Source: Sulfurimonas sp. HSL1-2 (lineage in GTDB: Bacteria; Campylobacterota; Campylobacteria; Campylobacterales; Sulfurimonadaceae). From it: 64,000 bases of DNA. The notes beneath the pieces are model-generated. The model searched no databases. It was not told the DNA's origin and saw nothing but the letters and a program-made list of their open reading frames with translations. How positions within the stretch are numbered: the first letter of the stretch is position 1; each line of letters begins with the position of its first letter. Shown one piece after another: positions 1 through 64,000 of this stretch. A program made the translations under genes and the position numbers. The stretch lies in the NCBI RefSeq assembly GCF_039645565.1, contig NZ_CP147914.1:2353573-2417572 (forward strand), given 5' to 3'.

Positions 1-360
1 CTGGGCTTCAAAGTGATCGTCGACGATGCCTACGAGGGGCTCGCCTTCGATAACGAGATCTTCGAACCAATCGCGGTCGGCGACAGCCGGACAGGCTATG
101 TGAAACAGGTCCGTGCCGACGGCAACTTTGACGTCAGCCTTCAGCCCGTCGGCAAAACGGCCCGCGCCGGCAGCGACCAGGCGAAGGTCCTCGGCCCCCT
201 CGACGCGGCGGGCGGCATGCTGCCGTACAACTCCAAAAGCGACCCGGATCTCATCACCAGAACCTTCGGCCTGAGCAAGAAAGCCTTCAAAAGAGCCCTT
301 GTCCAGCTGCAGGAGAGCGGCGATATCGAGGTCAAGGAGACCGGGATCTACCGCAAATAA
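1..360 (+). CDS. CvfB/YitL-like S1 RNA-binding protein (3' part)
   Basis: The frame is open from base 1, so the start lies outside the window and about 119 C-terminal residues are seen. The segment GYVKQVRADGNFDVSLQP is typical of the last S1-type domain of CvfB/YitL proteins. The stretch from LPYNSKSDPDLI through FGLSKKAFKRAL matches the C-terminal winged-helix region of the same family. Family members bind RNA and have been linked to expression of virulence or stress genes. The stop lies 4 bases before the next small gene, suggesting co-transcription. Family is fairly sure; the substrate is unknown. Confidence 0.8.
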   Translation: MGFKVIVDDAYEGLAFDNEIFEPIAVGDSRTGYVKQVRADGNFDVSLQPVGKTARAGSDQAKVLGPLDAAGGMLPYNSKSDPDLITRTFGLSKKAFKRALVQLQESGDIEVKETGIYRK

Positions 361-364
361 CGCG

Positions 365-562
365 ATGGCAAAAAAAAGACCGGCCGAATCCTATGCCGAT
401 TTGAATATCGTTTTCGAATATGAACAGGAGCTCTGGCAGCTGCTGCGCCTCGATCCGAACAGCATGAACGTCGTCCTGCGCGCGACGGAGAGCGGCAAAG
501 AGCGCACCCTCCCCTTCGCCCACCTGCCCAAAAGCGTCAAAAAAATGATCCGCCCGCTGTAA
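365..562 (+). CDS. small conserved hypothetical protein
   Basis: A 65-residue basic protein starting MAKKRPAESYADLN and ending KSVKKMIRPL. The ATG at 365 lies 4 bases after the stop of the S1-domain gene, so it is probably translated from the same message. An upstream in-frame extension to 299 overlaps the neighbour and was not used. I see no signal peptide, membrane segment or known motif and do not recognise the family. It appears to be a cytosolic protein with an acidic middle and a basic C-terminal tail. Confidence 0.6.
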   Translation: MAKKRPAESYADLNIVFEYEQELWQLLRLDPNSMNVVLRATESGKERTLPFAHLPKSVKKMIRPL

Positions 563-593
563 CGCCCCCTTTTTTCTGCAGTGTCACGAATAG

Positions 594-601
594 TGTATAA
601 T
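594..601 (+). promoter_or_regulatory. extended -10 promoter of amrS
   Basis: TGTATAAT at 594-601 is an extended -10 box. No good -35 is visible, as is common in Campylobacterota. The expected start of transcription is near 608, giving a leader of about 60 bases before the amrS ATG at 667. Confidence 0.55.
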
Positions 602-666
602 GGAATATAAGTAGTTTCTATTCAGGCGACCCGTTTTCTCACCCGACACCGTTGAAAGGAGAGCAC

Positions 667-1692
667 ATGTCAGCCCCTGCATGGTTATCAAAAAAACTCG
701 ATGACGGCCGCATCCTCTGCGAGGCATGCCACCAGCACTGCAAACTTTCAGAAGGCGAGTATGGCGTCTGCGGTATCCGGAAAGTCGAAGGGGGGCAGCT
801 GCAGCTGCTGACCTACGGCCTGGCCGCAGCCGTGAACGTCGACCCGGTCGAAAAAAAACCGATGTTCCACTTCCTGCCGGCGAGCAGGGCCTTCTCGTTC
901 GGAACGGTCGGCTGCAATTTTTCGTGCAAATTCTGCCAGAACGCGGACATCTCCCAGTATCCCAAGGAGCATCACCACGAGATTACGGGGCAGCCGCTCA
1001 GCCCCGAACAGATCGTCGCCCTGGCCCAAAAATACGGCTGCGATTCGATCGCCTATACCTATAACGAACCGGTCGTATTTTTCGAATATACCTACGATAC
1101 GGCCAAACTCGCCCACGAAGCGGGCCTCAAGAACATCTACGTCACCAGCGGCTTCGAGACCCATAAGGCCATCGACACCCTGCTACCCTACCTCGACGGG
1201 ATGAACATCGATATCAAGGGGTACACGGAGGATTTTTACGAGGATATCTGCGGCGCCAAACTCAAACCCGTACTCGATACGGTCAAATATGCCCACGACA
1301 AAGGGATCTGGATCGAAGTGACGACCCTGCTGATTCCCGGAAAGAATGACAGTGACGAGGAGATAAGAAAGATCGCGCGCTTCGTGGCCGATCTCGATGT
1401 AAACATCCCCTGGCACGTCAGCGGCTTCTACCCGATGTACAAGATGCTCGACGTCCCGCCGACACCGCCCACCACCCTGATCCGCGCCTACGAGATCGGC
1501 AAGGAGGAGGGGCTGAACTTCGTCTACATCGGCAACTACGACGACGAGGACCGCGAATCGACCTACTGCCCCAACTGCGGTTTCAAGGTGATCAACCGCA
1601 GCGGCCACATCGGCCAGTTTGTACAGAACCACCTTACCGAGGAGGGGAACTGCCCGCAGTGCGGGACTCACATCCCGGGGGTGTGGTCGTAA
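667..1692 (+). CDS. amrS: AmrS, radical SAM enzyme of the AmmeMemoRadiSam system
   Basis: This 341-residue radical SAM protein has the iron-sulfur motif CNFSCKFC at about residues 83-90 (CxxxCxxC), preceded by a Cys-rich N-terminal element (C18, C21, C25, C35) and followed by a C-terminal zinc-ribbon-like pair of CPxCG motifs. This layout is that of the AmrS family, related to pyruvate-formate-lyase activators. Its substrate is not established. The ATG at 667 was preferred over the upstream in-frame TTG at 652 because AAAGGAGAG lies 4-12 bases ahead of it. The usual AmrA/Memo partners are not in this window. Convergent with the next gene. Confidence 0.9.
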   Translation: MSAPAWLSKKLDDGRILCEACHQHCKLSEGEYGVCGIRKVEGGQLQLLTYGLAAAVNVDPVEKKPMFHFLPASRAFSFGTVGCNFSCKFCQNADISQYPKEHHHEITGQPLSPEQIVALAQKYGCDSIAYTYNEPVVFFEYTYDTAKLAHEAGLKNIYVTSGFETHKAIDTLLPYLDGMNIDIKGYTEDFYEDICGAKLKPVLDTVKYAHDKGIWIEVTTLLIPGKNDSDEEIRKIARFVADLDVNIPWHVSGFYPMYKMLDVPPTPPTTLIRAYEIGKEEGLNFVYIGNYDDEDRESTYCPNCGFKVINRSGHIGQFVQNHLTEEGNCPQCGTHIPGVWS

Positions 1693-1704
1693 CAGAGTGT
1701 TGCG

Positions 1705-2973
1705 TTACATCACCGTCCGGTTGCGACCGAGCTGTTTGGCACGGTAGAGGTTCATATCCGCTTCGAAGACGAGGTGGCGGGGGTTGTCGCGCAGCCGTTC
1801 GCTGTATTCGGCGATGCCGATACTCACCGTGACCGGCGTCGTAATGACACACCCCTCCCATGTATGGGCTTCAAACGCTGACCGTATTTTTTCACAGATC
1901 GCAAACGCCTCTTTTGCCGTCGTCCCCGGCAGGATCGCCAGGAACTCTTCGCCGCCGTACCGGAAGATGTGATCCGTCTTGCGCAGATGGGTCAAAAGCG
2001 TTTCCGCCATCCCGACGATGACCGTATCTCCGTCCTGGTGGCCGCAGGTGTCATTGACCGCTTTGAAATGGTCGAGGTCGAACATGACGACGCAGAAGAG
2101 ACTGCCGATAAGGCCGTGCAGACGGATCTCGCTGCTGAGGATCTCCATCAGGTCCCGGCGGTTCAGCAAGCCCGTCAGGGCATCCTTTGAGACATCATCG
2201 ATCAAAGTCTGCTGCGTCACATTGATATTGAGTTCGTTGTAGAGGTACATCGACTGGCGGACCAGCATGACGTAGTCGATAAAGATCTTGTGATAGTCTC
2301 CACGGCGGATGGATCGGTAGATATTCTTGGTGATCAGGTGGATCTCCCGGTGCGTATCGAGCATATCCTTGCGCACCATCGGGTCCGGGATGAACTTGAC
2401 AAGCTCCTCGCTGTGCAGCCAGCTGCCGCACATACAGCGGTGTTCGTCAAACTCGATCCGCGCTTCGGGGTTCATCAGCCGGATATCCTTGATGACCTCG
2501 AGGATCCACTCCAGGTGCTCTTTGACCGCGGGGATGCCGATCTGCTGTTTGATCTGCCGCTCGAGGGTCTTCTGGTCGTTGTCCAGGTTCGGCTCCAGGT
2601 AACCGGCAGCACTGGCGTTGATGGCCCGGCGGATATAGAGCTCGATCGCTTCCGGCAGGCCCGTAATATCGTTCACCTCTTCAAGCTCATCGATCAAAAA
2701 GGCATAGAGTGTGTCGAAAGCACCGCGGTACTCGACATAGGGCAGGCCCATCTTGAAATGAAAGAGGCCCAGCTGTTTAAAGCGTGCGAAAAAAGCCTCA
2801 TCTTCATCATAGACGGCCTCGAGGAAACTGCTAAGCTGGGACTGCTTGAGGCGGACGAGGTCTACGCCTTTGAGAAACTCCTCAACATAGGCGTTCTTGA
2901 TCAGGTCCTCATAAAAACGGTCAAAGGCACGGTGCAGCACCCCTTCGAAAAGGGAGATGTTCGATCTGATCAT
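1705..2973 (-). CDS. globin-coupled, CZB-containing diguanylate cyclase
   Basis: A 422-residue soluble protein with three modules. Residues 1-125 look like a protoglobin sensor: RLKQSQ near 41-46 and LGLFHFKMGLP with a candidate haem-proximal His72. Residues 145-240 match a CZB zinc-binding domain, with ligands H153, C180 in CMCGSW, H208 and H212 at the spacing known from DgcZ. Residues 262-422 are GGDEF, with active site RYGGEEF at 338-344, so cyclic-di-GMP synthesis is expected. AAAGGAGAG precedes the ATG. O2/NO sensing and zinc control are inferred from the families. An inhibitory RxxD motif was not evident. Confidence 0.85.
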   Translation of the reverse strand: MIRSNISLFEGVLHRAFDRFYEDLIKNAYVEEFLKGVDLVRLKQSQLSSFLEAVYDEDEAFFARFKQLGLFHFKMGLPYVEYRGAFDTLYAFLIDELEEVNDITGLPEAIELYIRRAINASAAGYLEPNLDNDQKTLERQIKQQIGIPAVKEHLEWILEVIKDIRLMNPEARIEFDEHRCMCGSWLHSEELVKFIPDPMVRKDMLDTHREIHLITKNIYRSIRRGDYHKIFIDYVMLVRQSMYLYNELNINVTQQTLIDDVSKDALTGLLNRRDLMEILSSEIRLHGLIGSLFCVVMFDLDHFKAVNDTCGHQDGDTVIVGMAETLLTHLRKTDHIFRYGGEEFLAILPGTTAKEAFAICEKIRSAFEAHTWEGCVITTPVTVSIGIAEYSERLRDNPRHLVFEADMNLYRAKQLGRNRTVM

Positions 2974-3033
2974 CCTCTCTCCTTTAACCGTTATAAATTA
3001 TTCTAATGTGAATTTATATGAGCCAATAAAATC

Positions 3034-3039
3034 ATTATA
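3034..3039 (-). promoter_or_regulatory. -10 box upstream of globin-CZB-GGDEF gene
   Basis: ATTATA on the plus strand reads TATAAT on the minus strand, about 61 bases upstream of the ATG of the cyclase. The leader between them is A+T-rich and holds further TATAA-like words, so the exact start is uncertain. Confidence 0.4.
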
Positions 3040-3083
3040 CACAAAATTTTGATACCTGATCGTTTGGCGCTGTGTCCTCCGCC

Positions 3084-3803
3084 CTAGCTGATAATCGCGT
3101 CGTGCCACTGCACCAGGGTCAGCCGGTAGCCGTCGGACACAGGAAGGACCTCGTGGCTGTAGATGGGATTGCTCGGGAAAATGACCATATCCCCCGCCTT
3201 CGGACGGAAACGGACAGGCCTGTTCTCCGCATCATAGAGGTAGTTAAAGACCAGTTCGCCGCCGCCGAACTGCAGCCCGTCGCCGCCGTTGTCCCGATGC
3301 GACGTTGCAAAAAGGACTGTCGTGATCTTTCGCTCGGGCGCGACCTGGGCAAAACCGACCGTTTCCCCCTCACAGTTGACAAGCTCGTTCGAGTCGTCGG
3401 CATGTTTGATATAGAAACCGCCCCGCGTGTACTCCAACGCCTGCACTTCGGTCGCCGTTGTCAGTGCCACACTGAAATAGTCTTCGATCTGTTTCTGATA
3501 ATAGGCGAAACTGAGCTTGTACCCCTCGAGCAGAATTTCAGGCAGTTCGTGGATCGCTGTCTTTCGGATATCCTCCTCGAGCTCCGGCACGACGACACCG
3601 TGGAAGTTTTTTTTGACTTTGGCCCGCTCCCCCTCGCTTTTATCGTGGGTATAGGCCGCGATCTCGGCGCAGGCCTCTTCCGAGAGAAAGTTCTCGATGA
3701 TGAGATAGGGGTAGTCGTAATAGGGGTTTGCCATCAGGCGGGTCTCGTAGCGCAGCTCGGCGATGAAGTCATCGCAGTAGACATAGTTGCTGATTTGCCG
3801 CAA
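3084..3803 (-). CDS. 2OG-Fe(II) oxygenase, prolyl 4-hydroxylase-like
   Basis: The double-stranded beta-helix dioxygenase signature is visible: HxD in KHADDSNE (iron ligands), and a distal His plus the 2-oxoglutarate-binding Arg in SHEVLPVSDGYRLTLVQW near the C-terminus. The GDMVIFPSN segment is typical of prolyl 4-hydroxylase-type enzymes. The protein target is unknown. I chose the TTG at 3803 because GGAGAA sits about 6 bases upstream; the longer TTG at 3854 and the ATG at 3734 have no good ribosome site. The choice changes only the first 23 residues. It lies just downstream of tRNA-Pro. Confidence 0.75.
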   Translation of the reverse strand: MRQISNYVYCDDFIAELRYETRLMANPYYDYPYLIIENFLSEEACAEIAAYTHDKSEGERAKVKKNFHGVVVPELEEDIRKTAIHELPEILLEGYKLSFAYYQKQIEDYFSVALTTATEVQALEYTRGGFYIKHADDSNELVNCEGETVGFAQVAPERKITTVLFATSHRDNGGDGLQFGGGELVFNYLYDAENRPVRFRPKAGDMVIFPSNPIYSHEVLPVSDGYRLTLVQWHDAIIS

Positions 3804-3881
3804 AGGGTTCTCCGTGCCTGCAAAGGCGAATGTGAAATCTGAAATAGTAACCAAAATTTGAAAAAGAGAATCGGTGAAAAG

Positions 3882-3959
3882 TGGTCGGGATGACTGGACT
3901 CGAACCAGCGACCCCCAAGCCCCCAGCTTGGTGCGCTAACCATACTGCGCTACATCCCG
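3882..3959 (-). tRNA. tRNA-Pro (GGG)
   Basis: The minus strand folds as a cloverleaf: acceptor CGGGATG/CATCCCG, D-stem GCGC/GCGC, anticodon stem CCAAG/CTTGG with loop CTGGGGG (anticodon GGG), and T-loop TTCGAGT. The CCA end is encoded. It sits between the infA operon and the oxygenase gene. Confidence 0.95.
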
Positions 3960-3971
3960 ACGAGGAGGGAA

Positions 3972-3977
3972 ATTATA
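3972..3977 (-). promoter_or_regulatory. -10 box of tRNA-Pro
   Basis: TATAAT on the minus strand ends 12 bases before the first base of tRNA-Pro, so transcription should start about 5 bases upstream of the tRNA. No convincing -35 is present. Confidence 0.6.
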
Positions 3978-3984
3978 TCCAAAA

Positions 3985-4024
3985 AGTTTAAAAAAAGATG
4001 CGGAAACCGCCCTGAAAATCAGGG
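3985..4024 (-). terminator. possible terminator after infA
   Basis: Reading the minus strand past infA there is a 6-bp stem CCCTGA/TCAGGG with loop TTT (4010-4024), a smaller CGG/CCG hairpin (4001-4009), then a run of seven T (3990-3996). The T-run is somewhat distant from the main stem, so termination efficiency is uncertain. It fits the end of the S10-spc operon. Confidence 0.45.
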
Positions 4025-4048
4025 GGATTCCCACAGGGGAAAAAGGAC

Positions 4049-4267
4049 TTATTTGTAACGGTAAGTGATACGGCCCTTGTCCAGGCTGTACGGCGTCAGT
4101 TCGATCTTGACGCGGTCGCCCGGGAGGATCTTGATATAGTGCATACGCATCTTGCCGGCAATGTGGCACAGGATCACGTGGCCGTTCTCAAGCTCTACAC
4201 GAAATGTTGCATTCGGCAGCGCTTCAACTACTGTACCGTCAACCTCAATGACATCATCTTTTGCCAT
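4049..4267 (-). CDS. infA: translation initiation factor IF-1
   Basis: A 72-residue OB-fold protein, the standard length for bacterial IF-1, with the conserved core [17 protein letters not shown] and C-terminal [10 protein letters not shown]-1 binds the 30S A site during initiation. AAGGAG lies inside the end of map, and the map stop directly abuts the infA ATG, so the two are translationally coupled. Here infA is the last gene of the ribosomal operon; rpmJ, rpsM and rpoA do not follow. Confidence 0.97.
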
Positions 4268-5035
4268 TTATGCTCCTTGGGGTAATGATAAGATTTCCGC
4301 TTTGCCGCCGATGACAGCAACCGTGTGTTCGTAATGTGATCCGCGGAGGTTGTCGCTGCTGACAACATCCCATCCGTTTTCCAGGATCACCGCCTTGGCC
4401 TCTTTTTGGCAGATCATCGGCTCAATGCAGAAAACCATGCCGTTTTTGATCTTCGGACCCGCTTTCGGGTTGGATCCTTCCAGGTAGTTGGGGATCTCAG
4501 GTTCCTCATGCGGGCGCTTCCCGATGCCGTGTCCGCAGAATCCGCGCAGCGGTACAAAGCCGCGTTCGAGAATAAACTGCTCAATCGCCATGGAAAGCTC
4601 TTTGAACCGCATTCCCTCTTGGATAATATCGATGGCGTAATAGAGTGAGTCTTTGGCACAGGCGATCAACGCCTCATCCTGCTCTGTGACCTTCCCGACC
4701 GGGACGGTGATGGCCGAATCACCGTAATAGCCGTTGAGTTCCGTACCGATATCATAGCCGATGATATCGCCCTCCTGCAGCTTGTAATCATTGGGAATAC
4801 CGTGAATGATCACTTCGTTGAGGGAGGTGCAAACGGCATTGGGGAATCCGTAGAGCCCTTTGAACGAGGGACGTGCTCCGTGGCTGCGGATATAATCCTC
4901 GGCCATGGCATCAAGTTCCTTCAGGCTCAAACCCGGACGGGTCTCTTTACGGAGAAGGTCAAGGGTACCGCCGACAATGGCGTTGGCGGCACGGAGTTTT
5001 TCAATTTCTTCGGGTTTGCGCAGCGCGATGGCCAT
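4268..5035 (-). CDS. map: methionine aminopeptidase type I
   Basis: A 255-residue enzyme that removes the initiator Met from new proteins. The five metal ligands of the family align: D95, D106, H169, E205 and E236, in contexts GYDIGTELNGYYGD, CGHGIG, CIEPM and YEHTVAV. There is no N-terminal extension, which makes it type Ia. It starts 5 bases after the secY stop without a clear Shine-Dalgarno sequence, suggesting coupling to secY. The order secY-map-infA is usual for spc operons. Confidence 0.96.
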   Translation of the reverse strand: MAIALRKPEEIEKLRAANAIVGGTLDLLRKETRPGLSLKELDAMAEDYIRSHGARPSFKGLYGFPNAVCTSLNEVIIHGIPNDYKLQEGDIIGYDIGTELNGYYGDSAITVPVGKVTEQDEALIACAKDSLYYAIDIIQEGMRFKELSMAIEQFILERGFVPLRGFCGHGIGKRPHEEPEIPNYLEGSNPKAGPKIKNGMVFCIEPMICQKEAKAVILENGWDVVSSDNLRGSHYEHTVAVIGGKAEILSLPQGA

Positions 5036-5040
5036 GGGAG

Positions 5041-6303
5041 TTACAGACCGACCGCGCTGAGGGTTTCGTACTTGCTCATATAGATCTGGGCTTCGATCTT
5101 GCGCATAGTATCAAGTGCAACCTGGACGACGATGAGAACCGCCGTACCGCCAAAGTAGAACGGTACGCCCATCCCCTTGACGATGATCCACGGCAGTGTC
5201 GCCACCAGACCGAGGTAGATCGCCCCGGTGAACGTCAGGCGTGACGCCGTCTCGTTCAGGAACTCTTTCGTCCCCTCACCCGGGCGAATACCCGGAATGA
5301 AGCCGCCCTGGCGCTTGAGGTTATCGGAGATATCCTTGGCGTTGAAGACGATCGACGCGTAGAAGTACGCGAAGAATACGACGAAGAGGAATGTCAGGAA
5401 GTTGAAGAAGTAGCCGCTCGGATTGAGCAGGTCCGCTACCGCCTGGACATACGGGTTGGTGCTGGATGAGAGCACCGTCATCGGGAACATCAGGATCGCC
5501 GAAGCGAAGATGACCGGAATGACGCCCGACAGGTTGACCTTGATCGGGATATAGTTCATCACGCGCTTGTTCTGGTTCGCCATCATCGTCTTTTTGGCGT
5601 AAGTCACCGGGATACGGCGTTCGCCGAGCTCCACGTAGATAATGACGCCGACGGTGACGAGGATCAGCAGCAGGATCGCAATGACCGTAATGAAGCTGAT
5701 CGCACCCGTGTTGAGCATCGTGACCGTCTGACCGATCGCGGAAGGGATCGCGGAAACGATCCCGGCGAAGATGATCAGAGAGATACCGTTACCGACACCG
5801 CTCTGCGTGATCTGCTCACCGATCCACATCAACAGCATCGTACCGGCGAGCATGGAGATCGCTGCGACCATAACAAAAGTACTGTGGTCCATCAGGATCG
5901 CGCTGCTGCCGTCCTTTCCTGTCATGCTCTGCAGACCGATGCTGACACCGACCGCCTGTACGAGGGTAATAGCGATAGTGGAGTAGCGGATGATCTGCAT
6001 ATATTTGACCATGCCGTCACGCTCTTTCTTCATCTGTCCGAGGTTCGGGAAGGTCGCTGCAAGCAGTTCCATGATGATCGACGCGGTAATGTAAGGCATG
6101 ATACCGAGTGAAATAATGGAGAGGCGTTCGACGGCGTTTCCGCTGAACATGTTGAACAGACCGAGAGCATCGGAGGAGTGTGAATCGAAGAAGGAGGCGA
6201 TGACGGCAGTGTCTACGCCCGGCACCGGCACGTAGGCCAGCAGCCGGTAGAGGAACAGAAACCCGATCGTTATGAGGATCTTGTTAATGAGCTGCTGGTT
6301 CAT
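5041..6303 (-). CDS. secY: SecY preprotein translocase channel
   Basis: A 420-residue integral membrane protein with about ten hydrophobic segments, the usual length for SecY. It forms the protein-conducting channel with SecE and SecG and works with SecA. It has the family's N-terminal QLINKILITIGFLFLYR and the lateral-gate/plug region following VPGVDT. The cytoplasmic loop with RRIPVTYAKK and the conserved PGIRPGEGT segment are present. It overlaps the rplO stop by 1 base (TAATG), so it is coupled to L15. Confidence 0.97.
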   Translation of the reverse strand: MNQQLINKILITIGFLFLYRLLAYVPVPGVDTAVIASFFDSHSSDALGLFNMFSGNAVERLSIISLGIMPYITASIIMELLAATFPNLGQMKKERDGMVKYMQIIRYSTIAITLVQAVGVSIGLQSMTGKDGSSAILMDHSTFVMVAAISMLAGTMLLMWIGEQITQSGVGNGISLIIFAGIVSAIPSAIGQTVTMLNTGAISFITVIAILLLILVTVGVIIYVELGERRIPVTYAKKTMMANQNKRVMNYIPIKVNLSGVIPVIFASAILMFPMTVLSSSTNPYVQAVADLLNPSGYFFNFLTFLFVVFFAYFYASIVFNAKDISDNLKRQGGFIPGIRPGEGTKEFLNETASRLTFTGAIYLGLVATLPWIIVKGMGVPFYFGGTAVLIVVQVALDTMRKIEAQIYMSKYETLSAVGL

Positions 6304-6701
6304 TACTTGCCGGTTGTTGTAACGTTTTCGTCTTTGATCTTGGAGGCAAGGTCTTTCGCAGAAGCGCCGACCAGTTTAACCTTCGTCACGGCTTTGCCCA
6401 GCTTGTGAACACCGCGGATCGCTTCGACGGTGATCTCGTCGAGTGCCGCAACCGCTGTAATGCGGTCAACGTTGATAACGTACGGTTTAACAACACGTGA
6501 CGTGAAGCCGATCTTCGGCAGACGGCGAGCCAGCGGCTGCTGACCACCCTCGAAGTTACGCTTTGCATTGTAACCTGAGCGAGCTTTCTGCCCTTTGTTA
6601 CCTTTACCTGCGGTTTTACCGTTACCGCTACCCTGACCGCGGCCCAGACGCTTTGTATTGCTTGTGGAGCCCGCTGCAGGTGTCAAGTTTTCAAGTGCCA
6701 T
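6303..6701 (-). CDS. rplO: 50S ribosomal protein L15
   Basis: 132 residues with the glycine- and basic-rich N-terminus of L15 ([21 protein letters not shown]) and the conserved [17 protein letters not shown]. It follows rpsE by 4 bases. No L30 (rpmD) gene sits between rpsE and rplO, in contrast to many other bacteria. Confidence 0.97.
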
Positions 6702-6705
6702 ATGC

Positions 6706-7149
6706 TTATCCTTTCATACGCGCAAGCGCTTCGATTGTCGCGCGGACAACCGAATTCGGATTGTTCGAACCGATGGATTTCGTCAGGATGTCCTGGATAC
6801 CCGCGAGTTCGAGAACCGGACGCATCGCACCACCGGCGATAACACCGGTACCTTCGGAGGCCGGTTTCATCAGGATGCGGCTTGCGTTGAACTTGTGCTC
6901 GATATCGTGCGCAATTGTAGTCCCTTTAATCTTAACATCCGTCAAGTTTTTGAACGCTTCGTCTACCGCTTTGCGGATAGCGTCCGGGACCTCTTTGGCC
7001 TTACCGTAACCGAAGCCGACGATGCCGTTCTTGTTGCCGACGACGACAAGTGCTGTGAAACGGAAGCGACGACCACCTTTGACAACTTTAGTGACCCGAC
7101 CGATGTGTACGATCGATTCTTCGAATTCTTCTCTGTTGACAGTTTTCAT
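6706..7149 (-). CDS. rpsE: 30S ribosomal protein S5
   Basis: 147 residues. The double-stranded RNA-binding N-terminal part carries [15 protein letters not shown] and [20 protein letters not shown], and the C-terminal part contains the [15 protein letters not shown] motif of S5. Lies between rplR and rplO in the spc operon. Confidence 0.97.
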
Positions 7150-7159
7150 CGATCAGTCC

Positions 7160-7516
7160 TTAAAACTTAATTTCGTTCGCGCGAAGTGCATCGGCAAAGG
7201 CCGCAACGACGCCATGGTAGACGTAACCGTTACGGTCAAAGAAGATCTCGCTGATACCGGCTGCTTTAAGCTTGCCTGCGAAATCTGCTGCCAGTGCGGC
7301 CGCACCCTCTTTGTTCGCTTTCGCACCCAGCGGCTTCGTGTTGGAAGCTGCCAGTGTGACCGCGCTCGCGTCGTCGATTGCCTGGACGCTGAGGTAGCGG
7401 TTGGAGCGGAAGATGCTAACACGCGGCTTCGCTGCCGTTCCGTTGATGTTTGCACGGATGCGGCGCTTGCGCTGAACACGTTTTGAAACTTTTGCTTTCA
7501 ATACTTTTGCATTCAT
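7160..7516 (-). CDS. rplR: 50S ribosomal protein L18
   Basis: 118 residues, standard length. L18 binds 5S rRNA. Conserved features are the basic N-terminus ([13 protein letters not shown]), [19 protein letters not shown] and the C-terminal [20 protein letters not shown]. Follows rplF by 11 bases. Confidence 0.97.
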
Positions 7517-7527
7517 CTGCTCACCCC

Positions 7528-8064
7528 TTATTTCTTAGATGTCTTGCCGGCTTTGCGGACAATATGTTCTTCAACATATTTGACACCCTTGCCTTTATAA
7601 GGCTCCGGCGGACGGAAAGCGCGGATCTCGGCAGCCATCTGGCCGAGCTGCTGGTTGTCAGCACCTTTGAGGGTGATAACGTTCTTGTCAACAGCGACTT
7701 CGACGCCCGCAGGGATGTCGTAGTTGATGTCATGGGAGAAACCAAGCTGCAGGTTCAGGACTTTGCCCTGGACCGCGGCACGGTAACCGACACCGTTGAT
7801 CTCGAGCTTGCGTTCGAAACCTTCAGTGAGACCCTTGACAATGTTCGCTGCCAGAGCACGGTATGTTCCCCAGAAAGCGCGGTGTTCGCGTGCATCGGAT
7901 TTGGATGCAAACGTCAGCGTGTTGCCTTCGATGTTGAAGTCAACGTTGCCTTTCGTGTCGAGGGTACGCGTGTTGTTGCCTTTTTTGAAAGTGATAACCT
8001 CACCGTCAGCCGTTACGTTCACATCGGCCGGGAATGCGACCGGAGCTTTACCAATACGTGACAT
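7528..8064 (-). CDS. rplF: 50S ribosomal protein L6
   Basis: 178 residues with two L6 domains. It starts [11 protein letters not shown] and carries the C-terminal signature [14 protein letters not shown]6 sits near the GTPase-associated centre of the large subunit. Good Shine-Dalgarno (AAGGAGAT) precedes the ATG. Confidence 0.97.
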
Positions 8065-8075
8065 GTGTTATCTCC

Positions 8076-8471
8076 TTACCAAACTGTACAAAGTACTTCA
8101 CCGCCGACGCCAAGCTCGTAAGCTTTATCGTTCGGGATGACACCTTTGGAAGTACTGACGATGATCGTACCGTAACCATTTTTGAAACGCTTGATTTCGT
8201 CACGGCCTTTGTAGATACGGCGTCCCGGTTTGGAAACGCGTTTCATCTCGTTGATGACGGTTTTACCCGCTTCATCATACTTCAACACAACGTTGATGCT
8301 TTTCTTGTTACCGTCTTCGACAACGTTAAAGCTATCAATGTAGCCCTTCTCTGCGAGAATACCAACGACTGCTTCAACTGACTTGGAGTGCATCAGCGTT
8401 GTGACGTCGAGGCGACGCATCGCTGCATTGCGGATACGGGTCAAAGAGTCTGCAATAAGATCATTTACCAT
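8076..8471 (-). CDS. rpsH: 30S ribosomal protein S8
   Basis: 131 residues, beginning [16 protein letters not shown] and ending with the conserved [22 protein letters not shown]8 binds helix 21 of 16S rRNA and in other bacteria represses the spc operon at the rplE leader. No obvious copy of that regulatory site was identified here. Confidence 0.97.
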
Positions 8472-8507
8472 TTTATTTTTCCTTGCTAACAGTCAGGAGT
8501 TTCAAGC

Positions 8508-8693
8508 TTACCAGCTTGACTTTCTGACGCCTGGGATCAATCCCTCATTTGCCATTTTTCTAAAGCAAACACGACAAATACCGAAGTCACGGAGTACAGA
8601 GTGCGGGCGGCCGCAGATCTGGCAACGTGTATAAGCACGAACCGCGAATTTCGGTTTGCGCTGCTGTTTTGCGATCATGGACTTCTTAGCCAT
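8508..8693 (-). CDS. rpsN: 30S ribosomal protein S14, zinc-binding type
   Basis: 61 residues, the short zinc-containing form of S14. The four cysteine ligands are C24, C27, C40 and C43 (CQIC and CRVC). It overlaps the rplE stop by 1 base. No zinc-free paralogue is seen in this window. Confidence 0.97.
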
Positions 8694-9238
8694 TACTCTC
8701 TCCCTTTCGCGAACGGCATACCCATTGCTTCGAGCAGGGTCAATGCCTCTTTATCACTCTGCGTCGTAGTGACGATCGTGATGTTCATCCCGTGAATCTG
8801 CATGATGGAATCATAGTTGACTTCCGGGAAGATCAGCTGCTCGTTCAGACCGAAGTTGTAGTTACCGCGGCCGTCGAAACCGTTGCGCGGGATACCACGG
8901 AAGTCTTTCACGCGCGGCAGTGCGACAGCGATCAGTTTGTCCAGGAAGGTGTACATGTTTTCACCGCGCAGGGTGACTTTGACACCGACCGGCATCCCTT
9001 CACGGACTTTGAAGCCTGCGACGGATTTACGAGCATCGACGACTGTCGCGTGCTGACCGGCGATCAGGCTGATCGTGTCCTGGATGTTCTGGATCAGTTT
9101 GTTGTCTTTCATCGCGAAGCCGGTACCGACAGAGATGATAATCTTCTCGACCGCCGGGATCTGCATTGCGTTCTTGATCTCAAGCTTGCTCTGCAGTTCC
9201 GGTTTCATTGCGACATATTTATCTTTCAAACGTGCCAT
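8693..9238 (-). CDS. rplE: 50S ribosomal protein L5
   Basis: 181 residues, with the L5 signatures [25 protein letters not shown] and PRVKDFRGI. It binds 5S rRNA and contacts P-site tRNA. Starts 3 bases after rplX. Confidence 0.97.
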
Positions 9239-9241
9239 AAC

Positions 9242-9472
9242 TTACGCCTCCACTTTGCGGACATTGGATGCATCGATCGGCATCTCTTTGCTCATAAATC
9301 CGCCCTTCGGGTTCTCTTCTGTCGGCTTGACCGCTTTTTTCGCAAGCTTACAGCCTTTGACGAGGACCTTGTTCTCTTTCGGCATGACCATCAGAACTTC
9401 TGCCTTGGTGCCTTTGTCGTCACCGGCAATGATCTCGACCATATCGCCTTTTTTGAAGTTAAACTTTGCCAT
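9242..9472 (-). CDS. rplX: 50S ribosomal protein L24
   Basis: 76 residues with the KOW motif at the N-terminus (FKKGDMVEIIAGDDKGTKAEV). It is shorter than the E. coli protein (104 residues), as in other Campylobacterota. Overlaps the rplN stop by 1 base. Confidence 0.95.
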   Translation of the reverse strand: MAKFNFKKGDMVEIIAGDDKGTKAEVLMVMPKENKVLVKGCKLAKKAVKPTEENPKGGFMSKEMPIDASNVRKVEA

Positions 9473-9840
9473 TACACAACCTCCGGAGCCAGGGATACGA
9501 TCTTCATGAACCCTGCGTAGCGTACTTCACGGCTGACAGGACCGAAGATACGGGTACCGATCGGCTCTCTTTTTGCGTCGAGGATGACGGCAGCGTTGTC
9601 ATCGAAACGGATCAGAGAACCGTTTTCGCGCTGTACTTCTTTTTTCGTACGGACAACGACAGCCTTGACGACCTGACCTTTTTTGACTTTTCCGGTCGGG
9701 AGCGCTTTCTTCACGGAAGCAACGATAACGTCACCTACAGAAGCGTAACGGCGCTTGGAACCGCCCAGAACCTTGATACACATGATCTCTTTCGCACCAG
9801 TGTTGTCAGCAACATTCAGACGAGTAAAGCTCTGGATCAT
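9472..9840 (-). CDS. rplN: 50S ribosomal protein L14
   Basis: 122 residues, the universal length. Conserved [19 protein letters not shown] at the start and FGPVSREVR near the end. Overlaps the rpsQ stop by 4 bases. Confidence 0.97.
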
Positions 9841-10088
9841 GACTCTACTCCTGTCGCAACAACGCTTTTGAGTTCAAAAGACTTCGTCTTGGACATCGGG
9901 CGACACTCGATTGCGATCACTTCGTCACCGACGTTAAGCGTGTTGTTCTCATCGTGGATGAGATATTTTTTGAAGCGCTTGACCGTTTTGTGGTAGCGCG
10001 GGTGCATAACACGGCGTTCAACGACAACTGTCGCTGTCTTGTCACCGGCTTTCTTGACGACTACACCCTGAATTTCACGTTTAGACAT
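9837..10088 (-). CDS. rpsQ: 30S ribosomal protein S17
   Basis: 83 residues with the S17 OB-fold signature: [19 protein letters not shown], then [18 protein letters not shown] and [18 protein letters not shown]. Located between rpmC and rplN as expected. Confidence 0.97.
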
Positions 10089-10098
10089 CCGGGTCTCC

Positions 10099-10284
10099 TT
10101 ACTTCGCTGCGCTGAGCGCAGTGTTGATACGGGCGATATCTTTGCGTACGTTACGCAGCTCGCTCGTGTTCTGCAGTTGCATCGTTTTTTGCTTCAGTCT
10201 CAGCGTGAAGAGCTCAGTCTTCTTCTCTTTGAGCATTGCGCTCAGTTCTGCTGAGGTCTTCTCTGCCAAATCAGTATACTTCAT
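10099..10284 (-). CDS. rpmC: 50S ribosomal protein L29
   Basis: 61 residues, a two-helix protein with the [29 protein letters not shown] core. Its start overlaps the end of rplP by 14 bases, so translation is likely coupled. Confidence 0.95.
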
Positions 10285-10696
10285 TGTCCATCTCCGCCGT
10301 TACAATTTTCGTTTTGAATGGCAGCTTGTGCATCGCAAGCGTCAGCGCTTCGCGTGCCAGGGACTCTTCAACGCCACCCATTTCGAAGATGATACGACCC
10401 GGTTTAATGTTCATTACCCACTGGTCGATCGCACCTTTACCTTTACCCATACGTACTTCAAGCGGTTTCGCTGTGAGCGGCTTGTCCGGGAAAACACGGA
10501 TCCAGATCTTACCCTGGCGCTTGATGTGACGGGTTGCCGCGATACGCGCAGACTCGATCTGGCGGGAGTTGATACGGCCCGCTTCGACTGCCTTGATTGC
10601 GATATCGCCGAACGCAAGTTTGTAGCCGCTGCGCGCTTTACCGCGGTTGCGACCCTTCATGTACTTGCGGAATTTCATTCTTTTTGGCATCAACAT
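10271..10696 (-). CDS. rplP: 50S ribosomal protein L16
   Basis: 141 residues. Conserved [19 protein letters not shown] start, the [20 protein letters not shown] segment and [12 protein letters not shown]16 contacts the A-site tRNA. Its 3' end overlaps rpmC. Confidence 0.97.
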
Positions 10697-10698
10697 GA

Positions 10699-11403
10699 TT
10701 AATCCGCCTTTCTCGGAGCACGACCGCGGCGCTCACGTTTTACTTCTTCTTCTTTCGGCTCCGGCTGGATACCTTTGGAGAGGACTTCACCTTTGAAGAT
10801 CCAGACCTTGATACCGATGATGCCGTAAGTCGTGTGCGCTTCGGCAAAACCGTAATCGATCTTGGCACGGAGCGTATGCAGCGGCACGCGGCCTTCGCGG
10901 TACCACTCGGTACGTGCCATTTCAGCACCACCGAGGCGGCCTGCGACGGCGATACGGATACCTTTGGCACCGGCACGCTGTGCATTCTGCATTACTTTCT
11001 TCATCGCACGGCGGAACGCAACGCGGCGCTCCAGCTGTGTCGCAACGTTCTCGGCAACGAGCTGCGCCGCGATCATCGACTTTTTCTCTTCTTTGATGTT
11101 GACCGCAATGTCTTTGCCGATCAGGTTCTGAAGCTTTGTTTTGAGCTTCTCGATATCAGCACCCTTTTTACCGATGATGATACCCGGGCGCGCTGCGACG
11201 ATCGTGACGCGCAGACGCTTCACCGTACGCTCGATGATGATGTTGTTCACACCCGCATAGTAGAGTTCCTTTTTCAGGAAAGTACGGATTTTGTGGTCTT
11301 CGCCCAGGTTGGCCGGTGCGTTTTTGAAATTCGGATACCAGCGGGACTCCCAGTTACGGTTGATGCCCAGACGGAATCCGATCGGATTGACTTTCTGACC
11401 CAT
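10699..11403 (-). CDS. rpsC: 30S ribosomal protein S3
   Basis: 234 residues. The N-terminal type-II KH domain shows the [15 protein letters not shown] loop, and the C-terminal domain shows [16 protein letters not shown]. The basic tail is rich in K and R. Lines the mRNA entry tunnel together with S4 and S5. Confidence 0.97.
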
Positions 11404-11405
11404 AA

Positions 11406-11723
11406 TTATTTGCCCTCTACTTCTACTAAGATGTGTGCCGTCGGTTTGCGGATCCCGCTAGCCATACCGCGAGCACGCGGACGGAAGCGCTTGAGAACCG
11501 GACCGTTGTCAACACGGCAAGAAGTGATCACACAGTCGCTGGCATCGTTGCCGCTGTTCGCGACAGCCGATGCAACGACTTTGGAGATGATCTTCGCCGC
11601 TTTGTTCGGCGTGAACTCCAGTGCAGCGATCGCTTCTTCAGCGTTCATGCCCTGGATTTCGCGTGCGATGAGGCGAGACTTCGTCGGAGAGACGCGGATA
11701 AATTTCAACAGTGCTCTTGCCAT
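11406..11723 (-). CDS. rplV: 50S ribosomal protein L22
   Basis: 105 residues, starting with the L22 segment [18 protein letters not shown] and containing the [20 protein letters not shown] hairpin that reaches into the exit tunnel. Three bases before rpsC. Confidence 0.97.
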
Positions 11724-11726
11724 CTT

Positions 11727-12002
11727 TTAGCCCTTTCTCTGTACAGAGCCCTTGTGGCCCTTGAATGTACGTGTCGGAGCGAACTCACCGAGCTTGTAGC
11801 CGATGTGGTTCTCTGTCACGTAGACCGGTACAAACTGGCGTCCGTTATGGACATTGAGTGTCAGACCGATCATATCCGGCAGGATCACGCTGCGGCGTGA
11901 CCATGTCTTGATAGGCTTATTGCTCTTCGCTTCTTTGGCTGCGAGCACTTTTTTCATCAAATGGTCGTCTACGAACGGACCTTTTTTTACTGAACGTGCC
12001 AT
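11727..12002 (-). CDS. rpsS: 30S ribosomal protein S19
   Basis: 91 residues with the S19 signature [27 protein letters not shown] and [13 protein letters not shown]-like segment (here [16 protein letters not shown]). Four bases before rplV. Confidence 0.97.
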
Positions 12003-12005
12003 CGA

Positions 12006-12836
12006 TTAACCTTTCTTACGACGAGTGATAATAAGCTTATCGCTCGCTTTTTTACGACGCGTTTTCGCACCCTTGGTCGGTTTACCCCACGGAGTAACCG
12101 GGTGACGACCGGAGTTTGTTTTACCTTCACCACCACCGTGCGGGTGGTCAATCGGGTTCATCGCGGAACCGCGCGTCTGCGGGCGGATACCCATGTGGCG
12201 TGTACGGCCGGCTTTCGCGAAGACGATGTTGCTGTACTCTTCGTTACCGACAGTACCGATCGTCGCCATACACTCGCCGAGGACGTAGCGCATCTCACCG
12301 GAAGGCAGACGCAGGGAGACGTACTTGCCGTCACGACCCATGATCTGAGCGGATGCACCGGCAGAGCGGACCATCTGGCCACCTTTGCCCGGCTTGAGCT
12401 CGACATTGTGGACGGTCGTACCGACCGGAATGCTTTTGAGCTTCATCGCGTTGCCCGGCTTGATGTCGAGCCCTTCTGCTGCTGCGGCAACAGCGTCACC
12501 GACGTTCAGGCCTTTCGGCTGAAGGATGTAACGCTTTTCACCGTCCGCGTAGTTGACCAGCGCGATACGGCAGTTGCGGTACGGATCGTATTCGATCGAT
12601 GCGACTTTGCCCGGAATGCCGAACTTGTTACGCTTGAAATCGATGATACGGTACAGCTTCTTCGCTCCACCCTGCTTGTGGCGGGATGTGATGCGTCCGT
12701 TGTTGTTACGACCAGCGTTAACCGGCAGCTTGACCAGCAGAGAGCGGACAGATGCCTTTGCTGTAATGTCACCGGAGTCGATGTTCGTATAGAAACGGCG
12801 ACTCGGAGTAATTGGTCTGTAGGTTTTAATTGCCAT
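12006..12836 (-). CDS. rplB: 50S ribosomal protein L2
   Basis: 276 residues. The peptidyl-transferase-proximal signature [14 protein letters not shown] is intact, and the N-terminal OB domain contains [17 protein letters not shown]. Standard length and place between rplW and rpsS. Confidence 0.97.
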
Positions 12837-12838
12837 GA

Positions 12839-13120
12839 TTACACCGCCATCGATTCGATTGCCGCGCCTTCAGGCAGCTTTACGTAGAACTTTTTAAAGT
12901 CGTTCTGCTTGCCCATGACACCGCGGAAGCGTTTTGTTTTACCGCTTTGGTTCAGTGAGTTGATGCGTGTCGGGATGACACCGAAGTACTCACGGAACAC
13001 CTCTTTGAGACCGCTTTTGGTCATGCGCGGGGATGTCTGAACAACGACGACACCCTCTTCCTGCAGACCAAGCGTTTTCTCAGTGTAAACGATTGATTTA
13101 ATATCTGTAATATCAGCCAT
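12839..13120 (-). CDS. rplW: 50S ribosomal protein L23
   Basis: 93 residues. It has the L23 fold with the conserved [11 protein letters not shown] start and the region [16 protein letters not shown]; it normally forms the docking site for SRP and trigger factor at the tunnel exit. One base from the rplD stop. Confidence 0.96.
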
Positions 13121-13121
13121 C

Positions 13122-13733
13122 TTAGCTCTCTTTAGTCAGATTTTCCCATACCGCTTTTTCGATAACGACAGCGCGGTATGCTGATGCCAGGAATGCATTC
13201 AGTTCATTCTCTTCAACCAGGTAAGTTGACTGGATGTTACGGAAGGCCAGGAACGTGTTCTCATCAACGATGGACTTGACGAGCAGCGCATCGCGGACGC
13301 CCAGCTTGTCAAACATTGCCTTGGCATCTTTCGTTTTGCCTGACGCGATCTCGATCGAATCAACGATGAAGAGTTTGCCTTCATTCGCCAGAGCGTCAAG
13401 GGCAAAGTTCAGCGCGAGCTTCTTCTGCTTCTTGTTGACTTTCTGGTCGTAGTTACGGCCGGTGTTCGGACCGTGAACAACCGCACCGCCAACCCATACA
13501 GGCGAACGGCGTGAACCGGCACGTGCACCACCGCGGCCCTTCTGTGCCCACGGTTTCTTGCCGCCGCCGCGAACCTCGGAACGGGTCTTCGCGGAAGCAG
13601 TATCAGCGCGCAGACCCGCCTGGTATGCTTTCACATACAGGTAGAGGTTGTGCGGGTTGATACCCGAAAAGCTTTCCGGCAGTGCAAGCTCGGATGCTTT
13701 TTCAAAATTTTCATTCAATACGATAGCGCTCAT
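13122..13733 (-). CDS. rplD: 50S ribosomal protein L4
   Basis: 203 residues with the tunnel loop motif [23 protein letters not shown] split around a conserved GRGGAR core, and the globular domain typical of L4. In E. coli L4 represses the S10 operon through its leader; whether that occurs here is unknown. Overlaps rplC by 4 bases. Confidence 0.97.
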
Positions 13734-14305
13734 TTAACAACCTTTACACGACCCATAGCACCGTTTGCGCCCGGGATAGAACCCGCGACGACGAGGATGC
13801 CGTTCTCTGCGTCGTAAGAAATCACTTCGTTTTTGACGGTGACCTGAGTGTTACCGTACTGACCGGCCATTTTGCGGCCCGGCTGGACGCGGCCCGGCCA
13901 TTCACAGTTACCGATAGAACCCGGACGGCGGTGGAAACGTGAACCGTGTGCACCCGGACCCCCAGCAAAGTTCCAGCGTTTCATAACACCGGTGTAACCG
14001 CGACCTTTTGTGTTGAAAGAGGCTTTGACCACTTTCGCTTCACCCAGGGGTGCAGTTTCAAGATCACCGGCTTCCGTGTTGCTGACAGTCAGCGTGACGA
14101 AACGGTTGAACTCTTTCGGCAGGTCGTATTTCTTCTGCTGACCTTCGATAGACTTGTTCATCTTTTTGCCGTCATTGTATGCAACGATCGCGCGGCCGTT
14201 TTCGACTTCGCAGACCTTTGCTTCCTTGACTTTCAGAAGCGTTACCGGAGTACTCGGAACGCTGATAGTACGGCTCATACCGATTTTTTCAACAATATAT
14301 TCCAT
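13730..14305 (-). CDS. rplC: 50S ribosomal protein L3
   Basis: 191 residues with the L3 loop [17 protein letters not shown] and [15 protein letters not shown] near the peptidyl-transferase centre. The N-terminus [13 protein letters not shown] is slightly divergent from the usual GxxIGMT start. AAGGAG precedes the ATG by 8 bases. Confidence 0.97.
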
Positions 14306-14316
14306 TGTGTTACTCC

Positions 14317-14628
14317 TTACTTGTCCATCGAGCGGACTTCTACATCCACTTCCGGCGCCAGATCAAGTTTCATCAGAGAGTCGACCGTATCCGGCGTAGC
14401 GGAGACGATGTCGATCAGACGGGCGTGCATACGGATCTCGAACTGCTCACGGCTGTCTTTGTTGACGTGAACGGATTTGAGAACCGTATATTTACGGATT
14501 TTTGTCGGAAGCGGAATCGGACCGCGGATTTCCGCACCCGTACGCTTTACAGCTTCTACAATAGAACTAACCGAACGATCCAGTACACGGTGATCGTACG
14601 CTCTCAGTTTCAAACGAATCTTTTCCAT
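14317..14628 (-). CDS. rpsJ: 30S ribosomal protein S10 (NusE)
   Basis: 103 residues, first gene of the S10 operon. S10 signatures [29 protein letters not shown] and [13 protein letters not shown] are present. Besides its ribosomal role it acts with NusB in antitermination. It is preceded by a promoter with good -10 elements and a small perfect hairpin in the leader. Confidence 0.98.
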
Positions 14629-14651
14629 AGTTTTTCCTCATTAAAGAACTC

Positions 14652-14668
14652 GTTGGATCTTCTCCAAC
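14652..14668 (-). promoter_or_regulatory. hairpin in the S10 operon leader
   Basis: GTTGGA/TCCAAC forms a perfect 6-bp stem with a 5-base loop GAAGA on the minus strand, about 24 bases before the rpsJ ATG and between two candidate -10 boxes and the start. It may be a protein-binding or stability element of the operon leader. Confidence 0.4.
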
Positions 14669-14686
14669 TATTATAAAGGGAGCGGA

Positions 14687-14715
14687 ATTATACTGAGATC
14701 ACTTTCCGAATTCAA
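14687..14715 (-). promoter_or_regulatory. promoter of the S10-spc operon
   Basis: TATAAT (minus strand, 14692-14687) lies 17 bases downstream of TTGAAT (14715-14710), which matches four of six -35 consensus bases. A second TATAAT is at 14675-14670. Transcription is expected near 14680 (first) or 14663 (second). Confidence 0.65.
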
Positions 14716-14737
14716 GGGTTTTAGGGGGGTAAAAGCC

Positions 14738-14782
14738 AAATTTGTAGAAATTTATTTCCTTCTAAAAAGGAAATGGTAAAAT
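14738..14782 (+). promoter_or_regulatory. inverted repeats and -10 upstream of AAA ATPase gene
   Basis: Two inverted repeats adjoin: AAATTT-gtag-AAATTT (14738-14753) and ATTTCCTT-ctaaa-AAGGAAAT (14754-14774). They are followed by TAAAAT at 14777-14782, a plausible -10 for the gene starting at 14809. The repeats cover the -35 position, so they could bind a regulator. Confidence 0.4.
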
Positions 14783-14808
14783 CACTCTAGTCAAAAAAGG
14801 GGGATGCC

Positions 14809-15879
14809 ATGACCGAACTGCTGGAAAAGTATTACCGCCAGGACCTTCACGCAGGCGGCTATGTCGAACGCAAGTTCTCGGTGCCGGAGCACTCCTTCTG
14901 CCTCAGCGGCGTCGCCCTCAGCGGCAAAACCATGCTCGTCAAACACTACCTGCTGCAGCAGCGCAAGGCCTCCTACCTCTACATCGACTGCAGCGATATC
15001 CGTCTTGATACCGACCGCTTCAACGCCCAGATCCGTTCGTTCTGCAATACCCATGACATTGAAACCGTTGTGCTGGACAACTACCGGCCGGAGCTGCTGC
15101 GCCCCGCCGTATCGCAGCTGATCCTCATCGGCCGCGAGCTAACTGACACCCAGGACCTTGCCCACTACCGTCTTTTCCCCCTGGATTTCGAAGAGTTCCT
15201 GGCTTTCGAGCGCAAGTACGATGAGAGTGCCCTCAACGACTTCCTGCAGCTGGGGGGATTCCCGGTGATGCACAGGACCCCTTCCGAGGAGCGAAACCTC
15301 CTGCTGCAGCGTACCTTCAAAACCGCCCTGGGCGATATCGGCTTCGACCTGATGCAGCTGGCCGCCCGCCTCTACACCCAGAAGGTCTCCGCTTTCATGC
15401 TCTACGAACGGCTCAAGAGCGAACGCAAAATCTCCAAAGACATGCTTTACCGGCACTATGAGAAACTGATTGCCGAGGGGTACCTGCACGCCGTGGCCAA
15501 GTTCGACCACCCCAGGGCCACAAAGAAGCTCTACCTCTGCGACATCGCCCTCAAAAACGCCCTGGTCTTCCAGAAACACTTCGGTCGCCTTTTCGAAAAC
15601 ATGGTGCTGGCCGAACTCGTCAAGCACCGAACACAGATCTTCTATGAGGAGCAGATCGACTTCTACCTGCCCGAAAGCGGCCGCGTCATTCTCTGCATGC
15701 CCTTCGGGACCAAGGAGATCCTCTTCAAAAAGATCGAACAGGCAGAAGCCTTCATCGTTACCCACGGGGTGAAGAAGGTCGAAGTCATCACGATGAGCAG
15801 CGAATCCTCCCTGCACCACCCCTTCGTCGAAGCGGAGATGATCCCCTTTGCGCAGTGGGCACTGAGCGATGAGGGCTGA
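14809..15879 (+). CDS. AAA-family ATPase with DUF4143-like C-terminus
   Basis: 356 residues. The Walker A motif GVALSGKT is at about residues 34-41; VVLDNY near 87-92 may be a Walker B-like strand. The C-terminal half has the DUF4143 hallmark GRLFENMVLAELVKH followed by a nuclease-like FYEEQIDFYLP stretch. This family (AAA_14/DUF4143) is widespread but without a settled function, and members are often horizontally acquired. AAAAAAGGGGG precedes the ATG. Divergent from the S10 operon. No toxin or partner gene is adjacent. Confidence 0.7.
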   Translation: MTELLEKYYRQDLHAGGYVERKFSVPEHSFCLSGVALSGKTMLVKHYLLQQRKASYLYIDCSDIRLDTDRFNAQIRSFCNTHDIETVVLDNYRPELLRPAVSQLILIGRELTDTQDLAHYRLFPLDFEEFLAFERKYDESALNDFLQLGGFPVMHRTPSEERNLLLQRTFKTALGDIGFDLMQLAARLYTQKVSAFMLYERLKSERKISKDMLYRHYEKLIAEGYLHAVAKFDHPRATKKLYLCDIALKNALVFQKHFGRLFENMVLAELVKHRTQIFYEEQIDFYLPESGRVILCMPFGTKEILFKKIEQAEAFIVTHGVKKVEVITMSSESSLHHPFVEAEMIPFAQWALSDEG

Positions 15880-15887
15880 CGTCAGCC
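15874..15887. repeat. 14-bp perfect palindrome
   Basis: GGCTGACGTCAGCC reads the same on both strands. It overlaps the stop codon of the ATPase gene and lies across the -35 position of the next gene's promoter (-10 at 15906). It has no loop or T-run, so it is not a normal terminator. Confidence 0.5.
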
Positions 15888-15905
15888 TTAAAACACAAAA
15901 TAGAG

Positions 15906-15911
15906 TATAAT
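15906..15911 (+). promoter_or_regulatory. -10 box of the PAS-GGDEF-EAL gene
   Basis: TATAAT at 15906-15911, 23 bases before the ATG at 15935. Expected start of transcription near 15918, giving a short leader with a GAAAGG ribosome site. Confidence 0.5.
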
Positions 15912-15934
15912 AGCCCGAAAAACGAAAGGCACGG

Positions 15935-18253
15935 ATGAAGGGATCGTCACTGCTCCACCTCTCCAAGCATTTCCGGGAAGCCGACGACATCCGGCTGCGC
16001 CTCCTCCGGCTTCTCTACGACAACTTCTCGGGTGCCGCCATCGTCATCTGGTTCAATGCATCGCTTTTCGTCTATATCCTCTGGCCGGTCGCAGACCACA
16101 CGCAGCTGCTGTTCTGGTACGCCTTTATCTCGGGCATCACCCTGATCCGTGTCGTCGATACGAGCCTCTTTTTCCGGCAGAAGTTACCGACCTACAGTCA
16201 ATGGTACAAGCGTCTGTTCCTCGGCGTCCTCTTTTCGGCTATCGCCTGGGGGGCCATCCCGCTGATCTTCTTCGCCGCGGTCGCCCCCATCTACCAGATG
16301 TTCATCATCCTTCTGACCGTGGGCATGAGTGCGGGCGCCCTCAGTACCCTTGCGGCGGACCTGCGCCTCTCGTTTATCTATCTCTTCGCCCTGCTCGTCC
16401 CCCTGGCCTACCGTCTGCTTGAAGCGGATTCACCGATCTATTTCGCCTCGTTCATCCTCGTCCTCGCCTTTATTATCGTCGTCATCCGCACCGCCCGCGA
16501 GTTTCACCTCAGCCTCGTCGAGAGCTACCGCAACCTCGAGCTGTACCACCACGCGAAAGCGCGCCTCAGCAAAAGTGAACAGCGACTGCACATGATGTTT
16601 GAACAGGCCCCCATCGGGATCTTCTACTACGATAACGACCTGGTCATCGTCGATGCCAATAACGCATTGTGTGCTTTCCTCCATGCCGAACGCGACCAGC
16701 TCGTAGGGCTCCATCTGCGGGACCTCCCCGATCAGCGACCCCTGCGCGGCGCCTACCACGACGACAACTATACCCGTTACGGCGTCTACGAAGGTCCATA
16801 CCATACCAAGCTGCGGGGCCTGGACCTCTGGATCAAAGTGGAGTTCATCCCCATCGTCGATGACCGCGGCGGCATGATCGGCGGCATGGCGATGTTCACC
16901 GACAAGACCCAGGAACACAACGCCATGAAGCAGGCGGAGTTCCTCGCCCTGCACGATCCGCTGACACGGCTGCCCAACCGGGAGCTGCTCAAAGAGCGCA
17001 TCCGCCAGCTGCTCAAGGAGGACCGCCGTCTCGCCCACTTCTCAGCCCTGCTCTTTTTGGACCTGGACCGCTTCAAACACATTAACGACAGCGCCGGCCA
17101 CCTTGTCGGTGACCAGCTGCTCGTCGAGACGGCCCGGCGTCTGGAGACGCTGCTGCGCGAAAGCGATACCCTCAGCCGTCTCGGGGGAGATGAATTCGTC
17201 ATCCTGCTGCCCGTGATCGCCAGCGATGAGGACGGGACCGTCCGCCACGCCTTCCAGGTCGCGGAAAAGATCCACGAAGCCCTGCGGCAACCCTACCGCA
17301 TCGAAGGCCACCAGCTCTATACCTCCTGCAGTATCGGGATTACGACCCTGGAAAGCTTCCCCGACGATATCGACGAAGTCCTGCGCCGCGCCGACACCGC
17401 GATGTACCAGGCCAAGGAGGAGGGGCGCGACCGTACCCGGTTCTACGATCCCGAGATGGACCAGAAAGCCCGCGACTACCTCCATACGCAGCAACGGCTC
17501 CGCCATGCGATCGATACGGACGGCTTCACCCTCTGTTACCAACCCATCGTTCAGATCGCGACCGACCGCGTCATCGCCGCCGAAGCGCTGCTGCGCTGGC
17601 ATGACGAGATCGGCAACGAGATTTCCCCGGCCCACTTTATCCCGGTCGCCGAGGAGTCGGGGATGATCAGGGCCATCGGCGAATGGGTCATTGACGAAAC
17701 GTGCCGGCAGATCAGCACCTGGGAAGCGGAGGGGATCTTCAACCTGGAGTATATCTCCGTCAATATCAGTCCCCGCCAGCTCATTGAAAGCGACTTCGCC
17801 GACGTCATCGTCGAAAGCGTCAGGCGCCACGGCATCGCTCCCGAACAGCTGCGGCTCGAAATCACGGAGACGGCACTCATCGAGAACTTCGACAAGACGA
17901 AAAAGCTCATCGACACACTCAACGCCGAAGGGGTCAAGTTCATTATCGACGACTTCGGTACCGGCTACTCCTCCCTCTCCTACCTCAAACAGTTTGCCTT
18001 TTCGGCCCTCAAGATCGACCAGAGCTTTATCCGCGACATCCTGCAGGACCCCAAGGACGCAGCCCTGGTGCGCGCCATTATCGACATCGCCCGCCAGTTC
18101 GGCTACCAGGTCATCGCAGAGGGGGTCGAGGAGGAAGCGCAGCGCGAGATGCTGCGTGAGAATGACGCCGCCGTCGCCTACCAGGGGTACCTCTGCAGCG
18201 AAGCGAAAGAGGCTGCGGCATTTGCAGAACATCTGCACAAAAAGGGGTGTTAA
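15935..18253 (+). CDS. membrane PAS-GGDEF-EAL cyclic-di-GMP protein
   Basis: 772 residues. About six hydrophobic segments lie between residues 30 and 185, then a PAS domain (about 212-325), a GGDEF domain (about 335-505, motif GGDEF at 417-421) and an EAL domain (about 518-770). The EAL catalytic features are intact: EAL at 550-552, DDFGTGYS at 672-679, K693 and E729. Both cyclase and phosphodiesterase activities are therefore possible. The sensory membrane part resembles MASE-type modules but I cannot name it. It has its own promoter and converges on the diheme lipoprotein gene. Confidence 0.9.
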   Translation: MKGSSLLHLSKHFREADDIRLRLLRLLYDNFSGAAIVIWFNASLFVYILWPVADHTQLLFWYAFISGITLIRVVDTSLFFRQKLPTYSQWYKRLFLGVLFSAIAWGAIPLIFFAAVAPIYQMFIILLTVGMSAGALSTLAADLRLSFIYLFALLVPLAYRLLEADSPIYFASFILVLAFIIVVIRTAREFHLSLVESYRNLELYHHAKARLSKSEQRLHMMFEQAPIGIFYYDNDLVIVDANNALCAFLHAERDQLVGLHLRDLPDQRPLRGAYHDDNYTRYGVYEGPYHTKLRGLDLWIKVEFIPIVDDRGGMIGGMAMFTDKTQEHNAMKQAEFLALHDPLTRLPNRELLKERIRQLLKEDRRLAHFSALLFLDLDRFKHINDSAGHLVGDQLLVETARRLETLLRESDTLSRLGGDEFVILLPVIASDEDGTVRHAFQVAEKIHEALRQPYRIEGHQLYTSCSIGITTLESFPDDIDEVLRRADTAMYQAKEEGRDRTRFYDPEMDQKARDYLHTQQRLRHAIDTDGFTLCYQPIVQIATDRVIAAEALLRWHDEIGNEISPAHFIPVAEESGMIRAIGEWVIDETCRQISTWEAEGIFNLEYISVNISPRQLIESDFADVIVESVRRHGIAPEQLRLEITETALIENFDKTKKLIDTLNAEGVKFIIDDFGTGYSSLSYLKQFAFSALKIDQSFIRDILQDPKDAALVRAIIDIARQFGYQVIAEGVEEEAQREMLRENDAAVAYQGYLCSEAKEAAAFAEHLHKKGC

Positions 18254-18271
18254 CCCTTACACTTAAACGGT

Positions 18272-20044
18272 TTACTGCAGCGGGTAGCGTTTCATCGTGA
18301 CGGCCTTGATACCGGTCGGGGTATCGACCGCCACCTGCTGATGCACATTTGCCGCGGGCGAAACGTGCGCATCGCGGCCGTAGATATAGCCCTGCTCCTC
18401 CACGATGACCCTGTAAGCCTTGTTCAGCATCAGCGCCCTCGCTTTCGAAGGAATGATAAGGCGGGAGACATCGCTGTGCAGCGCTTCGATCTCTGACGGT
18501 ATCAGGCTCCCGTTCGCATCGAAAAAGCGTGCCATGACCTCATCGTTGCCACGGAATTCATCCCCGGCATGGTTCGCTTCCAGGTAGAGGGTGTACTCAT
18601 AACGACCGTCGGCCAGGAGCGGCTCTTTGATACCGTTAAAACCGCTCTCCGACTGCGTCCAGTGGTACCACCCCATCTGCTTTGCTCCCCCCTCGAATTT
18701 TCGCGGGAAGACAAAGGTGCTGTCGACGACGGCACCGATGCCCGAATGGCAGCCGATGCAGAAGAGCGTCTCCTCGTAGGTCTGGGGCCGCAGGTACCCC
18801 TCTTTGTCCTCGATAAAGCCCTGGTAGACCCAACCCAGTCCCGTATTGAGCCCCGTCTCCTCGTTGCCGGTGATCGTACGCAGGCGGTTGGGGAAGGCAT
18901 CCTTGTCCTTGATCTCCGCCTGGGCCGCGTTGGAGAGCTGCGGGTAGGTGTTCCAGGCGCTCTTGCGTCCGTAGCGCAGCTCCTTCATCCGCGGGGCCAT
19001 CCCGACGCTGCCGTTGGCGTCCACATCGAGATAGCGCACCGTATGCAGGAACTCCGTCTGCTCGGGGTAGAGGCCGGGGGCCATGTGCAGTGCGTTGTCG
19101 ATCTGCGCGTTTTGCGCGCGCCCGACGTAGTACATGGCGTAGTTGTAAAAGCGCTTCTTTTCAAAATCGTACGAGGGTGCGGCCCAGCGGTAGACGACCT
19201 TCGCCGCGCTGTCGAGCGTGCCGTTCTGGTTCAGGTCCACGCCGTACACCTTCTCGTCCACCGGCGCGATTGCGATGTCGCGGCGTTTGATCAGCGCCTC
19301 CACGATGGCGAGGTTGAGCTTATAGACCTCTTTGTCGAAGACCCCCTCCTTGGTCTGCCGCATCACTTCCGGCAGACGGATCAGCACGTCGTCCGTGGAG
19401 CCGTTCGTCGGCCAGAAGGTGCCCAGGAACGGATAGTAGGCAAAGGCCCGCCAGCCGGTAAAAGTGCCGTCCGGGTCACGGTCGAACCCCTCACCGTCAA
19501 ACGCGAAGTAGCAGTCCGGGACGTAGCCGCCCCACTGCCCGTCATGGTTGTAATCCCAGGTGTCCGGGACATGCTTCAGGATCTCGCCGAGCATGATGCT
19601 GCCGTTGGCGTCGAAGTAGTTGTCCCCGCGGACGTACTCAAGGATCGCCGTGTCGGAGACGGCGTCCACGGCATCCGTGCGGTCGATAAAGAGGTTGCTC
19701 CACGGGTTCTTGTAGGTCGCTTCGCTGAAAGCGTAGCGCTCCTGAAGGGCCGCGTCGTCGATGTAGTTGGGTTCGACCGAGTTGATATGACAGCTGAAAC
19801 AGGGGTTGTGTACACGCCCGTCGGTTGCTTCGGTCTTCGTATAACACTGCGACGTCACATAGGCGCCGTAGCTGTTCTTGACGGTCATCGCCGTCACGTC
19901 CGTGAAGACCTGCTCCGTTTCATAGAGGCTCGCATTGGCCTCGGGAAGCGGGGGAGGCGTCGTATCGGCGTCACCTGCCGGGGTATCGCTGCTGCAGCCT
20001 GCAAAGAGTAAAACAATGGCCAGGAGATAAGAGGGGTACTTCAT
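18272..20044 (-). CDS. diheme cytochrome-like lipoprotein
   Basis: 590 residues with a lipoprotein signal (lipobox LFAGC, Cys17). Two haem-c attachment motifs are visible: CFSCH at 82-86 and CIGCH at 429-433. Between them are several Asp/Asn-rich loops of calcium-binding appearance (DYNHDGQWG, DLNQNGTLD, DVDANGS). I do not recognise a named enzyme; a periplasmic or outer-membrane redox protein is likely. It is the last gene of an operon with a Lol-like transporter and follows the PhoX-like lipoprotein after an 86-base spacer with two hairpins. AAGGA precedes the ATG. Confidence 0.75.
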   Translation of the reverse strand: MKYPSYLLAIVLLFAGCSSDTPAGDADTTPPPLPEANASLYETEQVFTDVTAMTVKNSYGAYVTSQCYTKTEATDGRVHNPCFSCHINSVEPNYIDDAALQERYAFSEATYKNPWSNLFIDRTDAVDAVSDTAILEYVRGDNYFDANGSIMLGEILKHVPDTWDYNHDGQWGGYVPDCYFAFDGEGFDRDPDGTFTGWRAFAYYPFLGTFWPTNGSTDDVLIRLPEVMRQTKEGVFDKEVYKLNLAIVEALIKRRDIAIAPVDEKVYGVDLNQNGTLDSAAKVVYRWAAPSYDFEKKRFYNYAMYYVGRAQNAQIDNALHMAPGLYPEQTEFLHTVRYLDVDANGSVGMAPRMKELRYGRKSAWNTYPQLSNAAQAEIKDKDAFPNRLRTITGNEETGLNTGLGWVYQGFIEDKEGYLRPQTYEETLFCIGCHSGIGAVVDSTFVFPRKFEGGAKQMGWYHWTQSESGFNGIKEPLLADGRYEYTLYLEANHAGDEFRGNDEVMARFFDANGSLIPSEIEALHSDVSRLIIPSKARALMLNKAYRVIVEEQGYIYGRDAHVSPAANVHQQVAVDTPTGIKAVTMKRYPLQ

Positions 20045-20056
20045 GATTCTATCCTT

Positions 20057-20088
20057 GCAGACCGTACGGAGGAGGCGGTACGGTCTGC
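20057..20088 (-). promoter_or_regulatory. 11-bp hairpin before the diheme lipoprotein gene
   Basis: GCAGACCGTAC and GTACGGTCTGC pair perfectly around a 10-base loop. On the minus-strand transcript the loop reads CGCCTCCTCC, and the stem ends immediately before the AAGGA ribosome site of the lipoprotein gene (ATG at 20044). It could modulate translation or protect the downstream mRNA. Confidence 0.55.
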
Positions 20089-20115
20089 ACGAAGAGAAGG
20101 CGGGATGCCCTCTCC

Positions 20116-20132
20116 GATCGCCAAGGGCGATC
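20116..20132 (-). promoter_or_regulatory. 7-bp hairpin at the end of the PhoX-like gene
   Basis: GATCGCC/GGCGATC with a 3-base loop spans the stop codon of the PhoX-like gene. No T-run follows, so it is more likely an mRNA-stabilising or processing element than a terminator. Confidence 0.45.
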
Positions 20133-22005
20133 AGAACTTGAACGGTCCGACGACACCGACGAAGGACTCTTTCTGCGCGTCCGTCGCCTGGCCGACGAGG
20201 CCGTACTCTACGTCGCCGGTGGAGACTTCACCGAAGGGGTGCTGCGTGACGACAGTGAGGTAGTCATACCCTTTGACGTCGCGCTCCCAGTACGGAGACG
20301 TCGTCTCGGAACCGTACGGTGTAGAGATGATGCGGGTCAGCTTCTCGCTGACGACATCGTAGGCCCAGACGAAGTCGTTCGGGTGCGCCCCGGTATCTTC
20401 GCCGATCGTCAGGATATTCTGTCCCGCGAGGTAGGTAACGTTGTCCGGGTTGGCAATACCGCTGACCGCACAGGTGTAGCTCTCATACGCAGAGCCTTCC
20501 GGGTAGGATGCCGGCGCACCTTCGACAACCGCATGCATGTTGTGAACGACATAGTTGCTGTCGATCATCGCCTGCTCCGAGTCGTAGGCTGTCTGCGTCT
20601 CCCCGTTGATGTTCAGTCCGTAGACCGCACCGCACTTGTTCTCGGAAAGACGGATATCACCCGCATCGTCCGTCATCCCCTTGCGGACTTCGCTCATCGC
20701 GACGAACAGAAGGTTGTGGTCAGGGTCGAAAGTGACACCCTCTTCTTTTCTGAACTCGGTCGTTGCGCCCTTCATTGCGGCGAAACGGCGTGTTTCGAGG
20801 AAGGCAGCCGCTTTCTCCATGCCCGTTTTGACCTGCAGACACTCTTTGCCCATCGCCGTGTTGACGTAGGTGTACCCCGGGTTACAGGCATCGCCCACCG
20901 GTGCTTCGTATGCGAAGATATCGCTGAAGACCGGCTCGCCGGCAACGATCGTACGGATCTCCGCATCCGTCGCGTGGCCCAGCTTGATCCACATCAGGTC
21001 GGCTTTGCCCGCACCTTCGTCAGACGTCTGGATCCACTTGGCCGCGTACAGTGTCCCCGCGCTCAGATCCTGCGCCGCATCGGCAATATACATGTAGAAA
21101 CCGACGTTCGTGCCGTCATCGGTGAGGTACGCCGTACGTTCATCCGGCATAACGTAGGCGAGTTCCCACGCCGCACGCCCCATGCTGAAGTGTTTTGTAT
21201 AGTCGAAAACCGGTGTTGCTACAGAAGCATCCACTTTGACTTCCGGGATCCAGCCGTAGAAGTACGGGTTGTTGTCCGCCGTCGCGTTCGCGTTGTTCTC
21301 GTCTTTCCAGTAGAACTTCGTCACCTCGTTGAAGCGTGAGTTGCTGGTCAGCTTCGTGGACGGATCGAGCGTGTCCTCGATTTTTTTCGCATCGGGCTCG
21401 TACTCTTCGGAACCGAGGTGGGATTCCCACGGCGTCGTCATACCGGCACAGTGAACCCAGCCGCCGAAGTCCGCCTTCTGGCTGATGTACTGCATGGAGT
21501 CCGGTTTGACGGAGAGGGTGCCGTTGTTCTGCTGCAGCTCCATACCGTACATGCCGCCGATGCCGCATTCGAACTGGTTGACCATAAAGATACGGCCGTT
21601 CGCGCGCAGGATGGAAGAGTGGTCCAGACCCGAACCGTCACCGCTGTTCGTACCGTTACAGATGTACGGGCTGCCGTCGGTGAAACTGATCGCCGCATCC
21701 GTATGGTCTTTGAGCAGACCGAAGGTCTCGCCGTTGTTCACATCGGCTGTCGCCATCAGCTTCATAAAGCCGATGGACGCCGTTTTCCCCGTTTTGAGGT
21801 AAGTAACGCTGTCCGTGGCGCGGAGGCTGGATTTCTCCTCGTCGAGGACAGGGGCGCTCAGCTCCGAAAAGGAGATCAGCGTCGCCTCGTTCGCGTTCGG
21901 GGTGATCCCGTCAACGCCGTTGGAACCGTCTTCGGTACAGCCGCTGAGCATCAGCAGTGCTGCTGCCGAGGCGGATAACATCGTAATGGTTTTATCAAAC
22001 TTCAT
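20131..22005 (-). CDS. PhoX-like (DUF839) lipoprotein
   Basis: 624 residues from the ATG at 22005. A lipoprotein signal ends in LSGC (Cys23). The GMTTPWESHLGSEEYEPDA segment and the repeated beta-propeller-like strands are those of PhoX/DUF839 proteins, a family that includes calcium-dependent alkaline phosphatases. Catalysis is inferred from family only. AAGGATT precedes this ATG. The frame continues upstream to a second ATG at 22113, with its own weak ribosome site, which would add a 36-residue membrane segment. It lies between the barrel gene and the diheme lipoprotein gene. Confidence 0.75.
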   Translation of the reverse strand: MKFDKTITMLSASAAALLMLSGCTEDGSNGVDGITPNANEATLISFSELSAPVLDEEKSSLRATDSVTYLKTGKTASIGFMKLMATADVNNGETFGLLKDHTDAAISFTDGSPYICNGTNSGDGSGLDHSSILRANGRIFMVNQFECGIGGMYGMELQQNNGTLSVKPDSMQYISQKADFGGWVHCAGMTTPWESHLGSEEYEPDAKKIEDTLDPSTKLTSNSRFNEVTKFYWKDENNANATADNNPYFYGWIPEVKVDASVATPVFDYTKHFSMGRAAWELAYVMPDERTAYLTDDGTNVGFYMYIADAAQDLSAGTLYAAKWIQTSDEGAGKADLMWIKLGHATDAEIRTIVAGEPVFSDIFAYEAPVGDACNPGYTYVNTAMGKECLQVKTGMEKAAAFLETRRFAAMKGATTEFRKEEGVTFDPDHNLLFVAMSEVRKGMTDDAGDIRLSENKCGAVYGLNINGETQTAYDSEQAMIDSNYVVHNMHAVVEGAPASYPEGSAYESYTCAVSGIANPDNVTYLAGQNILTIGEDTGAHPNDFVWAYDVVSEKLTRIISTPYGSETTSPYWERDVKGYDYLTVVTQHPFGEVSTGDVEYGLVGQATDAQKESFVGVVGPFKF

Positions 22006-22123
22006 CGTCCAATCCTTGTTTAAAAAAGATGGCGAATTGTAGGCGGCGAATATTACGCCCGCGATGCCGATTGATATCGCAACCGTTACGGCAAGGATAC
22101 GTTTTGAAAACATTGGTCTCTCT

Positions 22124-23263
22124 CTAATAACTGGCCTGCCACTCCAGGTAGAAGCGCTCGCCGTAGGGGCCGAATGCGCTGCTGTCGCTGCCGAAGCCCA
22201 GCAGTATCCCGGCCGTGAAGGTGTTGTGGTCATTCAGCGTGTAGGTCAGCGACGGGGCGACAAAACGGCTGTTCGCTTCATCGAAACTCTCTATATAAAG
22301 GAAAGAGCCGCTGAATGCAAGGTTGAAATCATACATTAAAGTCGTCCCGGCGTAAAAGGGGGACTGGACCATATTGCCGACCAGTTCGTCCGCGTAGTTG
22401 TCAAGAAGCTTCGTATAGGTGAAGGTTTCGGAACTGTAGAGCGCTTCGACAACCCAGGTGATGCCGTTTTCGAAACCGTAGTCGAACCCGGCGATCCCCT
22501 GAAAAAATTCCGTGTCCAGGAGGTCGCTCTTGAAATACCCCCCTTCGCTGCGCCACTCCGCCCCGGTAGTGAAGAAGTTGCCTTCGAGCTCGTACCCTAC
22601 CATTAACGTATCTTCGCTGCGGATAAAATCGATGCCGACGTCGGCAAAAGAGAGGTACCCCTTTGCGCGCGCAGCGTATTTGAACGAACGGTCGTGGCGG
22701 ACAGATGCGACGGCAGTCACCGTGCTGAGATCGCTGGGGGCATAGCTGTAGGTTGCCGCCAGTACGCCGTACACTTCGTCGGGTTCCAGGGCATAACTGT
22801 TTTTTGCATTGTAGAGGTCCGTCGGCGTCCAAATCCGCCCCACACCCATGCTGATCTTCTGGATCCCGGCGGTGACCCGCTGTACACTGTCCTCGTACCC
22901 GCCGTAGAGGCGGTAGATCCGTGCATGGGCTGCTCCCGGCCCGTAATGCTGCGCCTCGGTGCGCACTTCAAAGGGGATGTCCGGCCGAACGTCGTCCAGC
23001 AGCGTGAATTCATCGCTGTGCACGTACCCGTTCCCCAGGTGGTTGACGACGTCCCCGATGCCCGTCAGGAAATACCCCCCGTCCCGCCAGCCGCCGCTGA
23101 GGCGGAGCCGGTCATAGTCATAGAGGTACGCCGTGTCGTCGAGACCGGAGTGCTGATGCAGCAGGAAGTTCGTATTTTCAATCGTGAACGTCGGCTCCTC
23201 CGCCTGCAGCGGCATCAGGGCCGAAAGCAGTACCGACCCGGCAAGCAGCCGCCAACGGCTCAT
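22124..23263 (-). CDS. outer-membrane beta-barrel protein
   Basis: 379 residues with a signal peptide ending at about residue 21 (LSALMPLQA). The rest is built of alternating, aromatic-rich strands with short turns, and the chain ends in an aromatic residue (EWQASY), as outer-membrane barrels do. No enzyme motif is seen. Its start overlaps the stop of the ATPase gene by 4 bases, so the barrel is part of the same transport operon and may be its outer-membrane partner. Confidence 0.7.
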   Translation of the reverse strand: MSRWRLLAGSVLLSALMPLQAEEPTFTIENTNFLLHQHSGLDDTAYLYDYDRLRLSGGWRDGGYFLTGIGDVVNHLGNGYVHSDEFTLLDDVRPDIPFEVRTEAQHYGPGAAHARIYRLYGGYEDSVQRVTAGIQKISMGVGRIWTPTDLYNAKNSYALEPDEVYGVLAATYSYAPSDLSTVTAVASVRHDRSFKYAARAKGYLSFADVGIDFIRSEDTLMVGYELEGNFFTTGAEWRSEGGYFKSDLLDTEFFQGIAGFDYGFENGITWVVEALYSSETFTYTKLLDNYADELVGNMVQSPFYAGTTLMYDFNLAFSGSFLYIESFDEANSRFVAPSLTYTLNDHNTFTAGILLGFGSDSSAFGPYGERFYLEWQASY

Positions 23264-23928
23264 CGCACAACTTGCCCGTCGTTGAGCTTGATGATCCTCC
23301 GCGCCTGCTCCACGACGTAATCGTCATGCGAAGAGAAAAGGATCGTGATCTTTTCGACCGCGTTGAGCTGCTTCATCATCGCCATCAGGTGCCCTGAATT
23401 GCGCGAATCGAGGTTGGCCGTCGGTTCGTCGGCGAGGATGAGCTTCGGTTTGGCGGCCACCGCCCGGGCCACGGCGACGCGCTGCTGCTGACCGCCGCTG
23501 ATATGGCCGGGCATGGCGTCGAGCTTCTCCTCTATTTCCAGCAGCTTCGCCACCTCCGCCACCCGCTGTTCAATCGCTTCGGGCGCAAAACCGCGCAGCT
23601 TCATAATGAAGCCGATGTTCTCACGTACGGTCAGCACGGGGACGAGGTTATAGGCCTGGAAGACGAAGCCGATCTGCTCGAGCCGCAGCCGCGAGCGCGC
23701 CCCCTCGTCAAGGCCGGAGAGTTCGGTGCCGTCTATGGTGATGGAGCCGCTGTCGATGGCGTCGAGCGCCCCGATGGCGTTTAGAAGCGTCGTCTTGCCG
23801 CAGCCAGACGGCCCGGTGATCACCCCGTACTCCCCCGTCTCGACGGTGAGATCGATATCGCGAAGGGCGTGCACCTCGCGCTCCGTATCCTTGTAAAAAT
23901 ATTTGTTCACTCTGCGCAGTTCGATCAT
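23260..23928 (-). CDS. ABC transporter ATPase, LolD/MacB type
   Basis: 222 residues, typical of LolD-like ATPases. Walker A GPSGCGKTT near 38-46, signature ISGGQQQRVAVARA, Walker B LILADEPTANLD and the H-loop SSHDDYV are all intact. It energises the two FtsX-type permeases encoded just upstream. Overlaps both neighbours by 4 bases. Confidence 0.93.
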   Translation of the reverse strand: MIELRRVNKYFYKDTEREVHALRDIDLTVETGEYGVITGPSGCGKTTLLNAIGALDAIDSGSITIDGTELSGLDEGARSRLRLEQIGFVFQAYNLVPVLTVRENIGFIMKLRGFAPEAIEQRVAEVAKLLEIEEKLDAMPGHISGGQQQRVAVARAVAAKPKLILADEPTANLDSRNSGHLMAMMKQLNAVEKITILFSSHDDYVVEQARRIIKLNDGQVVR

Positions 23929-25160
23929 ACCTGTATCACCTCGATAGGATTAAGCTTTTTGAGCCTTCGCATCGGCAGCAGCACCGAAACGAGCGCCGCC
24001 GCGATAATGGCCAGGAAGGTATTGGTAAAGTAGCGGCTCTTGATGTCGGCATACACGACGGCGTTGTAGCCGAACGCCTCCAGCCCCGCCGCGTATTCGC
24101 GCAGGTCCAGCCCCTGCGTCTGCAGGTACCACAGGGCGGCGTAGCTTGTACACGCGCCCAGGACGAAGCCGACCACACCCAGCACCAGCGCCTCCGCGGC
24201 GACCTGTATGCGCAGCTGCGACTGGGGAGTACCCAGCGCAATGAGGATGCCGAATTCGCGAGTGCGTTCCAGGACAGAGACGAGCATGACGCCGAAGATG
24301 CCGATGAGGACCACAAGCATCACAATGGCGAAGGTGATGGAGTTGAAGATGACCATCATCTCCTGCATCTGTTTGAGCACCGGGTAGAGCGTCTGCCACG
24401 TCTCGACGTCAAGCCCCGGGAAGGCAGCCTTCAGCCGCGCGGCAACCGCTTCCGTCTGCAAAGGCTCAGCCAGCCGCACGGCCACCTGGGTCGCGCCGTT
24501 CGCACCCAACCCTGAAAAGGTGCGGCTGCGCGGCAGGGCGACGTAGATCGTCTGGTTGTCGATGAGCAGGTTCGACGTCTGCACGATTGCCGTCACATAG
24601 AGCGAGACGGCACTGATATCCCCCTGGTCATTCTGCGAGGAAAAGACCAGGCGGTGCCCCACCTCGACGCCCAGGTCCTCCGCCAGTTTCTTGCCGATGG
24701 CGCAGCCGTTCTGCCGCCGCCCCCAGTCGATCTTTCCCGCTTTGACAAAACCGGAGAGCTGCCCGAAGCGCTCTTCGGCTTCCAGGTCGATGCCGACCAG
24801 ACGTCCCATCGCCGATTTGCGCGCCGTCGACGCCAGGCCGGTCTGCGAGAGCCGGACGGAGTAGGCGGCGACCGCCGGGTCCGCATCGAGTGCCGCCAGC
24901 AGGGGGCGGTCGTCGGCGATGGCGTACTCCAGGCTCTGGTAGAGGCGGAAATCTGGGGCATAAACGGAAATCTCGCCGCTGTCGCTGCGGATCGTACTCT
25001 CGCGCATCGTCTTGACCATCCCGTCGTAAAGCCCCTCGATGGCGAGCATCGCCGTCATACTGCCGGCGATCATGAGAATGACGAGCGCGGAGCGTCGGGC
25101 GCGGCGCCACAGGTTGAACCACGCCATCTTCAGTGCCAACGCGAAGGTCGCCTTAGACAT
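23925..25160 (-). CDS. FtsX/MacB-type ABC permease (second)
   Basis: 411 residues from the ATG at 25160, which overlaps the stop of the preceding permease by 8 bases. Longer upstream frames run into that gene. One N-terminal membrane segment, a large periplasmic domain, then three C-terminal segments including FGVMLVSVLERTREFGIL, the FtsX-domain signature. Ends RRLKKLNPIEVIQV, typical of LolC/E- and MacB-like permeases. Confidence 0.9.
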   Translation of the reverse strand: MSKATFALALKMAWFNLWRRARRSALVILMIAGSMTAMLAIEGLYDGMVKTMRESTIRSDSGEISVYAPDFRLYQSLEYAIADDRPLLAALDADPAVAAYSVRLSQTGLASTARKSAMGRLVGIDLEAEERFGQLSGFVKAGKIDWGRRQNGCAIGKKLAEDLGVEVGHRLVFSSQNDQGDISAVSLYVTAIVQTSNLLIDNQTIYVALPRSRTFSGLGANGATQVAVRLAEPLQTEAVAARLKAAFPGLDVETWQTLYPVLKQMQEMMVIFNSITFAIVMLVVLIGIFGVMLVSVLERTREFGILIALGTPQSQLRIQVAAEALVLGVVGFVLGACTSYAALWYLQTQGLDLREYAAGLEAFGYNAVVYADIKSRYFTNTFLAIIAAALVSVLLPMRRLKKLNPIEVIQV

Positions 25161-26373
25161 GGTGCATCGCCTCCACGGGGGTGTAACGTTTGACGACCGC
25201 AATGGGGTAGAGGACCGCCAGCATATTGAGCGCAAAGACGACCCCCGCGTTCCAGCCGATGGTGAACCAGTCGAAACGCATCGGGATCTGGTCGTCGACG
25301 ATCCCGTAATCACGGTACGCCTCCGCGATCCCCTCGATAACGACGGGGTGCAGTTCATAGTACCAGGCGATCGGCGCCCCGACGGCCACGGAAGCCCCGA
25401 CGGCAGAGAGGGCTATCAGCAGCATCTCCAGCAGCAGCAGCGCGGAGACGTTCCGGGGAGAGAGGCCAATGGCGCGCAGCATCCCCAGCTCCCGGGTCCG
25501 CCCGACGATATTGAGGAAACTGAAAATCATGATGACAAAGAAGATGACGACGAAGAAGACCCCCATCGAGATGTAGCCGAAAACACTGTCCACCTCCATC
25601 GCTTCCACCTGCGCATGCATCAGCACCGTCCACGGCACCGCCTCCAGCCCCCTGGCCAGGCCGGACTGCACCGCTTTGACCGTCTGCGGCAACGCCGCAA
25701 GGTCGTCGACGGAAGCAACGATGTACGACGCCATATCCCCGCTCAGCATCAGCGTGTCGTAGTACGTCTTGTTCACAAACGCGGAAGAGGCGTCAAATTC
25801 GAAAAGGCCCGTTTTGAAGATACCGACGACCCGGAAGTTGTCGGCGGCAAAGGAGTCGTCCGTCGCCGTGCCGATGAGAGCAACCGTATCGCCGACCCCT
25901 ATTTTAAGCCTTACCGCCAGTTCGCTGCCGATGTAAAGCGCATTGGTATCGTTATCGTCGAGGTAGCGCCCCTCGCGGCGTGCTTCGGCCATTTTGGACA
26001 GCCGGCGTTCCCGTCCGGGGTCGATACCCACCACCATCGCCCCGACGGAGTCGCGGGGGGTCGAGAGCAGCGCAAAACTCTCCAGGCGCGGGGCGTAGGC
26101 CGTGATCCCCGCCGTGCGCGCCAGCAGTGCCTCCTCCGCGGAAACGTCGGTCAGCAGGTAATCGTAACCGCCCTCTTCGCGGTACCCTTTTTTGTAGACA
26201 TGCAGGGCGTTTTCGTAGACGTCAAGGGCACTTTTGAGCATATGCGCATGCGAACCGTCCATCAGGGCGACGTAGACGATAAAGAGCAGGGAGCTGAAAA
26301 AGGTCAGGGCGAAGGTAACGACGGTCCGCCCTTTGTAATGCAGGATGTTTTTCAGCGCCAGTCCGAACATCAT
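25153..26373 (-). CDS. FtsX/LolE-type ABC permease (first)
   Basis: 406 residues. An N-terminal membrane anchor (TVVTFALTFFSSLLFIVYVAL), a periplasmic domain of about 230 residues, then three membrane segments with NIVGRTRELGMLRAIGLSPR, the FtsX-domain motif. The heterodimer with the next permease and the LolD-like ATPase suggests lipoprotein or other envelope-substrate extraction, not drug efflux. Starts 6 bases after the LolA-like gene. Confidence 0.9.
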   Translation of the reverse strand: MMFGLALKNILHYKGRTVVTFALTFFSSLLFIVYVALMDGSHAHMLKSALDVYENALHVYKKGYREEGGYDYLLTDVSAEEALLARTAGITAYAPRLESFALLSTPRDSVGAMVVGIDPGRERRLSKMAEARREGRYLDDNDTNALYIGSELAVRLKIGVGDTVALIGTATDDSFAADNFRVVGIFKTGLFEFDASSAFVNKTYYDTLMLSGDMASYIVASVDDLAALPQTVKAVQSGLARGLEAVPWTVLMHAQVEAMEVDSVFGYISMGVFFVVIFFVIMIFSFLNIVGRTRELGMLRAIGLSPRNVSALLLLEMLLIALSAVGASVAVGAPIAWYYELHPVVIEGIAEAYRDYGIVDDQIPMRFDWFTIGWNAGVVFALNMLAVLYPIAVVKRYTPVEAMHHV

Positions 26374-26379
26374 GATCCC

Positions 26380-27111
26380 CTAGCGCGAGTAGCGTTTGAG
26401 CGCCTGCTTCGTGAAGTAGCTGCCGCTCACGCCCCGGTCGTAGACGACGTCGGAGAGGAGTACCAGCGTCTCGTTCTTCTCCTTGCCCTTCTCCAGCGGT
26501 TTGATCCTCATCACCGTCGGGAGATGGTGACTGCCGAAGATTTTCACGTCGCTGTAGAACATTTCGCGTACCGCGCTGCCGAAATCGTCGTAAAAGACAT
26601 CGTGGATCTGCGTATAGGTGCGCCGGTCGATCGTCGAGACGATCCGTCCCCACACGACGGCTGCATCGGGTTTCGGGGTGAACGCAATGGTCACCGTCTC
26701 CGCCGTCTTTTCGAGGATCTCCGCATCGTAGTCGTCGACCATCGAGCTCTCTTTGACCATGTCGTCGTTGGTAAGGTCGCTCCCCATCCAGCTCTGCAGC
26801 ATCATCGACGGCGGGATCTTGACGATTCGTTCGATCTTCGGCACGTACTGCCAAAGCTGCTTGTCGAGTTTCAAAAAGGTGATGCCGCGGTCTTTGGGCG
26901 GGTAGAGGATCTTCATAAAGCTCTTCGTCTTCCCTTCGGCCCAACTCTCGATCCGTACCGTCCGCTTGTGCCGGGCCGAGGTAATGACCATCTCCAGCTT
27001 CATGTAGACGTCTTTGCCCCGCAGGTTATCCTCGACCTTTTTGACAATGTCGGATGCCTCGGAACCGAACAGTAGGAGCGTTGTCGAGAGCCAGACCACC
27101 AGTAACCGCAT
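26380..27111 (-). CDS. LolA-like periplasmic lipoprotein-sorting protein
   Basis: 243 residues with a signal peptide (MRLLVVWLSTTLLLFGSEA). The rest resembles the LolA-like outer-membrane lipoprotein-sorting family (PF17131 type), with strands KSFMKILYPPKDRGITFLKL and QLWQYVPKIERIVKIPPSMM. It probably carries the hydrophobic substrate of the ABC transporter across the periplasm. It is the first gene of the operon. AAGGGAAAG precedes the ATG. Confidence 0.8.
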   Translation of the reverse strand: MRLLVVWLSTTLLLFGSEASDIVKKVEDNLRGKDVYMKLEMVITSARHKRTVRIESWAEGKTKSFMKILYPPKDRGITFLKLDKQLWQYVPKIERIVKIPPSMMLQSWMGSDLTNDDMVKESSMVDDYDAEILEKTAETVTIAFTPKPDAAVVWGRIVSTIDRRTYTQIHDVFYDDFGSAVREMFYSDVKIFGSHHLPTVMRIKPLEKGKEKNETLVLLSDVVYDRGVSGSYFTKQALKRYSR

Positions 27112-27137
27112 CGCACTTTCCCTTCCCCGTTTTACCG

Positions 27138-27143
27138 ATTATA
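27138..27143 (-). promoter_or_regulatory. -10 box of the Lol-like operon
   Basis: TATAAT on the minus strand, 26 bases before the ATG of the LolA-like gene. It faces away from the rnhB promoter in the 67-base divergent spacer. Confidence 0.5.
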
Positions 27144-27166
27144 GCTATATTTGGGCCGGAACACCC

Positions 27167-27172
27167 TAAAAT
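27167..27172 (+). promoter_or_regulatory. -10 box of rnhB (leaderless arrangement)
   Basis: TAAAAT ends six bases before the A of the rnhB ATG, so transcription would start at or next to the start codon. No Shine-Dalgarno sequence precedes the ATG. Confidence 0.4.
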
Positions 27173-27178
27173 ATCCGA

Positions 27179-27739
27179 ATGGAAACAGCACTACCTCTTT
27201 GCGGGATCGACGAAGCGGGGCGGGGCCCCATCGCCGGTCCCCTCGTCATGGCGGGCGTCATCTTACACGCGCCGCTCAACGGCCTGAACGATTCGAAAAA
27301 ACTGACAGAAAAAAAGCGCGAATTGCTGTATGAAAGCATTATGGCAAATGCTGCCTACCACATCGTGCGTTTTTCCGCGCAACAGATTGACGATGAGGGC
27401 ATCTCCGCCTGCCTCTCAAAAGGGCTCAAAGAGATCATGAAAGTGCTGGGGGAGGCCGACTACCTCTTCGACGGCAATTCGACCTACGGGGTCAACGGAC
27501 TGCGGACGCAGGTGAAGGCCGACGCCGACGTGCCCGAAGTGAGCGCGGCCTCCATCCTCGCCAAAGTCACCCGTGACCGGGAGATGGTTGCCCTGGCTGA
27601 CACCTACCCGCAGTACGGCTTTGAAAAACACAAGGGGTACGGGTCGGCGGCGCATATCGACGCGATCAAGCTCCACGGCTACAGTGCCGTCCACCGTCGA
27701 AGCTTCCGCCTGAAAGCGTTACAGCCTACACTGTTTTAG
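27179..27739 (+). CDS. rnhB: ribonuclease HII
   Basis: 186 residues. The family start GIDEAGRGPIAGPLV carries the Asp-Glu active-site pair (D10, E11), LNDSKKLTEKKR follows, FDGN holds the next acidic residue, and SAASILAKVTRDREM completes the site. It cleaves RNA-DNA hybrids and removes single ribonucleotides from DNA. The start has no ribosome site and appears to be leaderless. Confidence 0.95.
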   Translation: METALPLCGIDEAGRGPIAGPLVMAGVILHAPLNGLNDSKKLTEKKRELLYESIMANAAYHIVRFSAQQIDDEGISACLSKGLKEIMKVLGEADYLFDGNSTYGVNGLRTQVKADADVPEVSAASILAKVTRDREMVALADTYPQYGFEKHKGYGSAAHIDAIKLHGYSAVHRRSFRLKALQPTLF

Positions 27740-27859
27740 CCGGCCTACTTTCCGTATGCCCGCAGGATCGCCGCGGGGTTATTGCCCTATCGCGGAATGA
27801 GGAAATCCAGCATGATAATGCGGGAGCAGATATCGGCGTCCCCCGCAGCGTTCCTATGG
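27740..27859. other. intergenic stretch with possible coding remnant
   Basis: 120 bases between rnhB and the Lys-rich gene. On the minus strand one frame reads DADICSRIIMLDFLIPR, stop, then GNNPAAILRAYGK, stop. The first part resembles the phospho-acceptor strand of a response-regulator receiver domain. It may be a decayed gene end or chance; nothing else is visible. Confidence 0.2.
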
Positions 27860-28534
27860 TTAACGGCCCTTAGACGTCTTTTTATCTTTTGATGCCTTCT
27901 TTCTTTTGGGCTTCTTCTTGCCTTTTGATGCCTTCTTGGCCTTCGATGCCTTCTTCCCTTTCGAAGGCTTCTGCGCCTTCGAAGGATACCGCTCTTCTGA
28001 TAGGCCGGAACTCATATTTTCCGGCATATCGGCACTGTCTTTAGCATAGCGGATGTCTCTTTTACTGTCTCTTACCAGAGCGTCCATATAGGCCGATTTC
28101 CCCTCCAACCGCTTCTGCTTGTAAAAAGCGACAAGCGTGTCGCGAAGTCGGAAGTCATCACGTATGACCGCCGGTTCCGTGGACACGATCCGCATGACAC
28201 GCTTCGTATCCCCGGCTTTTTGTGCGGAAAGTACTTCCCTTTTAACGTCCACCATCAGGCGGTCGTGTGTTTTCTGCAGACTACGGAGCTCTCCGAGATA
28301 GGCGTTCCGTTCCTGCGCAGTTCCAGTCTGCTGTACTTTCAGGCCATCCTCTCGAACAGATTGCGCCTGTCGCACATAAGCACTTACACTGCCGCCGAGC
28401 TTGGCATCACTTTTCAATGCCCCGGTTTTTGCTGCATAACTGAACAGCGGATCACCCATCTGCGGAAAGAGCGTCGGATAGACATCGCCCGCCCAAAGCT
28501 GCAATGCTGTCAACATCAGTAGTACAATTTTCAT
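27860..28534 (-). CDS. secreted protein with Lys/Ser-rich C-terminal tail
   Basis: 224 residues from the ATG at 28534, which has AAGGGGTGG upstream. A signal peptide (MKIVLLMLTALQLWAG) is followed by a mainly helical, charged domain. The last 42 or so residues are a low-complexity tail of KASK/KGKK-type repeats. Such polybasic tails occur on histone-H1-like and wall- or nucleic-acid-binding proteins. I do not recognise the main domain. It would be exported to the periplasm or beyond. Confidence 0.65.
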   Translation of the reverse strand: MKIVLLMLTALQLWAGDVYPTLFPQMGDPLFSYAAKTGALKSDAKLGGSVSAYVRQAQSVREDGLKVQQTGTAQERNAYLGELRSLQKTHDRLMVDVKREVLSAQKAGDTKRVMRIVSTEPAVIRDDFRLRDTLVAFYKQKRLEGKSAYMDALVRDSKRDIRYAKDSADMPENMSSGLSEERYPSKAQKPSKGKKASKAKKASKGKKKPKRKKASKDKKTSKGR

Positions 28535-28631
28535 CGTTCCACCCCTTACGGTTCCATTCATAAAGATGCATTGTAACACGGATCAAATAGCATGAGGGGA
28601 ACAAAAAAACATGGTGGGCGGTTGCGCCGAA

Positions 28632-29333
28632 TTAATTTTTGCGCGCGCCTTCCATAAATGCACGGTATTGAGTCTCGATGTTTTCAAGCGACATCGGCTC
28701 GCCGATATGGATATGCACTTCATAGGGCTGCTTGTATGGGGAAGCCTGGTAGACTTTTTCGAGCTGGTCGTCGATATAGATGGGGACGATCTGCATCTTG
28801 TTCGCCTTGGCGATCTTCTCCGCGCCCGGCTGGAACGGCCCTACGCCCTCGCCGCCGAAGCGCTCCCCCTCCGGAAACATAAAAAGGTTGAGATCCGGGG
28901 CCACCTGGAAAATATGCTTGATCTTTTTGAAGAAGGCAAGCATCCCCTTCCCCGCTTTAAGGTCGACCGCAATACAGCCGCTGTATTCAAAAAACTTCCC
29001 GTAGATCTTGTTGTCGAGCAGCGTCTGCTTGGCGATCCACATCCCCGCCTTCTGCCGCGTCGAAAAGAGCGATTCGATGCTGATGATATCGAGCAGACTG
29101 CGGTGGTTGGCGATATAGAGCACCCGGTTTGCCTCGGGCAGCTCACCGTGCATCACGGGAACAACGTTGAGGTATTCCAATACGCTGATCGAATAGTTCT
29201 GGCGCTCCTTGGACAGGGCATGGTAACGGTCGTGTTCATCCAGCTGCGTGTCCAGGTAGACATGGCGGAAAATGGGGATGAATTTCTTCCCGAGCCAGAT
29301 CATATAGAGGTATTTGCGGAGGTTTTTAAACAT
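28632..29333 (-). CDS. 1-acyl-glycerol-3-phosphate acyltransferase (PlsC family)
   Basis: 233 residues from the ATG at 29333. The acyltransferase motifs are NHRSLLD (HxxxxD catalytic pair) and FPEGER (substrate binding). It makes phosphatidic acid from lysophosphatidic acid, or acylates a related lipid. A TATAAT box at 29346-29341 ends seven bases before this ATG, suggesting a leaderless message; the ATG at 29342 overlaps that box and is less likely. No ribosome site is seen for either. Confidence 0.85.
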   Translation of the reverse strand: MFKNLRKYLYMIWLGKKFIPIFRHVYLDTQLDEHDRYHALSKERQNYSISVLEYLNVVPVMHGELPEANRVLYIANHRSLLDIISIESLFSTRQKAGMWIAKQTLLDNKIYGKFFEYSGCIAVDLKAGKGMLAFFKKIKHIFQVAPDLNLFMFPEGERFGGEGVGPFQPGAEKIAKANKMQIVPIYIDDQLEKVYQASPYKQPYEVHIHIGEPMSLENIETQYRAFMEGARKN

Positions 29334-29340
29334 GTGGCGC

Positions 29341-29346
29341 ATTATA
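29341..29346 (-). promoter_or_regulatory. -10 box of the PlsC-family gene
   Basis: TATAAT on the minus strand, followed by GCGCCAC and then the ATG at 29333. The spacing places the transcription start at the start codon. Confidence 0.4.
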
Positions 29347-29394
29347 GCAGGTTATACCAGAGAGAATGCCTCTGCCCAGTAGGGCACAGCGTAC

Positions 29395-29910
29395 TCACCG
29401 CAGCAGGACCGGTTTGATCCACTCCGGCTCGGCGTAATCGACCTCCGGAAGGGTGTTCAGGCGGTTGGTCTGCCCGATCAGCTCTCCGGCACCGGCAGGC
29501 GCGAAAAGGTAGATGCCCGCCGAAGCGTTCACAGCCTGCAGCAGGGTGAACCCCTGCCCTGCGGCAAACGTCTCGGGCGCAGTCCCCGGCTGCAGACGGA
29601 CCAGGACATTTCCCGTCGCGATAAAGCGGTTGCGTTCGCTCCGGCGTTCGGAAGTGTAGAACACCCGACGGTATTCGGAGCCGGAAGCGGCCGTTTTCGC
29701 CGCCACTTCGGCCGGGGCAACCGCCACGACCCGCTTTGCCGATGCACCGGCTGCGGGGGAGACGGCCATTTCATCCTCGGCGCGGTAAAAAACCATCACG
29801 GATTTTTTTGTTTCCAGCACCTGTTTGGTCATTGTCGGGGCATCGGCCGCAAAAGCTGTTCCCGCCAGTAAAAACACAGCCAGTCCAATCATTCGTATCA
29901 TCTTATTCAT
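29395..29910 (-). CDS. secreted subtilase-propeptide-like protein
   Basis: 171 residues with a signal peptide ending AGTAFA. The C-terminal 70 residues (VLVRLQPGTAPETFA, then LPEVDYAEPEW) look like the propeptide that precedes the catalytic domain in fervidolysin/subtilisin-type proteases, which folds the enzyme and inhibits it. No catalytic domain follows. It begins 3 bases after the stop of the subtilisin-like lipoprotein gene, so the pair is co-translated. A chaperone or inhibitor acting in trans on that protease is the likely role; this is inference. Confidence 0.6.
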   Translation of the reverse strand: MNKMIRMIGLAVFLLAGTAFAADAPTMTKQVLETKKSVMVFYRAEDEMAVSPAAGASAKRVVAVAPAEVAAKTAASGSEYRRVFYTSERRSERNRFIATGNVLVRLQPGTAPETFAAGQGFTLLQAVNASAGIYLFAPAGAGELIGQTNRLNTLPEVDYAEPEWIKPVLLR

Positions 29911-29913
29911 CCC

Positions 29914-32340
29914 TTAATGCCCCCGGATCTGCAAAGACCAGCTATTGAGAGTCCCGGTCGTACCGCTCCGAAGATCTTTCACATTCAGCGTCCATGTTCC
30001 TGATGCATTTTCGTCAAGACAGCGGACGGTGGAAAATCGCCAGTCGGAATAACTTCCCTCAAGATAGTACTGCCCGCCGTATGCCAGGTGGCTCTGCGTA
30101 CCCTGCGGCGATACGAGTACGATATCGAGATCACCCGGACGCGCGTGCGAGATCGTCACCCAAACGTCAACATGCTCTACTTTCACCGGTTGCGGCGGAG
30201 TGACTGTAATGGACGAGGTCACCCCTGTCGTCCCTTCAGAAATTGACTGGTTCGGCGAAGCCGTTTGCTTCGGCAGCACCGTTTCCGCTCCCAACGACGT
30301 AAAGTTTTCCGCCTCAGCAACAGCCTTGTCGGCATCTACCAGTCCAAATCCATAGTTATGGTTGATTGGATAACCCGCACCGTTGGTCGTCCAGTCACCG
30401 TCGCTTGGATCGATCTTCTTTGCCGTCGTCGCCAGGATGTAACCCACATCACGGTAGGTGAGTGCGGGATTCGCAGTGAGCATCAACGCGGCGATGCCGC
30501 TGACGATCGGCGTTGCCGCCGACGTCCCGTTCATATAGTTGGTATAGTCTCCATTCTCATTACCCGGGACATCAAAACGGTAACCGCCGCGATAGCTGTT
30601 CGCAAAACCGGTTGAATCCAGACCGTATGTCAACCCTGTATAATCGGTCGTCACGATAGCAGGTTCATTTACACCGTACTCCCCGCCGGGTGCCGACACA
30701 AGAATATTGGCACCATAATTGGCGTAAGACGAGTATTGTCCATCCGCATTGATTGCTGTAATGGTAAGAACGTACGGGTTATTCAAAATCTCGGAGTTGT
30801 TAGCATTTCCAATATGAAGGGTATTGTTGTTTTCGTCTTTATATCCATTGTAGTTGCGGTCATTTCCCGCTGCAAAGACAATGACGGTACCTTTTCCGTC
30901 CCTGCCTGTTTCCGTTGCCGTCTGCACTGAAGCGACAAGCGTCGGATCGGGAACCAAAAACTCCGAACCGTACCCCCAGCTGTTCGAGGAAATATCTATC
31001 GCCTTATTCAGCGCATCGGCAAAGTTTGCATCTGTCGGAAGCGAGAATACATTGTATCCTGCCACTTTCACAAAAGGAGCCACCCCTCGCACCCCGATGT
31101 CATTCCACCCAGAAGCAGCGATCAAACCTGCACAAGCTGTCCCGTGGCTGGAGCCGTAAGGATCCGATGTCAGCTGATCCGCATCGGGTGAGGGATCACT
31201 GGCACCGTCGGAATATCGGTAACTTTTTGAAAGGTCAAGGTTAGCGGCCAGATCAGGGTGAACCGCCTGAACCCCGGTATCAACAACACCGACAAAAATA
31301 CTCCTGCGGCCCGCGTAAGATTCCCATACCGGGACGACATTGATATCGTTCCCCGGTATGCCACTGCCGCCATAAATGCTGCCTGCATCCTGTCCGGTGT
31401 TTTCAAGGTGCCACTGATAATCATAAAGGGCATCTATGTGGTCTACTGTATCGCTCACGGTCGGATCGGTTCCGGCAAAAAACTCGCCATAATCACCGAG
31501 TGCATCCCCGTCGCTGTTCGCGGCTGCCGGATTCGTACCGACCAGCAGTTCGAAATCATCAAAAAGAGCGTCATTGTCCGTATCGTGGAACAGGTGGACC
31601 GTTCCCGTATACAGTTCCTGTATGGTCGCCGATGCCGCCGCATCTGCATAGGACTGCGCATCAGACAGGAGCGTCAGATCTTCCATCACACCGCCCGTGC
31701 TCAGTTTCGCCGGGTTGAATGCACTGAGCGCCGTCCCTGAAACCTTGAAAAGACGCTCGGAAAGCTTGGCAAGCACCGATTTAATCTCTGTTTCGTCTGT
31801 CAATTTCTCCTGTCGGATCCACTCCGCTGCAATCGTGGTGAAGGCGTTCACCCTCACATTATTGTTAAGTAGATCCGCTACCGTCACATACGCATAAAGG
31901 CTACCCTGCACCGGTTTGATCTCGACTTTAACATACTGGCCGTCGTCGTCGGGGTCGATATCCACGCCCCCTTCACTTTTCACAAGTACCAGCCTTGTCG
32001 ATGCCAAGCCGCCAAGTGACGTAACGGCAAACTTACCAACCGTCTGCTCCGCGTAAGGCACCAGCGTATGGTTGTCATCCATCAGCTCTGTTGCGGCATT
32101 GAATGTTGTTGTCTTCGTCTGGTAGAGATTCTGCCCCGCGACGTCCCATACTGTGATCGTTGCACCGCTTATAGGGCCCAATGCCACACTGTTTTTTGCC
32201 GTCGGGTCACTCGGCGTCACGGGATCATCCGTCGCCGTTCCCGAGCTGGTACTCGTCCCGCAACCGCTGAACAGCAATATCAACCCGAGCATCATCATAC
32301 CGCTGCCCGTCGCCAGCCGATGGAATATATTCTGCTGCAC
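29914..32340 (-). CDS. subtilisin-like lipoprotein protease with P-domain
   Basis: 808 residues from a GTG with AAGGGG upstream. Lipobox LFSGC (Cys27) anchors it in the envelope. Residues 30-250 form an unrecognised N-terminal domain. Acidic repeats DTDNDALFDDFE and NSDGDALGDYGE (252-290) look like calcium-binding thrombospondin-type repeats. The S8 domain has the triad D354 (VVDTGV), H399 (SSHGTACAG) and S607 (NGTSAATP), plus oxyanion N493. A proprotein-convertase P-domain covers about 690-808. No propeptide is evident before the catalytic domain; the next gene may supply it. Codon use is more A+T-rich than in neighbours. Confidence 0.92.
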   Translation of the reverse strand: MQQNIFHRLATGSGMMMLGLILLFSGCGTSTSSGTATDDPVTPSDPTAKNSVALGPISGATITVWDVAGQNLYQTKTTTFNAATELMDDNHTLVPYAEQTVGKFAVTSLGGLASTRLVLVKSEGGVDIDPDDDGQYVKVEIKPVQGSLYAYVTVADLLNNNVRVNAFTTIAAEWIRQEKLTDETEIKSVLAKLSERLFKVSGTALSAFNPAKLSTGGVMEDLTLLSDAQSYADAAASATIQELYTGTVHLFHDTDNDALFDDFELLVGTNPAAANSDGDALGDYGEFFAGTDPTVSDTVDHIDALYDYQWHLENTGQDAGSIYGGSGIPGNDINVVPVWESYAGRRSIFVGVVDTGVQAVHPDLAANLDLSKSYRYSDGASDPSPDADQLTSDPYGSSHGTACAGLIAASGWNDIGVRGVAPFVKVAGYNVFSLPTDANFADALNKAIDISSNSWGYGSEFLVPDPTLVASVQTATETGRDGKGTVIVFAAGNDRNYNGYKDENNNTLHIGNANNSEILNNPYVLTITAINADGQYSSYANYGANILVSAPGGEYGVNEPAIVTTDYTGLTYGLDSTGFANSYRGGYRFDVPGNENGDYTNYMNGTSAATPIVSGIAALMLTANPALTYRDVGYILATTAKKIDPSDGDWTTNGAGYPINHNYGFGLVDADKAVAEAENFTSLGAETVLPKQTASPNQSISEGTTGVTSSITVTPPQPVKVEHVDVWVTISHARPGDLDIVLVSPQGTQSHLAYGGQYYLEGSYSDWRFSTVRCLDENASGTWTLNVKDLRSGTTGTLNSWSLQIRGH

Positions 32341-32670
32341 AGAACCCCTTTTTATAAAAACTATCTACTCAGATTATACATAAGTGCCGGCAAATACCCG
32401 AAACGATTAACTGCCGAATATCATTGGCCTCTTCTAAAATAATACTTTATAACTTTTACAGATTAAAAGCAAAAAAACATTGGCGGGAAATGCCTTTGAA
32501 CAACCTGTACACTCCATAAAATGCCGGACGATGGCATCTGTTGTGACTCGGCGGGAACAGTGGCATCCTGAGCGGGAGGCAATACGTATCCCAGGAAAAA
32601 ATCAGCCGAATCGGTACATTCGAAAAATTGTCAATCGTTAGTTTTGGATTGTGAATTGTGAGAAAGGTGG
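32341..32670. other. gene-free spacer before the tRNA cluster
   Basis: 330 bases without a credible gene. It holds the protease promoter (-10 TATAAT at 32378-32373, minus strand) at one end and the 3' trailer of the tRNA-Ser transcript at the other. A weak CAATC/GATTG hairpin near 32630-32650, followed by a short T-run, might end the tRNA transcript. Nothing else is seen. Confidence 0.5.
32373..32378 (-). promoter_or_regulatory. -10 box of the subtilase operon
   Basis: TATAAT on the minus strand, 32 bases upstream of the GTG start of the protease gene. Confidence 0.5.
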
Positions 32671-32759
32671 TGGCGGACAGACAGGGATTCGAACCCTGGG
32701 AGGTATGACCCTCGCCGGTTTTCAAGACCGGTGCATTCAACCAGCTCTGCCATCTGTCC
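32671..32759 (-). tRNA. tRNA-Ser (TGA)
   Basis: Acceptor GGACAGA/TCTGTCC, anticodon loop CTTGAAA (anticodon TGA), a long variable arm and encoded CCA. 89 bases, typical of a class II tRNA. Confidence 0.95.
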
Positions 32760-32781
32760 ATAAAAAAAGTCGGAGTTTTGG

Positions 32782-32855
32782 TGGAGGCGCCACCCGGACT
32801 CGAACCGGGGATCAAGGTTTTGCAAACCCATGCCTTACCACTTGGCTATGGCGCC
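32782..32855 (-). tRNA. tRNA-Cys (GCA)
   Basis: Acceptor GGCGCCA/TGGCGCC, anticodon loop TTGCAAA (anticodon GCA), T-loop TTCGAGT and encoded CCA. The outer anticodon-stem pairs are weak, as in related tRNA-Cys. Confidence 0.93.
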
Positions 32856-32860
32856 ACCGG

Positions 32861-32948
32861 TGGTGCCCGGAGCCGGGATCGAACCGGCACGATCGCAATG
32901 ATCGAGGGATTTTAAGTCCCTTGCGTCTACCAATTTCGCCATCCGGGC
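32861..32948 (-). tRNA. tRNA-Leu (TAA)
   Basis: Acceptor GCCCGGA/TCCGGGC, anticodon loop CTTAAAA (anticodon TAA), long variable arm and encoded CCA; 88 bases. It directly follows a terminator-like hairpin. Confidence 0.95.
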
Positions 32949-32958
32949 TCAAGACACC

Positions 32959-33010
32959 AAAAAAAACCCCAACTCAGACCTCTTGTAAAGAAAAGAAGTT
33001 TCAGTTGGGG
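32959..33010 (-). terminator. terminator-like hairpin between tRNA-Gly and tRNA-Leu
   Basis: On the minus strand CCCCAACT pairs with AGTTGGGG across a 28-base loop, and eight T follow directly. The loop can form further partial pairing. This looks like an intrinsic terminator for tRNA-Gly, yet only ten bases separate it from tRNA-Leu, leaving no room for another promoter. Confidence 0.55.
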
Positions 33011-33028
33011 TGTTTAAATGAATAAAAA

Positions 33029-33103
33029 TGGAGCGGGAAACGAGGTTCGAACTCGCGACCCCAACCTTGGCAAGGTTGTGCTCTACCACTGAGCTATTCC
33101 CGC
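33029..33103 (-). tRNA. tRNA-Gly (GCC)
   Basis: Acceptor GCGGGAA/TTCCCGC, D-stem GCTC/GAGC, anticodon loop TTGCCAA (anticodon GCC), T-loop TTCGAAC and encoded CCA; 75 bases. First gene of the four-tRNA cluster. Confidence 0.96.
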
Positions 33104-33123
33104 ATCTGTTGTTGTGGACCGAA

Positions 33124-33152
33124 ATTATAGGGAAATTCACTCCCAATGTCAA
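33124..33152 (-). promoter_or_regulatory. consensus sigma-70 promoter of the tRNA cluster
   Basis: A perfect TTGACA (33152-33147) and a perfect TATAAT (33129-33124) are separated by 17 bases on the minus strand. Transcription should start about 14 bases before tRNA-Gly. It is the strongest promoter by sequence in the window. Confidence 0.85.
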
Positions 33153-33183
33153 GGGCTTTTCGCCGTTTTTGCGAAAACTTCGT

Positions 33184-33189
33184 TATAAT
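33184..33189 (+). promoter_or_regulatory. -10 box of ilvD
   Basis: TATAAT at 33184-33189, 43 bases ahead of the ilvD ATG. A ribosome site AGAAGGA follows. Confidence 0.5.
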
Positions 33190-33232
33190 CTCGAAAATAT
33201 GCATTTTATATAAATATAGAAGGACCTGACCT

Positions 33233-34921
33233 ATGCGCAGCGATACAGTCAAACGCGGCTTCGACCGCACCCCGCACCGGAGTCTTTTCAGAGCGACCGG
33301 CCTCAAAGACGAGGATTTCGACAAACCGTTTATCGGGGTAGCCAACAGCCACATCGACATCATTCCGGGCCACTTCTTCCTGCAGGAGTACGGCCGTATC
33401 GTCAAAGAAGCGATCCGCGAAGCGGGCGGCGTCCCGTTCGAGTTCAACACGATCGGTGTTGACGACGGGATCGCCATGGGCCACGACGGGATGCTCTACT
33501 CCCTGCCCAGCCGCGAACTGATTGCCGACAGTATCGAAACGGTCATGAATGCACACAAGCTCGACGCGCTCATCTGTATCCCCAACTGCGATAAAATCGT
33601 CCCGGGGATGATCATGGGTGCCCTGCGCGTCAACGTCCCGACGGTCTTCGTCTCCGGCGGCCCGATGGCGGCCGGCCACAAAAAAGACGGGACGCCGATC
33701 GATCTTGCGACCGCATTCGAGGCCGTCGGCCAGCATGCCGAAGGCAATATGAGTGACGAAGAGCTCTACGAGATCGAGTGTGAAGCCTGCCCATCCGGCG
33801 GCTCCTGCTCCGGCATGTTCACCGCGAACTCCATGAATACCCTCTGCGAAGCGATGGGAATCGCCCTGCCGGGCAACGGAACGGTACTGGCGATGACGCC
33901 GGAGCGTATCGAAATGGTCAAAGCGGCGGCGAAACGCATCGTCGAAATGGCCAAGGCGGATGATGCGAAGTACAACCTGCGAAACGTCCTCAATGAAAAA
34001 GCGATCCATAACGCCTTCGTCGTCGACATGGCGATGGGTGGCTCCAGCAATACGGTCCTCCACATGCTCGCCATTGCGAAAGAGGCGGAGGTTGATTTCG
34101 ACATCACCAAGATCAACCAGATCGCCAAGAACGTCTCGCACATCGCGAAGATCTCCCCGTCCCTCGGAACGGTCCACATGGAGGACATCGGCCGTGCCGG
34201 CGGCGTCAACGCCGTCATGAAAGAGGTCAGCCGCCGCGGCGGACTGCTGCACCTGGACAACCCGACGGTCACGGGCGAGACGATCGGCGAACGCATCGCC
34301 GATGCGACGATCAAGGATACCAACGTCATCCACACCAACGAAAACGCCTACTCCCCGGTCGGCGGCCTCTCCATCCTCTTCGGCAACCTTGCCGAAGAGG
34401 GCGCCGTTGTCAAAACGGCCGGGATCGCACCGAGTATGCGCCAGTTCAAAGGAACCGCCGTCTGCTTCAATTCGCAACAGGAGGCGATCGCCGGCATCAT
34501 CGGCCACAAGGTTAAGCCGGGCAACGTCGTCGTCATCCGCTACGAAGGCCCCAAAGGCGGACCTGGTATGCAGGAGATGCTGGCACCGACATCGCTGATC
34601 ATGGGGATGGGCCTCGGCGAGAGCGTCGCCCTCATTACCGACGGCCGCTTCTCCGGGGCGACCCGCGGTGCTTCCATCGGCCACGTCAGCCCCGAAGCTG
34701 CCGAGGGCGGCCTCATCGGCCTGATCGAGGATGGCGACGAGATCGAACTCGACGTTGACACGCACCTGCTGCAGCTCAACGTCGCCGGCGAGGAACTCGA
34801 ACGCCGCCGTCTGCACTTCAAAGCCCACAAAAAGTCTATCAACTCCAAGTGGCTCAAGCGCTACAGCCTGCTGGTTTCCAACGCCTCCAACGGCGCGGTA
34901 CTGAAGACGGAACTGGACTGA
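33233..34921 (+). CDS. ilvD: dihydroxy-acid dehydratase
   Basis: 562 residues, standard length. It converts dihydroxy-acids to 2-keto acids in valine, leucine and isoleucine synthesis and carries an iron-sulfur cluster. Cluster cysteines are visible in [10 protein letters not shown] and [16 protein letters not shown], and the C-terminal signatures [13 protein letters not shown] and [11 protein letters not shown] are intact. The ATG has AGAAGGA 8 bases upstream. Monocistronic and divergent from the tRNA cluster. Confidence 0.97.
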
Positions 34922-34972
34922 CGTCCCGTCCGTCAACAGCAAACGACCTCACACCCTCTCAACTCTGCACGA

Positions 34973-35032
34973 CCCTTTAGGGCTTGTACGACTCGCAATT
35001 TAGTTGCTCGCATGTATTGCCCTTTAGGGCTT
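34973..35032. repeat. pair of short direct repeats
   Basis: CCCTTTAGGGCTT occurs at 34973-34985 and again at 35020-35032, each able to form a small GCCC/GGGC hairpin. The second copy contains the stop codon of pglF. The spacer contains GCAA-tttag-TTGC. It could be part of a dispersed repeat family. Confidence 0.4.
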
Positions 35033-36802
35033 ATGATCAAACTCCGGAACGATCTTTTTCAATGCCGACACCTTGTCATCCTCTGCCAGTAACGCAGCAA
35101 TATCCTCTTGCAGCTTCCCGATCGGGTAATCCGTCTTGCCCGCGATAAAGATGGAGCTGTACTGCGTCTTTTTCTCACTGTCGTCGATCAGGAGCTCCTC
35201 GTAAAGCTTCTCACCCGGACGCAAGCCGCACAGCTCGATCCCGACCTCATCCTCTTTGCCGTAGAGCCGGATCATCTGGCGCGCCAGATCGATGATCTTC
35301 ACCGGTTCGCCCATGTCAAGGATAAAGAGCTCTCCCCCCTTGGCAATAGCGGCCGCCTGCAGCACCAGCTGGCACGCCTCGGGGATCAGCATAAAGTAGC
35401 GCGTCATCTCCGGGTGGGTCACCGTCACCGGTCCGCCCGCCTCGATCTGGCGTTTGAACTTCGGGATGACGCTGCCGCTGGAACCCAGCACGTTGCCGAA
35501 GCGTACCGCAACGATTTCCGTGCCGCCGCTCTGCACGTTCCCAGCATAAAGCTCCGTCACCCGCTTCGTCGCCCCCATCACATTGGTGGGGCGTACGGCC
35601 TTGTCCGTCGAGATGATGACCACCTTTTCCACCCCGGCGGCGATACTCGCATCGATAACATTCTTCGTCCCCAGCACGTTATTGCGCACGGCCGTCGCTT
35701 TGTTGGCTTCACAGAGGGGAACATGCTTGTAGGCCGCGGCATGGATGACGATATCGGGTTTGAAGGCCGCCATCTTTGCATCCAGCATATGCCGGTCGGT
35801 CACGCTGAACATCTCCAGCTCCGCCCCGGGGATCTCCTCGCCGACGCTGTAGAGGTTGAATTCGCTGTGATCGATCAGTGCCAGGGCCACCGCCCCGAAA
35901 CGGCTGCACTGGCGGGCGATCTCGCTGCCGATACTGCCCCCTGCCCCCGTAATGAAGACCCGTTTACCTTTCACAAAAGCGGCAATCACCTCCCTATCAA
36001 GGTCCTTCGGGTGGCGGGCGAGGAGGTCTTCAATGGAGAGATCTTCGAGTTTGTCGTGCTGTCCCCCCAGCAGCCGTACCCGTTTGACTTCTGTCACCCC
36101 GGCATCGCTCAGACGCTGGTAAAGGGCTTGAAGTTCGGCCTGGGTCAGGCTGCTCGTCACGATTGCCGTACTGATCCCGCGTTCGTCGATCAGGGTTTCC
36201 AGCGTCTCCTCGCCGTACACCCGGATATTGCTGATGTAGGTCCCCACAGCACTGCGGTTCTCCTCGGTCAGTACAACAACGGCAGAGGGGTAGTAAGGGA
36301 TATCCCCCTCCTGCGCACTCTTGATGATCGAAGCCGTTTTAGGGTTGACCCCCAGCAGCAGCGCCGGCTGCTGTCCCAAGGCGTGCTCCTGCTCCGTCAG
36401 AAGCCGTTTTGAAATGCGCAGCGCCCCGATGGCGAAGAGGGAGAGAAAAAAGTCAATGATGATGACACTGCGGGGAAAGGGGTCGAACTCCTCCGGAAAG
36501 AGAAGGTAAACCGCCGTAAAAACCGTATAGGCAGCCACATGCGCCTTGACAATATTCTTCGCCTCTGCGAAGCCAACGAAACGCCAGACAATAAAGTAGA
36601 TCCTGAAAAGGAAAAACGCGGCGACCTTGATGACGACCAGATAGAGGAACACCGTATCGAAGGATGAAAAGAAACGCAGCGGAATGTCAAAATTGAAACG
36701 CAGCGCATAGGCACCGTACAGGGTGGCCAGGGAGAGCAGCATATCCAGCAACAGAAAGAAAGCGATCCGCTTTCCGGACGTGGGTCGCAGAAGAGCGGTC
36801 AC
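35024..36802 (-). CDS. pglF: PglF-like UDP-GlcNAc 4,6-dehydratase
   Basis: 592 residues. Four to five membrane segments occupy residues 10-150. The C-terminal half is a short-chain dehydrogenase with the NAD loop GAGGSIGSEIARQ and the STDKAVRPTNVMGATKR stretch of the FlaA1/PglF/CapD family. It makes the 4-keto-6-deoxy sugar for N-glycan synthesis. It starts with GTG overlapping the stop of the aminotransferase gene by 4 bases. Last gene of the glycan operon. The exact substrate may differ from that of Campylobacter jejuni. Confidence 0.9.
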   Translation of the reverse strand: MTALLRPTSGKRIAFFLLLDMLLSLATLYGAYALRFNFDIPLRFFSSFDTVFLYLVVIKVAAFFLFRIYFIVWRFVGFAEAKNIVKAHVAAYTVFTAVYLLFPEEFDPFPRSVIIIDFFLSLFAIGALRISKRLLTEQEHALGQQPALLLGVNPKTASIIKSAQEGDIPYYPSAVVVLTEENRSAVGTYISNIRVYGEETLETLIDERGISTAIVTSSLTQAELQALYQRLSDAGVTEVKRVRLLGGQHDKLEDLSIEDLLARHPKDLDREVIAAFVKGKRVFITGAGGSIGSEIARQCSRFGAVALALIDHSEFNLYSVGEEIPGAELEMFSVTDRHMLDAKMAAFKPDIVIHAAAYKHVPLCEANKATAVRNNVLGTKNVIDASIAAGVEKVVIISTDKAVRPTNVMGATKRVTELYAGNVQSGGTEIVAVRFGNVLGSSGSVIPKFKRQIEAGGPVTVTHPEMTRYFMLIPEACQLVLQAAAIAKGGELFILDMGEPVKIIDLARQMIRLYGKEDEVGIELCGLRPGEKLYEELLIDDSEKKTQYSSIFIAGKTDYPIGKLQEDIAALLAEDDKVSALKKIVPEFDHKP

Positions 36803-37905
36803 ACCACTGCCCCCCGGACAATGTCGGAGACCCTGAGCACGTCCTCCCGGCCCATCTGGGTGCCACTGGGCAGGCAGAGGCCGCGCAAGAACAACTGTTC
36901 ACTGGCACCGTCCGTCACTGCGTCCGCCCCGGCAAACAGGGGCTGGAGGTGCATCGGTTTCCAGAGGGGGCGGCTTTCGATATCCTGGGCTTCCAGTGCC
37001 GTACGGACCCGTTCGGGATCGGTGTGACCAAAGGTGAGCGTCGTCAGCCAGCGGTTCCCGTGCGCTCCCGGGAGTTCGGGCATAAAAGTGATCTCGTCGA
37101 TCTCCCCCAGCGCTTCGCGGTACCACTCAAAGATCTGACGCCGCTGTGCGACCCGCTCGGAAAGCACCTCCATCTGTGCCACGCCGATGGCGGCAAGCAC
37201 GTTGCTCATTCGGTAGTTGTACCCAAGCTCTTTATGCTCGTACCACGGGGTCGGCTCTTTGGCCTGCGTCGCATAGAACATCGCCTTTTTGATCGCCTCC
37301 CCGTTTTTGGCGACAAGCATCCCGCCGCCGGAGGTGGAGAGGATCTTATTCCCGTTGAAGGAGTAGATGCCGAAATCGCCCCAGATGCCCGTATGGACGC
37401 CGTCCAGGGTCGCCCCGAGACTTTCGGCCGCATCTTCGATAACAATAATGCCGTGCCGACGGCAGATCTCCGTGATACGTGCCATGTCCGCACACTGGCC
37501 GTAGAGGTGAGTGACAATGAGGGCCTTCGGCGGTTTCGGGGAACGCGCTATCGCGGCCTCGAGCAGTTCGGGCGAGAGGTTCCAGCTCGCCATCTCCGCA
37601 TCAATGAACCAGGGTGTGGCTCTCTGGTAGAGGATGGCGGCAACGGAACCGATAAAGGTAAATGACGATGCGAGCACAATGTCACCCTCCCCGATACCGC
37701 TGACGCGCAGCGCCAGATGCAGCGCGGCCGTCCCGCTGGATGTCCCCAATGCATAGGGTGCCTGCGTGTAGTCGCAAATCGCCTGCTCGAAGCGCGTCAC
37801 CATCGGCCCGAGCGGCGCGATGTAATTGCTCTCGAAGACCTCGGCTATGTAGCGCTGTTCATTGCCGGTCATATGCGGCGGGGAGAGGAAAAGACGTCCG
37901 CTCAT
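36799..37905 (-). CDS. pglE: DegT/DnrJ-family sugar aminotransferase (PglE-like)
   Basis: 368 residues. PLP-dependent aspartate-aminotransferase fold with the Lys region FNGNKILSTSGGGML and an EDAAESLGA motif. Between pglD and pglF it most likely aminates the 4-keto sugar (PglE role). A WbpE-like role in making a 3-amino uronic acid is the alternative, as no other aminotransferase is in the operon. Overlaps pglD by 4 bases. Confidence 0.88.
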   Translation of the reverse strand: MSGRLFLSPPHMTGNEQRYIAEVFESNYIAPLGPMVTRFEQAICDYTQAPYALGTSSGTAALHLALRVSGIGEGDIVLASSFTFIGSVAAILYQRATPWFIDAEMASWNLSPELLEAAIARSPKPPKALIVTHLYGQCADMARITEICRRHGIIVIEDAAESLGATLDGVHTGIWGDFGIYSFNGNKILSTSGGGMLVAKNGEAIKKAMFYATQAKEPTPWYEHKELGYNYRMSNVLAAIGVAQMEVLSERVAQRRQIFEWYREALGEIDEITFMPELPGAHGNRWLTTLTFGHTDPERVRTALEAQDIESRPLWKPMHLQPLFAGADAVTDGASEQLFLRGLCLPSGTQMGREDVLRVSDIVRGAVV

Positions 37906-38516
37906 TGTTTCAGCTCCTTTTTGATGACGGCGGGGACGCCGGCGGCCATCACACCGTCGGGGAGCGAGGCGATAACAGCCGATCCCGCGGCAATAACGGC
38001 ATCACTGCCGATGCTCACGCCCTGCACGACACTGCTTCCGATCCCCACATGCGTCCGCAGGCCGACGCTCACCGCACCTGCCAGCGCAACGTTCGGACTC
38101 AGGTGTGCAAAGGCTCCGATACGGCAGTCGTGCTCGACAACGGCGCCGGAATTGACGATAACCCCTTCCCCGATCGTTGCACCGGTGTTGACAACGGCCA
38201 GCGGCATAATCACGCTGCCGCTCCCGACAGCCGCATCCGCTGCAATGACGGCAGAGGGGTGGATAAGTGTCAAGGGTTCCGCCCCGATGGTCACCAACTT
38301 TTCGAAAACGCGCTGGCGGGCCGCATTGCTCCCGACACCGAGGGCGACGGGGATGTCCGCATTTGCCGTTTTGAACGTATCAAAATCGCATGCGCCCTCT
38401 TTCACCGCATCGTCGATCCAGAGGATATCGGTATAGCCGCATGCCCGTGCGATCTGGGCAACGACCCGACCATGTCCCCCGACCCCATAGATACCGATGC
38501 GCTTAGTTGTTTCCAT
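37902..38516 (-). CDS. pglD: PglD-like sugar N-acetyltransferase
   Basis: 204 residues. An N-terminal Rossmann-like segment (IGIYGVGGHGRVVAQIARACG) precedes left-handed beta-helix hexapeptide repeats (residues about 85-195), as in PglD/NeuD. The conserved catalytic His lies in VVEHDCRIG. It acetylates the 4-amino sugar made by PglE. Its 5' end overlaps pglC by 14 bases. Confidence 0.88.
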   Translation of the reverse strand: METTKRIGIYGVGGHGRVVAQIARACGYTDILWIDDAVKEGACDFDTFKTANADIPVALGVGSNAARQRVFEKLVTIGAEPLTLIHPSAVIAADAAVGSGSVIMPLAVVNTGATIGEGVIVNSGAVVEHDCRIGAFAHLSPNVALAGAVSVGLRTHVGIGSSVVQGVSIGSDAVIAAGSAVIASLPDGVMAAGVPAVIKKELKQ

Positions 38517-39108
38517 TGAACTTCTCCACCGTCACATGTCCCTCGGCATTGATGCCTTCGCGGACAAACACTTTTTTGATCGTCAGGAGTGCGATCCTGA
38601 GGTCCTGCCGCCATGACAGATGATCGACATACCAGACGTCGTAGGCGAACTTCTGTTCCCAGCTGATCGCATTGCGCCCGTTCACCTGGGCCCAGCCCGT
38701 TATCCCGGGTTTGACCTCATGCCGGCGCTTCTGCTCCTCATTATACAGCGGAAGATACTCCTCGAGCAACGGGCGGGGGCCAATGAAACTCATCTCCCCG
38801 CGCAAGACGTTGTACAGCTGCGGCAGTTCGTCCAGACTCAGCGACCGGATCACCCTTCCCGCACCGCGGAGCCGCTGGTCGTCAGGCAGAAGATTCCCCT
38901 CCGCGTCACGCCGCCCATCCATCGTCCGAAGCTTGTAGATCGTGAAAAGCCTTCCGCCGAGCCCGGGACGGTTCTGGGTAAAGAAGAGCGGGCGTCCGAG
39001 TGAAATATACACCGCTGCCAAAGCGACGGCCATCAATGGCGAAAACAGCAGCAGCAGTACCGCTGCCCCGATCCGGTCAAGCAGCGGCTTGAGGAGACGG
39101 CGGTACAT
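38503..39108 (-). CDS. pglC: PglC-like phosphoglycosyl transferase
   Basis: 201 residues with a single N-terminal re-entrant membrane helix and the monotopic phosphoglycosyl-transferase motifs YKLRTM, SLDELPQLYNVL, SFIGPRPLLEEYLPLY and KPGITGWAQVNGRN. The DE pair in LDELPQ is catalytic. It transfers the first sugar phosphate to undecaprenyl phosphate. Confidence 0.93.
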   Translation of the reverse strand: MYRRLLKPLLDRIGAAVLLLLFSPLMAVALAAVYISLGRPLFFTQNRPGLGGRLFTIYKLRTMDGRRDAEGNLLPDDQRLRGAGRVIRSLSLDELPQLYNVLRGEMSFIGPRPLLEEYLPLYNEEQKRRHEVKPGITGWAQVNGRNAISWEQKFAYDVWYVDHLSWRQDLRIALLTIKKVFVREGINAEGHVTVEKFNGNN

Positions 39109-39111
39109 CGG

Positions 39112-41220
39112 TCAGTTTTTAACCCTGAATATTTTGACATAAGGCGACGTCTCAACCGGCTCGAAGAGGGCCGGGTCGTAGCGCCCCAGCACGAACATCT
39201 GGATATAGTTAGAATGCAATACCGAATCGTCGAGCAGCAGCATCCGGCCGTACGACGCCATATAGATCAGTGAAAGGGTACCGTCCATCTTGACCAGCTG
39301 CGATTTGACCTCTACGTCACCGTTGGACGAAAGGCCGGTCGTGTAGAAGGCTTTGAGGGAAACTTCCTGTCCTCCGGCACTGACGACACCGCGGCGCTGG
39401 TCCAGGGTGATCCCGTTACCAAGGAGCAGCATCCCCTGCCGTTCCTGGAATTGCGACGTTACGTATAGGAACGGAGGGGCATAACGCTGTCCGGAGTTGA
39501 GATCGAGGTTGCTGAACGTACAGACGGTCGGAAAGATGTCGAGCATGCGCAGCGGCAGATAGACGAAAATATCGCGTGTGCTTTCAGGCAGCGTGATGTC
39601 GCCGTAGCGGAGAGATTCCAGGAAAGCGTTGGGCTCCACCTGATCGGGCTGGTTGTTGCGGAACAGTATATCCGCCGCCGGTTTTTTATAGTCGGCGGCG
39701 ACATAGGCCTCGACGGCCAGGCGCCCCAGCCGGGCAGCTTCAAGCTGCGATTCGCCGCACACCATCTGCGAAACGATAAAGTTGTCATGGTTGTGTTTCC
39801 CGCCGTCGATCAGTGTGTTTTTGTCCCCGTAAAACCAGATCGGATAACCGTAGTCCCACCAGGTCAGGACATAATCTTTCGGGCTTCCCGTTTTTGAGAG
39901 CTTGTCCAGCGCCTGCACTTCGGGTACACTGAAGACCGTCGGGACCTTATACCCGAGAATATGCGTAATATTCGGGTAGAGCACCAATCCCGTCAGTGCG
40001 GCCACGACCCCGTAGCGGGCCCAGCGGTTGGCCACCTGAAATGTCAGCATGTAAAACAGGTAGACGACGCTGATCGCCGCTACCGGAACGGCATAGACGG
40101 TAAAACGCAGACCGCCCCACAGTGAAAAAATGCCGATTCCGATCAGCGGCAGCGCCAGAATGAACCCGCGGTGACGCACCACCAGGACGATATAGCCCGC
40201 CAGTGCCGCCAGAACAGCCGCGACGGAACCGCTGATGCGGTTGGCCATCATCTCGAACGGGATCTTCCCCGCCTCGCGCACGGTCTGGGCCACTTCGTAA
40301 AACCGCAGACCGCCGCTCTCGTCGACGCCGCGGTAGAAATAGGTGGAGAACTTCGCCCAGATCAGGGTAAATACATTTCCCGTGTATAAAAAGAGCAGGA
40401 CGGTGATCCCCGCGGCGATCATCAGTTTCTGCTGGGTAAACGCCGTTTTCGAAAAGAGCAGGTAGAGTCCGATGATCAGCACAAACTTCGCCACCGTGGG
40501 GATACCCATCAGCGCAACAGCGATCAGGATGATGGAGTGCCACGTGAACGTATCATTGCGGTGGAAGACGACCATGTACCCCATATAGAGCAGCCCCATC
40601 GCGTAGATCAGCGAAAGCCCCGAATCGTACAGGAACGGGTAGATCATAATCGAGAGCGCCGACAGCAGCATAAAGATGCGTTTTTCCGTCTCCAGGGTCG
40701 CCAGCAGGAAATAGAGGATGAACATCGGCATCATCGCCGAGAACATATCCGTATCATAATATCCCGTCATGGTACGGTTGTAGTAACTCCAGGCGATCGA
40801 ACCGATCAATGCCGCGAAAAAGCCCAGAAGCGCCGACCCGTAGAGCCGCCCTATCAGAATGATCGGCACGACGACGATACTTGAAACGACCGCGGGAAGA
40901 TAGAGCATGACGGTATCAAGGGAAAACGGCGTGTATTTTGTCAGCAGGACCGTGAAAAAGACGACGCCCGAGCCCAGCCAGTCAGGCAGCCGGGGGTTGA
41001 ACTGATGCAGCCCCTCCAGGGCCTTCTGCGCCGCCGCACCGAAGTAGTAGCCGTCGTTGGTATTGATCATCAGCTGGCCGTTCCAATGGAAATCAGCGAC
41101 ACCGCCCATCTGGTAGACCCAGATCATACGGATCAGAAGCGAAAAAAGGTACGCCGCCGCCATCAAAATAGTGATAAACCCGAGCCGGTTACTGCCAAAA
41201 TCAATCTGTTTTATACTCAT
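39112..41220 (-). CDS. pglB: PglB oligosaccharyltransferase
   Basis: 702 residues: about 13 membrane segments, then a periplasmic C-terminal domain with WWDYG (in LTWWDYGYPIW), the acceptor-sequon recognition motif. Metal-site residues match PglB: D56 in NTNDGYY and D156/D158 in GYYDTD. It transfers the lipid-linked oligosaccharide to Asn in exported proteins. Three bases from pglC; its start overlaps a glycosyltransferase gene by 20 bases. Confidence 0.96.
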   Translation of the reverse strand: MSIKQIDFGSNRLGFITILMAAAYLFSLLIRMIWVYQMGGVADFHWNGQLMINTNDGYYFGAAAQKALEGLHQFNPRLPDWLGSGVVFFTVLLTKYTPFSLDTVMLYLPAVVSSIVVVPIILIGRLYGSALLGFFAALIGSIAWSYYNRTMTGYYDTDMFSAMMPMFILYFLLATLETEKRIFMLLSALSIMIYPFLYDSGLSLIYAMGLLYMGYMVVFHRNDTFTWHSIILIAVALMGIPTVAKFVLIIGLYLLFSKTAFTQQKLMIAAGITVLLFLYTGNVFTLIWAKFSTYFYRGVDESGGLRFYEVAQTVREAGKIPFEMMANRISGSVAAVLAALAGYIVLVVRHRGFILALPLIGIGIFSLWGGLRFTVYAVPVAAISVVYLFYMLTFQVANRWARYGVVAALTGLVLYPNITHILGYKVPTVFSVPEVQALDKLSKTGSPKDYVLTWWDYGYPIWFYGDKNTLIDGGKHNHDNFIVSQMVCGESQLEAARLGRLAVEAYVAADYKKPAADILFRNNQPDQVEPNAFLESLRYGDITLPESTRDIFVYLPLRMLDIFPTVCTFSNLDLNSGQRYAPPFLYVTSQFQERQGMLLLGNGITLDQRRGVVSAGGQEVSLKAFYTTGLSSNGDVEVKSQLVKMDGTLSLIYMASYGRMLLLDDSVLHSNYIQMFVLGRYDPALFEPVETSPYVKIFRVKN

Positions 41221-42421
41221 CTATTGCCTCTTTCAAAACCGACTCAAATGCACCTGCGATGACATCCATGCCAAAGTGGGAACGTACATACGCCTCCCCT
41301 TTCGCTGCCATGGCGGAGCGCTCCGACGGTGTGTAATTATATAGTGTCAAGATTGCATTTGCAATCGCGTCCGGATTGTCCGGCCGGACGATCAGACCCG
41401 AACCTGCCATTTCGACCGGGTTCTCAGGTACGGCGGCGGCGAAAACGACGGGGCGCCCCGCCGCCATATAGTCGAACACCTTATTCATGCTCATCCCGTA
41501 ACGGTAAAGCGGCAGGTCTTTCAGGCCGACATAAAGAAGATCCGCTTCGGCGAGCAGCGGCGCGACCGCTTCCTTGGGGACCGCATCCAATACCGTGACG
41601 TTCGCGAGCCCTTCGGCCTGCCCTGCAAAGGTCCCCTTCAACGGTCCGCTCCCCACCAGTGTAATATGAATGTCCGTCGTCGCGGCCAGCAGCGCCGCGG
41701 CAGCCATCAGCGGTTCCAGGTTATTCGCCTGTCCCATCGTTCCGGCATAAAGGACGTTGAACTTCCCGGGATCGAGCAGATGCGACCGCTCTACGGAGAC
41801 GAATGGCGTAAGATCGACACCGTTGGAGACCCAATGCACCTTCTCCCTGGGCACACCGAAAGCGGTGATATGCTCCCCTGCCCGGGGTAGCAGCGTGATG
41901 ATCCGCACCGCACGACGATACAAAAAGGGCTCCAGTACGCTCAACAGCAGGACGAAGGGGTGCCACGAGGGCACCCCCATGTCCACCAGCGTCCGCGGCC
42001 AGATGTCGCGGACCTCCATGACAAACGGAACGTGAAACGTCCGGGCCAGCCGATAGGCACCGTACACGGCAAAAAGATGGACCGACGACCCGACGATAAC
42101 CTCGGGCATCGGCAGGTCGAGTTCACGCAGGCGGCGCAGTTTCCAGGTAAATTCGAACATGCTGCGTACCCTGCCGAAGCCGTTGCCGCGGTAGGGTGCG
42201 GTCTTGACCCAGACGAACCGGATGCCCTCCAGCATTTCGACCCGGAACGTCTCCCTTTCGCCGTACTGCTTCGTCTCGGCCAGCGTAGCATAATGAAAGC
42301 TCGAGGCGATCACCGTGACGTCATGGCCGCGTGCAGTCAGTACCCGGGCAAGATCATAGTGGCGCGTTCCCCCCGGATGGCCCGGCGTCACGGCATAATG
42401 GTTGATAATCCAGATCGTCAT
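41201..42421 (-). CDS. GT4-family glycosyltransferase
   Basis: 406 residues. N-terminal GT-B domain opens MTIWIINHYAVTPGHPGGTRHYDLARVL, as in WbuB/WcaI-like enzymes. The C-terminal donor-binding domain has VLYAGTMGQANN and YGMSMNKVFDYMAAGRPVVFA. It likely adds one sugar to the lipid-linked glycan. Which sugar cannot be told from sequence. Confidence 0.88.
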   Translation of the reverse strand: MTIWIINHYAVTPGHPGGTRHYDLARVLTARGHDVTVIASSFHYATLAETKQYGERETFRVEMLEGIRFVWVKTAPYRGNGFGRVRSMFEFTWKLRRLRELDLPMPEVIVGSSVHLFAVYGAYRLARTFHVPFVMEVRDIWPRTLVDMGVPSWHPFVLLLSVLEPFLYRRAVRIITLLPRAGEHITAFGVPREKVHWVSNGVDLTPFVSVERSHLLDPGKFNVLYAGTMGQANNLEPLMAAAALLAATTDIHITLVGSGPLKGTFAGQAEGLANVTVLDAVPKEAVAPLLAEADLLYVGLKDLPLYRYGMSMNKVFDYMAAGRPVVFAAAVPENPVEMAGSGLIVRPDNPDAIANAILTLYNYTPSERSAMAAKGEAYVRSHFGMDVIAGAFESVLKEAIDEYKTD

Positions 42422-43527
42422 TGCATCACCGCCCCGTAAAGCCGCATAAGCGCCGCTTTTTCATGCGACCAGTTGTAGACCGAATGCACGGCCTCTTTCC
42501 CGTTTTCACCCATCCGTGCCACCGCGTCCGGATGGTCGAACAGGAAAACGATCGCCTCCGCCAGCGCTTCCGGGGAACGGGGATCGATGCAGATCCCGCA
42601 CCGGTGTTTCTCCACGACATCTTTGTACAGTTCAAAGTCGGAGGTGATCACCGGCAGGCCTATTGCCATGTATTCAAATATTTTCGTTGAATAGGAGTGC
42701 AAGTAGTTCCCGATGGGCTGCAGGACCGACAGGCCCGCTTTCGCATGCAGCGACAGCCCGTACGCCTCATCCAGCGTCAGTCGGCCGTAAAAAACGACCT
42801 CCTCTTCGATCCCCTCGAGATCAAGCCCTTCGCGCGTGCTGCCCTGCAGGTTGCCGATATAATGCATTTTGAACGCCACGCCTCTTTGCTTGAGCAGCTT
42901 CAGGGCGCGGAGCGTCACATCCAGCCCCCGCGCATCCGAGATCGCCCCGACGTAGAAGAGTTCGTTCCGGTCCCGCTGCGAAGAGACGAACGGCGCCAGA
43001 AAAGCGTCATCCGGCATATTCTGCACGACGGCAACGGTATCGTTCAACGGAGCGTAGCGGGAACGGTAGGAGGCTTCGGCAAGGACCAGCCCGTCGAGTT
43101 TCGGCAACAGGACACGTTCGAGCATCCCGTAGGCCAGTGCTACCCCCGCGCGCAGCCATTTCGGCAGATAATGTTTCGACTTGATCTGTTCGGTGACCAT
43201 TTCGTGTATGTCGAACACCACTATTTTTCCCCGCCGTTTAAGCCTCAGCGCGGCCCAAAGCAGCTCCGGATCGTGGCAGTGGTACAGATCGGCATCGAGT
43301 GCCAGGGCCTTGCGGTATACCCTGCTCGCGGCATTCACGATACGGTCGGTCCGGCCTTTGGACGCCCCGGCATCTACGATCCCCACACCCGTTTTGACCT
43401 CATCCCCTTTGCCGTCTGCCACGACGAGCGACACTCTGAACGTTTCAGCCAGTGCGCCGCACTCCTTGAGAAAAATACGCGTATCGTACCTGGGATGGGC
43501 CGACGTCATATGCACGATATGTTTCAT
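42418..43527 (-). CDS. GT4-family glycosyltransferase
   Basis: 369 residues from the ATG at 43527, which overlaps the previous stop (ATGA). The upstream 13-codon extension lies in that gene. GT-B fold with HMTSAHPRYDTRIFLKECGAL, a central ELFYVGAISDARGLDVTLRAL and the nucleotide-binding STKIFEYMAIGLPVITSDF region near the end. An addition step on the N-glycan or a related polysaccharide is expected. Confidence 0.85.
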   Translation of the reverse strand: MKHIVHMTSAHPRYDTRIFLKECGALAETFRVSLVVADGKGDEVKTGVGIVDAGASKGRTDRIVNAASRVYRKALALDADLYHCHDPELLWAALRLKRRGKIVVFDIHEMVTEQIKSKHYLPKWLRAGVALAYGMLERVLLPKLDGLVLAEASYRSRYAPLNDTVAVVQNMPDDAFLAPFVSSQRDRNELFYVGAISDARGLDVTLRALKLLKQRGVAFKMHYIGNLQGSTREGLDLEGIEEEVVFYGRLTLDEAYGLSLHAKAGLSVLQPIGNYLHSYSTKIFEYMAIGLPVITSDFELYKDVVEKHRCGICIDPRSPEALAEAIVFLFDHPDAVARMGENGKEAVHSVYNWSHEKAALMRLYGAVMQ

Positions 43528-44651
43528 CCTTTTCCCCTCAGCAGATGCGCATACAGTGCTTCCCACGCCCCGAGCACCTCATCCCAGCGCGACAGCGATG
43601 CGATGGCCCGCCTGTTCCCGTCACGATACTGTTCACACACATGCAGATTCCCGATCTGCTCCGCCAGTATCCGGGGCAATGCGTCAAAAGAATCCGCCCG
43701 CGCCATGACGACCCCTCTCTGCTCAAAAACGCCATAGGGAAGCCATGTGCCTGCAATGACGCAATTGCCGGCATACAGATGCTCCTGCATCGACCCCGAC
43801 AGCTGATCGCTGACAAGCATGTTGACCATGATATCGGGCAGAAGCCGGACATAGGCATTCAGCTCACCGTGTAAAAAGGTCTCCAGGACCGTATAGTGCA
43901 GCCCGCTCGCCTTCAACGCGCTTATGACGCTCTGCTTGTACGGTTCGCTCCCCCCGTAGGTCAGCGGAAACAGGAAGAGCGTCGTGCGGCGCAGCGGCTC
44001 CGGGAGCTTTTGAAGCGCATCGATCATTTTCAGGTGCTGCTGGCCGGCATTGGCATTGTAGCCGCAGCAAACCGTCACGGGGAATGCCGGCACGCCAAGG
44101 GCCTGCCTCATGCGTTCCTTGTCTGTCCCGCTGTACCGGTCGATCGCCTCAAGCGGTGTGAGTCCGAAACGGGTGACGGAGCACTTCGCCTCCAGCGTCC
44201 CGTCTTCGGCGAGCAGCGAGCGCATCGTTGCCTCATTGGTGAACGTCACGGCGTCGACGGCATGAAAAAAGCGGCGCTGCAGCCAGCGTTTCCAGCGGGG
44301 AATGCGGTAGTAATCGCTGCCGTACACCGTCACGGCGACAGGTTTCCCCAGCCATCTGATGACCGGTACAAGCAAAAAGTAGAACCACCGGGCATAATGG
44401 AAATGCACGATATCCTCGGACGACTCCTCAAGCATTTTCGCCAAGACACCTATCCGTGCGAGGCTCTGCAGCTTCGCCGGAAGCCGGCTGTTCCGAAGCA
44501 GACCGGCATAGGTCATATCCGTGCCGTCCCCGCGTTCAACGGCAAGCGATACAAAATCCACATGGGAAACACCGATGCCGCTATCACGCAGTTTTCGGGT
44601 CACTTCGCCGGGGAAAACACTCCCGTGGTTTCCGATCAGCAGCAGGGTCAT
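43524..44651 (-). CDS. GT4-like glycosyltransferase
   Basis: 375 residues of GT-B appearance: VHFHYARWFYFLLVPVIRWLGKPVAVTVYGSD in the acceptor half and VCCGYNANAGQQHLKMIDAL in the donor half. It is more divergent than the two neighbours, and resembles Fuc4NAc-transferase-like (GT56) or GT4 proteins. Overlaps both neighbours by 4 bases. Confidence 0.75.
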   Translation of the reverse strand: MTLLLIGNHGSVFPGEVTRKLRDSGIGVSHVDFVSLAVERGDGTDMTYAGLLRNSRLPAKLQSLARIGVLAKMLEESSEDIVHFHYARWFYFLLVPVIRWLGKPVAVTVYGSDYYRIPRWKRWLQRRFFHAVDAVTFTNEATMRSLLAEDGTLEAKCSVTRFGLTPLEAIDRYSGTDKERMRQALGVPAFPVTVCCGYNANAGQQHLKMIDALQKLPEPLRRTTLFLFPLTYGGSEPYKQSVISALKASGLHYTVLETFLHGELNAYVRLLPDIMVNMLVSDQLSGSMQEHLYAGNCVIAGTWLPYGVFEQRGVVMARADSFDALPRILAEQIGNLHVCEQYRDGNRRAIASLSRWDEVLGAWEALYAHLLRGKG

Positions 44652-46387
44652 CGCTTGCCTCCCGGAAAATGCAGTTCGAGCGCCAGAAGTACGGTCACGG
44701 CGAGGTATTTGTTATACCGCCCGTAATGACCCCGCTCCTGGGGAGGCGCATACATCTCCAGCAGCAGCGTGCGCAGCATCGGGTCTGTAACCTCCTCGAT
44801 GCGCTCACGGAAAACCGTATCGAGGTTCTTCCGCAGGCGGGGATTGCCGTGGTACCACTGGTCAAACGGGTTCATATCGTTAATGCTCAGTCCGAGCCGG
44901 CGCCGCAGTGCGTTCTGGTAGCGCTTCCACTGCCTTCCCCACACCGTTTTCCGCACGGACGTCGGCCGGACACCGGCCTGTTCCCAGACATACTTTGCAA
45001 TAGATGGATGCCGGGCGTTGATCCACTTCAGGTAGATGCCTTCATGCAGCTTTGCCGCTTTGGGCATACCGAAGCAGTAGCGGATCAGCTCCTTGTTGTA
45101 AAAAGGGGAACTGATATCGGTAAAGTGCGCCAGGCTCCGGTCGCCGTTGAACGTGCCGTGCATGACCCGCTGTTCGTACCCGAAGAGCTCCGGCCGGTTT
45201 TCATAGCGCTGCCGCAGCGGTTCAAACCACTCGATCGACTCCAGCAGCGACCGCTCCTTTGTCAATGCAGCCTGCTGAAGCGAGAAAGACGGCTTGACGT
45301 ACGAGCCGAAAAGCAGGTCCCCTATCTGTCCCGTATGAAGCGTCCCGTAAGCACGGTGGTCCATCCGGCTGAGGAAATCGAACCCGGCGGCGGAACCGAT
45401 CAGCAGGTTCATCCCGTCACCGGCCGCAACGAAGCGCGTCAGGTCCCCTTCGAGATAATGCCCGCCGTCCAGGGGCATGAACCGGTAGTCGAACCCGTAA
45501 TCCGCGGCGATCCGTCCGGCGATGACCGCGTCATCGCTCTGCCGCTGCGCAAACGTCAGTGCTGTTGTCTCCGTAAAACCGAGTTCATGGGCCAGCAGGG
45601 CGTTGACGCGGCTGTCCAGCCCGCCGCTGAGAAAGAGATAGTGCTTGTACCCGTACGCTTCGTCCTTGCGCCACTGTGCGGCGACACCGGCCGTCAGCAG
45701 CGTATCGATGCGCTCGATCATCTCCGCCTCGCTCTCCGGCGCATTCTCCCCGATGGCGGAGAAGTCGAAATAGTGTGCCTGCGTCACCTTCCAGCGCTCA
45801 ATGTCCAGCGTCATCAGGGTTCCGTAGGGGAGCTTCCTGACGTCTTCAAGCAGTGTCGCATTATCGAGCACATAGCCGAAAGCGGCCAACGACAAAATCC
45901 CGTTGCGGTCCGGCGCCGTTTTGATCCCGAGGCGGGGCAGCAAAGCACTCAGAACCTTCAGCTCCGAGGCAAAAACGAAATAGGCATCATTTTGGAAAAA
46001 ATAGAGCGGCTTGGTATTGAGATGATCCGTAAAGAGCAGCAGCGTGTTGGTGCGTCTGTCCAGGAGAAAGCCGCTGAAATTGCCGTCGATCTCCTCGACA
46101 AAGCCTGTACCTTTTTCCCGGTAGAGCGCCAGAAGCATTTTCCCCATATGGTCATAGGGAGCCCCAAGATTGTAACAGACCCCCTCAAACGCGATAATGA
46201 CGTCCCCCTCCTCATACAGGACACGGTCCCTGTCGAAACGGTCGGGAACGCTCCGGCCGAACAGCATCCGCCCCGCAACGATCTCCTCGTTGCGCGTCCC
46301 CTCGACCGATGCGGAAAAGAAGAGACGGTAGACCTCCCGGACCTCCGGCAGGGCCTCCCTGGCAATGACCCCGTAAATTCCCGCCAC
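44648..46387 (-). CDS. asparagine-synthetase-like amidotransferase without N-terminal Cys
   Basis: 579 residues. The glutaminase-like N-terminal domain begins MAGIYGV, so the catalytic Cys2 of AsnB is Ala, while the ATP pyrophosphatase loop SGGLDS (254-259) is intact. Glutamine hydrolysis by this domain is therefore not expected; it may use ammonia or a partner glutaminase. Within a sugar operon holding uronate genes it most likely amidates a sugar carboxylate, as proposed for WbpS-type proteins. This role is inference. Overlaps neighbours by 1 and 4 bases. Confidence 0.75.
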   Translation of the reverse strand: MAGIYGVIAREALPEVREVYRLFFSASVEGTRNEEIVAGRMLFGRSVPDRFDRDRVLYEEGDVIIAFEGVCYNLGAPYDHMGKMLLALYREKGTGFVEEIDGNFSGFLLDRRTNTLLLFTDHLNTKPLYFFQNDAYFVFASELKVLSALLPRLGIKTAPDRNGILSLAAFGYVLDNATLLEDVRKLPYGTLMTLDIERWKVTQAHYFDFSAIGENAPESEAEMIERIDTLLTAGVAAQWRKDEAYGYKHYLFLSGGLDSRVNALLAHELGFTETTALTFAQRQSDDAVIAGRIAADYGFDYRFMPLDGGHYLEGDLTRFVAAGDGMNLLIGSAAGFDFLSRMDHRAYGTLHTGQIGDLLFGSYVKPSFSLQQAALTKERSLLESIEWFEPLRQRYENRPELFGYEQRVMHGTFNGDRSLAHFTDISSPFYNKELIRYCFGMPKAAKLHEGIYLKWINARHPSIAKYVWEQAGVRPTSVRKTVWGRQWKRYQNALRRRLGLSINDMNPFDQWYHGNPRLRKNLDTVFRERIEEVTDPMLRTLLLEMYAPPQERGHYGRYNKYLAVTVLLALELHFPGGKR

Positions 46388-47646
46388 TACTGCGCTCCTT
46401 TCGTCAGATGCAGCATCCAGAACAAGTTAAAAGTGAGCATCACGACGCCGCTGGCACTGAAAAGCGCCAGTGCGAGATAGACATCGCCGTACAGCGCGCC
46501 GGCTCCCAGTGACGCAAGCCGCAAAAGCGAATAGACAATCTCGATCCGGAGCGCAGTCTTCTGCTGAGCGTAAAGGTTCGGAATGTAAGCGATCATCGAC
46601 ACGATGAACACCATGAAGAGCCAGGGGGAGAGGATCTGCGTATAGACCCCAGCTTCCCGCCACTGCTCCCCGAAAATCAGTGAAAAAAGCTCCGGCGCGA
46701 ACAGGACAAACAGCGCAAACGGCCCGGCCAAAACCAGTGCGCTCTTTCTGGAGAGGTTGACCGCCAGCCCGTGGACATCCCCCTGTGTGTTACGGAGTGC
46801 CGCCGCCTCGGCATTGAACACCTTGGCCATGGAGGCAGAGATGATCATGGCCGGGCCAAAGACGACCCGGGTACCCAGGGCATACAACCCCACAATCGAA
46901 GCGGTAAAAAATGTGCTGAAGAGATACACCGGCAGTTGGGACGAAAAGGTGTTGAGGAACACATGCGGTACCTGGTACTTCGGAAAATTGGCATGGCTCA
47001 GCGCAAGCCGTTTCATCGACGACCAGGAGACCCGTTGCATGCTTTTTAGATCGACTCCGCGCATAATCATCCGAACCGTCGCGGCAAAATTGGAAACGAT
47101 CTGACCCGCAATAAGCCCGAAAGCGCCGGACTTCATCACGCCGAGACCGATTTGCACCGCCGCAAGTATGATCGATTTCAATACGGTGGCCTTGGCGATC
47201 AGCGTGTAATCGCCCAGGCGGTTGCCGTACGCCGTCATCAAGTTGAAAAAGGCGGTCAGGAAAACCGCCGGCGGGACCCAGTAAAGCCAAACGTCCAGCC
47301 CCGCCTCCGGCACCAGAGCGGACACCTGCGCACCGAAAAGCACCGTAAGCAGAAGCAGCACGATGCTTACCCCCGTCACCAGCAACGCGGCCAGCGCCAG
47401 GATGCTGAGGGCATCCTCGTCCGAATCAGGCAGCAGGACAGCCATCTCGTAGCGCCCGCCCGCTATAGCGCTGAAAAGCGCAACGACGGCGACAAAAACG
47501 GCAAAGAGTCCGAAATCCTGCGGAGAATAGATCCGGGTCAGAACCGGGCTGATGGCGATCGGGATCGCCTGGGCAACGGAACTTCCCGTCATCAGCGTCA
47601 CTACGTTTCTGGAAAAAGCGTTTTCCTTCCCGTGATAACGCCGCAT
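46387..47646 (-). CDS. Wzx-like lipid-linked oligosaccharide flippase
   Basis: 419 residues with about 12 membrane segments and the polysaccharide-transport (PST) family start ALIPIAISPVLTRIYSPQDFG (here AIPIAISPVLTRIYSPQ). It should flip the undecaprenyl-linked glycan to the periplasm. The C. jejuni system uses the ABC flippase PglK; none is seen here. Overlaps the wlbB-like stop by 1 base. Confidence 0.88.
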   Translation of the reverse strand: MRRYHGKENAFSRNVVTLMTGSSVAQAIPIAISPVLTRIYSPQDFGLFAVFVAVVALFSAIAGGRYEMAVLLPDSDEDALSILALAALLVTGVSIVLLLLTVLFGAQVSALVPEAGLDVWLYWVPPAVFLTAFFNLMTAYGNRLGDYTLIAKATVLKSIILAAVQIGLGVMKSGAFGLIAGQIVSNFAATVRMIMRGVDLKSMQRVSWSSMKRLALSHANFPKYQVPHVFLNTFSSQLPVYLFSTFFTASIVGLYALGTRVVFGPAMIISASMAKVFNAEAAALRNTQGDVHGLAVNLSRKSALVLAGPFALFVLFAPELFSLIFGEQWREAGVYTQILSPWLFMVFIVSMIAYIPNLYAQQKTALRIEIVYSLLRLASLGAGALYGDVYLALALFSASGVVMLTFNLFWMLHLTKGAQ

Positions 47647-48299
47647 TACAGTGTCATTAACCGGCCGCCGCTGAGGCGATAGCGCGAATTGTCGTAAGGG
47701 TCAAGCGCCTCGCCGTTCTCGTCAAGCACCAGCCGGTTCCCCGCCTGGCTTACCCAGCCGATCTGCTTTGCCGGTACCCCGGTCACCAGTGCGAAATCAG
47801 GCACGTCCTTCGTCACGACAGCCCCGGCGCCGATCATCGCATAGCGACCGATCGTCACCCCGCAAACGATCGTCGCATTGGCCCCGACCGTACATCCGCG
47901 CCTGAGCAGCGTTTTTTTGAACTCCGTCTTGCGGACGACGAAGGCGCGGGGGTTGATGACGTTGGTAAAGACCATCGAAGGCCCCAGAAAAACGTCATCC
48001 TCTATTTCAACCCCTTCATAGATGCTGACGTTGTTCTGCACCTTCACGCCGTTGCCGATGACGACTTTCGGGCCGACGACGCAGTTCTGGCCGAACGAAC
48101 ATTGACACCCGATGCGGGTGTGCGACAGAATATGGCAGAAATGCCAGATCTTCGTCGCATCCCCGATAGAGACCGCATCATCGACAAACGCGGATTCATG
48201 CACAAAAAACGGCACCGGTTTGTCCCGTTCTTCCGCTTTTCCCTTCGAACGCAACCGCTTTTTCCACTCCTCCGGCGTCAATCTTCTAGGTTCGTCCAT
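47646..48299 (-). CDS. wlbB: WlbB/WbpD-like sugar N-acetyltransferase
   Basis: 217 residues built of hexapeptide repeats (left-handed beta-helix). Characteristic segments are KIWHFCHILSHTRIG, NNVSIYEGVEIEDDVFLGPSMVFTN and the C-terminal VTKDVPDFALVTGVPAKQIGWVS. WlbB/WbpD acetylates the 3-amino group of UDP-2-acetamido-3-amino-glucuronate. Starts 2 bases after the wlbA-like gene. Confidence 0.88.
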   Translation of the reverse strand: MDEPRRLTPEEWKKRLRSKGKAEERDKPVPFFVHESAFVDDAVSIGDATKIWHFCHILSHTRIGCQCSFGQNCVVGPKVVIGNGVKVQNNVSIYEGVEIEDDVFLGPSMVFTNVINPRAFVVRKTEFKKTLLRRGCTVGANATIVCGVTIGRYAMIGAGAVVTKDVPDFALVTGVPAKQIGWVSQAGNRLVLDENGEALDPYDNSRYRLSGGRLMTL

Positions 48300-48301
48300 C
48301 T

Positions 48302-49392
<1,091 letters not shown>

Positions 49393-49418
49393 AAAAGCTT
49401 CTTACATGAAAGTGACAT

Positions 49419-49424
49419 ATTATA
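49419..49424 (-). promoter_or_regulatory. -10 box of the glycan operon
   Basis: TATAAT on the minus strand, about 158 bases before wlbA. The leader would include the remnant frames. No clear -35 is present. Confidence 0.5.
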
Positions 49425-49522
49425 ACGCCCCATCACCAACAGAACTCTAAACGCTTCCGTTTGCTGTAAAATAGCGCCATGTATTTCCCTGTCACCCTTC
49501 CCTTTTTCCGGCGGACCGCCTG

Positions 49523-51316
49523 ATGTGTGCTGTCTTCGGCATCCTCGGCGACTACGATCCTGCAATGGCCCGCAGGGGTCTCGCCGCGCTGGCGCACCGC
49601 GGGCCGGACTACTGCGGAATCGTCGAGGAGCGGGGGCTTTTTTTCGCCCAGCACCGCCTGAGCATCCGCGACCTGCATGAGCGCTCCCACCAGCCGCTGC
49701 GCGAAGGCAATGTCCTGCTCAGTTTCAACGGGGAGATCTACAACTACCGTGAAATCGCGGAAACGCTGCAGCTCAAAGCAGCTACGGAAGCCGAAACCGT
49801 TCTGGCGGCCTACCTGCGCTGGGGCATCGACTGTGTCCACCGGTTCCGCGGCATGTTCGCCCTGGCAATCTACGACGACGGGACCCTCCACCTGCTCCGC
49901 GACCGGCTCGGGAAAAAGCCCCTCTTTTTTGCCAAACAGAAAGAGCGTTTCGTATTTGCGTCGGAGATCAAAGGTATCCTCCCTTTCCTTTCTCGCGTCA
50001 GAATGAACGACGATGCAATGATGGGTTTTCTCTCCCACCAGGCCCCTACAGCGCCCCATACCTTCTTCGAAGGCATCGAAAAAATCGCGCCCGGAGAGCT
50101 CATAACAGTGACAAACGGCAGCGTTAGCCGGCGTTTCTACTACTGTTTGCTCGAACATGCCGAACCGGTGGATGAAAGCAGTGCCCCGCAGCGTATCGAA
50201 GCACGTATGGAAGAGAGCATCGCGATGCGCCTCGAGGCCGACGTCCCCGTCGCGGCACTGCTCAGCGGCGGGATCGACAGCGCCGCCGTGAACGCCTTTG
50301 CCAAGAAACTCGGCCGTCCGCTGCAGACCTTCAGCCTGGGCTACGCAGAGCGCTGGAACTACGACGAGAGCGAGAGTGCCGCCGAAACAGCACGCATCCT
50401 GGGGGTAAACAATACGAAGATCACCATCGGACAGACCGACTTCATCGATGCCATCGACCCGGTCATGGACGCCCTCGACGAGCCCCTGAACGACCCTGCG
50501 GCGATTCCGCTCTATCTCCTCTTCGGCGCCATCAAAAAAGAGGGGTACCGCGTCGTGCTCAGCGGCGAGGGGGGAGACGAACTCTTCCTGGGCTACCGGC
50601 AGTATTTCGACTACCTCGATATCGAGCAGCTGGCTTCCCTGCAGCGCAAGGCATGGCTGAAGAAGTTTTTTCACGGCCACTTCTCCGTCAACCGCGAATG
50701 GGAGTGGTACAAGCGCGCCTTCGACGATACGCTTCTTTTCCGGGGGGCGGGTGAAAAGTTCACGGACCTGCAGAAAAATGCCCTGATGCGCCGGAACGTC
50801 CGCGACGAGGAGGGGCTGCGCTTCATCCAGCCCGAACGCGACCGTTTCGATGCCAGCCGCTGGACACACCCCGCGCAGTGGTACAGCTACCTCGACCTGC
50901 GCCATCTCCAGGCCGAATACTACCTTGCCAAGCTCGACCGCGTCTCCATGGCCCACGGCATCGAGTCCCGCACCCCCATGCTCGATCACCGCCTGGCAGA
51001 GACGGTCTTCGGTACGTCGGCGGCACTCAAGATCGGCAACGGCCGTCCGAAAGCGCTGCTGAAGCAGATCATGCAGCCCTACCTCGGCGACGCGATACTG
51101 AATCGCAAAAAGAAGGGGTTTGCCTCGCCTTATATGGAGTACCTGCACGCCTCGGGGAAGATCGACCTCATCACCGAGGTCAACGAGCAGACGGGGCTGT
51201 TCAAAAAAGAGATGCTGGCGCGCTACATCGACGCGGCTGTAAAGCGGGGGCGCTTCAAGCAGCAGGTGTGGAGCCTCTTCGTGCTCTCACACTGGATGAA
51301 AAAGCACCTGCTGTAG
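49523..51316 (+). CDS. asnB: asparagine synthetase, glutamine-hydrolysing
   Basis: 597 residues. N-terminal glutaminase domain with the nucleophile Cys2 (MCAVFGIL), HRGPD and FNGEIYNYRE. The synthetase domain carries the ATP loop SGGIDS (about 248-253) and SGEGGDELFLGYRQYF. Unlike the protein inside the glycan operon it has all catalytic parts. Divergent from that operon, so it may make asparagine or serve the glycan pathway. The ribosome site is weak. Confidence 0.92.
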   Translation: MCAVFGILGDYDPAMARRGLAALAHRGPDYCGIVEERGLFFAQHRLSIRDLHERSHQPLREGNVLLSFNGEIYNYREIAETLQLKAATEAETVLAAYLRWGIDCVHRFRGMFALAIYDDGTLHLLRDRLGKKPLFFAKQKERFVFASEIKGILPFLSRVRMNDDAMMGFLSHQAPTAPHTFFEGIEKIAPGELITVTNGSVSRRFYYCLLEHAEPVDESSAPQRIEARMEESIAMRLEADVPVAALLSGGIDSAAVNAFAKKLGRPLQTFSLGYAERWNYDESESAAETARILGVNNTKITIGQTDFIDAIDPVMDALDEPLNDPAAIPLYLLFGAIKKEGYRVVLSGEGGDELFLGYRQYFDYLDIEQLASLQRKAWLKKFFHGHFSVNREWEWYKRAFDDTLLFRGAGEKFTDLQKNALMRRNVRDEEGLRFIQPERDRFDASRWTHPAQWYSYLDLRHLQAEYYLAKLDRVSMAHGIESRTPMLDHRLAETVFGTSAALKIGNGRPKALLKQIMQPYLGDAILNRKKKGFASPYMEYLHASGKIDLITEVNEQTGLFKKEMLARYIDAAVKRGRFKQQVWSLFVLSHWMKKHLL

Positions 51317-51317
51317 C

Positions 51318-52163
51318 TCAGAAAGCGTAACGGTAAGAGAGCCCGGCTTCGGTGATCTCCGTCGTGAAGGTAGCTGGTAATGTCCTGTAGTGCGGACCGT
51401 AATCGTAGTAAAAGTGCATATCCGTATCCCCTTCGAGGCGGCGGTAGGAAATTCCGGCGCTGATTTCGGAACCGCTATGCCGGAACAGCAGGGCATCTGC
51501 CCCAACTGAAATCCCCGTCATCCATCCGTCGCTGAGGGTATAGAACCCTCTGAGCAAATGTTCGTCTCTGGAGTGCTGACGCGACAGCAGCACTCCACCG
51601 CGGAAAGTCCATGGCAACGCGAATAGTTGCGCCTCATAACGGCTGTACAGGCTCACCCCACCCGACTGCTGCGAAAAGTTGACGGTTTTACCGCCAATAT
51701 CGATCTTTGTCCCGTCCGTATAATCGGTCTGCCGGGTCTGCGACCAGCCAAGCTGCCACTGTTCGTAGAAAAAGTCCGTACCCAATGCAAAATCCGGCGT
51801 CACCGGGTAAAGGCAATCGACATGGAACGCATAATAGCTGTCCAGCGCCGTGTCCGACTCCGAGTAGACTGTTTTGTTGCCGCCTTCCCAGTCAGTATCA
51901 TCCCCGGTACGTGTTAGAGAAGTGAAGGCGGAAGCGAATGAAAAGCGGAGCACGCCCGCCGGCGTATCAAAGGTATACCCAAGCTCCCCGACCGCTGCCG
52001 TTGCGGGAAAGCGGAGCCGTGCTTCCAGGCCCTGCGCAGGATCTGCTACCCTGTAAGAGAGCGTGGCATTGAACCCTTTGATGCCGGCAAAAAGTCCATC
52101 CCCTGACAGCGGAATCGCCGCCAGCATCATAGACGCGATTGTACGGCGTGAAGCGGTCGTCAA
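51318..52163 (-). CDS. omptin-like outer-membrane protease
   Basis: 281 residues with a signal-like N-terminus and a chain of amphipathic strands ending in an aromatic residue (LSYRYAF). The four omptin catalytic residues can be aligned: D89 and D91 in DDTDW, and D200 and H202 in RDEH, matching Asp83, Asp85, Asp210 and His212 of OmpT. Length is close to OmpT. Cleavage of peptides between basic residues at the cell surface is inferred. Its start overlaps the lipoprotein gene by 4 bases. More A+T-rich than neighbours. Confidence 0.65.
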   Translation of the reverse strand: MTTASRRTIASMMLAAIPLSGDGLFAGIKGFNATLSYRVADPAQGLEARLRFPATAAVGELGYTFDTPAGVLRFSFASAFTSLTRTGDDTDWEGGNKTVYSESDTALDSYYAFHVDCLYPVTPDFALGTDFFYEQWQLGWSQTRQTDYTDGTKIDIGGKTVNFSQQSGGVSLYSRYEAQLFALPWTFRGGVLLSRQHSRDEHLLRGFYTLSDGWMTGISVGADALLFRHSGSEISAGISYRRLEGDTDMHFYYDYGPHYRTLPATFTTEITEAGLSYRYAF

Positions 52164-53116
52164 AGCGTAACGTTGATGTCCGTACCGTTCTGATCCGTCA
52201 CCGTGATCGTATTGATATCGGTGACATTGACGTTGATGTAGCCGTCCGAACCGATGAGGCGCATGCTGCCGCTGATAAGATCAAAATAGTCATAATAGAA
52301 AGGATCCGTACAATTTGGATCATAGGTCGGATCGATATCGAGACTTGCGGTCAGATTATTGACATAGATACGCCCAGACTTATAGCAATAGGTCTCAATC
52401 GGAGTGCTGTAATAATCCTGCGTGAACACTACGGTCAAGTTGTCGTAACGTCCCATATCGCCGTCGATACCCCACTGCACGCTGCTTGTCATCGTACCGG
52501 CATAATTATCATTGTAGTAGTCATACACACTATAATCCGTGCGCATATTGCTGCCGGCACTGATATAGAACGTATACATCTCGTCCGTAATGGTGAAATC
52601 GGCAGGGAAAGAGACCGCCATATAGGTCAACGTATCGCCGTAATTGGTTCCCGCCGCGCTCACACGCATCTTCCCGTTCATAACAAAATTCGGATCAAAT
52701 GCGCAGTTACTGAATGTCACCGTCGCATCCATATGCGTCTCGGTGTAACTCTCTGTCAACGACATTGTCCCGCCGTAATCACATGTGATGGAGTCTGAGT
52801 AGGTTGCATTCAGTGTCTCGGGACGATACCCCAGAACTTTCGAGACCGGCCCGTTTTTGTCCAGCATAAAATAGGCAGGATCAAATCCGGTTGGCTGCGA
52901 AGCAGCAGCAGAGAAAGGAATAAAAATATTACCGATCTGACCGGAAAAGATCGCAGCTACCGCTTCCGCACCGTTCGCCGCCGTTGCATTCGCCTCCGGC
53001 ACATTCAGTGTCGGCAGACTGGTCGTTCCGCTGCCGCCGCCCCCGCCGCAGCCGCTCAGAAACAGTACAGTTGCCGCGGCAATCGCCACGCCGCTTTTGC
53101 ACAACGTATCAAACAT
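52160..53116 (-). CDS. lipoprotein of unknown function
   Basis: 318 residues from the ATG at 53116 (AAGGAGTG upstream). Signal peptide with lipobox LSGC followed by a Gly-rich stretch (GGGGGSG). The rest is Thr/Tyr/Asp-rich, probably beta-sheet, with six cysteines that could pair. I do not recognise a family. Co-translated with the omptin-like gene, so it may be its partner or substrate. Confidence 0.75.
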   Translation of the reverse strand: MFDTLCKSGVAIAAATVLFLSGCGGGGGSGTTSLPTLNVPEANATAANGAEAVAAIFSGQIGNIFIPFSAAASQPTGFDPAYFMLDKNGPVSKVLGYRPETLNATYSDSITCDYGGTMSLTESYTETHMDATVTFSNCAFDPNFVMNGKMRVSAAGTNYGDTLTYMAVSFPADFTITDEMYTFYISAGSNMRTDYSVYDYYNDNYAGTMTSSVQWGIDGDMGRYDNLTVVFTQDYYSTPIETYCYKSGRIYVNNLTASLDIDPTYDPNCTDPFYYDYFDLISGSMRLIGSDGYINVNVTDINTITVTDQNGTDINVTL

Positions 53117-53147
53117 GTTCACTCCTTCAATGCTATCGCTTCCGGAC

Positions 53148-53153
53148 AATATA
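53148..53153 (-). promoter_or_regulatory. -10 box of the lipoprotein-omptin operon
   Basis: TATATT on the minus strand, about 31 bases before the lipoprotein ATG. The 25-bp inverted repeat lies immediately upstream over the -35 position. Confidence 0.45.
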
Positions 53154-53167
53154 ACACCCGTTCTCTT

Positions 53168-53192
53168 TAACAATACTTATTGATTATCGTTA
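53168..53192. promoter_or_regulatory. 25-bp inverted repeat, candidate operator (Fur-box-like)
   Basis: The sequence reads nearly the same on both strands (19 of 25 positions), with a perfect CAATA-AG-TATTG core and TAAC/GTTA ends. GATAATCAATA resembles half of a Fur box. Its position over the -35 suggests repressor control of the lipoprotein-omptin operon. Confidence 0.4.
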
Positions 53193-53211
53193 TAGAGTGA
53201 CCGGCGGCAGG

Positions 53212-53622
53212 TTACATATCGGCGCGCGCTTCCTCCATCAGGACCCGGGCGATATCCGTCATGCTGATCACCCCCGTCAGGCGCCCTTCCCAGGTGACGG
53301 AGAGGTGCTTGATCTTCTGGTTGATCATGAGCTGTGCCGCGTAGCGGATGTCGAGGTCCGGTACGATCTGCACCATCGGCTTACTGGCGATGTCGTAGAC
53401 GTTCAGCAGGTCCATATCGCCGTCGTTGCTGTAGATCGCCTCCAGGATATTGGAGTAGGTGACGATCCCGTAGGCGTCGTTATCGCTGGTACGCTCAACG
53501 ATGACCGAGCGTACGCTCCGCGTATCCATCATGTTGATCAGCTCACGTACCGTGGCATAGGGCGAAATCATCGCGATCTCGTCCGCCGGCGTCATAATAT
53601 CCCGCACTGTTATCAGTTTCAT
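53212..53622 (-). CDS. CBS-domain protein
   Basis: 136 residues consisting of two CBS motifs (VRDIMTPADEIAMISPYATVR and IASKPMVQIVPDLDIRYAAQ) with no other domain. Such pairs bind adenosyl ligands and regulate partners. Last gene of the DUF1538/P-II/CBS operon, overlapping the P-II gene by 4 bases; presumably it senses energy status for the transporter-like protein. Confidence 0.88.
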   Translation of the reverse strand: MKLITVRDIMTPADEIAMISPYATVRELINMMDTRSVRSVIVERTSDNDAYGIVTYSNILEAIYSNDGDMDLLNVYDIASKPMVQIVPDLDIRYAAQLMINQKIKHLSVTWEGRLTGVISMTDIARVLMEEARADM

Positions 53623-53972
53623 ACCTCTTTCTCCTCTTTGAGTCTGTTGGCAAATGCTTCGATCTGGTTGCTGGCGATCCCCGCGAGATGTTCGATGGGC
53701 ACCGACATGACGATCCCCTTGTTCTCGGTTTCAAGATGCAGTTCGTTCTTGAGCGCCTTCATCACTTTCACGGAGGTCCGTTTCTCAAGGATGAAGAGCA
53801 GCACGCTCTCCGGGCGCTCATACGTCAGGCCGAAAAAGGTCTTCTTCTCGTTCAGCCCCGTCCCTTTGCCGGTCAGGCTCGTCACCCCGCCGGCTCCGTT
53901 GGCCTTGGCGATATCGATCGCCTCCTCTTCCAGCGACTGTTCCACGATCGCTACCAATAATGCAAACCTCAT
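53619..53972 (-). CDS. P-II-family signalling protein
   Basis: 117 residues with the P-II fold: strand MRFALLVAIVEQSLEEEAIDIAKANGAGGVTSLTGKG, a T-loop-like region around GLNEKKTFFGL, and the strand SVLLFILEK. It is divergent from GlnB/GlnK and lacks the usual T-loop Tyr context, so uridylylation is not expected. Probably senses nucleotides and binds the adjacent DUF1538 membrane protein. Confidence 0.8.
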   Translation of the reverse strand: MRFALLVAIVEQSLEEEAIDIAKANGAGGVTSLTGKGTGLNEKKTFFGLTYERPESVLLFILEKRTSVKVMKALKNELHLETENKGIVMSVPIEHLAGIASNQIEAFANRLKEEKEV

Positions 53973-55489
53973 TCAAACTCCTCCTTGTATTGAGTTTTTG
54001 TGCTCCTGGCACTCAGTTCCGTAATCACCCCGTAGGCCATGACGGTGATCATCGGGAAAAGTGACGCAAACGCGATCAGCCCGAAGCCGTCAATGAGCGG
54101 GCTCCGCCCCTCGATGTTGGTCGCCAGCCCCAGCCCCAGTGCCGCAACGAGCGGCACGGTAACCGTCGACGTCGTCACCCCGCCGCTGTCGTAGGCGATC
54201 GGGATGATGTAGCGCGGGGCGAAATAGGTCAGAATGATGACGACGATGTACCCCGCGATAATGTAGTAGTGGATGGGATCCCCAGCCACGATACGGTACG
54301 CCCCCAGCGCGATGCCCACCGCCACCCCGAGGGCCACGGCGATCCGCAGGACCATCTGCCGGATTTTCCCGGCGGAGATCTCCTCGACCTTGATCGCGAT
54401 CGCGAGCAGCGCCGGCTCCGCCATCGTCGTCGAGAAGCCGATCAGAAAGGCGAACAGGTAGATGAGCAGCCGGTTATCCTGCTCCGTGAGCTGCAGCGCC
54501 ATCGTTTCCCCGATAGGGAAGAGCCCCATCTCAAGTCCCACGATAAAAGCATACAGCCCCAGGATCACCAGCACGATACCGAAAACGATGCGGCGCAGGT
54601 AGGGCACCTGTTTCTTGATAATGGCATACTGGAAAAAGAAAATCACGCCCAGAATAGGCAGCACGTCCTTGATGACATCAAAGAGCTCAAGCAGCAGCGC
54701 CAGTGCCTGCTGACCGATGGTACGGCTGTGTTCCACGTGCTCCGATACGCTCTGCGCCACGGCGGCAATCGCCTCGCCGTTGCCGGAAGCGTAAACGACG
54801 ATCCCGTAGACCTGTACGAAGATCATCGGCGTCAGCGAGGCAAAGGCGATCAGCCCGAAACCGTCGATAACCGGGTTCCGCCCGCGGATACTGCTCGCGA
54901 GCCCCACGCCGAGCGCTGCGACCAGGGGAACGGTCACCGTCGACGTCGTTACCCCGCCGCTGTCGTAGGCGAGCCCGACGATCTCCGGGGGGACGAAGAA
55001 GGTCAGCAGGACGACGATGACATAGCCGGTAATGATATAGAAGTGGATGGGATGGCCCGTCAGGATGCGGAACGTCCCCAGGGCGATGGCGAAACCGACC
55101 GAAAAAGCAACGGTCAGCCGCAGTACCAAAGAGTCGATCTTCCCGTCGCTGATGACCGCCGCCTTGTCGGCGATGGCGATCAGGGCCGGTTCGGCAATGG
55201 TTGTCGAAAAACCGATGAGAAAGGCGAAGAGCAGCAGCCAGAACGCGGAGCCCTTGCGCGCGAACTCCTGCGCGAGGTTCTCCCCGACGGGGAAGATACC
55301 GACTTCCAGCCCCTGGATAAACAGCGCGAGCCCTACGGCGACGATGAAAAGTCCCGTCGCGACAGAGAGCAGATTGTCGGGCATCTGCTGCAGGATGAAG
55401 ATCTGGAAAAAGGCGATGACGGCGATGATGGGAGCCAGGTCAGTGAAGGAGCCTTTGAGCATGATCAAAAAGAGTCTGAGTTGTTCCAT
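53969..55489 (-). CDS. DUF1538 membrane protein with internal duplication
   Basis: 506 residues, an integral membrane protein of about 14 segments built from two homologous halves. Each half has GFSTTxAEPAL, YDSGGVTTSTVTVPLVAALG and an IDGFGLIAFASL motif. This is the DUF1538 family, a putative transporter of unknown substrate. It heads an operon with P-II- and CBS-domain genes, which points to allosteric control of transport. TAAAAT ends six bases before the ATG and there is no ribosome site, so the message may be leaderless. Confidence 0.85.
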   Translation of the reverse strand: MEQLRLFLIMLKGSFTDLAPIIAVIAFFQIFILQQMPDNLLSVATGLFIVAVGLALFIQGLEVGIFPVGENLAQEFARKGSAFWLLLFAFLIGFSTTIAEPALIAIADKAAVISDGKIDSLVLRLTVAFSVGFAIALGTFRILTGHPIHFYIITGYVIVVLLTFFVPPEIVGLAYDSGGVTTSTVTVPLVAALGVGLASSIRGRNPVIDGFGLIAFASLTPMIFVQVYGIVVYASGNGEAIAAVAQSVSEHVEHSRTIGQQALALLLELFDVIKDVLPILGVIFFFQYAIIKKQVPYLRRIVFGIVLVILGLYAFIVGLEMGLFPIGETMALQLTEQDNRLLIYLFAFLIGFSTTMAEPALLAIAIKVEEISAGKIRQMVLRIAVALGVAVGIALGAYRIVAGDPIHYYIIAGYIVVIILTYFAPRYIIPIAYDSGGVTTSTVTVPLVAALGLGLATNIEGRSPLIDGFGLIAFASLFPMITVMAYGVITELSARSTKTQYKEEFE

Positions 55490-55495
55490 TGGGAT

Positions 55496-55501
55496 ATTTT
55501 A
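55496..55501 (-). promoter_or_regulatory. -10 box of the DUF1538 operon (leaderless arrangement)
   Basis: TAAAAT on the minus strand, followed by ATCCCA and the ATG. The same TAAAATATCC.AATGG block occurs at rnhB. Confidence 0.4.
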
Positions 55502-55563
55502 CGCATTTTTGTGATCGATGTCATGGCACGCCTCATGCAAAGGGGGGCAAATCAGAAAAGCGT

Positions 55564-55569
55564 TACAAT
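55564..55569 (+). promoter_or_regulatory. -10 box of the ArsC-like gene
   Basis: TACAAT at 55564-55569, 20 bases ahead of the ATG, followed by the ribosome site AAAAAAGGAG. Confidence 0.4.
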
Positions 55570-55589
55570 TTCGGAAAAAAGGAGTCTCG

Positions 55590-55946
55590 ATGCATTCGAC
55601 AGTGACCATCTGGCACAACCCCCGCTGCGGCAAATCCCGCGAAGCCCTGAAACTGCTGGAGGAAGAGGGGATCACCCCGGAGATCGTCCGCTACCTCGAC
55701 GACGTTCCGACCGAGACGCAGCTGCGCGATCTCCTGGCGATGCTCGGCATCGGTGCGCGCGATCTGATGCGTACGAAAGAGGCCATTTATAAGGAGCTCG
55801 GTCTCAAAGACGTCACTGACGAAGCTGCCCTGATCAAAGCCATGACGGAGCATCCGAAACTGATTGAGCGTCCCGTCGTCATTACAAACGGGAAAGCCGT
55901 TATCGGGCGTCCGCCGGAAAAAGTGGTCGATCTGGTAAAAGCGTAG
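55590..55946 (+). CDS. ArsC-family (glutaredoxin-dependent arsenate reductase-like) protein
   Basis: 118 residues with the ArsC active-site context HNPRCGKSREAL (Cys13) and the C-terminal RPVVITNGKAVIGRPPEKV. True arsenate reductases use the Cys with a downstream Arg of the RPVV block, both present. A thiol-redox role other than arsenate reduction (YffB/Spx-like) is possible. The ATG at 55590 has AAAAAAGGAG upstream. Confidence 0.85.
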   Translation: MHSTVTIWHNPRCGKSREALKLLEEEGITPEIVRYLDDVPTETQLRDLLAMLGIGARDLMRTKEAIYKELGLKDVTDEAALIKAMTEHPKLIERPVVITNGKAVIGRPPEKVVDLVKA

Positions 55947-55953
55947 GGGAAAA

Positions 55954-55971
55954 GGCCGCCTTGGGGCGGCC
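55954..55971. terminator. hairpin terminator between convergent genes
   Basis: GGCCGCC/GGCGGCC, a perfect 7-bp stem with a 4-base loop, between the ArsC-like gene (plus) and the DUF465 gene (minus). On the minus strand it is followed by TTTT, so it best serves the DUF465 transcript; it may act both ways. Confidence 0.6.
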
Positions 55972-55981
55972 GGGAGTCAAT

Positions 55982-56218
55982 TTAGAGGTTGTTTTCTTTT
56001 TTGTACTTGATGATCTCGGCGTACGCCTCGTCCTTGAGCAGCAGCTTCTCTTTTTTCAGTTTTTCGATCTCGACGTCATCCATCGGGATCTGACCGCTTT
56101 CACCCTTCGTGATCAGATCGTCCAGCTCGTTGTGACGCTCGAAAATTTTCAGAAAATGCGCATTGGCGCTTCCGTCTTCCTTCATCTTGGTGATGATTTC
56201 ACGGTATTCGTGCAGCAT
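55982..56218 (-). CDS. DUF465 (YdcH-like) small protein
   Basis: 78 residues from the ATG at 56218 (AGAGGAC upstream). A helical, charged protein with HEYREIITKMK and FLKIFERHNELDDLI, the DUF465/YdcH signature; the rest is a short coiled-coil-like helix (IEKLKKEKLLLKDE). Function unknown. Confidence 0.8.
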   Translation of the reverse strand: MLHEYREIITKMKEDGSANAHFLKIFERHNELDDLITKGESGQIPMDDVEIEKLKKEKLLLKDEAYAEIIKYKKENNL

Positions 56219-56277
56219 GTTTTGTCCTCTTCTTTTTTGGGCTCCGCTTCCACGTCCCATAACGCCACTATAGCGTA

Positions 56278-56838
56278 TTACTGTAAAATGCGTGGTAAAG
56301 TAATACCCTCTTGCCCCTGGTATTTTCCGCCCTTGTCGCCGTAGCTTGTTTCGCACATTTCGTCGCCCTGCAGGAAGAGCACCTGGGCGATCCCCTCGTT
56401 GGCATAGATCTTCGCCGGCAGCGGCGTGGTGTTGGAGATTTCGATCGTGATGTGCCCTTCGAATTCCGGTTCAAAGGGGGTCACGTTGACGATAATACCG
56501 CAGCGCGCGTAGGTGGACTTGCCCAGACAGATCGCCAGCACGTCACGGGGGATCTTGAAGTACTCGACGGTCCGCGCCAGCGCAAACGAGTTCGGCGGGA
56601 CGATACAGATGTCGCCTTTGTAATCCACGACGTTCGCGTCATCAAAATGTTTCGGGTCGACCACGGTGGAGTTGAGATTCGTAAAGATCTTGAACTCGTC
56701 GCTGACGCGGATATCGTACCCGTACGAGCTCAGCCCGTAACTGACCACGCCCTTGCCGACCTGATCCTCGCAAAAAGGCGTAATCATGGCGTGTTCAAGC
56801 GCCTGTTCCCTGATCCAGCTGTCCGCCTTCAGTCCCAT
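56278..56838 (-). CDS. dcd: dCTP deaminase
   Basis: 186 residues, standard length. Family features are [34 protein letters not shown] with the catalytic Glu in [16 protein letters not shown], and the C-terminal dNTP-binding [14 protein letters not shown]. It converts dCTP to dUTP for dTMP synthesis. A strong -10 (TATAAT, minus) at 56899-56894 precedes it. Confidence 0.96.
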
Positions 56839-56892
56839 AAAAATCCTTCCCTGCCACGGGGCGTTTCCCGGGCGGCTTAAATTAAGTTGTGC

Positions 56893-56899
56893 TATTATA
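56893..56899. promoter_or_regulatory. overlapping divergent -10 boxes of dcd and accB
   Basis: The seven bases TATTATA contain TATTAT on the plus strand (towards accB) and TATAAT on the minus strand (towards dcd). The two divergent promoters share the site, so they may compete. Confidence 0.45.
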
Positions 56900-56930
56900 A
56901 CGCATTAAAATTTAGGCGGCCCCGACGCGG

Positions 56931-56945
56931 AAAACCGACGGTTTT
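56931..56945 (+). promoter_or_regulatory. hairpin in the accB leader
   Basis: AAAACC/GGTTTT forms a 6-bp stem with loop GAC in the accB 5' untranslated region, about 35 bases before the ATG. Significance unknown. Confidence 0.3.
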
Positions 56946-56979
56946 ACGATATTTCCGGGGTCCCCAGGAGCGTTTTGAC

Positions 56980-57432
56980 ATGGATATGAGACAGATCAAG
57001 GCATTGATGCAGGAATTTGACGAGAGCGGCCTTTCCAAACTGAAGATCACCAAAGAAGGGTTCGAGATGGAACTGGAAAAAGTCATCGGTGCCGTCGCGG
57101 CACCGGTAGCCGCCCCTGCACCGGTCGCAGCACCGGTCGCCGTCGCGGCGGCAGCACCTACTCCGGCAGCAGCTCCGGCCCCTTCTGTCAGCGGTGACGA
57201 GATCCTCTCCCCGATGGTCGGGACCTACTATGCGGCACCGTCACCGGATTCCGCGCCGTTCGTCAAAGTCGGCGACACCATCAAAAAAGGGCAGGTCATC
57301 GCGATCCTCGAAGCGATGAAGATCATGAACGAACTCGAAGCGGAATTCGACTGCAAAATCCTTGACGTGCTCGTCTCCGACGGCCAGGCGGTCGAGTACG
57401 ACATGCCGCTCTTCGTGGTAGAGAAGCTCTGA
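56980..57432 (+). CDS. accB: biotin carboxyl carrier protein of acetyl-CoA carboxylase
   Basis: 150 residues from the ATG at 56980 (AGGAG upstream; an in-frame extension to 56887 lies in the leader). An N-terminal helical domain, a long Ala/Pro linker (38-70) and the C-terminal biotinyl domain with EAMKIMNE, biotinylated at Lys114. Part of acetyl-CoA carboxylase, first step of fatty-acid synthesis. Overlaps accC by 1 base. Confidence 0.96.
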   Translation: MDMRQIKALMQEFDESGLSKLKITKEGFEMELEKVIGAVAAPVAAPAPVAAPVAVAAAAPTPAAAPAPSVSGDEILSPMVGTYYAAPSPDSAPFVKVGDTIKKGQVIAILEAMKIMNELEAEFDCKILDVLVSDGQAVEYDMPLFVVEKL

Positions 57433-58772
57433 TGGCAGAGATCAAGCGTATCCTGGTCGCAAACCGCGGCGAGATCGCCCTGCGTGCTATCCGTACCATC
57501 AAAGAGATGGGGAAGGAAGCCGTCGCCGTCTACTCCAAAGGGGACAAAGGCGCTTCCTACCTCGAGCTGGCCGACGCCGCCATCTGTATCGGCGAAGCGC
57601 CGAGCAGCGCAAGCTACCTCAATATCCCCGCCATCATCTCCGCCGCGGAAGTGAGCGGCTGTGATGCCATCTTCCCGGGTTACGGCTTTCTGAGCGAGAA
57701 CCAGCATTTCGTCGAGATCTGTGCCCACCACGGCATCAAGTTCATCGGGCCGACGCCGGAAGTCATGGTACTGATGTCGGACAAGTCCAAAGCCAAAGAC
57801 GTCATGATCTCCGCAGGCGTCCCGGTCGTCCCGGGAAGCGACGGCGCCATCACCGATATCGAGGACGCGAAAAAACGCGCCCGCGAAGTCGGCTACCCGG
57901 TCATCCTCAAAGCCGCCCAGGGCGGCGGCGGGCGCGGGATGCGCGTCGTCGAGGATGAAAGCTACCTCGAGAACGCCTTCCTTGCCGCCGAATCCGAAGC
58001 GATCACCGCGTTCGGCGACGGCACCATCTATATGGAGAAGTTCATCCTGAACCCGCGCCATATCGAGGTGCAGATCATGGCGGACAGCCACGGCAACGTC
58101 ATCCACGTCGGCGAGCGCGACTGCTCCATGCAGCGCCGCCATCAGAAGCTCATCGAGGAGTCCCCGGCGGTCGTACTGACCCCGGAAGTCCGCGAACGCC
58201 TCCATGCCGCCGCCGTCCGCGCCACGGAGTTCATCAAGTACGAAGGTGCGGGGACCTTCGAGTTCCTGCTCGATGCGAACCTCGACTTCTACTTCATGGA
58301 GATGAACACCCGTCTGCAGGTCGAACACACCGTTTCCGAAGAGGTGAGCGGCCTCGACCTCATCGAGCTGATGATCCAGGTGGCCGAAGGCAAGAGCCTG
58401 CCGAAGCAGGAGGAGATCGTCCTCAAGGGTCACGCCATCGAGTGCCGTATCACGGCCGAGGATCCTATCAAGTTCCTGCCGTGCCCCGGAAAGATCAGCG
58501 AATGGATCGCGCCGGGCGGTATCGGCGTGCGTATGGACACCCACGCGCATGCGGGCTACATCGTTCCGCCGACCTACGACTCCATGATCGGCAAACTGAT
58601 CGTCTATGGACGCGACCGTGACCATGCGATCAAACGCATGCACCGTGCGCTGAGTGAATTCACCATCAGCGGTATCCGCACGACGATCCCGTTCCACATC
58701 AAAATGATGGAGAACGACGACTTCATCTCCAACAACTTCGATACGAAGTACCTCGAGAACTACAAAGGGTAA
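57432..58772 (+). CDS. accC: biotin carboxylase of acetyl-CoA carboxylase
   Basis: 446 residues. ATP-grasp enzyme with the glycine loop AAQGGGGRGMRVV, the GERDCSMQRRHQKLIEE segment, the EMNTRLQVEHTVSE metal/bicarbonate site and C-terminal GRDRDHAIKRMHRAL. It carboxylates the biotin of AccB. Translationally coupled to accB by a TGATG overlap. Confidence 0.97.
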   Translation: MAEIKRILVANRGEIALRAIRTIKEMGKEAVAVYSKGDKGASYLELADAAICIGEAPSSASYLNIPAIISAAEVSGCDAIFPGYGFLSENQHFVEICAHHGIKFIGPTPEVMVLMSDKSKAKDVMISAGVPVVPGSDGAITDIEDAKKRAREVGYPVILKAAQGGGGRGMRVVEDESYLENAFLAAESEAITAFGDGTIYMEKFILNPRHIEVQIMADSHGNVIHVGERDCSMQRRHQKLIEESPAVVLTPEVRERLHAAAVRATEFIKYEGAGTFEFLLDANLDFYFMEMNTRLQVEHTVSEEVSGLDLIELMIQVAEGKSLPKQEEIVLKGHAIECRITAEDPIKFLPCPGKISEWIAPGGIGVRMDTHAHAGYIVPPTYDSMIGKLIVYGRDRDHAIKRMHRALSEFTISGIRTTIPFHIKMMENDDFISNNFDTKYLENYKG

Positions 58773-58830
58773 GGCCTCCGGCCCTACCCGCTTTCACCCG
58801 CAAACAACACGACGCTTTGGTAGCACTTCC

Positions 58831-59676
58831 CTATTGCCGGTCCGGCAGACGGACGATGGTGATCTCCGCATTCAGGCGGGCACGGTCGAAATAATCCTTG
58901 AGGGTCTGTTCGCGCGCATCGTCCATCATCTCCTCCTGAACCTGTGCCTTGACCGTCTCAAACGGCTGCATCACCGGGAGGCTCTTGTTGCGGACATAGA
59001 AAGAGGCAAAGCCCCCTTTCGGGTCGGTCAGTATCGGCGTGAAGGCACCGATCTCCGTTTTGATCAGCAGCGCGGCGAGCTGCGGTTCGATCTTTTCATA
59101 CGGCAGCGACGCCTCCTGCATCGTCACCTCCGAAAGCATCAGCATCGGGTTGTCCATCTTGCGTTTCAAAACGCCCTGTCCGGGGGCATGGTAAACGGTC
59201 ACGTCAAAGCTCTCCGGGTGAGAGAATTTGTCCGAGTGCAGGCGGTAATACTCCTGCATCTCCGCATCGCCGGGCTCCTCCATATTGGCCATCGCGATCG
59301 CCCCGTAGAGCTTCTGGGTCAGCATCGACTTTTTGAGCTTGGCTTCAAAATCCGTGCGGCTCAGGTGCTCGGTCTGCCAGACCGCATCGAAAAGCTGGGC
59401 CGTCGTCATGTTGTTCTGTCCGGCGATCTGCTTGATGCGCTCCTGCAGCTCGGTCTCGGTGACGCTGAGCTCACGCTGGGCGACCTCCTGGGCCTCCAGT
59501 TTTTCGCGGATCAGCAGGTCAACGGCCTGCGCCTGCGTCATGCCGTTCTCCTGCATCTTCTGCGTGATGGCGTAGAGGGTGATCGGCTCCTCCTTGACAA
59601 GGATGGCGACGCCGTCGACCATCCGGGCGTACAACGCCACGGTAAAGAGTATGAAAAGCAGTGCTGTTTTTTGCAA
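58831..59676 (-). CDS. SurA-like periplasmic chaperone/peptidyl-prolyl isomerase
   Basis: 281 residues. I chose the TTG at 59676 because CAGGAG sits 6 bases upstream and the protein then begins with a clean signal peptide (MQKTALLFILFTVALYA). The upstream ATG at 59703 has no ribosome site. The N-terminal half is SurA-like helical (MTQAQAVDLLIREKLEAQEVA), and the C-terminal half a parvulin-like fold lacking obvious strong PPIase motifs. Likely assists outer-membrane protein folding, like PEB4-type proteins. Confidence 0.75.
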   Translation of the reverse strand: MQKTALLFILFTVALYARMVDGVAILVKEEPITLYAITQKMQENGMTQAQAVDLLIREKLEAQEVAQRELSVTETELQERIKQIAGQNNMTTAQLFDAVWQTEHLSRTDFEAKLKKSMLTQKLYGAIAMANMEEPGDAEMQEYYRLHSDKFSHPESFDVTVYHAPGQGVLKRKMDNPMLMLSEVTMQEASLPYEKIEPQLAALLIKTEIGAFTPILTDPKGGFASFYVRNKSLPVMQPFETVKAQVQEEMMDDAREQTLKDYFDRARLNAEITIVRLPDRQ

Positions 59677-59851
59677 AGAGATCTCCTGATTGAAAGGCAC
59701 CATTTTACCCGCTTTTGTTGAATGGACGCTCCGGCGCCCGTTTTTCGCCCCACGCGGCACCATCCGCGGGCGCATTTCCCGCTCCGCTTTTGAAAAAACC
59801 GGAAACGCTGCCGCCGCGCCGCGCTTTTCCTACCTCCAAACCGTAATGAGT

Positions 59852-59857
59852 TATAAT
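59852..59857 (+). promoter_or_regulatory. -10 box of gltX
   Basis: TATAAT at 59852-59857, 26 bases before the gltX ATG. Expected start near 59864. Confidence 0.5.
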
Positions 59858-59883
59858 GGCGCCAAAAAAAAGGTTTGTATACC

Positions 59884-61272
59884 ATGGTTGTCACCCGCTT
59901 CGCTCCCAGCCCGACCGGATACCTGCATATCGGGGGGCTGCGCACCGCGCTCTTCTCCTGGCTCTGGGCCCGCCGCAACGGCGGGAAATTCGTTCTGCGT
60001 ATCGAAGACACCGACCAGAGCCGCAACAACGAAGACGCGGCCCAGGCGATCGTCGATGCCTTCGAATGGATCGGCCTCGAACACGACGGCGAGATCCTCT
60101 ACCAGTCACGGCGCACGGGTGTCTACCAGATGTATATCGAACAGCTCCTCCAGGAGGGCAAGGCGTACAAATGCTATATGAGCAAAGAGGAGCTTGATGC
60201 CCTGCGTGAAGCGCAGACGGCACGCAAAGAGCGCCCGCGCTACGACGGCCGCTACCGTGACTTTACCGGCACGCCGCCGGAGGGGGTCGCCCCCGTTATC
60301 CGCATCAAGGCGCCGACCGAGGGGACCATCACCGTCTTTGACGGCATCAAGGGCGAAGTCACCTTCAACGTCGACGACATCCTCGACGACTTCATTATCG
60401 CCCGCGCCGACGGGAGCCCGACCTACAACTTCGTCGTCGCCGTCGACGATGCGCTGATGGGTATCAACGAAGTCATCCGCGGGGACGACCACTTCTCCAA
60501 TACGCCCAAACAGCTCGTCGTCTACGAGGCGCTGGGCTTCAAAGCCCCCGCGTTCTACCACGTGCCGATGATCCACAACAGCGAAGGCAAAAAGCTCTCC
60601 AAGCGCGACGGCGCAACGGACGTGATGGAGTACAAGCGCCAGGGCTACCGCCCCGAAGCGCTGCTCAACTTCCTCGTGCGCCTGGGGTGGAGCCACGGCG
60701 ACCAGGAGATTTTCTCCATCGACGAGATGAAAAGACTCTTCGATCCGAACAATATCAACAAGTCGGCGTCTATCTACAATACCGAAAAGCTCGACTGGCT
60801 TAACGCCCATTACATCAAGAACCTCGCCAACGAGGCGCTGGCCCGCGAACTGACCCCCTTCGGCGTCGACCTGAACGCCCACGATAAAAAAGAGATCCTG
60901 CTTGACGCCCTCAAAGAGCGTGCCAAGACGCTCGTCGAACTCGCCGAGATGGTCAAAGAGGTTCTGACCGCACCGGCCGCCTACGATGAAAAGGCTTTCA
61001 AAAAAGCGGTCAAACCCGACTCGAGAGCCGTCCTGGAAGCCTTCGCCGCCAAAGTAGAGGCCGCCGACGGCCTCCATCTCCCGACCGACTACCACGCCCT
61101 GATGGAAACGGTCGTCTCCGAGATGGAAATCGGCTTCGGCAAGATCGGCATGCCGCTGCGCCTGGCCCTGATGGGCAAACTCTCCGGCCCGGGCGTCGAT
61201 ACCATCATGGCGGCGATCGGCCGTGAGGAGACCCTCGCACGCATCGCCGGACTGACGGCACAACTCGACTGA
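59884..61272 (+). CDS. gltX: glutamyl-tRNA synthetase
   Basis: 462 residues. Class I synthetase with the HIGH-type motif HIGG in APSPTGYLHIGG and the KMSKS-type motif KLSKR at about 236-240. The ATG at 59884 is preferred to the TTG at 59875. It charges tRNA-Glu, and, as many Campylobacterota have two GltX proteins, this copy could alternatively be a tRNA-Gln-directed paralogue. Seemingly in an operon with the malic enzyme (13-base gap). Confidence 0.95.
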   Translation: MVVTRFAPSPTGYLHIGGLRTALFSWLWARRNGGKFVLRIEDTDQSRNNEDAAQAIVDAFEWIGLEHDGEILYQSRRTGVYQMYIEQLLQEGKAYKCYMSKEELDALREAQTARKERPRYDGRYRDFTGTPPEGVAPVIRIKAPTEGTITVFDGIKGEVTFNVDDILDDFIIARADGSPTYNFVVAVDDALMGINEVIRGDDHFSNTPKQLVVYEALGFKAPAFYHVPMIHNSEGKKLSKRDGATDVMEYKRQGYRPEALLNFLVRLGWSHGDQEIFSIDEMKRLFDPNNINKSASIYNTEKLDWLNAHYIKNLANEALARELTPFGVDLNAHDKKEILLDALKERAKTLVELAEMVKEVLTAPAAYDEKAFKKAVKPDSRAVLEAFAAKVEAADGLHLPTDYHALMETVVSEMEIGFGKIGMPLRLALMGKLSGPGVDTIMAAIGREETLARIAGLTAQLD

Positions 61273-61285
61273 AAAAGGAGTTCCC

Positions 61286-62566
61286 ATGGCCAACCCGCTT
61301 ACCAATGACGAGGCCCTCGCCTACCACGCCGAACCCACCCCCGGGAAACTCGGTATCAGCGTCACCAAATCCTTCAAAAGCCAGCGGGACCTCTCCCTCG
61401 CCTATACCCCCGGGGTCGCCGTACCCTGCCTTGCCATCGAGCAGAACCCCGACGACGCCTACCGCTATACCGCCAAGGCGAACCTGATCGGGGTCATCTC
61501 CAACGGCACCGCGGTCCTGGGACTCGGCGATATCGGCGCACAGGCTTCCAAGCCCGTCATGGAGGGGAAAGCCGTCCTCTTCAAAAAGTTCAGCGACCTG
61601 GATGCCTTCGACATCGAGGTTGATACGAAAGATATCGAGCGCTTCTGCAGCGTCGTCGAGGCGATCGCCCCCACGTTCGGGGGCATCAACCTCGAGGATA
61701 TCAAGGCACCGGAGTGCTTCGAGATCGAGAAACGGCTTGTCGCCCGGCTCGATATCCCCGTGATGCATGACGATCAGCACGGGACCGCCGTTATCAGCGC
61801 CGCGGGCATCATGAACGCCTGCCGCCTGACGGGGCGCGACATCAAGAGCCTGCGCATCGTGATCGTCGGAGCCGGGGCCGCAGCGATCAGCTGCGCCCGC
61901 CTCTACCGCTACCTGGGTGTGGAGAACATCATCCTGATCGACTCCAAGGGCGTCGTCCATACGGGCCGCAGCGACCTCAATGCCTACAAAACGGAGTTTG
62001 CCATCAAGGTGCCCGCCAGCCAGAGTGACGCCTTCGAAGGCGCCCACGTCGTCGTCGGCCTCTCGCGCCCGGGCACCTTCAGCACAGACGATGTCAAGCG
62101 CATGGCCGAAAACCCGGTGGTCTTCACCCTTGCCAACCCCACCCCGGAGATTATGCCGGAACTGGTGCGCGAGGCCCGTCCCGACGCCATCGTCGCCACC
62201 GGGCGCAGCGACTTCCCCAACCAGGTCAACAACGTCCTGGGCTTCCCCTTCATCTTCCGCGGGGCCGTCGACGTACGCGCCAAAGCGATCAATACGGAGA
62301 TGAAGATCGCCGCCGCCGAAGCGCTGGCGCGCCTGGCCCGGACGGAAGTCCCCGCCTACCTGAACGAACTCTACGGTACCGAACTTACCTTCGGCCGTGA
62401 CTACCTCATCCCCAAACCCTTCGACAGGCGTCTGATCGTCGAGGTCTCCAGCGCCGTCGCCGCGGCGGCGCTCCACACGGGCGTCGCCCGTATCGGTGAC
62501 TTCGATATCGATGCCTACCGCAAAGCACTCGCCGAGCGTATCTGCGTCGACTGCCAGCCCGAATAG
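61286..62566 (+). CDS. malic enzyme (oxaloacetate-decarboxylating)
   Basis: 426 residues, the short MaeB-like form without the phosphotransacetylase domain. It has LAYTPGVAVPC (catalytic Tyr), the Lys-containing KANLIGVISNGTAVLG, DDQHGTAVI and the NAD(P)-binding IVGAGAAAISCARLYR. It converts malate to pyruvate and CO2. AAAAAGGAG precedes the ATG. Confidence 0.93.
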   Translation: MANPLTNDEALAYHAEPTPGKLGISVTKSFKSQRDLSLAYTPGVAVPCLAIEQNPDDAYRYTAKANLIGVISNGTAVLGLGDIGAQASKPVMEGKAVLFKKFSDLDAFDIEVDTKDIERFCSVVEAIAPTFGGINLEDIKAPECFEIEKRLVARLDIPVMHDDQHGTAVISAAGIMNACRLTGRDIKSLRIVIVGAGAAAISCARLYRYLGVENIILIDSKGVVHTGRSDLNAYKTEFAIKVPASQSDAFEGAHVVVGLSRPGTFSTDDVKRMAENPVVFTLANPTPEIMPELVREARPDAIVATGRSDFPNQVNNVLGFPFIFRGAVDVRAKAINTEMKIAAAEALARLARTEVPAYLNELYGTELTFGRDYLIPKPFDRRLIVEVSSAVAAAALHTGVARIGDFDIDAYRKALAERICVDCQPE

Positions 62567-62569
62567 GCG

Positions 62570-64000
62570 CTAGATCACCGACGTCATCAACAGGTTGACC
62601 AGGAGGGTCACGTCCCGCAGGGACGGCTTCTGGTTCGCCTCCAGCGCCGCGATCGATTCCAGAATATCGGCAAAGGCTTCCCGGTCGTTGGTCAGGAAGT
62701 TCTCGAACGCTTCCAGCGGCGGTTCGTTGATGCGCTGGAACGCGAGAATGCGGTTCGTATAGTGCACGGCGATATACTCGACGAACTGCAGCAGCTGCCG
62801 CCGGAGACTGAGGTCCCGTTCGTCTTTGAGATCGAGGGCATTGAGGATGGTGATGATCCGCAGAATCGCAAACCGTTCGATGACCAGGTAGAAAAGCGTC
62901 GCGACATCGCTGAATGAGTGTTTGCTCTGCTCTTTGGTAATGATGACCGCGACCGCGAAGCGGAGGTAATCCAGTACGTCGAAGAATCGGTTGAAGGTGT
63001 CGTTCCCCTCGATCAGCATCCGCGGCTGTTTCGGTTTGATCTTCGAGAGCATGTCGAAGAGCTCCTCCCTGTGCTCGATGAAATGGAGGCTGTCGATCGA
63101 TTCGACATCGACATATTTGACCATCCAGCGTGTCGCGAAGTTGAGGACGTGTTCGATCTGGTCCAGCAGGGCATACTGCTGCCGTACCGGCATGGTGTAG
63201 TCGGAACGGAAGATCGTGTGGCGGATGTCGTTCGCCCCGAAGAGGGCGTTACAGATCAGGTAGGCGCGGATCTTCGTCAGGAAACGCGCTTTCCCCAGCC
63301 GCCGGAAGTCACTGACGAAAGAGACCCCCTGGTTGTTGATGACCATGTCGGCGATCATCGTCGCGATGATCTGGCGGCGCAGCGGGTGGTGGCGGATCTC
63401 CTCCTCGTACGCACTGACAAAGGCCTTGGGAAAATATTTGTACAGATAGCGATGGGCGAACTGCTCGTCGATCAATTCCGTATCGATGATCAGCTGCTTG
63501 ATAAAGATCTTCGCGTAGGAGAGCAGCGAGCCCAGGATCGGCCGTACGATCCCCCCCTCGGCGGAGAGCACCTCGAAGATATTCTCTTTTTTCGGGATAA
63601 AGAAGTCACGGCGGTTGAAGACCGGGTTCTCCTCGGCGATGACGTCGATCGCCTCCTGGAAATCCTCCAGGTAGATCCGGCTGAGCTGTTCGTCGCGGGA
63701 GATCGCCAGCGCCTGGCGGTAGCAGCTCCACAGAACGCTGTTCTCCACCTGCTCGCCGTGGCGCCCGAGCACTTCGGTGCGGCTCTGCTGATCGAGCAGC
63801 CCTTTCCGGCTCAGTGCCTCGAGCAGGATCTTGATATTGACCTCGTGGTCGGAGGTGTCCACCCCGCCGGCATTGTCGATGCCGTCAAGGTTGATTTTGC
63901 CGCCGCCCAGGGCATATTCGATGCGGGCGCGCTGGGTGAAGCCGAGGTTCCCCCCTTCGCTGACGGCGAAACAGCGCAGCTGCGCGGCGTTGATCCGCAC
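62570..64000 (-). CDS. large NAD-specific glutamate dehydrogenase (C-terminal part)
   Basis: 476 residues are seen; the frame is open at base 64000, so the start lies outside. The segment RCFAVSEGGNLGFTQRARIEY and the DGIDNAGGVDTSDHEVNIKILL block are signatures of the about 180-kDa NAD-GDH family (GdhZ-like). The helical C-terminal domain of about 350 residues follows. It oxidises glutamate to 2-oxoglutarate and ammonia. Convergent with the malic-enzyme gene (3-base gap). Confidence 0.92.
   Translation of the reverse strand: MRINAAQLRCFAVSEGGNLGFTQRARIEYALGGGKINLDGIDNAGGVDTSDHEVNIKILLEALSRKGLLDQQSRTEVLGRHGEQVENSVLWSCYRQALAISRDEQLSRIYLEDFQEAIDVIAEENPVFNRRDFFIPKKENIFEVLSAEGGIVRPILGSLLSYAKIFIKQLIIDTELIDEQFAHRYLYKYFPKAFVSAYEEEIRHHPLRRQIIATMIADMVINNQGVSFVSDFRRLGKARFLTKIRAYLICNALFGANDIRHTIFRSDYTMPVRQQYALLDQIEHVLNFATRWMVKYVDVESIDSLHFIEHREELFDMLSKIKPKQPRMLIEGNDTFNRFFDVLDYLRFAVAVIITKEQSKHSFSDVATLFYLVIERFAILRIITILNALDLKDERDLSLRRQLLQFVEYIAVHYTNRILAFQRINEPPLEAFENFLTNDREAFADILESIAALEANQKPSLRDVTLLVNLLMTSVI

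Follow-up and report, generated by a model that had tools for sequence, protein, structure and literature searches.

A lipoprotein subtilase and its ORF2-like candidate trans propeptide in Sulfurimonas sp. HSL1-2, with a census of the Campylobacterota

The gene pair and its surroundings

The window, i.e., the whole stretch of 64,000 nucleotides of Sulfurimonas sp. HSL1-2 that was analysed, carries a subtilase lipoprotein gene with a gene for a small secreted protein directly after it (Table 1). Loci elsewhere in this and other genomes are designated by L numbers.

Table 1. Positions and strand of the features of the window that are discussed here.
Feature	Positions	Strand	Description
Protease gene	29914-32340	(-)	S8 subtilase lipoprotein, 808 residues, without a propeptide; ASP/kexin-like P domain; lipobox Cys27, N-terminal domain (~250 residues), two TSP3-like repeats, S8 domain (347-666), P domain (721-805)
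TSP3-like Ca-binding repeats (n=2)	31461-31584	(-)	residues ~253-293 of the protease, between the N-terminal and S8 domains; D-x-D-x-D...E pattern visible
Intergenic gap, 3 bases	29911-29913	(-)	TAA-GGG-ATG: protease stop codon ending at 29914, GGG in the gap, ATG of the small gene from 29910; both genes in the same frame
Small gene	29395-29910	(-)	secreted ORF2-like protein, 171 residues, predicted stand-alone propeptide; signal peptide (~1-22), variable linker, prodomain (~95-171), C-terminus EPEWIKPVLLR
Four tRNA genes	32671-33103	(-)	Ser-TGA, Cys-GCA, Leu-TAA, Gly-GCC; cluster in the interval between the protease gene and ilvD
LolCE-like permease gene	25153-27111	(-)	below the family cut-off; ~3 kb from the lipoprotein protease
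Small exported-protein gene			adjoins the LolCE-like permease gene; lipoprotein-sorting look
Exported-protein gene	27860-28579	(-)	long repetitive basic Lys/Ala/Ser-rich C-terminus (SKGKKASKAKKASKGKK...); no match in NCBIfam

The protease matches Peptidase_S8 (E 1.4e-43) and P_proprotein (E 1.5e-23) in Pfam, and has the full catalytic set (Asp354, His399, Asn493, Ser607). Its lipobox, LLFSGC (FSGC), is kept by all orthologues. The original prediction saw here a lipoprotein protease in which the S8 domain is complete, a P domain is present and no propeptide can be seen, and this description holds: no propeptide model matched residues 1-340 in Pfam and HMM searches. A natural deletion has removed about 250 residues from the orthologue in L046 (555 residues; 2211-3878 (-)), in the interval from lipobox to S8, yet the S8 domain, the P domain and the partner small gene are retained. 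The N-terminal domain is thus not a propeptide, and judged from L046 it is dispensable; a propeptide hidden in residues 30-300 is ruled out by the HMM searches together with this deletion. The calcium-binding-like repeats that had been noticed ahead of the S8 domain are TSP3-like, sub-threshold here (TSP3_bac, E 0.15 in Pfam) and above the cut-off in a paralogue (L009:8196-10655, E 2.5e-7). The protease finds its best PDB matches in Aeromonas sobria ASP, both as 3hjr (E 7e-53) and in the ASP-ORF2 complex (3wqb), with furin and kexin ranking next.

The coordinates and gene order given for the small gene, three bases further on, were exact, and the identical 3-base gap is found in the orthologous pairs of L040, L042, L044 and L046. 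The encoded protein bears a Sec-type signal peptide (read by eye), and its C-terminal domain ends VDYAEPEWIKPVLLR.

There are four S8 genes in this genome. Three, namely that of the window and two in L009, encode S8+P lipoproteins, and an ORF2-like gene follows each of them directly; the small protein is 25-32% identical to its two paralogues, which likewise follow S8+P lipoproteins. The fourth protease has no P domain and is not a lipoprotein, and by eye its N-terminal prosegment resembles an ordinary cis propeptide, although Pfam gave no match on that segment. Across eight genomes of the genus, all ten P-domain proteases are paired with an ORF2-like gene, and no partner occurs without a protease.

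It had also been proposed that the operon is more A+T-rich than its surroundings, as would fit acquisition. The protease gene agrees with this, at 53.5% GC where genes average 57.7% (sd 2.9), but the small gene (61% GC) does not, so that the low GC is confined to the former. In each of the four congeners with an orthologue, plsC/rnhB and ilvD flank the pair as they do here, and the flanking proteins are 90-99% identical. Because synteny is conserved in these four congeners, recent acquisition is unsupported, and the GC content of the small gene also opposes it.

Homology of the small protein to ORF2

In A. sobria, the gene for the chaperone ORF2 lies just downstream of that for ASP; ORF2 is required to obtain active protease and is also its inhibitor, with an IC50 of 84 nM (PMC5638518). 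The C-terminal ~70 residues of our small protein had been read as propeptide-like. In Pfam, PF18492 (ORF_2_N) matches the protein at E 6e-4 and 20.4 bits, below the curated cut-off of 29.2 bits; PF22148 (Fervidolysin_NPro-like) and Inhibitor_I9 gave nothing at E<=1. The orthologue in L040 has a weak Fervidolysin_NPro-like match (E 0.096, 13.5 bits), and PF22148 weakly matches 10 of 51 separate propeptides at E<=0.01. A match to a propeptide family thus exists, sub-threshold for the single sequence, and on this point the earlier reading is not contradicted. Neither phmmer with the protein nor a 15-row profile found ORF2 or anything meaningful in the PDB, and comparison of profiles A3 and A4 gave E 0.005 at low probability.

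Weak scores against ORF2 are expected, because even the two ORF2s of the known type from Vibrio and Pseudoalteromonas share little sequence, and the Vibrio protein reaches the A. sobria one in the PDB (phmmer) only at E 0.04. ASP/ORF2-type operons are present on large replicons of Vibrio campbellii (L051) and Pseudoalteromonas (L053), and the Pseudoalteromonas ORF2 passes the PF18492 cut-off (38.9 bits). We built a homology profile iteratively from sequences of Campylobacterota, the host phylum, only. Applied out of sample to 26 ORFs, this HMM picked the ORF2s of V. campbellii and Pseudoalteromonas and no others (E 2.5e-5 and 1.8e-4), the next-best ORF having E 3.1. The final profile, which did include these two gammaproteobacterial ORF2s, matches 65 of the 1408 ORFs of the census loci, all but two of which adjoin or sit inside S8 genes. 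In the S8 tree, the proteases with a downstream propeptide gene cluster with the ASP homologues of L051 and L053. A PF18492 scan of 369 genomes, from the class of a Methylobacter genome, gave no match, but its controls were silent too, which leaves it uninformative, and a scan of genome contigs returned distant subtilases only.

An AlphaFold model of the small domain, made from a shallow alignment without the orthologues identified here, has a mean pLDDT of 59 (about 80 for core residues 20-65), and in this low-confidence model the core has the strand-helix-strand-strand-helix (E-H-E-E-H) order of subtilase prodomains. A Foldseek search of 350,542 PDB chains placed prodomains of PC1/3 and other subtilases in the top five (8c4x_B, 9fid_D, 9fid_F, 9fie_B, 9fic), at non-significant E values of 0.18-0.38; we presume that 8c4x_B, which is listed as 'PAM Protease' and is 81 residues long, is a prodomain. 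A second comparison with VIA gave the PC1/3 prodomain a Z of at most 3.3, level with chains unrelated to it; a common fold dominated its results, which therefore add nothing to those of Foldseek. ORF2 was not among the matches listed in either fold search. A model of protease and small protein fused by reading TAA as Gln, again from a shallow alignment, was uninformative (pLDDT 45).

Separate and fused propeptides in the Campylobacterota

We extended the comparison to 75 non-autotransporter S8 genes from 397 genomes of the phylum, a non-random sample drawn from ranked hit lists; long S8 autotransporters also occur in two of its families. A separate propeptide-like gene adjoins 49 of the 75 (18 genera, 7 families), downstream as in ASP in 26 cases and upstream in 23. 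The homologous propeptide is fused in cis in nine further genes, and none was detected in the remaining 17. The upstream-type proteases belong to another S8 branch and lack a P domain, all but one (L124). Adjacent pairs of the kind seen in the window thus recur, in either gene order, across the phylum.

All 49 proteases with a trans propeptide carry a lipobox (three settled by eye) and none of the nine with a cis propeptide does (Fisher ~1e-10, kinship ignored). The S8 tree holds just one supported independent trans/cis contrast (three in the best tree), too few for a test of the lipobox association. Outside the phylum, the V. campbellii ASP homologue of L051 has a trans propeptide and no lipobox, the Pseudoalteromonas homologue of L053 has a lipobox, and a Halanaerobiaceae lipoprotein protease (L027) has its propeptide in cis.

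The C-terminus of the separate propeptides is fixed in position. In 47 of 51 it lies exactly nine residues past a nearly invariant Pro, the tail being otherwise free to vary in sequence, and the sequence closes with Arg in 28 cases, Tyr in 10 and Lys in 3 (Arg or Lys in 31). The five closest cis relatives (L119, L123, L186, L197, L199) have Arg at the equivalent +9 position, followed by the apparent mature N-terminus. The separate propeptide thus seems to end at the point of cleavage in cis, and its C-terminus could therefore lie in the active site in the manner of a product. An acidic residue at protease position 437, in a variable loop, had appeared to track the C-terminal Arg, but this association was an artefact of the alignment and was lost on realignment.

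The census also yielded several unusual loci. Propeptide-like small lipoproteins lie about 500 bases downstream of a cis-propeptide S8 gene in L209 (5245-5628 (+)) and L210 (4-570 (-)), and are possible stand-alone inhibitors. In L114, L118, L121 and L139 the separate propeptide itself apparently has a lipobox, so both partners may be membrane-anchored in some genera. A propeptide gene in L115 (2880-3745 (+)) is followed by a short S8 fragment only, and the protease looks broken or frameshifted. Genome G204 contains two S8+P protease copies with identical scores (contig C1, 1088462-1089769 and 1352772-1354079), probably a recent duplication, the first of which lies in L124 with its propeptide gene upstream. 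Finally, a cyanobacterial MAG (L024, 1057-7495 (+)) has the propeptide and protease parts of one subtilase in ORFs that overlap and are shifted in frame; this is probably a cis gene that was split artificially by misassembly or a frameshift.

Interpretation and comparison with known systems

Very probably, the pair consists of a lipid-anchored, kexin-like S8+P subtilase and a homologue of ORF2 that serves it in trans as propeptide, i.e., as chaperone and temporary inhibitor, a function that we transfer from ASP/ORF2. The original proposal of a propeptide encoded separately downstream and acting in trans is favoured by the homology to ORF2, the conserved adjacency, the fold search and the fixed C-terminus. 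Export of both proteins would be through Sec. The prodomain of the small protein, predicted to be beta-alpha-beta-beta-alpha, may then pack on the S8 domain, either in the periplasm or on the cell surface, and aid its folding, while its C-terminus (..PVLLR, with Arg as P1) would enter the active site in the form of a product that needs no prior cleavage. Such a placement has a parallel in ORF2, whose C-terminal Lys sits at the catalytic Ser of ASP, an enzyme that cleaves after Lys (PMC5638518). The small protein would then be released or digested, leaving the active protease. Because no N-terminal segment must be removed, the protease would keep its lipid anchor.

A different role for the small protein would be that of a pure inhibitor or immunity protein against its own protease, which would then fold unaided. 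The product-like C-terminus would suit tight inhibition alone, and the small lipoproteins of L209 and L210 look like pure inhibitors beside a protease with a cis propeptide. Here, however, the partner protease itself carries no propeptide, subtilases generally need one for folding, and a single domain occurs in either the cis or the trans form. Together with the requirement of ORF2 for active ASP (PMC5638518), these points make inhibition alone improbable. It is still harder to believe that the small gene is a decaying or unrelated secreted-protein gene placed there by chance. Low paralogue identity (25-27%) and a score below the Pfam cut-off might be cited for such a view, but they have to be set against pairing without exception in the genus, a homologue at 49 of the 75 S8 genes of the phylum, a fixed C-terminal distance and intact frames.

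Why a trans propeptide should have been adopted is a separate matter. We tentatively propose, at slightly less than even confidence, that the propeptide was split off repeatedly, with either gene order as the outcome, as a way for lipoprotein proteases to avoid losing their lipid anchor on its autocatalytic removal; the trans C-terminus would have been fixed at the former autoprocessing site, and the class would be a large one with ASP/ORF2 as a single branch. The loss is illustrated by PrtP of Treponema denticola, because its acylated cis propeptide is cut off on activation: mature PrtP loses the lipid and is thought to depend on PrcA1 and PrcB for anchoring (PMC8167434). This case and the lipobox contrast between trans and cis proteases of the phylum speak against the alternative that the propeptide is separate for other reasons, such as dosage, reuse by several protease molecules or regulation by degradation, the lipobox correlation being inherited from few ancestors. 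That alternative nevertheless has close to an even chance of being correct, with the scarcity of independent trans/cis contrasts and the exceptions of L051 and L027 in its favour, and the anchor-sparing idea is an inference from few independent transitions. It opposes the anchor-saving rationale only and leaves the trans-propeptide reading untouched.

The proposal makes a concrete prediction, that a trans propeptide accompanies N-terminal lipidation. Matched cis and trans versions of one prodomain also provide a natural experiment on covalent versus separate propeptides, and many candidate small trans chaperones become available for the production of lipid-anchored or otherwise hard-to-fold subtilases.

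Among known systems, the eukaryotic ones are similar in having a propeptide-like domain without an attached protease, as in plant SPI-1, a stand-alone subtilase propeptide-like protein. Such proteins inhibit proteases that already have a cis propeptide, and to our knowledge their genes are not adjacent to those of their targets. Another is the propeptide-like inhibitor of Plasmodium SUB1, also a stand-alone protein (PMC6993865). The prodomains of fervidolysin-type proteases and PC1/3 are alike in the weak PF22148 matches and the top Foldseek chains; unlike the small protein, they form the N-terminal part of one precursor and are autocatalytically removed. Dentilisin PrtP is a surface lipoprotein subtilase whose operon also encodes a small partner, PrcB, without which PrtP is not expressed, but its propeptide carries the lipid in cis, so that activation costs the anchor.

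The closest system is ASP/ORF2 of A. sobria (3HJR, 3WQB, 2MK4; PF18492), which shares a propeptide-less kexin-like S8+P protease, a small secreted gene directly after it, and an ORF2-like prodomain that ends like a cleavage product, in a basic residue as the putative P1. The Sulfurimonas pair differs in its phylum, in the protease, which is a lipoprotein and has TSP3 repeats and an additional N-terminal domain, in a small protein below the PF18492 cut-off and in the presence of three such pairs in its genome. A 2022 survey of subtilases lists ASP as the single exception to an N-terminal propeptide (PMC9549277), whereas our census adds dozens in one phylum. The trans arrangement, which the original prediction had called unusual, therefore has a precedent in ASP/ORF2 (PMC5638518) and is common in the host phylum. 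In a search of open-licence papers, we found no description of the lipid-anchored variant, its spread, the upstream order, the matched cis forms or the C-terminal register. The separate propeptide itself is thus already known from ASP/ORF2, and what is new is its lipid-anchored variant, spread over many genera, with an upstream gene order, matched cis forms and a fixed C-terminal register.
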